Positions 1-41,254 of a DNA stretch of 41,254 nucleotides are shown here, piece by piece; the first letter of the stretch is position 1, and every line of letters begins with the position of its first letter. The notes beneath the pieces are model-generated. The model made no database searches. It had not been told where the DNA came from and saw only the letters and a program-made list of their open reading frames with translations. Position numbers and translations under genes: made by a program. Source of the stretch: Opitutus sp. GAS368 (lineage in GTDB: Bacteria; Verrucomicrobiota; Verrucomicrobiia; Opitutales; Opitutaceae); contig CAMDRP010000016.1 of NCBI GenBank assembly GCA_945906965.1, forward strand, positions 1-41,254. Direction: 5' to 3'.

Positions 1-978
1 GATCATCTCCGGCAGGCGTTGGATGCCGATCCATTGGCGCTTGGCCTGTTTGTCCGGTGCGGCCGGGAAACCGAGCACGGTTTCTTTGTCGCCGATATCG
101 CGCATCACGCCGGATTTGGCCCCGACGGTCACTTGGCGGCCGATTTTAAGGTGTCCGGCCACGCCGGATTGAGAGGCGATCACACAATAATCACCAAACT
201 GGGTACTGCCTGCGAAGCCGCATTGGCCCATGATCAGGCAATGTTGGCCAAAGACGACGTTGTGCGCCACGTGCACGAGGTTGTCGATCTTGGTGCCTGA
301 GCCGATCACCGTGGAACCCAGGGCTGCGCGGTCGATCGAGGTATTGGAACCGATTTCCACATCATCGCCGATCACGACGTTGCCGACGTGGAGGATTTTC
401 ACGTGCCGGCCTTGGTCGAAGACGTAGCCGTAGCCATCGGAGCCGATCACGGTGCCCGCATGGATCGCGGTGCGATGCCCGATCTGCGTGTGCGCATAAA
501 CGACCACGTGAGGAAACAGCCGCACGTCGTCGCCGAGCTGGCTATCGTGCGCCACGTGATTGCCGCCGAGGAGCGCCGTGCGAGCGCCGATCTTCACGCC
601 CGCGCCGATCACGCAATGCGGCCCGATGTGAGCCGTCGGATCGATCTGCGCCGTGGGCGCCACGCTTGCGCTCGGGTGGATGCCCGCCGCAAATTCCTCG
701 GGCGGGAAAAACAACGGCAATGCCCGCGCTGCCGCCACGCGGGCGTTGGCCACGCGGATCACGACCTTCGTCGCCGACGTAAACGGCCCCGAAACCAAAA
801 TCGCCGCCGCCGCACTCGCCTCCGCGGCGGCGAAATACGTGTCCTTTTCGGCAAACGTCAGGTCACCGGCCCGCGCACGATCGGCTGCCGCGAAGCTGGT
901 GAGCCGCACCGTGCCGTCGCCGATGACCTCGCCCTTGAGTAGCGCTGCGATTTCAGCCGCCGTGTAAGACAGAGCCAT
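1..978 (-). CDS. lpxD: UDP-3-O-acylglucosamine N-acyltransferase, 3' end beyond window
   Basis: LpxD adds the second 3-hydroxyacyl chain, from acyl-ACP, to UDP-3-O-acyl-glucosamine in lipid A synthesis in the cytoplasm. The frame is open from an ATG at 976-978 to the window edge, giving 326 codons with no stop, so only the C-terminal tail is missing. The first 100 or so residues form the LpxD uridine-binding domain, including the segment [15 protein letters not shown]. The rest is a left-handed beta-helix of hexapeptide repeats with the family blocks [28 protein letters not shown] and NLVHVAHNV; the last carries the catalytic His. The stop of the desaturase gene lies 35 bases upstream on the same strand, so the two may be co-transcribed. 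No Shine-Dalgarno is visible before the start. Its presence shows that the organism makes lipid A and so has an LPS-type outer membrane. Confidence 0.95.
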
Positions 979-1013
979 GCGAGTGGTAATGCCGAGCGTG
1001 GCCGCGCTTCGGT

Positions 1014-2030
1014 TTACAGGCCGCGGAGGCCGACCATGCGCTGCGTGGGCACGTCCCAGACCTTAAGTTGCAGCGAGCGCCAGATGTCGGCGGGCCATAG
1101 CCGGACGATTTTGGGCGACTGCAATTCGGGAAGTGCCGCCATCACCTCGGGCAGGCGGTAAAACGGCACGCGCGAGTTGAGGTGGTGGATGTGATGGTAG
1201 CCGATGTTGGCCGTGAACCACGCTATAATCGGACTGGTGCGCATGTAGCTGGAAGATTCGAGCGCGGCCTTTTCGTAGGTCCAACCGTCTTTGTCGCTGA
1301 AGGAGACGTCGGGGAAATTATGCTGCACGTAGAAAAAATACGAGCCGACCGCATCCATGATGAAATGCGGGAGCAGTTGCGTGCAAATGACCGCCGTCCA
1401 GCCGCCCACCGCGTAAAGGCCGAAACTGATCGCCACGTGCACGATCACCGCGAGGAGACAATCGAGGTGTTCGCGCGGGTGGTTAAAAAACGGATATACG
1501 CACATCCCGTGGAGAAACATGAACACGTAGCCGAAGAGGATCGTGAGCGGGTGGCGGACGAAAAGGTAGTTAAAGCGTTTGCGCGGCGAACTCTGGCGGA
1601 ATTGCTCGGTCGTCATGATCGGATACGAGCCGATGTGGGAGCCGCGGAGCTTGGAATTGTGATTGTGGTGATGGTTGTGCGAGCTGCGCCAGACGCTGCT
1701 CGGGCTGAGCATCAAAATCCCCATGATCCGCATGAGCCCCTCGGCGAGTTTCGAGTTCGGCAAGATGGCGTGATGCTGCTGGTCGTGATAGATCACGAAA
1801 AACCGCACGAGAAACAAACCCGCGAGCACGCTGCAACCGAATTTAACCGCGATAGGCAGAGGGGCCAACGTGGCCGCGATCGTGACGGCGAGCAACGCGA
1901 GCGTCGACAAGACGACCCACCAACTCGTCAACGTGTGGTCCTGCGCGAAGGGCTTAGTGGCGAGAATTAGCTCGGTGCCAGCCTTCACGTGCAGCGCCCG
2001 ATCTGGAAGAGGATTAGGGGAGGTCGACAT
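1014..2030 (-). CDS. membrane fatty acid desaturase
   Basis: An integral-membrane di-iron desaturase of the FA_desaturase family, 338 residues. The three histidine boxes are clear: HDQQHH at 82-87, HNHHH at 118-122 and HHIHH at 279-283, with an extra QHN at 236-238 that often supplies a further ligand. Hydrophobic stretches at about 37-80, 96-112, 160-182 and 190-225 would place the boxes on the cytoplasmic face. I chose the ATG at 2030 because the sequence from there matches the usual family length. An in-frame extension reaches 2078 but adds 16 poorly conserved residues. The gene lies 35 bases upstream of lpxD on the same strand. Substrate and double-bond position cannot be read from the sequence; phospholipid acyl chains are the default assumption and lipid A or carotenoid substrates are possible. 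Confidence 0.88.
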
Positions 2031-2132
2031 AGACTCAGATTTAACGTGCCAACTCGTTGCCTCGGCGCAAGGCCGCACTGTGAGGTTTTTTCGTAATAAA
2101 ACGGTTGCGGCCGCCTGATCCCATGAGCGGCG

Positions 2133-3734
2133 CTACCAACGATCGGAGCGAAACGGCGCGGCGGGTAGGCCGGAGCCGTTAAAGAGATTTGCCACGGGCG
2201 AGTTGGTCCACGCGTAACGCACCGCGATGGGTTCCGGTACTTCAGGGGCGGAGACGAGTAAGGCGTCGCGCACGATGCGGGCTTTGGCGGGGTAAAACAC
2301 ACGGTCGGCGCCGGCGATTTCGAGGGATTGCGCGGGTTGATCGTGCGCGACGAGGCCATCGGTGGCGTGCGTGAATTTTACGCGGAGCGCAGCACCCTCG
2401 CGGGTGATGCCGGCGAAGGTCGGCCCCGTGTCGTTGCCGGTGATGCCATAAATGCGGTTGCGCGCGAGGAGGGCGAGGCGGCGCCCGACATCTTGTTTAT
2501 TAGTTGGGTGGATGTCGTCGGGGTTGCCGATGTCGACGGTAACAGCCTGGCCGGTCTGCGGGAGCTCGAGGGTCTCGGTCTGGGCTTCGCGGAGCAGCGG
2601 CCACTGGTGCGGCGCGGGCTCGTAGGCGGCTTTGAAGTTGGCGAGTTGGACGAAATAAAATGGGAAATCGCCCTGTCCTAAATGTCCGCGCCACGCGGTA
2701 ATCAGGGCTGAAAACAACGCCCGGTATTCGCCCGGGCGGTCGGTGTTGCTCTCGCCTTGGTACCAGAGCGCGCCCCGCAGCGCGTAGGGCAGGAGCGGGT
2801 TGATCATGCCGTTGAAAAGACCGGTGGGTGTCCACGTGTCGCCCGGTCCGCGCGGGGCCCGGGGGCGGGGGTTGGCTTTAAGAAAAGCGGCGTGCGCGGT
2901 GAGCGGCGCCGTCTTGGTCTTGGCTTTAGCGCTGGGTGCGGGCGCGGCTTTTGCGGCGGCTTCGGTGGCGAGCCACGCGGCGCGGTCGGCGTCGTATTGG
3001 ACTTTTTTCGCGGGATAGTCGGCGATGTTTTTGGTCCATCGCTCGCCGACGCTGGCGAAGCTCGGCGCACTCGCGAGCGCGGCCGGACTGAGCCAAGCTT
3101 CCACCGGCGTGCCACCGACGGAGCTGTTGATGACGCCGATCGGTACGTTGAGTTTTTGAAACAGATCGCGCGCGAAAAAATAGCCGACCGCCGTGAATCT
3201 ACCGACGGTTTCAGGTGTGGTGATTTCCCAGCCGGAAGTTTTTACGGAGTCTGCCGGAGTGGCGGCGACGGTTTGCGCGATACGGATGTGGCGGATGAGC
3301 GGGAAACGTGCGCCCGCGATCTCGGTCGCCGCGCGATCGACGCGGGCGTTGGCCTGCCACGTGCCCGCGCGTGCATCGACGGTGAATTCCATGTTGGACT
3401 GGCCGGAGCAGAGCCAGACTTCGCCGACGACCACGTCGGAAATCGTCACGACGTTTTTCCCGGTGATGACCAGATCGGCACCCGCGACTTGGGCCGGCAG
3501 CGCATCGAGCAGCACAATCCAACGGCCATCTTTCGCGGCCGTAGTGGCGTGGGTTTGCCCGGCAAACGTCACGGTGATTTTCTCGCCCGCATCAGCGCGG
3601 CCCCAGATTGGTACGGGCTTGTCGCGCTGCAACACGGCGTGATCTGTAAACAACGGCGCGAGTACGACCTCGGCGCGCCCAGCGGTCGCGACGAGCGCCA
3701 ACAACGCGAATAGGAAACAGCGGGCGTGGGGCAT
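2133..3734 (-). CDS. secreted sialate O-acetylesterase-like protein (SGNH/SASA family)
   Basis: A 533-residue SGNH-type esterase. Residues 1-21 look like a cleavable signal peptide (basic start, then FLFALLALVATAGRA), so it should act in the periplasm or outside. The family opening LFTDHAVLQRDKPVPIWG is followed by a small beta domain and then the nucleophile block GQSNM with Ser113. Later blocks are NSSVGGTPVEAW, LWYQGESNT and DDIHPTNK with the Asp/His pair near 406-409. An Ala/Lys/Pro-rich stretch at roughly 250-300 looks like an inserted linker. Characterised relatives remove acetyl groups from sialic acids, but many Verrucomicrobiota and Bacteroidota members act on acetylated plant polysaccharides; with a CE15 esterase next door, the second role seems at least as likely. 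The start is the ATG directly before the signal peptide; the frame is open further upstream, but only with Arg-rich shadow sequence. Confidence 0.9.
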   Translation of the reverse strand: MPHARCFLFALLALVATAGRAEVVLAPLFTDHAVLQRDKPVPIWGRADAGEKITVTFAGQTHATTAAKDGRWIVLLDALPAQVAGADLVITGKNVVTISDVVVGEVWLCSGQSNMEFTVDARAGTWQANARVDRAATEIAGARFPLIRHIRIAQTVAATPADSVKTSGWEITTPETVGRFTAVGYFFARDLFQKLNVPIGVINSSVGGTPVEAWLSPAALASAPSFASVGERWTKNIADYPAKKVQYDADRAAWLATEAAAKAAPAPSAKAKTKTAPLTAHAAFLKANPRPRAPRGPGDTWTPTGLFNGMINPLLPYALRGALWYQGESNTDRPGEYRALFSALITAWRGHLGQGDFPFYFVQLANFKAAYEPAPHQWPLLREAQTETLELPQTGQAVTVDIGNPDDIHPTNKQDVGRRLALLARNRIYGITGNDTGPTFAGITREGAALRVKFTHATDGLVAHDQPAQSLEIAGADRVFYPAKARIVRDALLVSAPEVPEPIAVRYAWTNSPVANLFNGSGLPAAPFRSDRW

Positions 3735-3772
3735 AGGGAAGCGTGGGTTACGGAAACGAAAAAAGCGCGGCC

Positions 3773-4990
3773 TTACCAGCCGTTCGTGCGCGTCCACGTT
3801 GCGACGACATCCGGCCCGCCGTCGAGCACATGATAGCGGTCGTAAGCGGCGGCGGTGAGGCAGGAGTGGTTGGGTAAAATCCGCAGCCGCGTACCAATCG
3901 GGAAACGCGCAAATTCGATCGGGGCCACGCTGGCGATTTGGCCGTGTTCCTGGCTTACGCCCGAGACGGTGAACCCCGGCAGACGCACGCCGTCGAGCGT
4001 GGCGACGGCGCCGTAGCCCGTGCGTTGCGCGGGCGGCAGTTGGGACGTGTTGAGATCTTTGGAGAGCGCGAGCGCGCCCGCGTCGATGAGGAGTTGGTTG
4101 CGCTCGCGGCGGTGGCCGATGACGGCGGCGAGCACGCTGATCGCGATATCCGCCTCGGTGCACGAACCGATGGCGGCCTGAAACAAATCGCCAAACATAT
4201 AGACGCCGCAGCGTAGTTCGGTGACGCCTCGCAAGTGCGCTGCATACATCGCCGTCGGGGTCGAACCCACGCTCACGACCGGGCACGGGAGCCCCGCGGC
4301 GCGCAGCCGCTCGGCCACGCCCACGGCCGCCGCGCGCTCGACTTCGGCGGTCGCCACATGGTCGGCGACACTGCGGCCGGCGTAGGAGTGGCCACCGTGG
4401 GTGCACACGCCGCGCAGCTCGGTGCCGGGACCGGCTTGAAGTATCTGGGCGAGCGCGAGCACGTCCGGGTCGTCGGGCGAGAGCCCGCTGCGATGATCGC
4501 CGCAATCAATCTCGATCAACACGGGAAAACGCACCCCGAGTTCCGCGCCCGCCGCCGCAAGGGCCGCACCCATCGTGACATTATCACAAGCCAACGTGAG
4601 CTGCGCGCCCGCGCGCACCAGCGCCGCCGCGCGCGCATATTTCCCCGGCTCGATCGTGACCGCGTAAAACAGATCGCGATGCCCGCGCGCGTAAAAATAT
4701 TCCGCCTCGTGCAACGTCGATACGGTGAGACCGGCGAGCGGCCCGCGATCTTTGGCGAGCGCGGCGATTTCACCGCATTTGGCGGTTTTTAAATGCGGCC
4801 GCAGCAAGACCCCGAGCGCGCGCGCGCGCGCCGCGAGCCGGTCAAGATTGGCGCTGAGAATGCGACGTTCGAGCAACAGGGCGGGCGTCGAAAGCGTGGA
4901 GAGGGAAGGCGACACCCGCGCACTCAGCCCTCGCCTGACCCTTGGCGCAACGGGAAAGCGGCTTGCGCCGCTCCGTGAATCAGCGGACAT
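3773..4990 (-). CDS. D-threonine aldolase / D-serine dehydratase-like PLP enzyme
   Basis: A fold-type III (alanine-racemase-fold) PLP enzyme of the DTA/DSD family, 405 residues from the chosen start. The [17 protein letters not shown] block is followed by RPHLKT, in which Lys68 is the expected PLP lysine. The segment THGGHSYAG, the phosphate-binding region [10 protein letters not shown] and [11 protein letters not shown] follow. Near the C-terminus the NHSC block (His375 and Cys377) matches the divalent-metal site of this family. Likely reactions are cleavage of D-3-hydroxyamino acids or dehydration of D-serine; sequence alone does not choose between them. The start is uncertain. ATG at 4990 and ATG at 4999 both almost touch the divergent esterase gene, whose ATG begins at 4998, while a GTG at 4915 just ahead of the conserved domain would leave about 80 bases for promoters. 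The downstream SASA gene follows after 38 bases. Confidence 0.86.
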
Positions 4991-4997
4991 AAAGCAC

Positions 4998-6305
4998 ATG
5001 ACCTCACGCGTGTATTTACCCCTGTTGGCGGGTTGGTTGGCCGCTGTTTCGGTTTCGGCTGCGCCCGCGCCCGCGCCCGCGATTACCGATGAAAGCAAAG
5101 TCCCGCCTTATACGTTGCCCGATCCGCTCGTAACGGCCGCCGGTTCGCCGGTGCGTGATGCGGCGGAGTGGCGGGCGCAGCGGCGACCTGAGTTGCTCGA
5201 ACTGTTTGCCCGTGAAGTTTACGGCCGCACGCCCTCGGGCCGGCCCGCCGCGTTGCGCGCCGAGGTTACCTCGATCGACCGTCACGCCCTTGACGGCAAG
5301 GCCACGCGCAAGGAAGTCACGCTGTGGTTCACCGGAAAAATCGACGGCCCGCGGATGCACCTGCTCATTTATCAACCCAATGGCCTAAAATCTCCGCCAC
5401 CGGTTTTTCTCGGGCTCAATTTTTTCGGTAATCACACCGTTCACGCCGATCCCGCGATCACGCTCGCGCAGCCGCACGTCGTCAACGATGCGGCCCGTTA
5501 TCGTCCGGCCGATCCGCAGCCGCAGAAGAAACCGCCGCAACGCGGGGCGCAGGCCGATAAATGGCAGGTCGAGGCCGTGATCGCGCGCGGTTACGCCACC
5601 GCCACGGTGTGGTGTAACGATCTCGCGCCCGATCGTGCGGATGGTCTGGGGGCGGCGGGCAGCGTGTCGGAAATGTTGGGCACGGGAGGCGCCGAGCCGC
5701 GCGCGGGCGATGCCTGGGGTGCGATGGGCGTGTGGGCCTGGGGCCTTAGTCGCGCGCTCGATTACCTCGAGACCGATCCGGAGCTCGATGCGCCGCGCGT
5801 CGCGGTGCACGGATTTTCACGCCTCGGCAAAGCCGCGATTTGGGCGGCCGCGCAAGACGAGCGTTTCGCGATGCTCATCTCCAACGAGAGCGGCTGCGGC
5901 GGCGCGGCGTTGAGCAAACGCATCTACGGCGAAACTGTCGGCATCATTAACAGCAAGTTTCCGCACTGGTTTGCGAAAAATTTCCGACGTTACGACGACA
6001 ACGAAGCCGCGCTGCCCGTGGATCAACACGAGCTGCTCGCGCTCATCGCGCCGCGGCCGCTCTACGTGGCGAGCGCAGAGGGCGACCAATGGGCCGACCC
6101 GCGCGGGGAATTTCTCAGCGCGCAAGCCGCGGCGCCGGTTTATGCGTTGTTCGGCAAAAAAGGGCTCGGCGTGACCGCGATGCCGCCGCTCGACACGCCT
6201 GTGGGCGACACGATCCGCTACCACAACCGCACGGGCAAACACGACATGACCGCCTACGATTGGGCGCAGTACTTAGACTTTGCGGACCGGCAGTGGCTGC
6301 GGTGA
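4998..6305 (+). CDS. secreted glucuronoyl esterase, carbohydrate esterase family 15
   Basis: An alpha/beta hydrolase of 435 residues resembling bacterial CE15 glucuronoyl esterases, which cleave ester bonds between lignin alcohols and the glucuronic acid side groups of glucuronoxylan. The N-terminus (residues 1-22) is a signal peptide ending in VSVSAAP, followed by an Ala-Pro repeat. The nucleophile elbow is [10 protein letters not shown] with Ser274. [10 protein letters not shown] carries Glu297, GDQWADP carries Asp363 and [11 protein letters not shown] carries His415, so both acidic positions used in bacterial CE15 proteins are present. Arg275 after the nucleophile is the usual oxyanion-hole residue. 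The best-known bacterial CE15 enzymes come from Opitutus, which fits the inferred taxonomy. The start is the ATG at 4998, which lies back to back with the divergent PLP enzyme gene. The gene ends seven bases before the convergent toxin gene. Confidence 0.9.
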
Positions 6306-6312
6306 GGGGTGG

Positions 6313-6603
6313 TCACTCTTGGCCGAGGATGCGCGCCATCTCGGTTTCGAAAAGTTCGTAAACGAGGGAGCGTTCGTGGAGGTAAACGCAATCGACGATC
6401 CGGCCGGGCAGGTAGCGAAAGATCACGCGGTATGGGCCGACTCTAAGGCGGTAGTAACCAGCGAGGTTGTCGCTCAGCGCGTTTGTATCGCCTGCCTCCT
6501 CGAACAACCGGAGTATGGCGCGCTTGAGATCGCGCCGGGATTGCAAACCGAGCGTCGCCTGGAATGCGCGTACCTGCTCCTTGATTTGAACCGTGTAGCT
6601 CAA
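6313..6603 (-). CDS. RelE/ParE-family toxin
   Basis: A 96-residue toxin of the RelE/ParE superfamily. The conserved core near residues 43-65 reads LSDNLAGYYRLRVGPYRVIF, with the Arg and Tyr positions used by RelE-type ribosome-dependent mRNA nucleases. ParE-like gyrase inhibitors share the fold and cannot be excluded. No ATG is available at the N-terminus. The frame opens at a TTG at 6601-6603 that overlaps the antitoxin stop codon as TTGA, so translation is probably coupled to the antitoxin. The weak start codon would keep toxin yield below antitoxin yield. The stop lies seven bases from the convergent CE15 gene. Confidence 0.87.
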   Translation of the reverse strand: MSYTVQIKEQVRAFQATLGLQSRRDLKRAILRLFEEAGDTNALSDNLAGYYRLRVGPYRVIFRYLPGRIVDCVYLHERSLVYELFETEMARILGQE

Positions 6604-6848
6604 TCGAGCAGCGCCGAGGCGGGATAAGTCTTGGCTTTGCCACTCTCGGCGTCGCGGATCGCTTTCATCGCGGCGGGATCGGCGAGGATTTCCATTGTCT
6701 CCGCAATGGCGGATAGGCGCTCAGCGCTGATGATGTGGACCACGGGTTTATGATGGCGCGTGATGGTGGCGAGGCTGCCGCGTTCGGCTTGGCGGATGAC
6801 GGCCGACAGATTTTTTTGCGCCTCTTTAATCGTGTAGGCCGATTTCAT
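6600..6848 (-). CDS. Phd/YefM-family antitoxin
   Basis: An 82-residue antitoxin that should bind and neutralise the adjacent toxin and repress its own promoter as a dimer. The N-terminal DNA-binding half has the family pattern MKSAYTIKEAQKNLSAVIRQ, followed by RGSLATITRHHKPVVHIIS. The C-terminal 35 residues, which would wrap the toxin, include ILADPAAMKAIRDAESG. I chose the ATG at 6848 because Phd proteins normally begin MK followed by this motif. An in-frame ATG at 6860 would add four residues (MPFC). Its stop overlaps the toxin start. The operator should lie in 6849-6910, but I see no perfect palindrome there. Confidence 0.88.
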   Translation of the reverse strand: MKSAYTIKEAQKNLSAVIRQAERGSLATITRHHKPVVHIISAERLSAIAETMEILADPAAMKAIRDAESGKAKTYPASALLD

Positions 6849-6910
6849 GCAAAAAGGCATACATAGGGGCAGGTAGTGGTCAAACTGGCGGTGGGCTCCT
6901 GCTGGTGGGT

Positions 6911-6977
6911 GTGATTAAAATCGTGCAGCCAGATCGTGATGGCGAGAAGCCGGGCAAATCTGCGCAGCTTTAATCAC
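6911..6977. repeat. imperfect inverted repeat downstream of uvrC
   Basis: Two 18-base arms, GTGATTAAAATCGTGCAG at 6911-6928 and CTGCGCAGCTTTAATCAC at 6960-6977, pair at 14 of 18 positions. The outer nine bases pair perfectly, around a 31-base loop. The structure starts six bases past the uvrC stop on its downstream side. It could end uvrC transcription, but there is no U tract, so a processing hairpin or a remnant of a small repeat is equally possible. Confidence 0.4.
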
Positions 6978-6982
6978 ATTCC

Positions 6983-8500
6983 CTATCGGTCTGAATCCGG
7001 CGTCGCTGCGCCCGCAGCCGGCGGAGAGCCGTGAAGGAAGGCGTGGAGTTCGGCGGCCATCTTGCCGCCGAAGCCGGCAACAGCGGAGATTTCTGCGGCG
7101 GTGGCGGCGCGAAGTTTTTCGATGTCGCCGAAGTGTTCGAGCAACGTCGTGCGGCGGACGGCGCCAAGGCCGGGAAAATCGTCGAGTACGCTCTCGCGGA
7201 TTTTGCGCGAGCGCAGATCGGCGTTGTAGGTGTTGGCGAAGCGGTGGGCCTCGTCGCGCAGGCGCTGGAGGAGATTCAGCGCGGGGGAATTGAGCGAGAG
7301 GTTGAGCGGCGGGCGCTCGTCGGGGAAAATGATCGTCTCGTGTTTCTTCGCTAGGCCGATGAGGGGCGGCGGCGTGAGATCGAGGGCGACAAAGGCTTTG
7401 AGCGCGGCCCCGATTTGTCCACGGCCACCGTCGATCACGACGAGGTCGGGCATCGGTTTTTGTTCATCGCGCAGGCGACGGTAGCGGCGGCCGACGACTT
7501 CTTCCATGGCGCGGAAATCGTCGTTGCCCATGAAGCTTTTGATTTGGAAGCGGCGGTAGTTGTCTTTGTCGGGCCGGCCGTCGACGAAGCGCACCATCGA
7601 AGCGACGACGAAAGTGCCGGAGATGTGGGAAATATCGAAGCACTCCAGCGTGCGCGGCGGCGGGTTGAGCGCGAGCGCCTCGCCGAGGAGGCGCACCGCT
7701 TGGGCGCTGGCATCGGGCAGCGCGAGCGTGGGATCGGTGCGCTCGAAGTTGCGGGTCTTGGCCAAGGTTTTTTCGAGGGCGAAAACGATGTCGCGCAGCT
7801 CGGCGGCTTTCTCGAATTGTTGTTTCTCGGCGGCCGCGAGCATTTCGGTGCGCAGGGATTCGAGCCATTCGCGCGATTTGCCTTCGAGAAACGCGCACGC
7901 CTCGTCCACGCGTTGACGGTAGGCGTCGGGCGTGACGGTGTTTTCGAAACCGTAGAGTTCTTGGCGGACGTCGTCGTATAGTTGCCAAGTGCCGTCGGGG
8001 AGTTTTTTCGGCGTGGCGTCGCCGAGAAGTACACCGAATTGACGGCGCATCTGGGCGAGGGTTTTGCGAAGAAGCCCGCTGTGGGCGAAGGGGCCGAAGT
8101 AGCGCGAACGGTCTTCTTTTTTGAAACGCGTGAGGCGGACGCGCGGGAGTTCTTCGGCCACATCGACGCGGACAAGGAGGAAGCGTTTGTCGTCGGTGAA
8201 GTCGGTGTTGTATTTCGGTTTCCACTGCTTGATCAGCTTGCCTTCAAGCAGCAGCGCCTCGGGCTCGGATTTCACCTCGTGCACGTCGAAGTCGGCGATC
8301 ATTTCGATGAGGGCGCGGATTTTCGGGTGCCACGTCATCGCGCGCGACGGCGTGAAATACGTCGAGACGCGCTTTTTGAGATTCTTGGCCTTGCCCACGT
8401 AAATGATGCGCCCGAGACGGTCCTTCATGAGGTACACGCCCGGCTGGTCGGAGAGGCGTCGGACCTTCTCCTTTAAATTTACGGTTTCGCCAGTTGGCAT
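6983..8500 (-). CDS. uvrC: excinuclease ABC subunit C, reduced form
   Basis: UvrC makes both incisions in nucleotide excision repair with UvrA and UvrB. The 505-residue protein has an N-terminal GIY-YIG nuclease (GVYLMKDRLGRIIYVGKAKNLKKRV, residues 21-45) and a UVR motif that contacts UvrB at about 213-245 (EKQQFEKAAELRDIVFALE). The RNase-H-like endonuclease has acidic and histidine positions at Asp289 (ECFDISH), Asp357 (VIDGGRGQ) and His419 (DEAHRF), and a helix-hairpin-helix pair follows at about 440-490. It is about 100 residues shorter than typical UvrC: the block between the UVR motif and ECFDISH is only about 35 residues. None of the four cysteines that bind the 4Fe-4S cluster between GIY-YIG and UVR is present. 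Both nucleases look intact, so it is probably functional. It is divergent from cinA with 36 bases between starts. Confidence 0.93.
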   Translation of the reverse strand: MPTGETVNLKEKVRRLSDQPGVYLMKDRLGRIIYVGKAKNLKKRVSTYFTPSRAMTWHPKIRALIEMIADFDVHEVKSEPEALLLEGKLIKQWKPKYNTDFTDDKRFLLVRVDVAEELPRVRLTRFKKEDRSRYFGPFAHSGLLRKTLAQMRRQFGVLLGDATPKKLPDGTWQLYDDVRQELYGFENTVTPDAYRQRVDEACAFLEGKSREWLESLRTEMLAAAEKQQFEKAAELRDIVFALEKTLAKTRNFERTDPTLALPDASAQAVRLLGEALALNPPPRTLECFDISHISGTFVVASMVRFVDGRPDKDNYRRFQIKSFMGNDDFRAMEEVVGRRYRRLRDEQKPMPDLVVIDGGRGQIGAALKAFVALDLTPPPLIGLAKKHETIIFPDERPPLNLSLNSPALNLLQRLRDEAHRFANTYNADLRSRKIRESVLDDFPGLGAVRRTTLLEHFGDIEKLRAATAAEISAVAGFGGKMAAELHAFLHGSPPAAGAATPDSDR

Positions 8501-8536
8501 TTTGGCAGAATCCGCCTAAGATCGAATCTCGCAAGT

Positions 8537-9868
8537 ATGGTTTCTTCCAGCAACACCCCCACAGCCCGCAAACCGGTCGCTCAACTTTATTACGAACTAC
8601 TCACCCTCGGTGATGAATTGTTGCTCGGGCTAACGGCTAACGGCCATCTCACGTTCATCGGTGCGCAACTCGGTCGGCGCGGCGTCACTTTGCGGCGCAA
8701 CATCACGATCACCGACGAAGCGGATGCGATTGTTGCGCAATTTCGCGAGAGCTGGGCGCGGGCCGATGTCGTGATCACGACGGGCGGACTCGGGCCGACG
8801 TGCGACGACCGTACGCGCGAATGTCTCGCTGAAGTCCTCGGGCAAAAGCTGGTCCACGATGCGAGCGTGGAGGCGAGCATCGCGGCACGTTTTGCGCGAC
8901 TCGGGCGCACGATGACGCCTAATAATCTCAAGCAAGCGCTCGTGTTTGAGCGCGGTGAAGTGCTCGTGAACGCCAACGGCACCGCTCCCGGTCTTTGGGT
9001 TGAGCAGGACGGGAAAATTCTCGTGATGTTGCCCGGCCCGCCAAATGAGTTGCAGCCGATGTTTATCGAGCAGATCGTGCCGCGGCTCGCGGCTCGCGGC
9101 TTGCTCACAGAGAAGGAAGCTTACGTGCAACTGCGCACTTCGGGCGTAGGTGAGAGCGCGCTGGAGACGCGGTTGCAGCCGATTTTTGATCGTTTCGGCA
9201 CGGCGCTGAGCATCGCGTTTTGCGCGCATTCGGGTCACGTGGATTGCCGGGTGAGTTCGCCCGGCGGCCAGTTGGACGACGTGCAGTTACAGGTCATCGC
9301 CGCGGAGTGCGCGAAACTGCTCGGCGAGGATTTTGTCTGCTATGGTCACGATTCCCTCGCGAAGGTGTGCGCGGATATGTTGCGCGCACAGGAGAAGATG
9401 CTCGCGTGTGCCGAAACGGCGAGCGGCGGTTTGCTGGCAAATTCGTTTACGGATATTTCCGGCGCCTCGAAATTTTTCGCCGGCGGCACGGTGTGCTACT
9501 CTAACGAATCCAAAATGCAGCTCCTCGACGTGCCGGAGTCTTTGCTCGCGCAACATGGCGCGGTAAGCGCGGAGAACGCCGTCGCGATGGCGACGGGCGC
9601 GGCGGAAAAACTCGGGGCGGATTACGCGGTCGCGATCACGGGTTTCGCCGGTCCCTGCGGCGGCACGCAGGAAAACCCCGTCGGAACCTTCTATCTCTCG
9701 CTACACGCCCCGCATGGCGTGTGGTCGAAAAAACTCAGTTATCCCGGCCCGCGTACGACGGTTAAAGTCCGCGCGGTGAATGCCGCGCTCGATTGGTTGC
9801 GCCGCGAATTGTTGCGCGCGGGGAGTGGCGCCAGCGCCATCTCGCCGCGCGGCGAAGCGATGCAATAA
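8537..9868 (+). CDS. cinA: CinA-like protein: MoCF domain plus nicotinamide-nucleotide amidohydrolase domain
   Basis: A full-length two-domain CinA of 443 residues. The N-terminal MoCF/COG1058 domain has GDELLLGLTANGH at 25-37 and TGGLGPTCDDRT at about 80-92; in characterised CinA proteins this domain is an ADP-ribose/NAD-metabolite pyrophosphatase. The C-terminal PncC-like domain has AETASGGLLAN, GGTVCYSNESKMQLL and ITGFAGPCGGT, matching enzymes that deamidate nicotinamide mononucleotide and so recycle NAD by-products. The first twelve residues (MVSSSNTPTARK) are a non-conserved extension, so the true start could be slightly downstream. The gene is divergent from uvrC and convergent with purC, and no neighbouring recA or competence gene suggests a DNA-uptake role. 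Confidence 0.93.
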   Translation: MVSSSNTPTARKPVAQLYYELLTLGDELLLGLTANGHLTFIGAQLGRRGVTLRRNITITDEADAIVAQFRESWARADVVITTGGLGPTCDDRTRECLAEVLGQKLVHDASVEASIAARFARLGRTMTPNNLKQALVFERGEVLVNANGTAPGLWVEQDGKILVMLPGPPNELQPMFIEQIVPRLAARGLLTEKEAYVQLRTSGVGESALETRLQPIFDRFGTALSIAFCAHSGHVDCRVSSPGGQLDDVQLQVIAAECAKLLGEDFVCYGHDSLAKVCADMLRAQEKMLACAETASGGLLANSFTDISGASKFFAGGTVCYSNESKMQLLDVPESLLAQHGAVSAENAVAMATGAAEKLGADYAVAITGFAGPCGGTQENPVGTFYLSLHAPHGVWSKKLSYPGPRTTVKVRAVNAALDWLRRELLRAGSGASAISPRGEAMQ

Positions 9869-9904
9869 GCGGCTTCAGGCAAGATTCCCACCGACCGAAC
9901 GGTT

Positions 9905-10816
9905 TCAGCCCAGCAGGTTTTTCAACGCCGCGAGGTATTTTTCCTGCGTGCGGGTAATGACCTCGGCGGGTAACTGCGGCGCGGGCGGTTGCTGGTTCCA
10001 ATGGAGTGCGAGTAGGTGGTCGCGGACGAATTGCTTGTCGTAACTCGGAGGCGAGCCACCGACTGCGTAACTTTCGGCGGGCCAGTAACGTGAGGAATCA
10101 GGCGTGAGCACCTCGTCGATCAGCACGAGATTACCGGCGGCGTCGGTGCCGAATTCAAATTTTGTGTCGGCGAGAATCATGCCGGCAGCGCGAGCGCGGT
10201 CGTGGCCAAATTGGTAAAGCGCGAGGCTGGTGGCTTTGACTTTTTCGTAAAGCGCGGCGCCGATGCGGGCGGCGGCTTGGGCGTCGTTGATCGGCGCGTC
10301 GTGTTCGCCTTTCGGGGCTTTGGTGGTGGGCGTGAAAATCGGCGTCGGCAGGCGTTCGGCTTGGCGCAAGCCGGCGGGGAGACGGATGCCGCAGACTTCG
10401 CCGTTTTTTTGGTAGCTGCTCCAGCCGCTGCCGATGAGGTAGCCGCGGGTGACGCACTCGATGGTGAGCGGCGTGAGTTTGCGTACGATCATGCTGCGCA
10501 ACTGCAGATCGCGGTCGTGTAAGCCGCGTCGCGTAAACTCACCGGCTTGATCGGGCAAGAGGTGGTTGGAGATGAGTTTCTGCGTCTGCGTGAACCACCA
10601 GTTGCTCATCTGGGTGAGCACGATGCCCTTGCCCGGAATGCCGTCAGGCAGAATCACGTCGAAGGCGGAGAGTCGGTCGCTCGCGACGAGCAGGAGCGCG
10701 TCGCCGAGGTCGAAGATTTCGCGGACCTTGCCCGAGGCGAGCAACGGAAACGGCACGCCGTCGAAACGGGTGACGGCCTTGGGCGGCAGGGCGGCGGCGA
10801 TGGCGGAGAAGTGCAT
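9905..10816 (-). CDS. purC: phosphoribosylaminoimidazole-succinocarboxamide synthase
   Basis: SAICAR synthetase joins CAIR and aspartate using ATP in de novo purine synthesis. At 303 residues it is the longer, yeast Ade1-like form rather than the 240-residue E. coli type. Visible blocks are GKVREIFDLGDALLLVASDRL (ATP binding, residues about 29-49), SAFDVILPDGIPGKG, the ECVTRGYLIGSGW segment that contacts the nucleotide substrate, LADTKFEFG and the late EVLTPDSSRYW block. The C-terminal QFVRDHLL segment is typical. The ATG at 10816 gives the expected N-terminus. No other pur gene lies in the window, so purine genes are dispersed here. The gene is divergent from the PBP4-type gene across 144 bases. 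Confidence 0.96.
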   Translation of the reverse strand: MHFSAIAAALPPKAVTRFDGVPFPLLASGKVREIFDLGDALLLVASDRLSAFDVILPDGIPGKGIVLTQMSNWWFTQTQKLISNHLLPDQAGEFTRRGLHDRDLQLRSMIVRKLTPLTIECVTRGYLIGSGWSSYQKNGEVCGIRLPAGLRQAERLPTPIFTPTTKAPKGEHDAPINDAQAAARIGAALYEKVKATSLALYQFGHDRARAAGMILADTKFEFGTDAAGNLVLIDEVLTPDSSRYWPAESYAVGGSPPSYDKQFVRDHLLALHWNQQPPAPQLPAEVITRTQEKYLAALKNLLG

Positions 10817-10960
10817 GAGTTTTCCGCCACCACAGAGGCGCGGTCTGCGCGGGAAAACAAGCTTCGCGTGCGCGCGCCTGCGGTTGCCCGCGGTGGGGCG
10901 GCGGCTGGGCGCGTAGTTCCGCAGTTGTGCCCGCGCACACGGTGCGCCAACCTTTCCGCG

Positions 10961-12520
10961 ATGAAAACGTCGCGCGCGCCGATTTTGATTTTAGCGGGGA
11001 TTGTCTTTGGGCTGAGTTTTCCGCTCCGCGCGGCGCCAATCTTGGCGGCGGCGAGCACGCCGGTCGTCGCGCCGTTGCCGCCGGTGGCTTCGCTCGCCGA
11101 ATTGCAGTCGCGACTCGAAGCGCACGTGAGCGATCCGCGTTTTGCCGCTGCGGCGTGGGGCGTGAAAATCGTCTCCCTCGACTCGGGTCGCACGCTGTAC
11201 GCGCAGGCGGCCGACCGGCACTTGAGCCCTGCCTCGAACGCCAAACTCTACGTTTCGGCGCTCGCGCTTGACACGCTCGGCGGCGATTACCGCGTACGTA
11301 CGCCGGTCTTCGCCTCGGCGCCGGTTGATGCGGCGGGCGCGATTCAAGGTAACCTCATCGTGAGCGGGCGCGGCGACCCGAGCTGCGACCCGCGGCGTTT
11401 GCAGCAGGATTTTTTGACGGCGTTTGATCCCTACGTCGCGTTACTAAAAAACGCCGGCGTGCGTCGTATCGCGGGCGACGTAATCGCGGATGCCACGTAT
11501 TTTCGCGCCACGCCGTTTGGCGCGAGTTGGACGGTCGATGACATCAACGATTATTACGGCGCGGAGATTTCCGCGGTTTCGGTGAACGACAACTACGTCG
11601 ATGTGCGCGTTACGCCCGGAGCGATGGTGGGCGCACCGTGCTCGCTCGAGTGGTTGCAACCGCTCGCCGGACTTACTTTTGACAATCGCACCACGACGAC
11701 GGCGGCCGGCGGGGTCCGCTCAATCAGCGTGTTGCGCGTGCCCGGCGAAACGACGGTGCAGATTTTCGGCGAACTCCCGCTCGGCGACAGACCCGAGCTG
11801 ACTGAGGCGACCGTGCCGCGGCCCGCGGCGTGGTTTGCGGCGGGTTTGAAAGCCGCGCTCGCGCGGGCGGGCATCAGCGTCGGCGGCGCGGCGCGCGGCG
11901 TACGTTGGCCGGAAGTTTCGGCGTCGGCGGCGCTCGACGTGCGGCTCGGGGAAGTCGTTTCACCGCCGTTGCGCGAGTATCTCGCTGTGATGATGAAACA
12001 GTCGCAAAACCTGCAGGCCGATCTGATTTTCGCGCACCTTGGTGAGTTGCGTCGCACGGCCACGACGCCCGCAACGATGCGCGCAGAAGACCTCGCGTTG
12101 GCGGGCTTGCGGGAATTTTTGACGCGCCACGCGTTGCCGGTGAACGACGTGATTTTCGACGAAGGCTCGGGCCTCTCGCGCAATAACCTCACGACGGCGA
12201 CGGCGACGTTGGCGTTGCTGGAATTTATGGCGAAGCACGGCGAGGCGAAGGCGTTTGCGGAATCGTTGCCGATCGCGGGGGTGGACGGGTCGCTGCGGCG
12301 CCGCATGAAAGGCACGCCCGCCGAAGGCAAAGTCCTCGCAAAGACCGGCACGTTGCGCTGGACGACGGCGCTCTCGGGTTACGTGACGTCGCTGGCCGGC
12401 GAGCGGCTGGCGTTTAGCCTAATGCTGAATCGCTTCCCGGCGGCACCCGGTCGCTCCGCAAGCCGCGAACTCGACGAAATAGCCGAGCTTCTTGCCCGCT
12501 ACGCGGGGCCGCGGGATTGA
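10961..12520 (+). CDS. dacB: D-alanyl-D-alanine carboxypeptidase/endopeptidase, PBP4 (peptidase S13) family
   Basis: A periplasmic class C penicillin-binding protein that trims D-Ala from, and cleaves cross-links in, peptidoglycan. It has 519 residues, with a signal peptide at about 1-24 (ILILAGIVFGLSFPLRA). The three active-site motifs are SNAK (Ser92 and Lys95), SQN at 348-350 and KTG at 461-463, in the expected S13 order with the long inserted domains between the first two. GRGDPSCDPR and FDEGSGLSRNN are further family blocks. The ATG at 10961 is chosen because it directly precedes the signal peptide; the open frame reaches much further upstream but runs antisense to purC. The NagX-like gene starts 25 bases after the stop, so the pair may be one transcript. 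The gene symbol follows the family; physiological equivalence to E. coli dacB is not proven. Confidence 0.93.
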   Translation: MKTSRAPILILAGIVFGLSFPLRAAPILAAASTPVVAPLPPVASLAELQSRLEAHVSDPRFAAAAWGVKIVSLDSGRTLYAQAADRHLSPASNAKLYVSALALDTLGGDYRVRTPVFASAPVDAAGAIQGNLIVSGRGDPSCDPRRLQQDFLTAFDPYVALLKNAGVRRIAGDVIADATYFRATPFGASWTVDDINDYYGAEISAVSVNDNYVDVRVTPGAMVGAPCSLEWLQPLAGLTFDNRTTTTAAGGVRSISVLRVPGETTVQIFGELPLGDRPELTEATVPRPAAWFAAGLKAALARAGISVGGAARGVRWPEVSASAALDVRLGEVVSPPLREYLAVMMKQSQNLQADLIFAHLGELRRTATTPATMRAEDLALAGLREFLTRHALPVNDVIFDEGSGLSRNNLTTATATLALLEFMAKHGEAKAFAESLPIAGVDGSLRRRMKGTPAEGKVLAKTGTLRWTTALSGYVTSLAGERLAFSLMLNRFPAAPGRSASRELDEIAELLARYAGPRD

Positions 12521-12545
12521 ACTCCGTTGGCAATCCACTTTTTTT

Positions 12546-13697
12546 ATGAACGGTTACCCTGCGCTTCGATTGGTTTCTCTGGATGCGTTTCGCGGGGCGA
12601 CGATTGCCGGGATGTTGCTTGCGAATAATCCGGGGTCTTGGGGTCACGTGTATCCGCCGTTACGGCATGCGGCGTGGCATGGGTGGACGTTCACCGATAT
12701 GATCTTCCCCGGGTTTTTGTGGATCATGGGTGTCGCGATGACGTTATCGTGGGCGCGGCGAGTTGAAGCAGGGGAAGCGCCGGCGGCGTTGTTTCGGCAC
12801 GTGGGGCGGCGGGCAGCGATTATTTTTGGACTCGGGTTGTTGCTCGGGGCGTTTCCCTTTGGCTTGTGGCCGTCGCATACGTTGGCGCTCGGGTCGCTGC
12901 GGATTCCGGGAGTGTTGCAGCGCATCGGGGTGTGCTATGCGGCGGCGGGGGCGATTTGTTTGTGGGCGAGTGGGCGCGGGCAGGTGGCGTGGGTCGTGGG
13001 GTTGCTGGTGGGGTCGGCGGCCTTGTTGAAATTTTTCCCGGTGCCGGGTTATGGCGCGGGGCACATCGACGAGGCGGTGGGGAATCTTGCGTGGTGGATC
13101 GATGCGCACGTGTTGGCGGGGCACACGTGGAGCGGGGCGCCGGCTCCGGGGTTTGATCCAGAGGGAATTTTTTCGACGTTGGCGGCGATCGCGACGGTCG
13201 TGCTTGGGGCGTGGGCGGGACGGATCCTGCGCGCGCCGGTGGCGGGTAATGTGCGCGCGGCGCGTTTATTAGGTGCGGGGGTGGCGCTGGCGGGCGCTGG
13301 ACTGATTTGGGACCTTTGGCTGCCGATTAACAAAAATCTTTGGACCAGCTCTTTTGCGTTGTTCATGGCGGGCGCGTCGAGCGTGGGGCTGGCGGTCTTT
13401 TTTTGGGTGATCGACGTGCGCGGGTGGCGGCGTTGGGCGACGCCGTTGGTGGTGTTGGGCGTGAATGCGATCGTGATTTTCGTGGGCGCGGGGATGGTGG
13501 CGCGGATGCTCGGCTTGATCGCGTGGAGCGATGCAGCGGGCGCAAAAGTGACGCTGAAGGCGTGGATCTACGCGCGGGCGTTTACGCCGTACTTGAGTCC
13601 GCTCAACGCGTCGCTGGGGTTTGCGGTGGCGTTTGTCGCGGTGTTTCTCGGCGCGGCTTGGCTGATGTGGCGCAAGCGCTGGATCGTGAAGATCTAA
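12546..13697 (+). CDS. HGSNAT/NagX-like membrane N-acetyltransferase (DUF5009-type)
   Basis: A polytopic membrane protein of 383 residues with about ten hydrophobic helices. Its N-terminus, RLVSLDAFRGATIAGMLL and then RHAAWHGWTFTDMIFPGFLW, is the hallmark of the family that includes human heparan-alpha-glucosaminide N-acetyltransferase. His41 aligns by eye with the catalytic histidine of that enzyme, which carries acetyl groups from cytoplasmic acetyl-CoA across the membrane. Bacterial relatives (NagX/DUF5009) sit in GlcNAc and chitin regulons. It lies between a peptidoglycan carboxypeptidase and the convergent NagB/PIG-L fusion, which supports an amino-sugar substrate. The ATG at 12546 follows a run of seven T residues with no Shine-Dalgarno. 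An upstream in-frame ATG at 12492 lies inside the dacB end and gives a poor N-terminus. Confidence 0.85.
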   Translation: MNGYPALRLVSLDAFRGATIAGMLLANNPGSWGHVYPPLRHAAWHGWTFTDMIFPGFLWIMGVAMTLSWARRVEAGEAPAALFRHVGRRAAIIFGLGLLLGAFPFGLWPSHTLALGSLRIPGVLQRIGVCYAAAGAICLWASGRGQVAWVVGLLVGSAALLKFFPVPGYGAGHIDEAVGNLAWWIDAHVLAGHTWSGAPAPGFDPEGIFSTLAAIATVVLGAWAGRILRAPVAGNVRAARLLGAGVALAGAGLIWDLWLPINKNLWTSSFALFMAGASSVGLAVFFWVIDVRGWRRWATPLVVLGVNAIVIFVGAGMVARMLGLIAWSDAAGAKVTLKAWIYARAFTPYLSPLNASLGFAVAFVAVFLGAAWLMWRKRWIVKI

Positions 13698-13716
13698 GCG
13701 CGAGCGCGGCGATCAA

Positions 13717-15687
13717 TTAGAAGGCGGCGGAACGCAGGAAATCTTCGGGCGCGTAGCGTTTGAACGCTTCGATGGCTTCGTATTCGGCGAGGCCGAGGGT
13801 GTTGTAGGCTTCGGCGAGACGGCGGCTGCGGTCTTCGGTGCGTTGCCAAAATTCGCGGCGGTCTTCGCCGAGGAAGAGGGCTTGGTCTTTTTGCGTCTCG
13901 TGGCGGAAAATCGCGCGGCGGCGGCGCAGGACTTCTTGCGGGCTGAGCGGAACGGCGAGGTCAATTTCGTCGACGGGCCAATCATTCCACGCGCCGCGGT
14001 AGAGCCAGAGTTCGGCCGCGGCGAGCCAGGGCGCGCGGGCGGTGGCGGCTTGTCCGAAGGCGTCGCGGAGGATGCGCAGGCAGAGGCGGTGCGTGCCGTG
14101 GGGGTCGTTGAGATCGCCGGCGGCGTAGATGAGGTGCGGTTGGAGTTGGGTGAGGAGCTCGCCGACCAAGCTGACGTCGGCGGGGCCGTAGGCGCGGCTG
14201 CGCGGGGCGGCGTGGTAAAACGGCAGGTTGAGGAAATGCAGTCGGGTTTCGGGCACGCCGCAGACGCGGGCGGCGGCGGTGGCTTCGTGGCGTCGAACGA
14301 GGGCTTTCCAACGGAGCAGTTCGGGTGTCTGGGGCAAGGCTGCGCCGTTGCTGAGGTGACCCGTGAGGCTGGTGAGGTGAGTGGTTTGGGCGGAGTCGGC
14401 GAGGCCGCTGTCGCGCACGAAGGCGAGGAGGCGCCATACCGCTTCGTCGGAGACGGCGCTGGCACCAGAAACGCCGTAGGCGATATGGACCTCGTGGCCT
14501 TGATCAACGAGGCGGCAGAGCGTGCCACCCATGGCGATGACGTCATCGTCGGGGTGCGGCGAGAGAATGAGAATGCGTTTAGGGAAAACGGAGGCACCGG
14601 TGCCGCGCAGCGGGCGGACGGGGGCGTCGCCGGGTTTGGATTTTTTGGGATCACGACCGCCGGGCCAGCCGGTGATGGTGTGCTGAAGTTCGTAGAAGCC
14701 GATCAGGTTGGTCTCGTAGGCGGAGCCGTGGAGGTGAATGAGATCTTGGAGGCCGGCTTCGTTGTAGTCGTCGTCGGTGAGTTTAAGGATGGGTTTACCG
14801 CGCAGTTGTGAGAGCCAGAGGATGGCGCGGCGGATCATGCGGTTGTCCCAAGCGAGGCCTTGTTCCTCGAGGGCGCCGATGAGCCACGGGGTGCGGTTGC
14901 GGGTGAGGGCGTCGGCCGCAGCGGTATCGAGGATAAAGAGGGCAGCGGGGTGTTCTTGGAGGAACGAGGCGGAGACCTGGGAGTTGACCTCGCTCTCGAT
15001 GGCGGTGCGGACGATCTCGGCTTTGTGTTGGCCCCACGCCATCAGGACGACGCGGCGGGCGTCGAGGATGGAGCGTACGCCCATCGTGAGAGCGTGGCGC
15101 GGGGTGGCGTCGTTGCCGCCGAAGTCGCCGGCGGCGTCGCGGCGGGTGAGGGGATCGAGCGTGACGAGGCGGGTGAGGGAGTGGCGCGGGCTGCCGGGTT
15201 CGTTGAAGCCAATGTGACCGGTGCGGCCGATGCCGAGAAGTTGGAAATCGATGCCGCCGGCGGCGCGGATGGCGGCTTCGTAGGCGGCGCAGTGGTCGTC
15301 GACCTCGCCTTTGGCGACGGTGCCGGAAGGCAGGTGCGTGCGCTTCGGGTCGATGTCGATGTGGTCAAAAAGGTGGCGGCGCATGAACGCGCGGTAGCTC
15401 TGGGGATGCTCGGGTGCGAGCGGGTAGTATTCGTCGAGATTAAACGTGGTGACGTTGGCGAAGCTCAGACCTTCCTCGCGGTGGAGGCGGACGAGTTCGG
15501 CGTAGACGCTCACGGGCGTGGAGCCGGTGGCGAGGCCAAGGACGACGGGTTTCTTCTCGGCTTGGCGCTGGCGGATGAGGGCGGCGATTTCCGCGGCGAC
15601 GGCGCGAGAGGCATCCAGGCTGCTCGGGTAGACGGCAATGGCAGTTTGTTCGTAGCGGCTGCGGGGGATGAGGTGCGACGAGAGCAT
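13717..15687 (-). CDS. NagB-like glucosamine-6-phosphate deaminase fused to PIG-L/LmbE deacetylase
   Basis: A 656-residue two-domain protein. Residues about 15-300 are NagB-like: LGLATGSTPVSVY (phosphate binding, 50-62), TFNLDEYYPL (Asp85 matches the catalytic Asp of NagB) and GIGRTGHIGFNEPGS (153-167). In E. coli NagB the last block reads GNDGH, with the Asp catalytic; here Thr156 replaces that Asp, while His158 and Glu163 remain. Residues about 365-600 are a zinc-dependent PIG-L/LmbE N-deacetylase with SPHPDDD (376-382) and HGTHR (His530 and His533). Such fusions are known in Bacteroidota and Verrucomicrobiota. A plausible job is deacetylation and then deamination or isomerisation of an amino-sugar phosphate, but the substitution means activity should not be assumed. 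It is divergent from the AraC regulator, which is a likely controller. Confidence 0.9.
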   Translation of the reverse strand: MLSSHLIPRSRYEQTAIAVYPSSLDASRAVAAEIAALIRQRQAEKKPVVLGLATGSTPVSVYAELVRLHREEGLSFANVTTFNLDEYYPLAPEHPQSYRAFMRRHLFDHIDIDPKRTHLPSGTVAKGEVDDHCAAYEAAIRAAGGIDFQLLGIGRTGHIGFNEPGSPRHSLTRLVTLDPLTRRDAAGDFGGNDATPRHALTMGVRSILDARRVVLMAWGQHKAEIVRTAIESEVNSQVSASFLQEHPAALFILDTAAADALTRNRTPWLIGALEEQGLAWDNRMIRRAILWLSQLRGKPILKLTDDDYNEAGLQDLIHLHGSAYETNLIGFYELQHTITGWPGGRDPKKSKPGDAPVRPLRGTGASVFPKRILILSPHPDDDVIAMGGTLCRLVDQGHEVHIAYGVSGASAVSDEAVWRLLAFVRDSGLADSAQTTHLTSLTGHLSNGAALPQTPELLRWKALVRRHEATAAARVCGVPETRLHFLNLPFYHAAPRSRAYGPADVSLVGELLTQLQPHLIYAAGDLNDPHGTHRLCLRILRDAFGQAATARAPWLAAAELWLYRGAWNDWPVDEIDLAVPLSPQEVLRRRRAIFRHETQKDQALFLGEDRREFWQRTEDRSRRLAEAYNTLGLAEYEAIEAFKRYAPEDFLRSAAF

Positions 15688-15760
15688 GAGAAATAAGTTA
15701 GGCAGGATGAGACGCCGAGGGAGCTTTGATCTATAATAGAGCTCGCGGGCCTCGGAACAA
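15688..15760. promoter_or_regulatory. divergent promoter region of NagB/PIG-L fusion and AraC regulator
   Basis: These 73 bases separate two divergent starts and must hold promoters for both. On the plus strand TATAAT lies at 15732-15737, though no good -35 box sits 17 bases upstream. It is flanked by the short inverted pair GAGCT (15721-15725) and AGCTC (15740-15744). Read on the minus strand, the same AT-rich core could serve the fusion gene. An AraC site here would make the regulator both autoregulatory and the controller of the fusion gene; that is inference. Confidence 0.4.
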
Positions 15761-16705
15761 ATGGCAAAAATGACGATGTTTTTAACGATTATGCCAAAAT
15801 CTACTGCCCCCGATCTGAAGCAATTGGTCGCGCGTCTGCCGCAGCCGCTGCATCAAATGCAGGGGCGCTCGGCGAAGGCGCTCATGTTGCCCGATAATAT
15901 CGTGTGTTTTCAGCGGCGCACGGCGATTGACTTAAACAAGCCGCGGCGCGGGCGGGCGCTGCATCACCGGTTTGTGCTGATCTGCGCGTTGAAAACGGCC
16001 GTGACGGTGTGCGTGGACGAGCGCTCGATTCGGCTTAAAGCAGGTGAGGCGTTGCTCGTGTTTCCGTTTCAATTTCACCATTACGCGGAGGCGCAACAGG
16101 CGTCGCTTTCCTGGTTGTTTGTGACGTTTGAGTTGGAGGCGCCCGAGGCCTTGGCGGGGCTGCGTTTCCGGCCGTTGCGCCTCACGCCGCCGTTACTGGC
16201 GCTTGTGGCTGAGTTAGTAGCGACGTATGAAACGGAGCGCGCGGCGGATTTACCGGTTTTATTGCTGGCGGTTTTATTGGAGCGTTTGCGGCGTTTGAAG
16301 CCGCTGGCAGCGCCCGATGAAAACGCGTCAGCGTCACCGCAGTCCGGATTGAAGTTGCGCGTCAACCAACTCGCGCAGCGTAGCGGCGAGTCGCCTGGGA
16401 TCGGTGAGATCGCGCGGTCGCTCGGAATCAGTCCAAGTCACTTGCGGGCGCGGTTTCGGGCTTCGTGCGGCGTGAGTATCGGCCGGCACTTGCGGCAGCT
16501 GCGGTTGGAGCGGGCGTGCGGGTTGTTGCGGTTGGGGCCGCAGCGGGTTTCGGAAATCGCGGAGCAATGCGGGTTCGCATCAATTTACAGTTTTAGCCGA
16601 GCGTTTCGGTTGGCCTATGGCGTGTCGCCGTTGGCGTATCGGCACCGGGGGCGGGCGGCGCCGGCGGGGCGGCAGGGTCGGTCGTGGGTGAAGAAACGGC
16701 GCTAG
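15761..16705 (+). CDS. AraC-family transcriptional regulator
   Basis: A 314-residue regulator. Residues about 60-130 form an AraC-type cupin sensor domain (LHHRFVLICALKTAVTVCVD, then LKAGEALLVFPFQFHHY). The C-terminal 100 residues hold two helix-turn-helix motifs: IGEIARSLGISPSHLRARFRA and VSEIAEQCGFASIYSFSRAF, followed by the AraC ending GVSPLAYR. The basic Gly/Arg-rich tail after that is unconserved. Several ATGs compete at the start (15761, 15770, 15776 and 15791). The one at 15791 (MPKSTAPDLKQ) is plausible because the first ten residues look non-native, and a TTTTTAAC run lies just before it. Its position, divergent from the NagB/PIG-L fusion and upstream of the TonB receptor, makes both candidate targets. 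Confidence 0.9.
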   Translation: MAKMTMFLTIMPKSTAPDLKQLVARLPQPLHQMQGRSAKALMLPDNIVCFQRRTAIDLNKPRRGRALHHRFVLICALKTAVTVCVDERSIRLKAGEALLVFPFQFHHYAEAQQASLSWLFVTFELEAPEALAGLRFRPLRLTPPLLALVAELVATYETERAADLPVLLLAVLLERLRRLKPLAAPDENASASPQSGLKLRVNQLAQRSGESPGIGEIARSLGISPSHLRARFRASCGVSIGRHLRQLRLERACGLLRLGPQRVSEIAEQCGFASIYSFSRAFRLAYGVSPLAYRHRGRAAPAGRQGRSWVKKRR

Positions 16706-16934
16706 CTCGGTTTCTTTACGCACGCCGATGAGGGGATGGACAGAAATGATGTATTTTTTAACAAAAATGCTAGATGATCTAGGTGGCTCGCTCTAAATGG
16801 CGCGATCGGCGGGTGGGCGGCGAGATTTCGTCTTGGACGAAGGGAGATAAAGATTAATCTGATTTCACACCGTAAGCACCCGGATCCACCGCGGGAATTT
16901 CCACGCGGGCGGGTTGTTTTAATACTACCTACCG
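16706..16934 (+). promoter_or_regulatory. long upstream region of the TonB receptor with palindromes and an AT-rich motif
   Basis: This 229-base gap is the longest in the window and has no credible gene. It holds TTTTTAACAAAA at 16755-16766, followed after three bases by CTAG; the same arrangement recurs at 30954-30972. The CTAG starts a perfect 13-base palindrome, CTAGATGATCTAG (16770-16782). A second perfect palindrome, AGATTAATCT, lies at 16851-16860. Just before the start, CCGCG (16889-16893) and CGCGG (16904-16908) could form a leader hairpin. Together these look like an operator-rich, regulated promoter with a leader; which protein binds is unknown. Confidence 0.5.
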
Positions 16935-19900
16935 ATGAATCATCAAACCGTCAGCACTGCTCGTTGTTCGTCCGCCCGCCTTTGGCGGGGCGTTGTCAGT
17001 TTATTTGTCATGTTGGGCCTTGCGGGCTCAGCCAGTTTTGCCGCCGATGTTACAGCCACGGGCAATATCACCGGTGCGGTCACCAGTGTGGGCACTAAGA
17101 ACGCGCTGCAAGGTGCCACGGTGAGTATCCCCGCGCTGAAGCGCACGGAGTTCACCGACAACGCCGGCGTCTTCAATTTCCAAGGCATCCCCGCTGGGAC
17201 GCAGGAGATTGTGGTCAACTACACGGGTTTCGCGGAAAGCCGGGAGCGCGTCGTGGTTTCTTCTGGCCAAACGGCGCGATTAGACGCGGTCCTGCGCTCT
17301 TCGGAAGTCGTCGCCATGGCGGCGTTCACGGTCGAGACGCAGCGTGAAGGTCAGGCACTGGCGCTCACTGAGCAGCGTAATGCCGCCAACGTCAAAAACG
17401 TCACCGCTTTCGACGAGTGGGGCGTACTCCCGACGCAAAACGTCGGCGAACTGGTGTCGCGTATGCCCGGCATCACGTTCACGACCGATGAGGATAATCT
17501 CATCAACAACGTGAGCATCGGCGGTCTGCCGGCTAGTTACACCCGCCTTAACATCGACGGTATGTCCTCGACCGGTGTCGGCGGCGATGGCCGCATGGCG
17601 ACCCTGCACTCTTTTTCCGGTTCGATGTATGAATCCGTTGAAATCATCGCCGGCCAGACGCCCGACAAGCGGGCCGATTCCCTCGGTGGTCAGCTGAACC
17701 TCAGGACGCGTTCGCCGCTCGCGATGAAGGAAAAACGCCGTTTCAGCTACGGCGTGAGCGGTCGCTGGTTTCCCTCGTGGTCGGATCGCAATTACGCGGT
17801 CTCCGAGCGCCCGCTGCGTCCCGACTTCAGCGGCAGTTACACGGAAGTGTTCGATGCGTTTGGCGGCAGCCGCAACCTCGGCATCGCCATCACCGCTTCT
17901 TACCAAGAAGTGCTCAACCCGCACAATAAAGACGTTCTTCTCTACGAAAACACCACCAACCCGCTGGCCCAGTTGCGTGATTACACCCGCCAAAGCGGTT
18001 TGAACGATCGCTTCCTCACCGGCTTCAGCGCCCGCGCCGATTACCGCTGGTCGCCCGCTACGTTGGTCTCGTTACGTTTTCTCTACAACGCCGGTTCTGA
18101 ACCGTATTTTAACTATACCGACGTGAATCCGTGGTTGGCGAGCAACCTCACGATCTATGATCCGCAGACCAATCCTACGGGCGGCATCAAGTCTGGTTAC
18201 ACCACTAACCGCATCGAGTTCATGCCCGTGAACAACACCACGCTCCAAACGGGCGGCGTGGCCGTCGGCGCCGCCCAGATGCGCCTCAATCCTCAGCGCT
18301 ATTCTTTCACGAGCAAAAATCCCACCGGCACGCTCGCCTTCGAGCACAATTGGGGCCGCCTCAAAGTCGATCACGCTTACCGCTGGAGCAATACCCACTG
18401 GAACTCCGGCGCCGGACGGCAGCGCGAAAACGGCACCGTCAGCATGCGCACCAAAGACGCCATCGGCTTCATCCTCGATTACTCCAATCCTCGCGGCCAA
18501 GTCTACACGCCCACTAGCGGCGCAAATGTCTACGACGCGGCCAGCTACACGCCCTTCGTGACGGCTGCGGCCAACGCCACCACGCAACCTGTGCCCGTCA
18601 CCTCCACGGTGTTTAACAAACGCGACACCGTCACGGACACCAACGAGGTCAGCGCCAACGTCAACGTGAGCTACCTGCTCCCAACTGCTCTACCGATCAC
18701 GCTCAAAACCGGTTTCGATACGGTTAACCGCCGCGTCAACAACCGCCCCGTTTTACCGCGTCGTTGGTATGGCGTCGTCGGCTCCGTGTTGCCCACTTCA
18801 GGTCTCATGCCGTTGACCGAGTTTGAGCGCCAGAACAGCGGTGGCAAACGCCTCCCCGTGGTCGATCCTGCGGCGATCAGCACCACGTTGGGCAACAGTG
18901 CCCTCTGGTATGAAGACGTGAACTTCACCGCTACGCAGCAATACACCAATCGCCGCATCATGGAAGAAGGCGTCGACGCCGCCTACATTCAGGCCAGCAC
19001 CAAAGTCGGCCGCTTGGCGGTCCTCGGTGGCGTCCGCATGGAAGACGTCAATACCGACACGTTCACGTATTTCCGCGCGCGCACCACCACGATCGCCGCT
19101 CAACCCGATCACTTTAAACGCGCCGCGATGGATTATGGCCGCCTCGCGGTCGATGGTAGCTACACCAAGTCGTTCCCCAGTATCCACCTCGCTTACGATT
19201 TGACGTCCAACCTCAAGGCCCGTGCCAGTTGGTCCACCAGTTACGGTCGCGCGCCGTTGGCCTCCCTCGTGAGCGCCGCCACCGCCAACGACACCGTGCG
19301 CACGCTCACCATCGGCAACCCCGCCCTCAAGCCCCAGCTCGGGAAGAACCTCGATCTGAAACTCGAGTATTACTTCAAGACCGGCATGGTCACCGTCCGC
19401 GGTTACCAGAAAAATATCACCGATTACATCGGTTCCGCTGGCCGCTCCGGGCAAATCGTCGGCACGGGCAACGACAACGGTTTTGAGGGCCTCTACGAAG
19501 GCTACGAAATTGTCCAACCGTTGAATCTCGGCGACGCGACCTACAAGGGCCTCGAATTCGATTACCGCCAACGCCTCACCTTCTTGCCCGGATTGCTGAA
19601 GGGCCTCACGGCTCGCGCCAACTACACCTACCTCCAAGCCAAGGGTAAGTTTGCGGGCACGATCGGCTTCAACCCCGGTCAAGTCGCGGGCTTCATCCCT
19701 CGCGCCTACAACGTCGGCCTGCTTTATAACTACCGGAAATTCGGCGCCTCCTTCGACGTCAACTACACCGGCAAATACCCCGTGACTTACAGCCTGACCG
19801 CGCCCGGCAACGGCAACCGTTACCGCAAAGACTGGACTGTCATGAATGTCGGCCTCACCTACGAAATCTTCCGCGATACGAAGGCGTTCATCAGCCTTAA

Positions 19901-20009
19901 TAACATCGCGCAGCAGGGTCCCGAAGAATACATGTTTGAACAAACCCGCACACGCAGCATCTGGATTGTGCCGCGCACTTTGAAATTCGGTATTACGGGC
20001 CAGTTCTAA
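16935..20009 (+). CDS. TonB-dependent outer-membrane receptor with carboxypeptidase-like N-terminal domain
   Basis: An outer-membrane beta-barrel of 1024 residues that should import a ligand using TonB energy. Residues 1-37 are a signal peptide (VVSLFVMLGLAGSASFAA). Residues about 45-120 form a CarboxypepD_reg-like domain (GNITGAVTSVGTKNALQGATV, split across the fold). A plug domain lies at about 145-255 (NVGELVSRMPGITF, then LNIDGMSS and VEIIAGQTPDKRADSLGGQLNLRT). The rest is barrel, ending in the aromatic residue Phe (LKFGITGQF), as expected for BAM insertion. No SusD-like lipoprotein is adjacent, so it is not a classic SusCD pair. The ligand is unknown; neighbouring genes suggest amino sugars or muropeptides, while oligosaccharides from the secreted hydrolases are an alternative. 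A strong terminator follows, so it is probably monocistronic. Its codon use seems as GC-rich as its neighbours. Confidence 0.93.
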   Translation: MNHQTVSTARCSSARLWRGVVSLFVMLGLAGSASFAADVTATGNITGAVTSVGTKNALQGATVSIPALKRTEFTDNAGVFNFQGIPAGTQEIVVNYTGFAESRERVVVSSGQTARLDAVLRSSEVVAMAAFTVETQREGQALALTEQRNAANVKNVTAFDEWGVLPTQNVGELVSRMPGITFTTDEDNLINNVSIGGLPASYTRLNIDGMSSTGVGGDGRMATLHSFSGSMYESVEIIAGQTPDKRADSLGGQLNLRTRSPLAMKEKRRFSYGVSGRWFPSWSDRNYAVSERPLRPDFSGSYTEVFDAFGGSRNLGIAITASYQEVLNPHNKDVLLYENTTNPLAQLRDYTRQSGLNDRFLTGFSARADYRWSPATLVSLRFLYNAGSEPYFNYTDVNPWLASNLTIYDPQTNPTGGIKSGYTTNRIEFMPVNNTTLQTGGVAVGAAQMRLNPQRYSFTSKNPTGTLAFEHNWGRLKVDHAYRWSNTHWNSGAGRQRENGTVSMRTKDAIGFILDYSNPRGQVYTPTSGANVYDAASYTPFVTAAANATTQPVPVTSTVFNKRDTVTDTNEVSANVNVSYLLPTALPITLKTGFDTVNRRVNNRPVLPRRWYGVVGSVLPTSGLMPLTEFERQNSGGKRLPVVDPAAISTTLGNSALWYEDVNFTATQQYTNRRIMEEGVDAAYIQASTKVGRLAVLGGVRMEDVNTDTFTYFRARTTTIAAQPDHFKRAAMDYGRLAVDGSYTKSFPSIHLAYDLTSNLKARASWSTSYGRAPLASLVSAATANDTVRTLTIGNPALKPQLGKNLDLKLEYYFKTGMVTVRGYQKNITDYIGSAGRSGQIVGTGNDNGFEGLYEGYEIVQPLNLGDATYKGLEFDYRQRLTFLPGLLKGLTARANYTYLQAKGKFAGTIGFNPGQVAGFIPRAYNVGLLYNYRKFGASFDVNYTGKYPVTYSLTAPGNGNRYRKDWTVMNVGLTYEIFRDTKAFISLNNIAQQGPEEYMFEQTRTRSIWIVPRTLKFGITGQF

Positions 20010-20031
20010 ACGACGCCCAATTCTCCTTTAC

Positions 20032-20065
20032 GGGGGCGATCCCAACCGGATCGCCCCCTTTTTTT
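20032..20065 (+). terminator. Rho-independent terminator of the TonB receptor gene
   Basis: A perfect 11-base-pair stem, GGGGGCGATCC (20032-20042) and GGATCGCCCCC (20048-20058), with the five-base loop CAACC is followed by seven T residues (20059-20065). It begins 22 bases after the receptor stop. It ends only eight bases before the next ATG, so that gene needs a promoter overlapping or inside the terminator, or some read-through. Confidence 0.95.
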
Positions 20066-20073
20066 CTCCTTTC

Positions 20074-21072
20074 ATGACGCTCCGCTCCTTTCGCCTTTTC
20101 CTCGCCTGCGCGTTCGCCGCTGGCAGCTTACTCGCCGCCGCTGAAACCACGGCTCCCGCTGTGGCGACCGATCTGATCGCGCCGCTTCTCGCCAAGCCAC
20201 TCTATCAATTCACCGAAGCCGAAACGGGCCTTTACCTCGCGCACCTCCAGGCCACCGAGCCCGATCTGCGCCGCCGGATTGTCCACCTCGCGCGCAAAAA
20301 TATCGGCCAGCCCTACGAGATTTATCTGCTCGGCGAGATGCCGTTTGAGACCTACGACCCGCAGCCGATCTATTGCCTCGGCAAGAGCGACTGCCTCGTC
20401 TTCACCGAGCACATCTACGCCATGGCGCTCACACGCGACTGGACCGGCTTCATCCGGCTCCTTCAACGCATCCGTTACCGCGATGGCCACCTCGGCGTCG
20501 CCACGCGCAACCACTACACCGAGGCCGACTGGAACGTTTCCAACCGCTGGCTCGTGCGCGATCTCACCGCCGAGCTCGCCGGCGTCAAAGCCGTGCCCTA
20601 CGAGGAAAAAATCGATCGCGCCAAATTTCTCCTCGGCCGCTACGGCCTCAAAACTTCCGCCCCCATCGAGCTGTTCCGCGATACCTACATCCCGCTCGGC
20701 GCCCTCGCCGCCGCGCTCCCACACCTGCGCGACGGTGATTTCGTCAACGTCGTCCGCGCTTCGATCACCCCCGGCAGTCACCCCAACGCCGAGATCTACG
20801 GCGGCAACGCCTGGGTCGGCCACACCGGCTTCATCGCGCACGGGCCTGACGGTACGGTTCATCTGATTCACTCCGCCGAACCCGCCGTGCGCGAAGAATC
20901 GATCGCGGACTTTATCGCCCGTTCCGCCGAAAAAGCCGCCGCGCCCGGTGCCAAGCAACGTCTCGTTGGTTTCAAATTTCTCCGGCTCGCCGATGATCCG
21001 CTCGCCCAACTCCGTCAGTTCGACGGCCCCAATGCTCCGCGCGTGACCTTGCCCAACGGCGCGGGCTTCTGA
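20074..21072 (+). CDS. secreted DUF1460 (N-acetylmuramoyl-L-alanine amidase-like) protein
   Basis: A 332-residue papain-fold protein matching DUF1460. Residues 1-22 are a signal peptide (LFLACAFAAGSLLAAA). The catalytic cysteine is Cys107 in GKSDCLVFTEHIYAMAL. The segment RNHYTEADW (145-153) with VSNRW is the family's substrate-binding block, and GHTGFIAHG carries the likely catalytic His. Structurally studied DUF1460 proteins from gut Bacteroides are NlpC/P60-related and are thought to cleave N-acetylmuramoyl-L-alanine bonds, so a role in peptidoglycan turnover is likely. The ATG at 20074 sits in the T-rich tail of the receptor terminator with no Shine-Dalgarno. The M20 peptidase gene follows almost immediately, and the two may process the same muropeptide. 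Confidence 0.85.
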   Translation: MTLRSFRLFLACAFAAGSLLAAAETTAPAVATDLIAPLLAKPLYQFTEAETGLYLAHLQATEPDLRRRIVHLARKNIGQPYEIYLLGEMPFETYDPQPIYCLGKSDCLVFTEHIYAMALTRDWTGFIRLLQRIRYRDGHLGVATRNHYTEADWNVSNRWLVRDLTAELAGVKAVPYEEKIDRAKFLLGRYGLKTSAPIELFRDTYIPLGALAAALPHLRDGDFVNVVRASITPGSHPNAEIYGGNAWVGHTGFIAHGPDGTVHLIHSAEPAVREESIADFIARSAEKAAAPGAKQRLVGFKFLRLADDPLAQLRQFDGPNAPRVTLPNGAGF

Positions 21073-21087
21073 TTGCGTCTTCGCTTC

Positions 21088-22302
21088 ATGGCTTCCGTTC
21101 CTCCTTCCATCGCCGCGCTCCCCGCTCGCACGCCCGAACTCGGCGCGCTCCTCGAGCGCTGGTGCAATATCAACTCCGGCTCCGGCCACGCCGCCGGTCT
21201 CACGCGTATGCGCGAAACGCTTCGCGCCGATTTCGCCCAAGCTTTCCCCGCCGCCACGATCACGGAGCTCATGACCGATGCCCCCGGTTTCAATCCTCCC
21301 GGCTCGCGCGCGCTCAGTATCAGCCTGCGCCCGACCGCGCCCACCCAAGTAATCCTCTGCGGTCACTACGATACCGTCTACGAAGCCGACGACGCGTTTC
21401 AAACCTGCCGCTGGCTCGACGCCGCCACGCTCAACGGTCCCGGCACCGCTGACATGAAGGGCGGCCTCGTCACGCTGCTCGCCGCGCTTCAAGCCTTCGA
21501 GGCCACGCCTCACGCCGCCCGCGTCGGTTGGGAAGTACTACTCACGCCCGACGAAGAAACGGGATCGCACGGCACGGTGGAACTTTTCCGCGCTGCTTCG
21601 CGCCGGCACCAATTCGGTTTCGTCTTCGAGCCCGGCCGCCCCAACGGCAATATTATCCATTCGCGCAAAGGCACTGGCGGCATCGTTGCCACCTGTCACG
21701 GCCGCGCCGCGCACGCCGCCAAAGTCCCCAACGACGGCCGCAGCGCCATTCTCGCTCTGGCCGAGTTTCTCCTCGAAGCGGCGAAAATCCCTTCCGAAAT
21801 GGCCGACGTGATGGTCAACGTCGGCAACATTCGCGGTGGCACTGCCGCGACCAACGTCGTCCCGCACTTCGCCGAATCCGAGATCGATATTCGCATCACC
21901 CAAGTCGCCGACGGCGCGCCGCTCCTCGCGCGTTTCCACGCCCTCGCCGAACGCTTCAACGCCCGCGACGGCATCCAGCTCACGCTCAAAGGCGGCTTCA
22001 ACCGTCCGCCCAAAGAATGTCTCCCTGCCGAAGAAGCCGCATTCCCCGAGTGGCAACGCGCCGCGGCCGATGTCGGCGTGGCGCCGTTCACGTGGGTGCA
22101 TGGCGGCGGCGGCTCGGACGGCAATTTTCTCACCGCCGGCGGCCTGCCCAATCTCGATGGGGTCGGCCCCATCGGCGATAATCTGCACAGCAACCGTGAG
22201 TTTTGCCGCGTCGAGACGATCGCCCCCCGCGCCCAGATCGTGGCGCTCTTTTTACACCGGGTCGCCGCGGGTGAAATCACGTTGCCGCCGGCGAAAGGTT
22301 GA
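21088..22302 (+). CDS. M20-family metallopeptidase (glutamate carboxypeptidase-like)
   Basis: A 404-residue di-zinc hydrolase of the M20 family, close in pattern to carboxypeptidase G2. Metal-site blocks are GHYDTVY (His93, with the Asp95 companion), GTADMKGG (Asp122), PDEETGS (Glu156 as base and Glu157 as ligand), FEPGR (Glu181) and a late NLHSNREF (His367). The dimerisation domain lies between about 195 and 310. There is no signal peptide, so it should act in the cytoplasm, for example removing a C-terminal acidic residue from imported peptides. I chose the ATG at 21088. A TTG at 21073, directly after the stop of the amidase gene, would add five residues. With only 15 bases between them the genes are probably one operon, which hints at peptide or muropeptide salvage. 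Confidence 0.88.
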   Translation: MASVPPSIAALPARTPELGALLERWCNINSGSGHAAGLTRMRETLRADFAQAFPAATITELMTDAPGFNPPGSRALSISLRPTAPTQVILCGHYDTVYEADDAFQTCRWLDAATLNGPGTADMKGGLVTLLAALQAFEATPHAARVGWEVLLTPDEETGSHGTVELFRAASRRHQFGFVFEPGRPNGNIIHSRKGTGGIVATCHGRAAHAAKVPNDGRSAILALAEFLLEAAKIPSEMADVMVNVGNIRGGTAATNVVPHFAESEIDIRITQVADGAPLLARFHALAERFNARDGIQLTLKGGFNRPPKECLPAEEAAFPEWQRAAADVGVAPFTWVHGGGGSDGNFLTAGGLPNLDGVGPIGDNLHSNREFCRVETIAPRAQIVALFLHRVAAGEITLPPAKG

Positions 22303-22304
22303 GC

Positions 22305-22335
22305 CTTCGCGCCGCTCGCTCGCGCGCGGCCGAAG
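22305..22335. terminator. hairpin between convergent genes
   Basis: CTTCG and GCCGC (22305-22315, with one bulged C) pair with GCGGC and CGAAG (22326-22335) around a ten-base GC-rich loop. It fills the space between the ends of the M20 gene and the convergent small gene and could stop transcription from both sides. No proper U tract follows on either strand. Confidence 0.4.
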
Positions 22336-22341
22336 AAATAA

Positions 22342-22824
22342 TCAGAACGTTCGCTCGAGCGTCTGCCCCGGCGTGAGCGGACGCCATGCGGCGCCGAATT
22401 CACGCAACGCGGTGCGCACGCGAGCGAGTTCGTCGGGGGTGAGCGCGAGCGCCGGCACGCGTTCTTTTTTGCAGGCGGCGGCGAGTTTTACGGCGAATAC
22501 GGCGGGCTCGCTGGCGCCACCCCATTGCTCGGCGGCGAGACAGGCGACCAACGCTTCGCTTTGGCGGAGGTGCAGAATTTTCGCAGGTGATTTTTTCGCA
22601 GACTGAAATTTTGCCGTCACGCTAGCGAAGTCGGCTCCATCGGCGATCTGGCCAAAAAATCTGTCGCGCCAACCAAGCGTGATTTCGATCACGAAGTGAA
22701 AAGCCGCGTGCGGTAGAATCGCCTGCTTGGGCATTTCGCCGCTCGTGCGGGAGCTGTCGGCGCGGAGGCACGTGAGGGCATCGGCGGACGCAGACGGGGC
22801 ATTTTTGATGAAACGAACGAGCAT
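22342..22824 (-). CDS. conserved protein of unknown function
   Basis: A 160-residue protein. I recognise a pattern seen in uncharacterised bacterial proteins: an opening like MLVRFIKN, then LTCLRADSSRT, then a proline-His stretch (LPHAAFHFVIEITLG, about residues 37-51) and FFGQIADGADF. No function is known to me. His39 and His43 with Glu47 could form a metal site, but that is conjecture. The C-terminal half (AACKKERVPALALTPDELARVRTALREFG) looks helical. There is no signal peptide or membrane segment. The ATG at 22824 fits the pattern. A TTG at 22860 would overlap the stop of the upstream kinase-like gene as TTGA and add 12 residues. With a 32-base gap it is likely co-transcribed with that gene. 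Confidence 0.7.
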   Translation of the reverse strand: MLVRFIKNAPSASADALTCLRADSSRTSGEMPKQAILPHAAFHFVIEITLGWRDRFFGQIADGADFASVTAKFQSAKKSPAKILHLRQSEALVACLAAEQWGGASEPAVFAVKLAAACKKERVPALALTPDELARVRTALREFGAAWRPLTPGQTLERTF

Positions 22825-22856
22825 GAAAAAAGCGGGAGACGCGGGTTGAACCGAAC

Positions 22857-23765
22857 TCAAGCTGAACGCGCGAGCAAGCGGCGCACGCCTTCGATGGGAG
22901 CGGCGTTGATCGGCGTGAGCGGAAGTGACGTGCGGACTTTGAGCGCGGCGAGCACGGCGGGATGGGTAAGCAAGGCGCCACTCAGGCCGGTCGTAATCGA
23001 GGCCGGGGGTGTTTCTGGGAAAAGTTTCGCGGCGACGTGCGTCGCGAGGTCGAGGAGTTCGGTAGCGGATTCGATCAGTACTTGATGCGCGGTGGTGTCG
23101 CCCTCTTCGGCGAGGCCTAGGATTGCCGGGGCGAGGGCGGCGATCACGCGGTTGGGTTCCTCGTGGGCGTAAAAATACCGGGTGATCGCGCGGGCATCGG
23201 CGGCGTCGCCAAGTTGCGTGTGCGCGCGCACGGCTGGGCCGAGCCGCGAGGCGGGGAGCCAGCCCTGGAGTTCCAATAACGCGCGGGCGATGGCGCGGCG
23301 GCCGAGTTCGTAGCCGCTACCGGGATCGCCGAAGCGCCAGCCCGTGCCGCCGGCGTAATGGACGCTACCATCGGGGGCGCGGGCGGCGACAAATGACCCC
23401 GTGCCGGCGTGAATCACGAGCCCGGGCGCACCGTCGGTGGCGAGTTCGAGAGTGGGCAGTGAATCCGGCGCGGCGCTCACGCGGCCGTATCCGGTGAGCG
23501 TTGCGGCGAACTCGGTCCAGAATGTGGGCGCGCCGGACATGAACAAGTGCGTCGCGCGGATGTTGGCCGACGGCAGTTGGGCGTGGAGCGCGGCGAGGGC
23601 GGAAGTGAGCGTAGCGACGGCGACTTCGGTGCCGGTGATGTTGGCGTTGCAGCCGGGCGCGAGGTAGCGTGCGACGATGGTGCCGGCGGCATCGACGAGG
23701 ATGCACTCGGTCTTGGTCGCGCCACCATCGACGCCGATTTGAAAAGAGGAGTTGCCCACAGGCAT
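22857..23765 (-). CDS. BadF/BadG-family ATPase, N-acetylglucosamine kinase-like
   Basis: A 302-residue protein of the ASKHA fold. The phosphate-1 loop is GVDGGATKTECIL (residues 11-23), the phosphate-2 loop is VIHAGTGSFVAA, and GWRFGDPGSGYELGRRA is the signature shared with mammalian-type GlcNAc kinases. Members phosphorylate N-acetylglucosamine or related hexosamines at O6 using ATP; benzoyl-CoA reductase activators share the fold but carry cluster-binding cysteines not seen here. A GlcNAc-type kinase would supply substrate for the NagB/PIG-L fusion about 7 kb away. The ATG at 23765 has no Shine-Dalgarno. The small uncharacterised gene lies immediately downstream and may act in the same step. 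Exact sugar specificity is not readable from sequence. Confidence 0.83.
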   Translation of the reverse strand: MPVGNSSFQIGVDGGATKTECILVDAAGTIVARYLAPGCNANITGTEVAVATLTSALAALHAQLPSANIRATHLFMSGAPTFWTEFAATLTGYGRVSAAPDSLPTLELATDGAPGLVIHAGTGSFVAARAPDGSVHYAGGTGWRFGDPGSGYELGRRAIARALLELQGWLPASRLGPAVRAHTQLGDAADARAITRYFYAHEEPNRVIAALAPAILGLAEEGDTTAHQVLIESATELLDLATHVAAKLFPETPPASITTGLSGALLTHPAVLAALKVRTSLPLTPINAAPIEGVRRLLARSA

Positions 23766-23917
23766 TGAGGGAATACACGGAAGCGGGCGTGGGGAAATAT
23801 TTATTCGGATCCGGCCGGAAGGTCGTTTTCCAGAATGCAGTTGTCCGCGCCGGAAACGGCGGTGCAGGCTGCTTCGATGAAATCACATCGCCGCGCCGTT
23901 CACCCTACCACCCACGC

Positions 23918-24382
23918 ATGATTCTCGGTATTGATCACCTCAACCTCGTCGTCGCCGATATGGCGCGGTCGTTGGCGTTTTATTGTGACGTGCTGGGTTT
24001 CACGAAAACCAAGGAAGCGCACCTCGAAGGCGAGTGGATTGAAAAAATCGTGGGCCTGCGCGGCGTGAAGGCGCACGCGGTGTTTATCGTTTCGCCTGGC
24101 GGGGAGCCGCGCATCGAGTTGCTGCAGTATCACGCTCCCGTCGGCGGGGCGTTACCGGAAAATTCGCAGGCCAACACGCACGGGCTGCGGCATTTTGCGC
24201 TGCGCGTGGACGACATTGCGGCGATGACAGCGAAACTACGCGTAGCCGGCGTCGAGGTGTGGGGCGAGCCGACGCGCGTGCCGGGCGGCGTGGTGAAATT
24301 CGATACCGGCGCGGGCGGAAAGACGCTCGTCTATTTCATCGATCCCGACGGCGTCATCGTCGAGCTGGCGGAGTACCGTTGA
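23918..24382 (+). CDS. VOC-family (glyoxalase/bleomycin-resistance fold) protein
   Basis: A 154-residue vicinal-oxygen-chelate protein built from two beta-alpha-beta-beta-beta units. Likely metal ligands are His7 (ILGIDHLNLVV), an acidic residue near IELLQYH, the His in LRHFALRVDDI and Glu in VIVELAEYR, so a metal site is probably intact. The pattern resembles the methylmalonyl-CoA-epimerase and lactoylglutathione-lyase-like branch, but the substrate is not clear. I chose the ATG at 23918 because the family starts right at the first beta strand; the frame stays open upstream without a domain. It is divergent from the kinase-like gene across 152 bases in which I see no clear promoter. Confidence 0.85.
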   Translation: MILGIDHLNLVVADMARSLAFYCDVLGFTKTKEAHLEGEWIEKIVGLRGVKAHAVFIVSPGGEPRIELLQYHAPVGGALPENSQANTHGLRHFALRVDDIAAMTAKLRVAGVEVWGEPTRVPGGVVKFDTGAGGKTLVYFIDPDGVIVELAEYR

Positions 24383-24385
24383 GCA

Positions 24386-24406
24386 CGGCGACGCGGCACG
24401 TCGCCG
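24386..24406. terminator. GC-rich hairpin between convergent genes
   Basis: CGGCGAC (24386-24392) and GTCGCCG (24400-24406) form a perfect seven-base-pair stem with a seven-base loop, three bases past the VOC stop and before the convergent methyltransferase end. There is no T tract on either strand, so termination activity is uncertain. Confidence 0.35.
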
Positions 24407-24436
24407 CCTGGCGCGGCGCGCCCCCCGCAAACAGGT

Positions 24437-25345
24437 TTAACTTTCCCAACGGCCGTAGATGCCGCAGGGGAGGACTTTGCCGTCGCGCTGGATTGGGAGG
24501 CCGACTTCGCCCGCGGTGATGTTGCCGCCGCGGCCGGACATGAGTTCGGTGAGGAGGTTGGCGACGACGGTCGGCGAGAGGCGCGCGGTATAGGCGTTGA
24601 TCAGGAAAAAAAGCGGCGAGGGCGTGAGCAAAGCGCGGCACTCGGTGAGGAGCGGCCAAAGGTGTTCCTCGAGTTTCCACATTTCGCCGGTGGCGCCGCG
24701 GCCGTAGGTGGGCGGGTCCATGATGATGGCGTCGTAGAATTTGCCGCGCTTCTGTTCGCGGCGGACGAATTTGAGGCAGTCGTCGGCGATGTAGCGGATG
24801 GGTGCGTCGACGAGGCCGCTGAGGACGGCGTTTTCTTTGCACCATTTGACCATGCCCTCGGCGGCGTCGATGTGGGTGACGCTCGCACCAGCTTTGGCGG
24901 CGGCGCACGTGGCAGCCCCGGTGTAGCCGAAGAGATTGAGGACGTTGACGGGGCGGCCGGCGGCGCGGGCGGTTTTAATTTTGGCGGAAAACCACTCCCA
25001 GTTGACGGCTTGCTCGGGGAAAAGCCCGGTGTGCTTGAACGACGTCGGGTGAATCTTAAAGGTTAGCCCAAGAGAATCGTACGCGAGTTTCCAATGATCG
25101 GGGAGGGATTTGCGGTACTCCCATTTGCCGCCGCCCTGCTCGCTGCGGTGGTAGAAGCCGTCCCAGTTTTCCCATTTGGCGCCGGGGGTCGTGCCGTGGC
25201 GGGGCCAGATGATCTGAGGATCGGGACGGACGAGGTTGTAGGCGCCCCAACGCTCTTGTTTGAGACCGTCGCCGCAGTCGAGAAGTTGGTAGTCGCGCCA
25301 GCGGTCGGCGACGATGAGGGAAGGGCGTTGGACGGAGGCGGGCAT
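24437..25345 (-). CDS. class I SAM-dependent methyltransferase, RlmK-like
   Basis: A 302-residue Rossmann-fold methyltransferase like the C-terminal (RlmK/YccW-type) module of 23S rRNA methyltransferases. It carries the FPEQAVNWEW block before the SAM pocket, motif I VLNLFGYTGAATCAAAKAG (about 140-158), the acidic end of strand 2 (HIDAAEGMVKW) and the DPPTYGRG motif IV used by amino- or base-methylating enzymes. It ends with LPCGIYGRW. The N-terminal PUA and THUMP domains of full rRNA enzymes are missing; instead there are about 100 residues containing WRDYQLLDCGDGLKQERWG and repeated WENWDG-like aromatic motifs. A ribosomal RNA target is the best guess but is not demonstrated. The KDSR-like gene lies 70 bases upstream on the same strand. 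Confidence 0.85.
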   Translation of the reverse strand: MPASVQRPSLIVADRWRDYQLLDCGDGLKQERWGAYNLVRPDPQIIWPRHGTTPGAKWENWDGFYHRSEQGGGKWEYRKSLPDHWKLAYDSLGLTFKIHPTSFKHTGLFPEQAVNWEWFSAKIKTARAAGRPVNVLNLFGYTGAATCAAAKAGASVTHIDAAEGMVKWCKENAVLSGLVDAPIRYIADDCLKFVRREQKRGKFYDAIIMDPPTYGRGATGEMWKLEEHLWPLLTECRALLTPSPLFFLINAYTARLSPTVVANLLTELMSGRGGNITAGEVGLPIQRDGKVLPCGIYGRWES

Positions 25346-25415
25346 GCGTTAAGTGAGCGCGAGGCAAAGCGTGACGGGCGGCAGTGTCGAGCCGCGTCGC
25401 GGGCGGCGGGGGGAT

Positions 25416-26246
25416 TTAGCGAGAACGGGCGCGACGAGCCGCGCGGTCAAAACTCCAGCGCAGCCACGGCGCGAGGATACCGCCGAACCACGCCAAGGCC
25501 GTCACGGGCAGACCGGGTGTGATCGAAAAACGCCCGCGCGCGACTCCGTCGAGTGTCACGCGCGCGATCGCATCCGCCGTCCAGAGTCCGCCCCCCGCGG
25601 TCACGGCTTTCGTCTCGGCGGGCTTGGTACGGTTTTCTTCGGCGAGTTGCGGCGTGTCGGTATCGGGCGGATAAACGATGCTCACGCGCACGCCGGTGTC
25701 GGCGAGTTCTGCGCGCAGCGACTCGGCGAGGCCGCGCAGCGCAAACTTCGAGGGCGCGTACGCCGTGTAGCCAAAAAATCCGTGCAACCCCGCGCCCGAA
25801 GATACGAGCACGACGGCGCCGTGTCGGCGTTGGCGCATCGCGGGCACCACGGCCTTTAAAGCGTAAACCGTACCGAAATAATTCACCGCCATGGTGCGCT
25901 CGAAGACGTCGACGGGAATGGTTTCAAAATAGCCGGGCTGCGCGATGCCGGCCGAGGTGATGAGCACATCGACGGGACCGAGGGCCAGCGCGGCAGCCGC
26001 GAGGGCGGTGTTGACCTCGTTTTCGCGGGCCACATCAGCCGAAGTGGTGAATACAGTGGCGCCGGGAGTCGCGTCGCGCAGGGAAGTGGCAGCAGCGGCG
26101 AGCTTGGCTGGATCGCGGGCGACCAAGCTCACGCGGGCGCCGGCCGCCACGGCGCGCTGGGCGAGCGCCAGGCCGATGCCGCTCGAGCCGCCGGTGATGA
26201 GCACGTGTTGATCGCGGAGTTGCACGGGATGAAGCGAAGCGGAAAT
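25416..26246 (-). CDS. short-chain dehydrogenase/reductase resembling 3-ketodihydrosphingosine reductase
   Basis: A classical SDR of 276 residues from the chosen start. The cofactor motif is TGGSSGIG (19-26); the catalytic residues are Ser150/151, Tyr164 and Lys168 (YAPSK). After the catalytic loop it reads VYPPDTDTPQLAEENRTKP (192-210), nearly identical to the signature of eukaryotic KDSR (PPDTDTP, then EENRTKP and ET). KDSR reduces 3-ketosphinganine to sphinganine with NADPH. The C-terminus has a hydrophobic stretch (ALAWFGGILAPWLRW) and a basic tail, consistent with membrane contact. No serine palmitoyltransferase or ceramide synthase is in the window, so a sphingolipid role is inferred only from the motif. 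No ATG precedes the domain; GTG codons at 26309, 26246 and 26225 are possible. I prefer 26246, which has AGGA about 12 bases upstream. Confidence 0.85.
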   Translation of the reverse strand: MSASLHPVQLRDQHVLITGGSSGIGLALAQRAVAAGARVSLVARDPAKLAAAATSLRDATPGATVFTTSADVARENEVNTALAAAALALGPVDVLITSAGIAQPGYFETIPVDVFERTMAVNYFGTVYALKAVVPAMRQRRHGAVVLVSSGAGLHGFFGYTAYAPSKFALRGLAESLRAELADTGVRVSIVYPPDTDTPQLAEENRTKPAETKAVTAGGGLWTADAIARVTLDGVARGRFSITPGLPVTALAWFGGILAPWLRWSFDRAARRARSR

Positions 26247-26390
26247 CACGCGAAGGGCGAGTCCTAGGTGTGACTCACGGAAAAGTTGTCGGTGGTGGCT
26301 GGTTTGCACCGATCCGCTAAAAAACGGCGTATGTCGGAAAAAACAGGGTGCGCTGTGCGCTGGCTTCGCTCATGCTGAGGAAACTTCGCC

Positions 26391-27953
26391 ATGTCTTCTG
26401 CCGCCGCTAATGCCACACCGACCTCGCCGCTGTTTAACTGGCTTGGTACGCGGGCGGCGGGCGTGTTGCTGCATCCCACGGCGCTGCCGGGCGATCAAGG
26501 CATCGGCACTTTCGATGAACACGCGGTGCGATTCCTCGATTTTTTGCAGGCGGCCGGACTTAAATACTGGCAGCTCTGTCCGCTTGGCCCGACGGGCTAC
26601 GGCGATTCGCCTTATCAGTCTTTTTCGGCGTTTGCCGGTAATCCCTACCTAATCGACCTCAAGGCGCTCGTCGCCGCGAAATTTCTCACGCCGGCGGAAA
26701 TCGCGCCGCTCGCCGCGCTGAATGCCGACCGCGTGGACTACGGCGCGCTTTACGAAAAAAAATGGCCGCTACTCGCGCAGGCTTTTGCACGGTTTAAGGC
26801 AGCCGGTGCGCCCGCGCTTGCGTCGGACGGGGAAACGTTTGCGCAGTTTCAAACTAAGCAGTCGGCTTGGCTCGATGGTTACGCGTTTTTCCGGGCGCTG
26901 AAGGATCATCACCGCGGCGTCGCCTGGTGGGAATGGCCGGCGGCGGTGCGTTCTTATCTGGCGGCGAAAAAATCGCCGTTACGCGCGCAGCTCGCGACCG
27001 CCACGGAGGCGCACGCGTTTTACCAATATCTTTTCTTCGCCCAGTGGCGCGCGCTGCGGGCGGCGGCGGCGGTGCGCGGCATCGAGATCATCGGGGATAT
27101 TCCGATTTTCGTCGCGGCGGATTCGGCTGATGTGTGGGCCAACCCCGAGCTGTTTGAGCTCGATCCGCAAACCGCGCGGCCCTTGGCGGTGGCGGGCGTG
27201 CCACCGGATTATTTTTCCGCCGACGGACAATTGTGGGGTAACCCCCTTTACCTGTGGTCGCGCCACGCGGAGGATGGTTATGCGTGGTGGCACGCGCGGT
27301 TGCGGGCCTCGTTTGCGTTGTGCGATGTGGTGCGCATCGATCATTTCCGCGGATTTGACGCTTATTGGCGGATTCCGGCGAGTGCGCCGACGGCGCGCAC
27401 GGGCGAATGGGTCAAAGCGCCGGGACTCGATTTTTTCCGCTCGGTGCGTGCGACGTTTCCGCAGGCAAAGATCATCGCGGAAGATCTGGGCGAACTCACG
27501 CCGAGTGTTGTGGCGTTGCGCGAGGCGACAGGTTTGCCGGGCATGGCGATCCTGCAATTTGCCTTCGGCGGGAACGACGCGAAGAACCTTTATTTGCCGC
27601 ATAATCTCGTGGCCAACGCTGCGATTTACCCCGGCACGCACGACAACGATACGTCGCTCGGTTGGTACACGACCGCCGCGGAGAAAGAGCGTGATCACGC
27701 GCGGCGTTATCTGCGCGTGGATGGCCGAGAAATTGGCTGGGACTTTATTCGCACGAGCTTCGCGGCGGTGAGCCGGCTCGCGGTGGTGCCGTTGCAGGAT
27801 GTGATGAGTCTTGGGAGCGCGGCACGTTTCAATTCGCCCGGCAAGCCGCAGGGCAATTGGCAGTGGCGCTACCGTAGCGGGCAACTCGAGCAGCTCATCG
27901 GCGGGGGCACGGCGGCGTATCTGAAGTCGCTCGCGACGATCTACGGGCGTTAA
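26391..27953 (+). CDS. malQ: 4-alpha-glucanotransferase (GH77)
   Basis: Amylomaltase transfers alpha-1,4-glucan segments between malto-oligosaccharides in the cytoplasm, as part of maltodextrin or glycogen metabolism. The 520-residue length is usual for the short bacterial form. N-terminal family blocks are GVLLHPTALPGDQGIGTF and WQLCPLGPTGYGDSPYQSFSAFAGNPYLID. The catalytic residues are the nucleophile Asp317 in VVRIDHFRGF, the acid/base Glu364 in IIAEDLGELTPSV and the third carboxylate Asp418 in GTHDNDTSLGW. The ATG at 26391 is preceded by GAGGA about 12 bases upstream, one of the few purine-rich leaders in the window. The first 15 residues are Ala/Thr-rich and unconserved. The gene is divergent from the KDSR-like reductase gene and is followed by a secreted propeller protein. 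Confidence 0.97.
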   Translation: MSSAAANATPTSPLFNWLGTRAAGVLLHPTALPGDQGIGTFDEHAVRFLDFLQAAGLKYWQLCPLGPTGYGDSPYQSFSAFAGNPYLIDLKALVAAKFLTPAEIAPLAALNADRVDYGALYEKKWPLLAQAFARFKAAGAPALASDGETFAQFQTKQSAWLDGYAFFRALKDHHRGVAWWEWPAAVRSYLAAKKSPLRAQLATATEAHAFYQYLFFAQWRALRAAAAVRGIEIIGDIPIFVAADSADVWANPELFELDPQTARPLAVAGVPPDYFSADGQLWGNPLYLWSRHAEDGYAWWHARLRASFALCDVVRIDHFRGFDAYWRIPASAPTARTGEWVKAPGLDFFRSVRATFPQAKIIAEDLGELTPSVVALREATGLPGMAILQFAFGGNDAKNLYLPHNLVANAAIYPGTHDNDTSLGWYTTAAEKERDHARRYLRVDGREIGWDFIRTSFAAVSRLAVVPLQDVMSLGSAARFNSPGKPQGNWQWRYRSGQLEQLIGGGTAAYLKSLATIYGR

Positions 27954-28041
27954 ATTTCTCTTGGCGACGGGTAATAATCAGAAGGTTTGCCGTTGAATCG
28001 GTGCGAGTCGTGCGCGTGATGGCGGGTGTTTTCTTACCCCT

Positions 28042-29184
28042 ATGAAATTATCCCTGTTTTTAGTCGGAGTGTTTGGATGTTTGGTTACGACGAGTGCGGC
28101 CTTGGCGGCACCTGCGGGTGCGTCAGTCGCGCCGTCGATTCGCGGTGAAGTCATTATTAATCGCCAAACTGCGCCCTGGGAATCGCAGCAGGTGCAGGAG
28201 CCATGTATTTTGACGAACCCGAAGGACCCGACGCGGCTCGTGATGTTTTACTCCGGCGTCCCGGCGACGGATCGAAAACTCTGCTACATCGGTAAGGCGT
28301 GGGCGTTGAAATCGGATCCGTTTACGTGGCATCAAGACGCGGCGAATCCGATCTTCGCGCCGTCCAAGCAAGGTTGGGATTCGGGCAGCATCCGCCTCGA
28401 TGCGGTCCTGTACATCGAAGAAGAAGACGCGTATTATATTTATTATTCGGGCACGAAGGCGACGGTGCAGGATCGGATCGGTCTCGCCATTTGTCCGGCG
28501 GGCGCGGACGGCTACTCGGGGATTAATCCCGCCGTAGTTCAGCGCGTGGGCGCGACGCCGGTGCTCGCGCCTGAGCCAGCGGAACCCTTTGCGGAAACGA
28601 TGGCCTCGCAGGCCGCGGTGTGGCGGGAAAAAGACCCCACGACGCAGCAATGGCGGTGGTTCATGTATTACTCGTATCGCGGCAAAAATGGCACGTTACC
28701 CGGCATCCGACTCGCGACGTCGAGCGACGGCAAAACCTGGCAGCGCCACTACGACGCTCAGGATCCGCGCGGCATGGGCCACATTTTTGATTCCACGCCC
28801 GGCGCTTATTACGAGTGGCATCAGATTTCAAAAATCGGCGGCACCTACGTACTCGCGATCGAGGTCGGACTTGAAAAAGGCAAACGCTGGCGCCCGGTGA
28901 TCGCCGTGAGCCAGCACCCGGATCGTGGTTGGAAACAACTCGAGGTCGACGCGGTGTTGCAGACCAAATGGACCGGTCTTTACCGCGACGACACGATGTA
29001 TCACGTGGCGACGCCCGCGTTTTATCAGTTCGATGACAAGTGGTACCTCTACGTCCAAGCCTGTCCGCTTCCGGGTAACGGCAACTACATCGACGGCCAC
29101 TGGGATATGTGGGCGATCGCCTGCGACCGCGAAATCCCGACGCTGCCCGGACACACGAAATTGTTTATCCCTGGCCAGCGTTGA
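28042..29184 (+). CDS. secreted five-bladed beta-propeller, glycosidase-like (GH43/GH32 superfamily type)
   Basis: A 380-residue exported protein with a signal peptide at about 1-22 (LFLVGVFGCLVTTSAALAA). Cys13 in VFGC is a weak lipobox candidate. The repeated blade pattern is visible as aromatic strands ending in W or Y: QEPCILTNPKDPTRLVMFYSG, AVLYIEEEDAYYIYYSGTKA, WRWFMYYSYRGKNG, YEWHQISKIGGTYVLAIEVG and FYQFDDKWYLYVQACPL (each blade given as its core). Such propellers are typical of GH43, GH32, GH62 and GH117 enzymes and of related phosphorylases. I cannot assign the catalytic acids with confidence; Glu66 (QEPC) and Asp120 (SIRLDAV) are candidates. It may trim side chains of plant polysaccharides together with the CE15 and SASA proteins. 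It is not clearly coupled to malQ, which lies 88 bases upstream. Confidence 0.7.
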   Translation: MKLSLFLVGVFGCLVTTSAALAAPAGASVAPSIRGEVIINRQTAPWESQQVQEPCILTNPKDPTRLVMFYSGVPATDRKLCYIGKAWALKSDPFTWHQDAANPIFAPSKQGWDSGSIRLDAVLYIEEEDAYYIYYSGTKATVQDRIGLAICPAGADGYSGINPAVVQRVGATPVLAPEPAEPFAETMASQAAVWREKDPTTQQWRWFMYYSYRGKNGTLPGIRLATSSDGKTWQRHYDAQDPRGMGHIFDSTPGAYYEWHQISKIGGTYVLAIEVGLEKGKRWRPVIAVSQHPDRGWKQLEVDAVLQTKWTGLYRDDTMYHVATPAFYQFDDKWYLYVQACPLPGNGNYIDGHWDMWAIACDREIPTLPGHTKLFIPGQR

Positions 29185-29205
29185 CGCGGTGCGGCCCCGG
29201 CGCCT

Positions 29206-29739
29206 TTAGCTGGCGACGACTTCGTCGCGCGCCGAGCGCTTCAGGAACGCGGCGGTGATGAGGGCAAAAAGCGTGCTGAAGAAAAGACCCATGAAAAAAC
29301 CGATCCCGGCTTGGATCGCGGGCTTCATCATCGAGCGGGTCATGCTGTTGACCTGCTCGATTCTGTCGGCGCTCAGACCTTTAGCTTCCAGTTGATCGGA
29401 TTGGGCTTGGAGCATGACCTCGATAAAACCGGGGTTAACGACTGCCGCATAAAGGTAGGTGAAGATCGCGCCGAAGAGTGACGCAAACAAAGCGATCATG
29501 AAACCGGTGCCGAGTGCGCGGCCGTAGCCATAAGCGTCCATGGGGGGCAACGCATCCCGATGTTCCCTAATGCCATAAATCAAGCACGCGATGCTGATGC
29601 CAATACTGCCAAACATCTGGATCTTTTGGGCCAGATCGAGTTTCGCGGCCTCGCTGTGCCAACCCAAAAAATAGAGCGCAAACACGATCAGCGCGTTGCC
29701 GAGCGCCATGTAAAAGCCGTAGGTGAGGTAAGTTTTCAT
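29206..29739 (-). CDS. DUF4199 family membrane protein
   Basis: A 177-residue protein with four hydrophobic helices at about 5-25, 38-57, 76-100 and 144-167, and a soluble loop (about 105-140) rich in Gln, Glu and Met. The layout and the YGRALGTGFMIALFASLFGAIFTYLY segment (helix 3) match DUF4199, a family common in Bacteroidota and Verrucomicrobiota with no assigned biochemical role. The ATG at 29737-29739 has no Shine-Dalgarno. The upstream gap to the DUF3500 gene (117 bases, same strand) contains an AT-rich patch around TTGCTAATCACATATACA, which may hold its promoter. It ends 21 bases from the convergent propeller gene. Confidence 0.8.
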   Translation of the reverse strand: MKTYLTYGFYMALGNALIVFALYFLGWHSEAAKLDLAQKIQMFGSIGISIACLIYGIREHRDALPPMDAYGYGRALGTGFMIALFASLFGAIFTYLYAAVVNPGFIEVMLQAQSDQLEAKGLSADRIEQVNSMTRSMMKPAIQAGIGFFMGLFFSTLFALITAAFLKRSARDEVVAS

Positions 29740-29856
29740 AGTGATTCGCGCGATGATGCCGAACCGTCTTCGCGCACTGTATATGTGATTAGCAAAGTGC
29801 CGCCGCGCATGCGCTCAACGACGCGCGACTGCTGCGGCGGAGGCTGGACGCGCGGT

Positions 29857-30882
29857 TTATTTTTTTGCGTGCTCGCGGGCATAGTGTGCGGCGAGGACGT
29901 CGTGGCCGAAGTCGCCCGCAAAGTTGCGCCAGACCGTGTGGATGTGGTTGGCCTCGTTCTGGGTGTTGTCGAATTCGACCACGAAGGTTTTGCCCTGAAT
30001 GCGATAATAATGGCCCGCGCTGCGGTCGAGGACGCCGGCCCAAGCGAAGTGGAGGCTGTCGAGATTTTTACCGGTCGCTTCGGCGAGGGCGGGATCGGCG
30101 ATCTCGGCGCGGTAGCGTGTGAAATACAGCTGCAGCAGGGCGCGGAGTTGGTCGCGTTGGGCGGCGGTGAGCGCGGTGGCGGCGAGTCCGGCGGGAACGA
30201 GGGGATCAACCCGAGCTTTGTTGCTGGTGGCGATGTCGTTAGGGGCTTTGACGGCGATGAGGGCGGCGGCACGTTGCGTGGCGTCGAGGCTGTTTACGAA
30301 GGCGAGGCCGAGGTCTTCTTCTTCGGCGAGGACGCGGGTGCCTTTTTGCGGGCCGGCGCGAACCTCGGCGGGGTTGGTGCCGAAAAAAGATGGCGTCACG
30401 GCGACGTGGTCGGCGTCAAAAATCGTAAAGTTGAGCGAGAGATGGTGGCCTTCGAAGCGCCAACCCCAAGGCGCAGAGGCAGATGGGTCGCCGAAGATCG
30501 TTACGTAGTACATCGTGGGATCGCGGCGGACGGGGTCTTTTTCGATTTCGCGGAGGACGTTTTCGAGGGTGATAATGGTCTCGGCGCGGGCAGTGCCGCG
30601 TTGGCTAAGGCCGGAGCGGAGCAGGGCGCGCGCGAGGTCTTGTTGCGCGGGCGTCATGTCTTTGAGGGTGAGACCATCGCGCTTGATGGGGACGAAGAAC
30701 CATTTTTCGCGTTCGGGCGCGGTGAGACTGAAGACGGTGCGGGCGCGTTGCGCGGGATCGAGCGCAGCGAGGAATTTTTGGGCCGCGCCGGTCATCTCGG
30801 CGGTCGAGGCGAGCGCGGTGAAGGGCGAGGTCCCAAGCAAGGCGGCGACGACGGCAAGGATACGGCGTGGGGTGAGGCGCAT
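29857..30882 (-). CDS. secreted DUF3500 family protein
   Basis: A 341-residue protein with a signal peptide (about 1-25, ILAVVAALLGTSPFTALA) followed by the DUF3500 pattern: a helical start ending in WFFVP, then MTPAQQDLARALLRSGLSQRG, YYVTIFGDPSASAPWGWRFEGHHLSLNF (two pieces of one block) and a C-terminal AGHYYRIQGKTFVVEFDN with NHIHTVWRNFAGDFG. The conserved Trp/His-rich blocks suggest a metal or ligand site: HH in EGHHL and HIH in NHIHT. The biochemical function of the family is unknown to me; members occur widely in soil bacteria and are usually exported. The gene is divergent from the RND operon. The ATG at 30882 directly precedes the signal peptide. Confidence 0.85.
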   Translation of the reverse strand: MRLTPRRILAVVAALLGTSPFTALASTAEMTGAAQKFLAALDPAQRARTVFSLTAPEREKWFFVPIKRDGLTLKDMTPAQQDLARALLRSGLSQRGTARAETIITLENVLREIEKDPVRRDPTMYYVTIFGDPSASAPWGWRFEGHHLSLNFTIFDADHVAVTPSFFGTNPAEVRAGPQKGTRVLAEEEDLGLAFVNSLDATQRAAALIAVKAPNDIATSNKARVDPLVPAGLAATALTAAQRDQLRALLQLYFTRYRAEIADPALAEATGKNLDSLHFAWAGVLDRSAGHYYRIQGKTFVVEFDNTQNEANHIHTVWRNFAGDFGHDVLAAHYAREHAKK

Positions 30883-31054
30883 GGGCGTATCTTTTGCGAA
30901 ACGGACCTAGCCGGCAAGGGTTGAAACGATCGCCGGCCGTAGTCGTTGTAAGATTTTTAACAAAACTTCTAGCAACGGAGGGGTAACGTTGGTCGTCTGG
31001 CGGGGCAACTCGGCCGTATTGCGGACCGCGTGTTTCTAACTATCCTCTTTATCT
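30883..31054 (+). promoter_or_regulatory. upstream region of the RND operon with the AT-rich motif
   Basis: These 172 bases separate the divergent DUF3500 and RND adaptor genes. TTTTTAACAAAA at 30954-30965 followed after three bases by CTAG (30969-30972) repeats, with identical spacing, the motif upstream of the TonB receptor at 16755-16773. It lies 101 bases before the adaptor ATG. No convincing -10 box or palindrome accompanies it here. The remainder of the gap is GC-rich and I see no small gene in it. Confidence 0.5.
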
Positions 31055-32299
31055 ATGTCGCAAGCTCCCCAACGCCGCCGTTCTTGGTTACTTTACGCAG
31101 TCGTCGCCCTGATTTTTGCCGGGGGCGTCTGGTATTTTGGCCTGCGCACCACGCCGCCGGTGACGGGTAACTCCTGGCGTCAGCGTAGCGGCAACCAGCC
31201 GACCCCGGTGCGCGCTGAAGTCGTGCAGCGCCAAGACCTCACCGTCCAACTTCGCGCGATCGGGACCGTCCAGCCGCTCAACATCGTGACCGTGCGTAGT
31301 CGCGTCGACGGCGAGTTGCTCCGCGTGGCGTTCACCGAGGGGCAATCCGTCGAGCAAGGGCAGTTGCTCGCCGAAATCGATCCCGCGCCGTACAAGATCC
31401 GTCTCGCGCAGATGGATGCCCAAATGCGCCAGAACGCCGCGCAGCTCCGCACTGTGCGCGCCGACCTTGAGCGTTTTCAACAACTCAGCGGCCAAGCCTT
31501 GATTTCTTCCCAACAGCTCGAGGCACAACAAGCCCTCGTCGCCGATCGCGAGGGCGCGCAAGCCGTGTATCAGGCACAAGTCGACGACGCCCGCCGCCAG
31601 CTCGCCTACACCAAGATCGAAGCCCCGATCGCCGGTCGTCTTGGCCTGCGCCAAGTCGATGCGGGTAATTTCATCCGCTCCTCCGATGCTAAGGGCCTGG
31701 TCGTCATCACGCAGACGCGGCCTATGGCGGTTGCCTTTACCGTGCCCGAGATGGATCTGCGCCAAGTCGTCGAGCCGCTCCGCGCCGGTGAACAAATGCC
31801 CGTCGAGGCCTGGGACCGCAACGAGCAGACTCTGCTCGCATCCGGTGTTTTGCGCACCGTGGACAACCAGATCGACCTGACCACCGGTACGCTGCGCTTA
31901 AAGGCCGAGTTTCCCAACGCTGACGAACGCCTTTTCCCTAATCAATTCGTCAACGTCCGCCTCCGCGTGCGTACCTTGGCCCAAGCCGTCGTGATCCCTG
32001 GGGCGGCGGTGCAATTTGGTTCACGTGGCACCTATGTGTTTTTAGTGAACGAGAAAAACGAGGCCACGGTGCGCGACATCGTCATCGGGCCCTCGGATGG
32101 TGCGATGCAATCCATCACCAAAGGCCTCGAGGGCGGCGAGCGCGTCGTCATCGAAGGCGTGGACCGACTGCGCGAAGGCCGCCTCGTTATCATGGTCGAG
32201 AAAGATGGCCAAAATCCTCCTCCGCCCACGGCGCCCGGCGGCATGACGAAGGGCTCGGGCAAGGGCGGCAAAGGCGGCAAGGGCGGGACCACCAAGTAA
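31055..32299 (+). CDS. RND efflux periplasmic adaptor (MdtA-like membrane fusion protein)
   Basis: A 414-residue membrane fusion protein that should bridge the two downstream RND pumps to an outer-membrane channel. A membrane anchor spans about 11-28 ([18 protein letters not shown]). The barrel-sandwich hybrid domain has [22 protein letters not shown] and [19 protein letters not shown], then an alpha-helical hairpin (about 105-180, Gln-rich with a short coiled coil), the second half [20 protein letters not shown], a beta-barrel and a membrane-proximal domain ending near [11 protein letters not shown]. The last 20 or so residues form a Gly/Lys-rich tail ([13 protein letters not shown]) that is not part of the fold. 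The permease gene starts two bases after the stop, so translation is likely coupled. Substrates are unknown; MdtABC pumps export bile salts and some drugs. Confidence 0.93.
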
Positions 32300-32301
32300 G
32301 G

Positions 32302-35300
32302 ATGAATCCCTCACGTCCGTTTATTCTGCGACCGGTGGCGACGAGCCTGCTCATGGTCGCGCTGTTGTTGTCGGGCTTCATGGCTTACCGGTTGCTGCCG
32401 GTCTCGGCGCTCCCGCAGGTCGATTTCCCGACGATCCAGATTTTCACGTTTTATCCCGGCGCCAGCCCGACGGTGATGGCGAGCTCGGTCACCGCGCCGC
32501 TCGAGCGCCGTTTCGGCCAAATCCCCGGCGTGAACCAAATGTCGTCATCGAGCTCCGGTGGTTCCTCGGTGATCACGCTGCAGTTCTCACTCCAAGTCTC
32601 ATTGGCCGTCGCGGAACAAGAAGTGCAGGCGGCCATCAACGCCGCGAGTAATCTGCTGCCTAACGATCTCCCGGCACCGCCGATCTATCGTAAAGTTAAT
32701 CCCGCCGATACGCCGATCCTCACGCTCGCGGTGACGTCGGCGACCTTGCCGCTACCACAGGTGCACAATCTCGTGGATACGCGCATCGCGCAGAAACTCG
32801 CGCAGATTCCCGGCGTGGGCATGGTGAGTCTCGCCGGCGGTCAACGCCCAGCGATCCGCGTGCAAATCAACCCTGGCGCGTTGGCGGCGCGCGGCTTGAA
32901 CTTGTCCGATGTGCGCAGCGCGATCAACGCCGCCAGCGTGAATCAGCCGAAGGGCAGCTTCGACGGCCCGATTCGCACGATCCTGATGGATGCCAACGAT
33001 CAGCTCCGCTCCGTCGAAGAATTTCGCAATCTCATCATCACGTGGCGCGACGGCGCACCGCTGCGGCTCGGCGATGTGGCGCAGATTGAAAACGCCTCGG
33101 AAGACCGCCGCCTCGCTGCATGGGCCGATCAATTGCCGGCGGTTTTGATCAACGTCCAACGCCAGCCCGGGGCCAATGTGATCGAAGTCGTGAACCGCGT
33201 GCGGGCGCTTTTGCCTCAGCTGGAAGCGAGCCTGCCGGCGGCGGCGGAACTTGTCGTGCTCACGGATCGCACGCAGAGCATCCGCGCCTCGGTGCGCTCG
33301 GTGGAACACGAGCTCGTGTTCGCCGTGTTGCTTGTGGTGTTGGTGACGTTTGTTTTCCTGCGCAACGTCGCGGCGACGATCATCCCCAGTATCGCGGTGC
33401 CGTTGTCGTTGATCGGCACGTTTGGTGTGATGTACCTGGCGGGTTATTCGCTCAACATTCTCACGCTCATGGCGCTGACCGTCGCGACCGGCTTCGTCGT
33501 CGATGATGCGATCGTGATGCTTGAAAACATCGCGCGTTATCGCGAAGAAGGCGACGGGCCGATGGAAGCGGCGCTGAAAGGTGCGGCGCAGATCGGCTTC
33601 ACGCTCGTCTCACTCACCATCTCGCTCATCGCGGTGTTGATCCCGTTGCTCTTCATGGGCGACGTCGTGGGACGCTTGTTTCACGAGTTCGCGATCACGT
33701 TGGCGGTTTCGATTTTGATCTCGTTGCTCGTCTCGCTCACACTCACGCCGATGATGTGCGCGCGCATGTTGCCTGCGCCCGCCGCCCACGCCCACGCCCA
33801 CGCCCACGCCCACGCCCACGCGGCGCCGGGGTTTCTCGACGTGGTCATCGCGCGTTACGGCCGCTGGCTCGACTGGGTGTTGCAACACCAGCAGCTCACG
33901 CTCGGCGTCACGATCGGCACCGTGCTCGTGACGGCGGGGCTTTATGTGATCGTGCCGAAAGGCTTTTTCCCAGTACAGGACAACGCCGCCATCCAAGTCG
34001 TGACCGACGCGCCGCAATCCGTGTCGTTTGCCGCGATGGCCGAACGGCAACAGGCGCTCGCGGCTAAAATTCTCGAAGACCCGACGGTGCGCAGCCTCTC
34101 GTCGTTTATCGGGGTGGACGGCACCAACGCCACGCTCAACAGCGGCCGGATGTTGGTAAATTTGAAGTCGCATGAAGAGCGTCGTGAAACCGCGAACCAA
34201 ATTATCGACCGACTGCGCGTGGCGGTGCGCGACGTTTCCGGCATCACGGCGTATTTTCAGCCCGTGCAAGAACTCACGATCGAGGATCGCGTGAGCCGCA
34301 CGCAGTTTCAATTTACGCTCACCTGCCCCGACGAGCAGTTGTTGCAGGAATGGGTGCCGCAGTTGATCGCGGCTTTGGAAGAGGTGCCCGCGCTTTCGGA
34401 TGTGGCGAGCGATCTTCAGAATCGCGGACTACAGGCATTTTTGGAAATCGACCGCGATGCCGCGAGTCGGCTGGGTGTGACGATGGCGGATATCGACGAC
34501 ACACTCTACAGCGCATTTGGCCAGCGGCAGATTTCGACGCTCTTCACCCAGGCGAGCCAATATCGCGTCGTCATAGAAGTCGACCCACGCCTCTCCAAGG
34601 GACCGGAGGCGTTGACTTCACTTTTTGTGCGTACGCGCAACGGTCAACCGGTGCCGTTGTCGAGCATTGCCCGGGTGAGTGAGCGGCCGACGACGCTGCT
34701 TATCAATCACGTGGGACAATTTCCCTCGGTGAGTGTTTCTTTCAATCTTGGGCCGCGGGCGTCGCTGGGTGAAGCGGTCGAGGCGATCGAGCGTACGGTG
34801 CGCACCGTCGAGTTGCCGGCGGCGATTGAAATGCGTTTTGAAGGCGCGGCGCGGGCGTTTCGCTCGTCACTTTCCAGCACCTTGTGGCTGATTTTGGCTG
34901 CGGTGGTGACGATGTACATCGTGCTCGGCGTCTTGTACGAGAGCTTGATTCATCCGATCACGATTCTCTCTACGCTGCCCTCAGCGGCGGTCGGTGCGTT
35001 GCTGGCCTTGTGGGTGACGGATCGGCCTTTGGACATGATCGCGATCATCGGTATTATTCTGCTCATCGGGTTGGTGAAGAAAAACGGCATCATGATGGTG
35101 GACTTCGCGCTTGAGGCGACGCGGCGCCAAGGTTTGTCGCCGGAGAAAGCTATTCACCAGGCGGCGTTGCAGCGGTTTCGGCCGATTTTGATGACGACGC
35201 TCGCGGCGCTTTTCGGGGCTTTGCCACTGATGTTTTCTTCGGGTTCAGGCGCCGAGTTGCGGCAACCCCTGGGCCTCGTGATGGTCGGCGGACTTCTGGT

Positions 35301-35403
35301 GAGCCAAGTGCTGACGTTGTTCACGACCCCCGTGGTCTATCTTTATTTTGACCGACTCCGGGCGCGTTTAGTCAAACCGCCCGCAGTGGCGGATGTTTCG
35401 TGA
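32302..35403 (+). CDS. RND efflux permease, first of a tandem pair (MdtB-like)
   Basis: A 1033-residue proton-driven inner-membrane transporter of the AcrB/MdtB type with twelve membrane helices and two large periplasmic loops (about 35-335 and 560-870). The N-terminus [21 protein letters not shown] and [10 protein letters not shown] are hallmarks. The proton-relay aspartates are Asp401-Asp402 in [13 protein letters not shown] (helix 4), and the partner lysine region of helix 10 is [17 protein letters not shown]. An unusual (Ala-His)6 run occupies residues 495-506, in the cytoplasmic loop after helix 6; it is encoded by a hexanucleotide repeat. The stop overlaps the start of the next permease gene (TGATG). 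Two different permeases per operon is the MdtBC arrangement, in which they form a heterotrimer. No TolC-like channel gene is in the window. Confidence 0.94.
33784..33819 (+). repeat. hexanucleotide microsatellite (GCCCAC)x6 inside the permease gene
   Basis: Six perfect tandem copies of GCCCAC encode alternating Ala-His. Because the unit is six bases, copy-number change would add or remove Ala-His pairs without breaking the frame. Flanking codons (GCC before, GCG GCG after) are also Ala. No other run of this kind occurs in the paralogous permease next door. Confidence 0.95.
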
Positions 35404-38400
35404 TGAACCTCTCGCGTCCCTTTATTCGGCGTCCGGTGGCGAGCGGCTTGATCGCGGTCGCGCTCGTCCTCGTGGGCGTGCTCGCGTACGGGTTGTTGCC
35501 GGTGTCGCCGTTGCCGCAGGTCGATTTCCCGACGATCCGCGTCAACGCCTCGTTGCCAGGGGCGAGTCCGGATACGATGGCGGCGAGTGTCTCGGCGCCG
35601 CTCGAGCGCGCGCTCGGCGGGATCGCGGGAGTGAGCGGAATTTATTCAGAGAGTCGGCAGGGATCGACGAGCATCACGTTGGAATTTGTGCTCGGGCGCG
35701 ACATTAACGGCGCGGCGCGTGACGTGCAGGCGGCGATCAACGCGGCGCGTGGCCAGTTGCCCTCGGGCATGCCGGGCAACCCGACGTTCAAGAAATCCAA
35801 TCCCTCGCAGGCGCCGATCATGGCGCTCGCGTTGAATTCGCCGAATTTGGCTCCGGGCGCGCTTTATGATCTCGCGGTGACGGTGCTCGCGCAAAAAATC
35901 GCGCAGATCAACGGCGTGGGCGAAGTCTCGGTGGGCGGCAGTTCGTTGCCGGCGGTGCGCGTGCAGTTGAATCCTCACGCCTTATCGCACTATGGGATCG
36001 CACTCGATGAAGTACGGCGGGCGATCAGCGCCACGAATTCCGTGCGCCCTCGGGGTGTGGTCGAGGCGGGTGACCGCCAATGGGAAGTACAGTTGAGCGG
36101 CCAACTTAGGCACGCTTCACAGTATCATGATTTGGTCATCCGCTATCGCGACGGTGCGCCCGTGCGACTCGGCGATGTGGCGACGATCACGGATTCCATC
36201 GAAGATCGTTACAGCAGTGGATTTCATAACAGTCGGCCGGCGGTGACGCTCCTCATCAGCCGTCAACCCGGCGCGAACATCATCGCTACGATCGACGCCA
36301 TCAACGCGCAGTTGCCGGCGTTGCGCGCGCTGGTACCGGTGGACGCGGGGCTGGATGTCGTGATGGATCGTTCGCCGGGCATTCGCGGTACGTTGCGTGA
36401 ATCGCAGAAGACATTGGCGATCGCTTCCGGTCTCGTGATGCTCGTGGTGTTTCTGTTTCTCGGTAGCGCGCGCGCAGCGTTGATTCCTTGCCTGGCGATC
36501 CCGGTCTCGCTGATCGGTACGCTGGCGATCATGTATCTCTACGGTTTTTCGCTGAACAACCTTTCGCTCATGGCGCTGATTGTGGCGGCGGGCCTCGTGG
36601 TGGATGACGCGATTGTGGTACTCGAAAATATCTCGCGGCACATCGAGCGTGGGCTGTCGCCGTTTCGCGCGGCGCTGAAAGGCTCAAGCGAAGTCGGCTT
36701 CACGTTGCTGGCGATGAATCTGTCGCTCGTGGCGGTGTTTGTTTCGATTTTATTTATGGGCGGACTGGTGGAAAAACTGTTCCGCGAATTCTCGATCACG
36801 CTCGCGGCGGCGATGTTGGTTTCCTTGGTCGTGTCGCTCACATTGACGCCGAGTTTGTGCGCGCGGATTTTGGTGCGGCATGGCTCGCAGCCTATCGGCG
36901 GATTTCGTCGCCGGACCGAGGCCGCCTTTGGGGCGCTCAAACAGGGTTACGCCCGCACGCTCGCTTGGGTGCTCGAGCACGCGACGCTTACGTTGATCAT
37001 TTTGCTCGGCACGATCGCGCTCAACGTGTCGCTTTACATCTCCATCCCGAAGGGCTTTTTGCCGCAGCAAGACACGGGCACGTTGCAGGGGTTTGTGCGC
37101 GGCGATGATGCGCTTTCCTTCCAAGTGATGCAGCCGAAGGTCGAGGTTTTCCGGCGGCATCTTTTGGCGGATCCAGCGATCTCGGATGTGATCGGTTCCT
37201 CGGGTGGTACGTCAGGTACGGGTAACGCCCGCCTGACGATCCGCCTTAAGCCGCAGGCGGAACGAAAAATTTCCGCTAACGACGTGGTCAATCGCATCCG
37301 TGCCACCGCGCCGATTGTAGCGGGCGCGCAGCTTTATCTGTACGGCGCGCAGGATATTGATTCGCCGCGCATGTCGGATTCCACGTCTTACAGCCTGAGT
37401 TTGATGTCGGCCGAGATGCCGTTGTTGCGCGAGTGGACGCCAAAGATCGCGGCGGCGCTGCGGGAGTTGCCGGAGCTGACCGACATTGATGCCCCGTCCG
37501 AGGGCGGTACGACGCGGGTGATGCTCACAATTGACCGCGAGGCGGCGCGCCGACTCGGTGTCGATATGCAGATGGTGACCTCGGTGCTTAATAGCTCGTT
37601 TAGCCAGCGTCAGATCTCGACGCTTTACGATCGGTTGAATCAATACCGCGTGATCATGGAACTGGCGCCGCAGTATACGGCGGATCCGGCGGTGCTGAAA
37701 CAAGTCCAGGTCATTGGCGCCAATGGCGAGCAAGTCCCGCTCTCGGCGTTTACGCGTTACGATTACTCGCTCGTGGATGACCGCGTGCGGCATCGCAGCC
37801 AGTTCGCGGCGGAGAACATCGGCTTCGCGCTCGCGCCGGATGTTTCGCTCGAGCAAGCGCTGGCCGCGATCGACAAAGCGATGGGGAAAATTTTGTTGCC
37901 GACGGAAATTCAAACTGAGCTCTCGGGCGCGGCGCAAGGTTTTCAAAAGAGCCTGCAGGCGCAGCCGTTTTTAATTCTCGGGGTGCTCGTCGCGGTGTAC
38001 CTGGTGTTGGGTATTCTCTACGAAAGCTTGATTCATCCGCTGACGATTCTTTCGACGCTACCCTCGGCGGGACTCGGTGCGTTGCTGGCGCTGCGTTTAA
38101 CGGGGACGGAATTTACGCTGATCGCGTTACTCGGATTGTTTTTGCTCATCGGCATCGTGATGAAAAACGCGATTTTGATGATCGACTTCGCGATTGATAC
38201 GGAGCGGCGCAACGCGCTTTCCCCGCGAGCGGCGATTTTCGAAGCGGCACAGATGAGGTTGCGGCCAATTTTGATGACGAATTTCGCGGCGTTGCTCGGC
38301 GCGTTGCCGCTGGTGCTGGCCTCGGGTGAAGGCGTTGAACTGCGCCGCCCGCTCGGGCTGGCAATCGTGGGTGGCTTGGCGGTAAGCCAGTTGCTGACGC

Positions 38401-38498
38401 TGTACACCGTCCCCGTCGTGTACCTGTGGCTGGACCGCGTGCGGCTGAAATTTCGACGTAAGCCGGAGCCGCCGGCGGCAGAATCCGCGGTGGGTTAA
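35403..38498 (+). CDS. RND efflux permease, second of a tandem pair (MdtC-like)
   Basis: A 1031-residue RND transporter paralogous to the preceding gene and sharing its opening (SRPFIRRPVASGLIAVALVL, then [10 protein letters not shown]). The helix-4 aspartates are Asp401-Asp402 in LVVDDAIVVLENI, at exactly the same residue numbers as in the first permease. The helix-10/11 region reads LLIGIVMKNAILMIDFAID. The cytoplasmic loop after helix 6 is normal here (RHGSQPIGGFRRRTEAAFG) and has no His repeat. The ATG at 35403 overlaps the preceding TGA by one base; a GTG one codon earlier (35400) is less likely. With the adaptor and first permease it forms an MdtABC-like three-gene operon. Nucleotide similarity between the two permease genes is visible near 34940 and 38020, indicating an old tandem duplication. 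Confidence 0.94.
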   Translation: MNLSRPFIRRPVASGLIAVALVLVGVLAYGLLPVSPLPQVDFPTIRVNASLPGASPDTMAASVSAPLERALGGIAGVSGIYSESRQGSTSITLEFVLGRDINGAARDVQAAINAARGQLPSGMPGNPTFKKSNPSQAPIMALALNSPNLAPGALYDLAVTVLAQKIAQINGVGEVSVGGSSLPAVRVQLNPHALSHYGIALDEVRRAISATNSVRPRGVVEAGDRQWEVQLSGQLRHASQYHDLVIRYRDGAPVRLGDVATITDSIEDRYSSGFHNSRPAVTLLISRQPGANIIATIDAINAQLPALRALVPVDAGLDVVMDRSPGIRGTLRESQKTLAIASGLVMLVVFLFLGSARAALIPCLAIPVSLIGTLAIMYLYGFSLNNLSLMALIVAAGLVVDDAIVVLENISRHIERGLSPFRAALKGSSEVGFTLLAMNLSLVAVFVSILFMGGLVEKLFREFSITLAAAMLVSLVVSLTLTPSLCARILVRHGSQPIGGFRRRTEAAFGALKQGYARTLAWVLEHATLTLIILLGTIALNVSLYISIPKGFLPQQDTGTLQGFVRGDDALSFQVMQPKVEVFRRHLLADPAISDVIGSSGGTSGTGNARLTIRLKPQAERKISANDVVNRIRATAPIVAGAQLYLYGAQDIDSPRMSDSTSYSLSLMSAEMPLLREWTPKIAAALRELPELTDIDAPSEGGTTRVMLTIDREAARRLGVDMQMVTSVLNSSFSQRQISTLYDRLNQYRVIMELAPQYTADPAVLKQVQVIGANGEQVPLSAFTRYDYSLVDDRVRHRSQFAAENIGFALAPDVSLEQALAAIDKAMGKILLPTEIQTELSGAAQGFQKSLQAQPFLILGVLVAVYLVLGILYESLIHPLTILSTLPSAGLGALLALRLTGTEFTLIALLGLFLLIGIVMKNAILMIDFAIDTERRNALSPRAAIFEAAQMRLRPILMTNFAALLGALPLVLASGEGVELRRPLGLAIVGGLAVSQLLTLYTVPVVYLWLDRVRLKFRRKPEPPAAESAVG

Positions 38499-38530
38499 AA
38501 ATAAAAAAGGGCCGCGTGGTAATGCGGCCC
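38497..38530 (-). terminator. Rho-independent terminator of sucCD on the minus strand
   Basis: On the minus strand, GGGCCGC (38530-38524) and GCGGCCC (38515-38509) form a perfect seven-base-pair stem with an eight-base loop, followed by a T-rich tail, TTTTTTATTTT. It lies 30 bases past the sucD stop. The same stem could slow plus-strand transcription leaving the RND operon, but no T tract follows in that direction. Confidence 0.85.
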
Positions 38531-38560
38531 TGAGGAGTAAACGGAGTTTTAGATTTCCGT

Positions 38561-39484
38561 TTAGGTGAGCGTCACGCCTTTGGCTTTAGCGGCGCGGAGT
38601 AGGGCGTCGGCCATATCGGACGGCGTGGCGGCGACTTCGATGCCGCATTCTTTAAATACGGCGATCTTGGCGGCGGCGGTGTCTTCAGCTCCGCCGACGA
38701 TCGCGCCGGCGTGGCCCATGCGGCGACCGGCAGGAGCGGTCGCGCCCGCAATAAAGCCGGCGACGGGTTTTTTGCAGTTCGCTTTGATCCAGCGGGCAGC
38801 TTCGACCTCGGCGTTGCCGCCGATTTCACCGATGAGGATGATGCCGTGGGTTTCGGGGTCGGCGTTGAACAGTTTGATGACGTCGAGGTGGTTAGTCCCG
38901 TTGACCGGGTCGCCGCCGATGCCGACGCAGGTGGTCTGGCCGATGTTTTTGGAGGTGAGTTGGAAGACGGCTTCGTAGGTGAGCGTGCCGGAGCGGGAGA
39001 CGACGCCGACGTGGCCCTTTTTGTGAATGTAGCCGGGGGCGATGCCGATGCGGCAGCCGCCGAAGGAGTCTTTGCCGGTGCCGGGGGTGACGATGCCGGG
39101 GCAGTTGGGCCCGACGAGGCGGGTCTTGGCGCCGGTCATGGCGCGCTTCACGCGGATCATGTCTTTGATGGGAATGCCCTCGGTGATGGCGACGGCGAGG
39201 TCGAGGCCGGCGTCGACGCATTCAAGGATGGCGTCGGCGGCGAACGGCGGTGGGACGAAGATGACCGAGACGGTGGCGCCGGTGGCTTTGGCGGCGTCGG
39301 CTACAGAGTTGTAGATGGGCACTTTGTGGGCGCCGTATTCAAAGAATTGGCCGCCTTTGCCGGGGGTGACGCCAGCGACGACTTGCGTGCCGTAGTCCAG
39401 GGAGAGCTTGGCGTGACGTCCACCGAAGTCGCCGGTGATGCCTTGGACGATGATCTTCGTTTCGGGAGTGATGAGAATGGCCAT
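38561..39484 (-). CDS. sucD: succinyl-CoA ligase (ADP/GDP-forming) alpha subunit
   Basis: The alpha subunit of succinyl-CoA synthetase, which interconverts succinyl-CoA and succinate with substrate-level ATP or GTP formation in the TCA cycle. The 307-residue protein has a CoA-binding Rossmann domain (ITPETKIIVQGITGDFGGRHAK) and the ligase domain with GHVGVVSRSGTLTYEA, GIGGDPVNGTNHLDV and the phosphohistidine block RRMGHAGAIVGG, where His258 is the phosphorylated residue. It lies 20 bases after sucC on the same strand, the usual beta-alpha order. No Shine-Dalgarno is visible before the ATG. The stretch GGRHAK is slightly diverged from the more common GTFHT-like segment, but the fold motifs are intact. 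Confidence 0.97.
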   Translation of the reverse strand: MAILITPETKIIVQGITGDFGGRHAKLSLDYGTQVVAGVTPGKGGQFFEYGAHKVPIYNSVADAAKATGATVSVIFVPPPFAADAILECVDAGLDLAVAITEGIPIKDMIRVKRAMTGAKTRLVGPNCPGIVTPGTGKDSFGGCRIGIAPGYIHKKGHVGVVSRSGTLTYEAVFQLTSKNIGQTTCVGIGGDPVNGTNHLDVIKLFNADPETHGIILIGEIGGNAEVEAARWIKANCKKPVAGFIAGATAPAGRRMGHAGAIVGGAEDTAAAKIAVFKECGIEVAATPSDMADALLRAAKAKGVTLT

Positions 39485-39504
39485 GGGAGTGGGGGCGCGG
39501 AAGT

Positions 39505-40686
39505 TTAAGCGACGAGTTTGACGATTTTCTGAGCGGCGTCGGCCATGGTGTCGCCGGCGACGAGGGCGAGGCCGGAGGCGGCGAGGGTGGCTTTGCCAGC
39601 GACGACGTTGTTGCCTTCGAGGCGGACGACGAGGGGCAGCTTGAGGCCGACTTCTTTGACGGCTTCGACGATGCCGGTGGCGATGACGTTGCAGTCCATG
39701 ATGCCGCCGAAGATGTTAACGAGGATGCCTTTTACGTTGGGATCGCCGAGGATGATTTTGAAGGCAGCGATGACCTGGTCTTTGGAGGCGCCGCCGCCGA
39801 CGTCGAGGAAGTTGGCCGGGGTGCCGCCGAAGTGTTGGATGATATCCATCGTGCTCATGGCGAGGCCGGCGCCGTTGACGAGGCAGGCGATGTTGCCGTC
39901 AAGGGCGATGTAGCTGAGGGAATATTTCGAGGCTTCGATTTCCTTGGGGTCTTCCTCGTTGAGGTCGCGGAGGGCGACGATCTCGGGGTGGCGGTAAAGG
40001 GCGTTGGAGTCGAAGGAGACTTTGGCGTCGAGGGCGAGGACCTCGCCGGTCGGGGTGGTGATGAGGGGGTTGACCTCGACCATAGCGGCGTCGGTTTCCC
40101 AGAACATCGTGTAGAGATTACGGATGAGTTTGGCGGCGTTTTTGGCTTCGGCGCCAGCGAGGCCGAGTTTGGTGATGAGGTCGCGGATTTGGAAATCGGC
40201 GATGCCGTAGGCGGGGTCGATGAGGACTTTAAAGAGCTTCTCCGGGGTGTCGTGGGCGACGGTCTCGATGTCCATGCCGCCTTCGGTGGAGGCGACGATG
40301 ACGGGGCGCGAGGTGGCGCGGTCCAGAAGGATGGCCAGATAGTATTCTTTCTTAATGTCGCTCGCGACGGTGAAGTAGATCGTCTGGACCTTGCGGCCGA
40401 CGGGGCCGGTCTGGGCGGTGACGAGGGTCTGGCCAAGCATGTTGCCGGCCATGGCGAGGGCATCGGCTTTGGTTTTGCAGAATTTGACGCCGCCTTTGAA
40501 GCCGTTGGTGAACGTGCCTTTGCCGCGGCCACCGGCGTGGATCTGGGATTTCACCATGGTCGGGCCCTCGGGGAGGGCGGCGAGGGCGGTGACGAAGGCC
40601 TCGGGGTTGGTGGCGGTGGTGCCTTTGGGCACAGCGACGCCGAATTTCTCAAAGAGGGCTTTGGCCTGATACTCGTGGATGTTCAT
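39505..40686 (-). CDS. sucC: succinyl-CoA ligase (ADP/GDP-forming) beta subunit
   Basis: The beta subunit of succinyl-CoA synthetase, 393 residues, providing the nucleotide-binding ATP-grasp domain and the succinate site. It opens [22 protein letters not shown] and contains [14 protein letters not shown] (nucleotide lysine region), EVNPLI (Mg ligand), [26 protein letters not shown] and [14 protein letters not shown]. The ATG at 40686 is the family start; the reading frame is open 27 codons upstream but without family sequence. It is divergent from the HTH-like gene at 40833, with a 146-base promoter region between. Nucleotide preference (ATP or GTP) is not assigned. Confidence 0.97.
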
Positions 40687-40832
40687 GCGGGGAAAGTTGG
40701 TGGGTAGGTCTGGCAGAATGGAGCGGGGCGTGGCACGCACAAAAACGGGCCGGGGCGCAGTCAGCACGTCTTGTAAGGTCAGACACGCGCAGGATTGCGT
40801 TTGGCTAATGCTCGGGCAGCTTTTTTTAAGCC
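40687..40832. promoter_or_regulatory. divergent upstream region of sucC and the HTH-like gene
   Basis: A 146-base gap between divergent starts. The sucC-proximal part is GC-rich. Near the plus-strand gene a run of seven T residues (40821-40827) lies just before the start at 40833. I see no clear -35/-10 pair on either strand, and no Shine-Dalgarno before either start. Confidence 0.3.
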
Positions 40833-41254
40833 ATGGAATCGCACGAAGTCATCCGGGAAGTTCTCAAAAAAACCAGCGCGAAGCAGGTCGCCGCCGATCT
40901 GCAACTCTCGCTCTCGCTGATTTATAAATGGGCGGAGCTGCCTGAGGACGATGCCGGGAGCGGGGCGAATAATCCCTTGGATCGAGTTGGGCAGTTGATC
41001 CGCAGCACGCGCGATGAACGCATCGCGCAATGGGTGGCGGGGCAGGCCGACGGTTTTTTTATCCGCAACCCTGCGCAACTGGCGCCAAATCAGCCCTTGA
41101 TTCCGATGACCAACGGGATCGTGCAGGAATTTGCCGATATGCTGGCGACGATCGCGATCTCTTCGGCGGACAGCGTGATCACTAAAGACGAAGCCAAAAA
41201 AATCCGCGCGCGCTGGGAGGAACTGAAAAGCGTAACGGAAGGTTTTGTGCGGGC
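40833..41254 (+). CDS. putative HTH-containing protein, 3' end beyond window
   Basis: An open frame of 140 codons from ATG at 40833 to the window edge without a stop. The N-terminal 35 residues read as a helix-turn-helix: [20 protein letters not shown], then [10 protein letters not shown], resembling phage CII/CP76-like or MerR-like DNA-binding heads in which a helix pair is followed by an aromatic at the recognition-helix end. A linker follows ([13 protein letters not shown]), then a helical region with [15 protein letters not shown] and a coiled segment ([31 protein letters not shown], in two helices). I do not recognise a named family with certainty. A DNA-binding regulator is plausible. 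Start choice rests on the position of the HTH. Confidence that it is a real gene is good; confidence in function is low. Confidence 0.7.

Follow-up and report, generated by a model that had tools for sequence, protein, structure and literature searches.

A conserved cysteine-free segment in place of the iron-sulfur cluster domain of UvrC in Opitutales

Introduction

The [4Fe-4S] form of the excision repair nuclease UvrC is recognized by four conserved cysteines that follow its GIY-YIG domain. The cluster was described in 2020 by Silva et al., as cited in excerpts of PMC8837605 and PMC9426483; structure, DNA binding and redox signalling are all candidate roles. None of the UvrC chains listed from the PDB covers the cluster domain. 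A gene on a 41,254-nucleotide stretch of DNA from Opitutus sp. GAS368 (the whole stretch is called the window here) raises the question of whether a bacterium can do without this cluster and, if so, what stands in its place. An earlier reading of the letters alone, the sequence-only reading, had proposed that the gene encodes a naturally cluster-free UvrC, reduced by loss of both the cysteines and a central block. If it is cluster-free, this protein, the only UvrC found in its bacterium and like every one read from its order in having a cysteine-free stretch, offers a natural test of the cluster's purpose.

UvrC proteins with missing parts have been described before. According to an excerpt of PMC1564403, Mycoplasma UvrC has a deleted Cys-rich domain and retains the other domains, and an excerpt of PMC9426483 describes UvrC of H. 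felis and H. suis as being without the middle region. The openly licensed literature that was searched yielded no report of a cluster-free UvrC in Verrucomicrobiota, and none of replacement by a conserved segment, of spread throughout an order or of two unrelated types. Set against the Mycoplasma deletion, as far as the excerpt describes it, the elements that appear new are the conserved replacement segments, their presence across an order and their two types.

We consider it likely, with a probability of roughly four in five, that the window encodes a working UvrABC nuclease, the sole UvrC of its cell, in which the cluster domain has been exchanged for a metal-free fold.

Results and Discussion

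A short UvrC with both nuclease domains

The open reading frame begins with ATG and encodes 505 amino acids, and its score against the TIGR00194 uvrC profile lies well above the equivalog cut-off of 285.45 bits (Table 1). The match falls into two pieces, covering model positions 1-232 and 365-573 of 574. The order of the GIY-YIG, UVR, RNase H and HhH elements and the nuclease residues are those of canonical UvrC (E. coli K-12, TIGR00194). However, the E. coli protein is about 610 amino acids long and includes both the four cysteines and the PF22920 domain, neither of which is present in the window protein. The RNase H-like domain sets it apart from the Cho class, whose members are GIY-YIG proteins lacking that domain.

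Table 1. Features of the uvrC gene in the window and the evidence for each.
Feature	Position	Strand	Evidence
uvrC, short form without cluster cysteines	6983..8500	(-)	ORF; TIGR00194 392.4 bits; match in two pieces
GIY-YIG nuclease domain, residues 20-98	8207..8443	(-)	PF01541
Replacement segment in place of the four-cysteine cluster domain, residues 155-192, includes GVLLGDATPKKLPDGTWQLYDDVRQELYG	7925..8038	(-)	conservation, dN/dS, AlphaFold2
UVR motif, residues 213-244	7769..7864	(-)	PF02151 2.4e-7
Short linker, residues 247-270, at the place of the E. coli PF22920 block	7691..7762	(-)	PF22920 absent
RNase H-like nuclease domain, residues 274-422	7235..7681	(-)	PF08459 2.1e-52; Foldseek to 2nrt 7.0e-18
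Helix-hairpin-helix region, residues 439-487	7040..7186	(-)	PF14520 2.2e-6, 28.5 bits, cut-off 27

From what is known of the family, we take the GIY-YIG domain to make the 3′ incision, the RNase H-like domain the 5′ incision, and the UVR motif to contact UvrB. The GIY-YIG residues Y23, Y34, R44, Y48, E86 and N98, which we take to be the catalytic ones of the family, are as in E. coli and are present in all 56 proteins read from the window's order; point mutants of Thermotoga maritima UvrC at Y19, Y29, Y43 and N88 are named in PDB titles. Likewise, D289, D357 and H419, which we take to be the RNase H DDH triad, are identical in 56/56. In all, every one of the 56 order proteins has the same residue at each of the 12 positions checked in the nuclease domains, which range from 21 to 419, bearing out the sequence-only reading in its view that the protein is coherent and not decayed, and that both nuclease active sites and the C-terminal HhH region are intact. 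Sequencing error, which that reading had named as a possible refutation, and local decay are both excluded by the recurrence of the same gene shape and of a similar cysteine-free segment in 56/56 order genomes, several of which are single contigs. The AlphaFold2 model of the whole protein has a pTM of only 0.53, so the placement of the domains is not fixed by it, and residues 251-260 of the short linker have a pLDDT of 39.

Two missing elements with different distributions

The window UvrC has cysteines only at positions 202 and 287. None lies within residues 155-192, the place at which E. coli UvrC and most other verrucomicrobial UvrC proteins read have four, and on this point the sequence-only reading was accurate. 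With only two cysteines, a single chain cannot supply the ligands of a four-cysteine cluster, and we infer that the protein is free of iron.

The second missing element is the domain PF22920, a second RNase H-like domain that occupies residues 253-370 of E. coli UvrC between the UVR motif and the RNase H domain. A Pfam search found it neither in the window protein nor elsewhere in the same genome. Between the same anchors there are 47 amino acids in the window UvrC versus 163 in E. coli, so that about 116 are missing; the sequence-only reading had recognized the absence correctly, although its figures of 35 residues left and 110 normally present were slightly low. PF22920 was found in 0/145 genomes of the phylum searched with 11/14 controls positive, and among the 12 controls that have a UvrC, only T. 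maritima lacks it. The stretch between UVR and RNase H is 42-50 amino acids long in 56/56 order genomes; elsewhere in the class it measures 44-50 (77/77 genomes read), and elsewhere in the phylum 43-48 (62/62 read). Among the best 80 of 585 relatives, the short form occurs in Planctomycetota (5/5), Kiritimatiellota, Lentisphaerota, Elusimicrobiota, Omnitrophota and some candidate phyla, whereas Actinomycetota, Bacteroidota and others have the long form. Absence of the block is thus widespread and older, and forms the ordinary half of the finding.

The distribution of the cysteines is far narrower. The order, judged by its named relatives to be Opitutales, was represented by 66 genomes, and the four cysteines are kept in none of the 56 UvrC proteins read from it (15 family codes). 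One gene was dropped as partial (G001), and matches in G268, G279, G284, G292 and G303 fall outside the 56. In a single order genome, G029, the segment contains two cysteines, but their positions differ from those of the cluster ligands. Among 77 other genomes read from the same class, the four cysteines are kept by 55 (36 family codes) and lost in 22. Those without belong to family codes f21 (6/6), f23 (9/9), f26 (3/3, including a Spartobacteria MAG), f53 (1/1) and f55 (3/3), and no class family code is mixed for this trait in the genomes read. In the rest of the phylum, 62/62 genomes read keep all four.

These shares are counts of genomes read, not frequencies, and they cover 77/118 class genomes and 62/128 further phylum genomes, with the lowest-scoring among those left out. 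Ranking loci with the best-scoring first favours four-cysteine forms; low-scoring class genomes were therefore fetched on purpose, and the 62 consist of 23 from the best-scoring list plus 39 lower-scoring genomes fetched to offset the bias. These 39 and the class genome G046, 40 in all, have four or more cysteines.

A similar picture emerges from the named loci, the best 80 of 585 relatives, after removal of one with a broken frame (L140): 68 have four or more cysteines, two have three and nine lack them. Cysteines were counted by number and not by spacing, and L151, L157 and L182 are thereby included as four-cysteine forms. L003 and other matches to UVR only were also dropped as rows. The nine are L118-L122 (Opitutia or Opitutales, with one cysteine in the segment of L122), L135 (Spartobacteria, with the same segment as G131 of f26) and L126, L127 and L130 (Verrucomicrobia, named no further). 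The two with only three cysteines in the cluster stretch (L152 and L155) are one Levybacteria and one Obscuribacterales UvrC. In the genomes read, loss of the cysteines does not extend beyond a portion of one class.

The two traits are seen apart in Akkermansiaceae, where two UvrC proteins (L131 and L132) lack the block as the window protein does, with a linker of 46 amino acids in both, but retain a C-x12-C-x7-C-x3-C pattern that the window protein does not have. A single event giving rise to a "reduced UvrC", as the sequence-only reading had envisaged, is rejected because the two losses differ in distribution: the block was found in none of 145 phylum genomes, whereas the cysteines, among the genomes read, are lost only in part of one class.

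Some order genomes have an unusual uvrC complement. No UvrC match was found in G023 and G030, and only a weak match over the UVR part in G031 and G036, which for G031 (3.4 Mb, 96% complete) is the sole match. With 4/66 genomes lacking a proper match, some branches of the order may have no uvrC. Genome G035 carries, besides its own uvrC, a second match resembling the UvrC N terminus (C6:46443-46988) in a 469-amino-acid frame, perhaps a Cho or an exonuclease fusion. Class genomes G084, G121, G128, G133, G142 and G157 have extra GIY-YIG-like matches that cover no more than model positions 5-86 and lie in frames 121-409 amino acids long.

A conserved segment at the position of the cluster domain

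The cluster domain has not simply been trimmed away. The stretch at this position is 51 amino acids long in the window UvrC versus 51 in a relative with four cysteines (L033), and the replacement segments of the order are equal or nearly equal in length to the cluster domain. Comparison of the sequences points to an exchange that keeps the spacing between GIY-YIG and UVR, not to a deletion. In this respect the window protein differs from Mycoplasma UvrC, whose Cys-rich domain is described as deleted (PMC1564403). It resembles H. felis and H. suis UvrC as described in the excerpt of PMC9426483, which reports the middle region as absent and makes no mention of lost cysteines in these two species.

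The Opitutales segment has the core pattern GIL-L-D-P...DG-W-LYDD-R-EIYG. G156, P164, Y175, D177 and R179 are invariant in 56/56 order genomes, and L159, D161 and E181 are nearly so. Mean entropy across the order is 1.16 bits for the segment, comparing with 1.24 for the UVR region, 0.77 for GIY-YIG, 0.88 for RNase H and 2.14 for the free linker. For 12 sequences of the genus, the dN/dS of the segment is 0.117, with 0.032 for GIY-YIG, 0.085 for RNase H and a range of 0.032 to 0.207 for other regions (pooled Nei-Gojobori pairs, in which close pairs count repeatedly). The replacement segment is therefore conserved and under purifying selection.

AlphaFold2 gives mean pLDDT values of 91, 92, 83 and 82 for successive blocks of residues 151-190 in the window UvrC versus 79, 49, 59 and 68 for the same blocks of a relative with four cysteines (L134). 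The low scores of the relative are what a cluster-dependent fold would be expected to give, and are expected in part because AlphaFold does not model clusters; effects of the model and of the alignment are inseparable in this comparison. The contig carrying L134 is titled Candidatus Paceibacterota and is probably mis-binned or mislabelled, because the UvrC proteins of L134 and L133 (Verrucomicrobia subdivision 6) share 90% identity.

These observations bear on the alternative that survives best, namely that the segment binds another metal through D161, D169, D176, D177 and E181, so that one metal was swapped for another and the fold is not metal-free. The acidic residues are well kept across the order genomes (D177 in 56/56, D161 in 55/56, E181 in 54/56, D176 and D169 in 49/56), as such a site would lead one to expect. 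However, the window segment contains neither cysteine nor histidine, carboxylates alone rarely form a tight structural metal site, and AlphaFold2 builds the segment with confidence when no metal is supplied. We consider a metal swap improbable, and favour an exchange for a metal-free fold, in which the four-cysteine [4Fe-4S] mini-domain between GIY-YIG and UVR would have given way to a cysteine-free segment folding on a core of its own. The new segment keeps the spacing from GIY-YIG to the UVR helices, and would do for structure and DNA contact what the old domain did.

Repair partners and genomic context

A second UvrC or Cho that might do the repair work instead, which the sequence-only reading had raised as a concern, was not found in the same genome (96.8% complete, 190 contigs) by TIGR00194 and GIY-YIG profile searches. 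The TIGR00194 search returned the window gene and one weak UVR match, which by Pfam, over 565 amino acids, lies in a UvrB on contig C143. The window UvrC is the only GIY-YIG protein above the cut-off; the frame containing a second, weaker match below it resembles ribosomal protein S4. An assembly in 190 contigs at this completeness leaves slight room for a missed copy, against which stand three relatives in one contig (G015, G016 and G028), each with one uvrC. Both partners are encoded in the genome, UvrA on C12 and UvrB on C143.

An ordinary dual-incision nuclease is the simplest account because the nuclease residues, the UVR motif, the HhH region and the partners are all present. The window UvrC would work with UvrA and UvrB as other UvrC proteins do, its GIY-YIG domain cutting 3′ and its RNase H domain 5′ of the lesion. 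That the protein is instead a degraded or repurposed nuclease no longer engaged in excision repair might be suggested by the two blocks in which it differs from E. coli UvrC, and by the order genomes with no uvrC match. We judge this very unlikely, given nuclease-domain residues identical in 56/56 proteins, dN/dS values between 0.03 and 0.21 for the measured regions, and the presence of UvrA and UvrB. Least credible of all is a cluster that two protomers share or that draws its ligands from elsewhere in the protein: C202 and C287 would provide four cysteines in a dimer, but both lie outside the cluster domain position, C287 is in an RNase H motif and common to four-cysteine forms such as E. 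coli UvrC, and one of 55 near-full-length order proteins has a single cysteine in its entire length.

The loss does not look like general avoidance of clusters, because an endonuclease III FeS motif is present in a glycosylase of the same genome. The motif scored 25.2 bits in one search and 20.1 versus a cut-off of 20.5 in another, and four cysteines are visible; the organism thus seems to make cluster-bearing repair enzymes. If their UvrC carries out excision repair, natural cluster-free lineages would allow the role of the cluster to be probed with no need for destabilising cysteine mutants. Such proteins could also provide an oxygen-tolerant UvrC for structural work.

Other genes in the vicinity and in the genome may be recorded here. 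A CinA-like gene (8537-9868(+)) is divergent to uvrC and 36 bases away. Downstream of uvrC on the same strand (6313-6860(-)) are a Phd/YefM antitoxin-like reading frame (44.5 bits, over the cut-off) and, overlapping it, a ParE-like frame (21.1 bits, under the cut-off of 23). Besides UvrA on C12, a 1945-amino-acid frame at C65:9245-14872 (L109-L111) contains two UvrA-like units in tandem.

History of the cysteine loss

The 22 cysteine-free UvrC proteins from the rest of the class (f21, f23, f26, f53 and f55) share with the window protein the absence of the four cysteines and the short linker, but their segment, which we call type II, is five residues shorter and resembles VLTFGRGAPTERELKSSTYQVP, or is VLVQGTGAPKAKDLKYSTYLVP in f23. 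Mean identity between type II and Opitutales segments is 11-14%, and that of either to four-cysteine forms is 9-19%, values that depend on the alignment. On this comparison the two segments appear unrelated.

A UvrC tree of 76 rows, built by a quick method with the trait columns removed and weak in its deepest branches, places Opitutales as one starred clade and type II rows in several places, with 5 trait changes. The row nearest to the window by path is a named Opitutaceae MAG, 82% identical. AU tests on this tree, for groups drawn by the cysteine trait itself, reject a single origin of all cysteine-free forms (p 7.9e-8) and also a clade of the 14 type II rows (p 4.8e-5), although type II segments are plainly alike. 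An RpoB tree, used as a species proxy, comprises 28 rows out of the 30 genomes sought (there was no match in G035 and only a fragment in G104) and has several weak branches. It keeps six Opitutales rows together and requires 4 trait changes; f21 and f23 fall together next to G312, a four-cysteine genome that contains L128, and apart from f26, f53 and f55, with moderate support.

Identity by region adds a further element. Relative to a Spartobacteria-like set, f21 is 74% identical in residues 101-154, 65% in 155-192 and 45% in RNase H; its RNase H identity is 61% to f23 and 66% to L128. This pattern suggests that f21 is a mosaic, with the surroundings of its segment akin to the Spartobacteria-like set and its C-terminal half akin to f23 and L128. 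Because of the two trees and these region-wise identities, at least two replacements can be proposed, and perhaps also transfer of one module between lineages. The Opitutales replacement would date back to the order's ancestor or beyond it, to a lineage presumably already without the second RNase H-like domain. The fullest version of this history, in which unrelated metal-free modules took the place of the [4Fe-4S] domain at least twice in one class and recombination within the gene carried one module between lineages, seems to us evenly balanced between true and false. Should it be true, the cluster would be a replaceable structural brace that dual incision does not require, and cluster-free UvrC would exist in two natural designs.

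The four-cysteine segments of L128 and L334 (G046) are identical, and L128 probably belongs to family code f27, the four-cysteine neighbour of f21 and f23.
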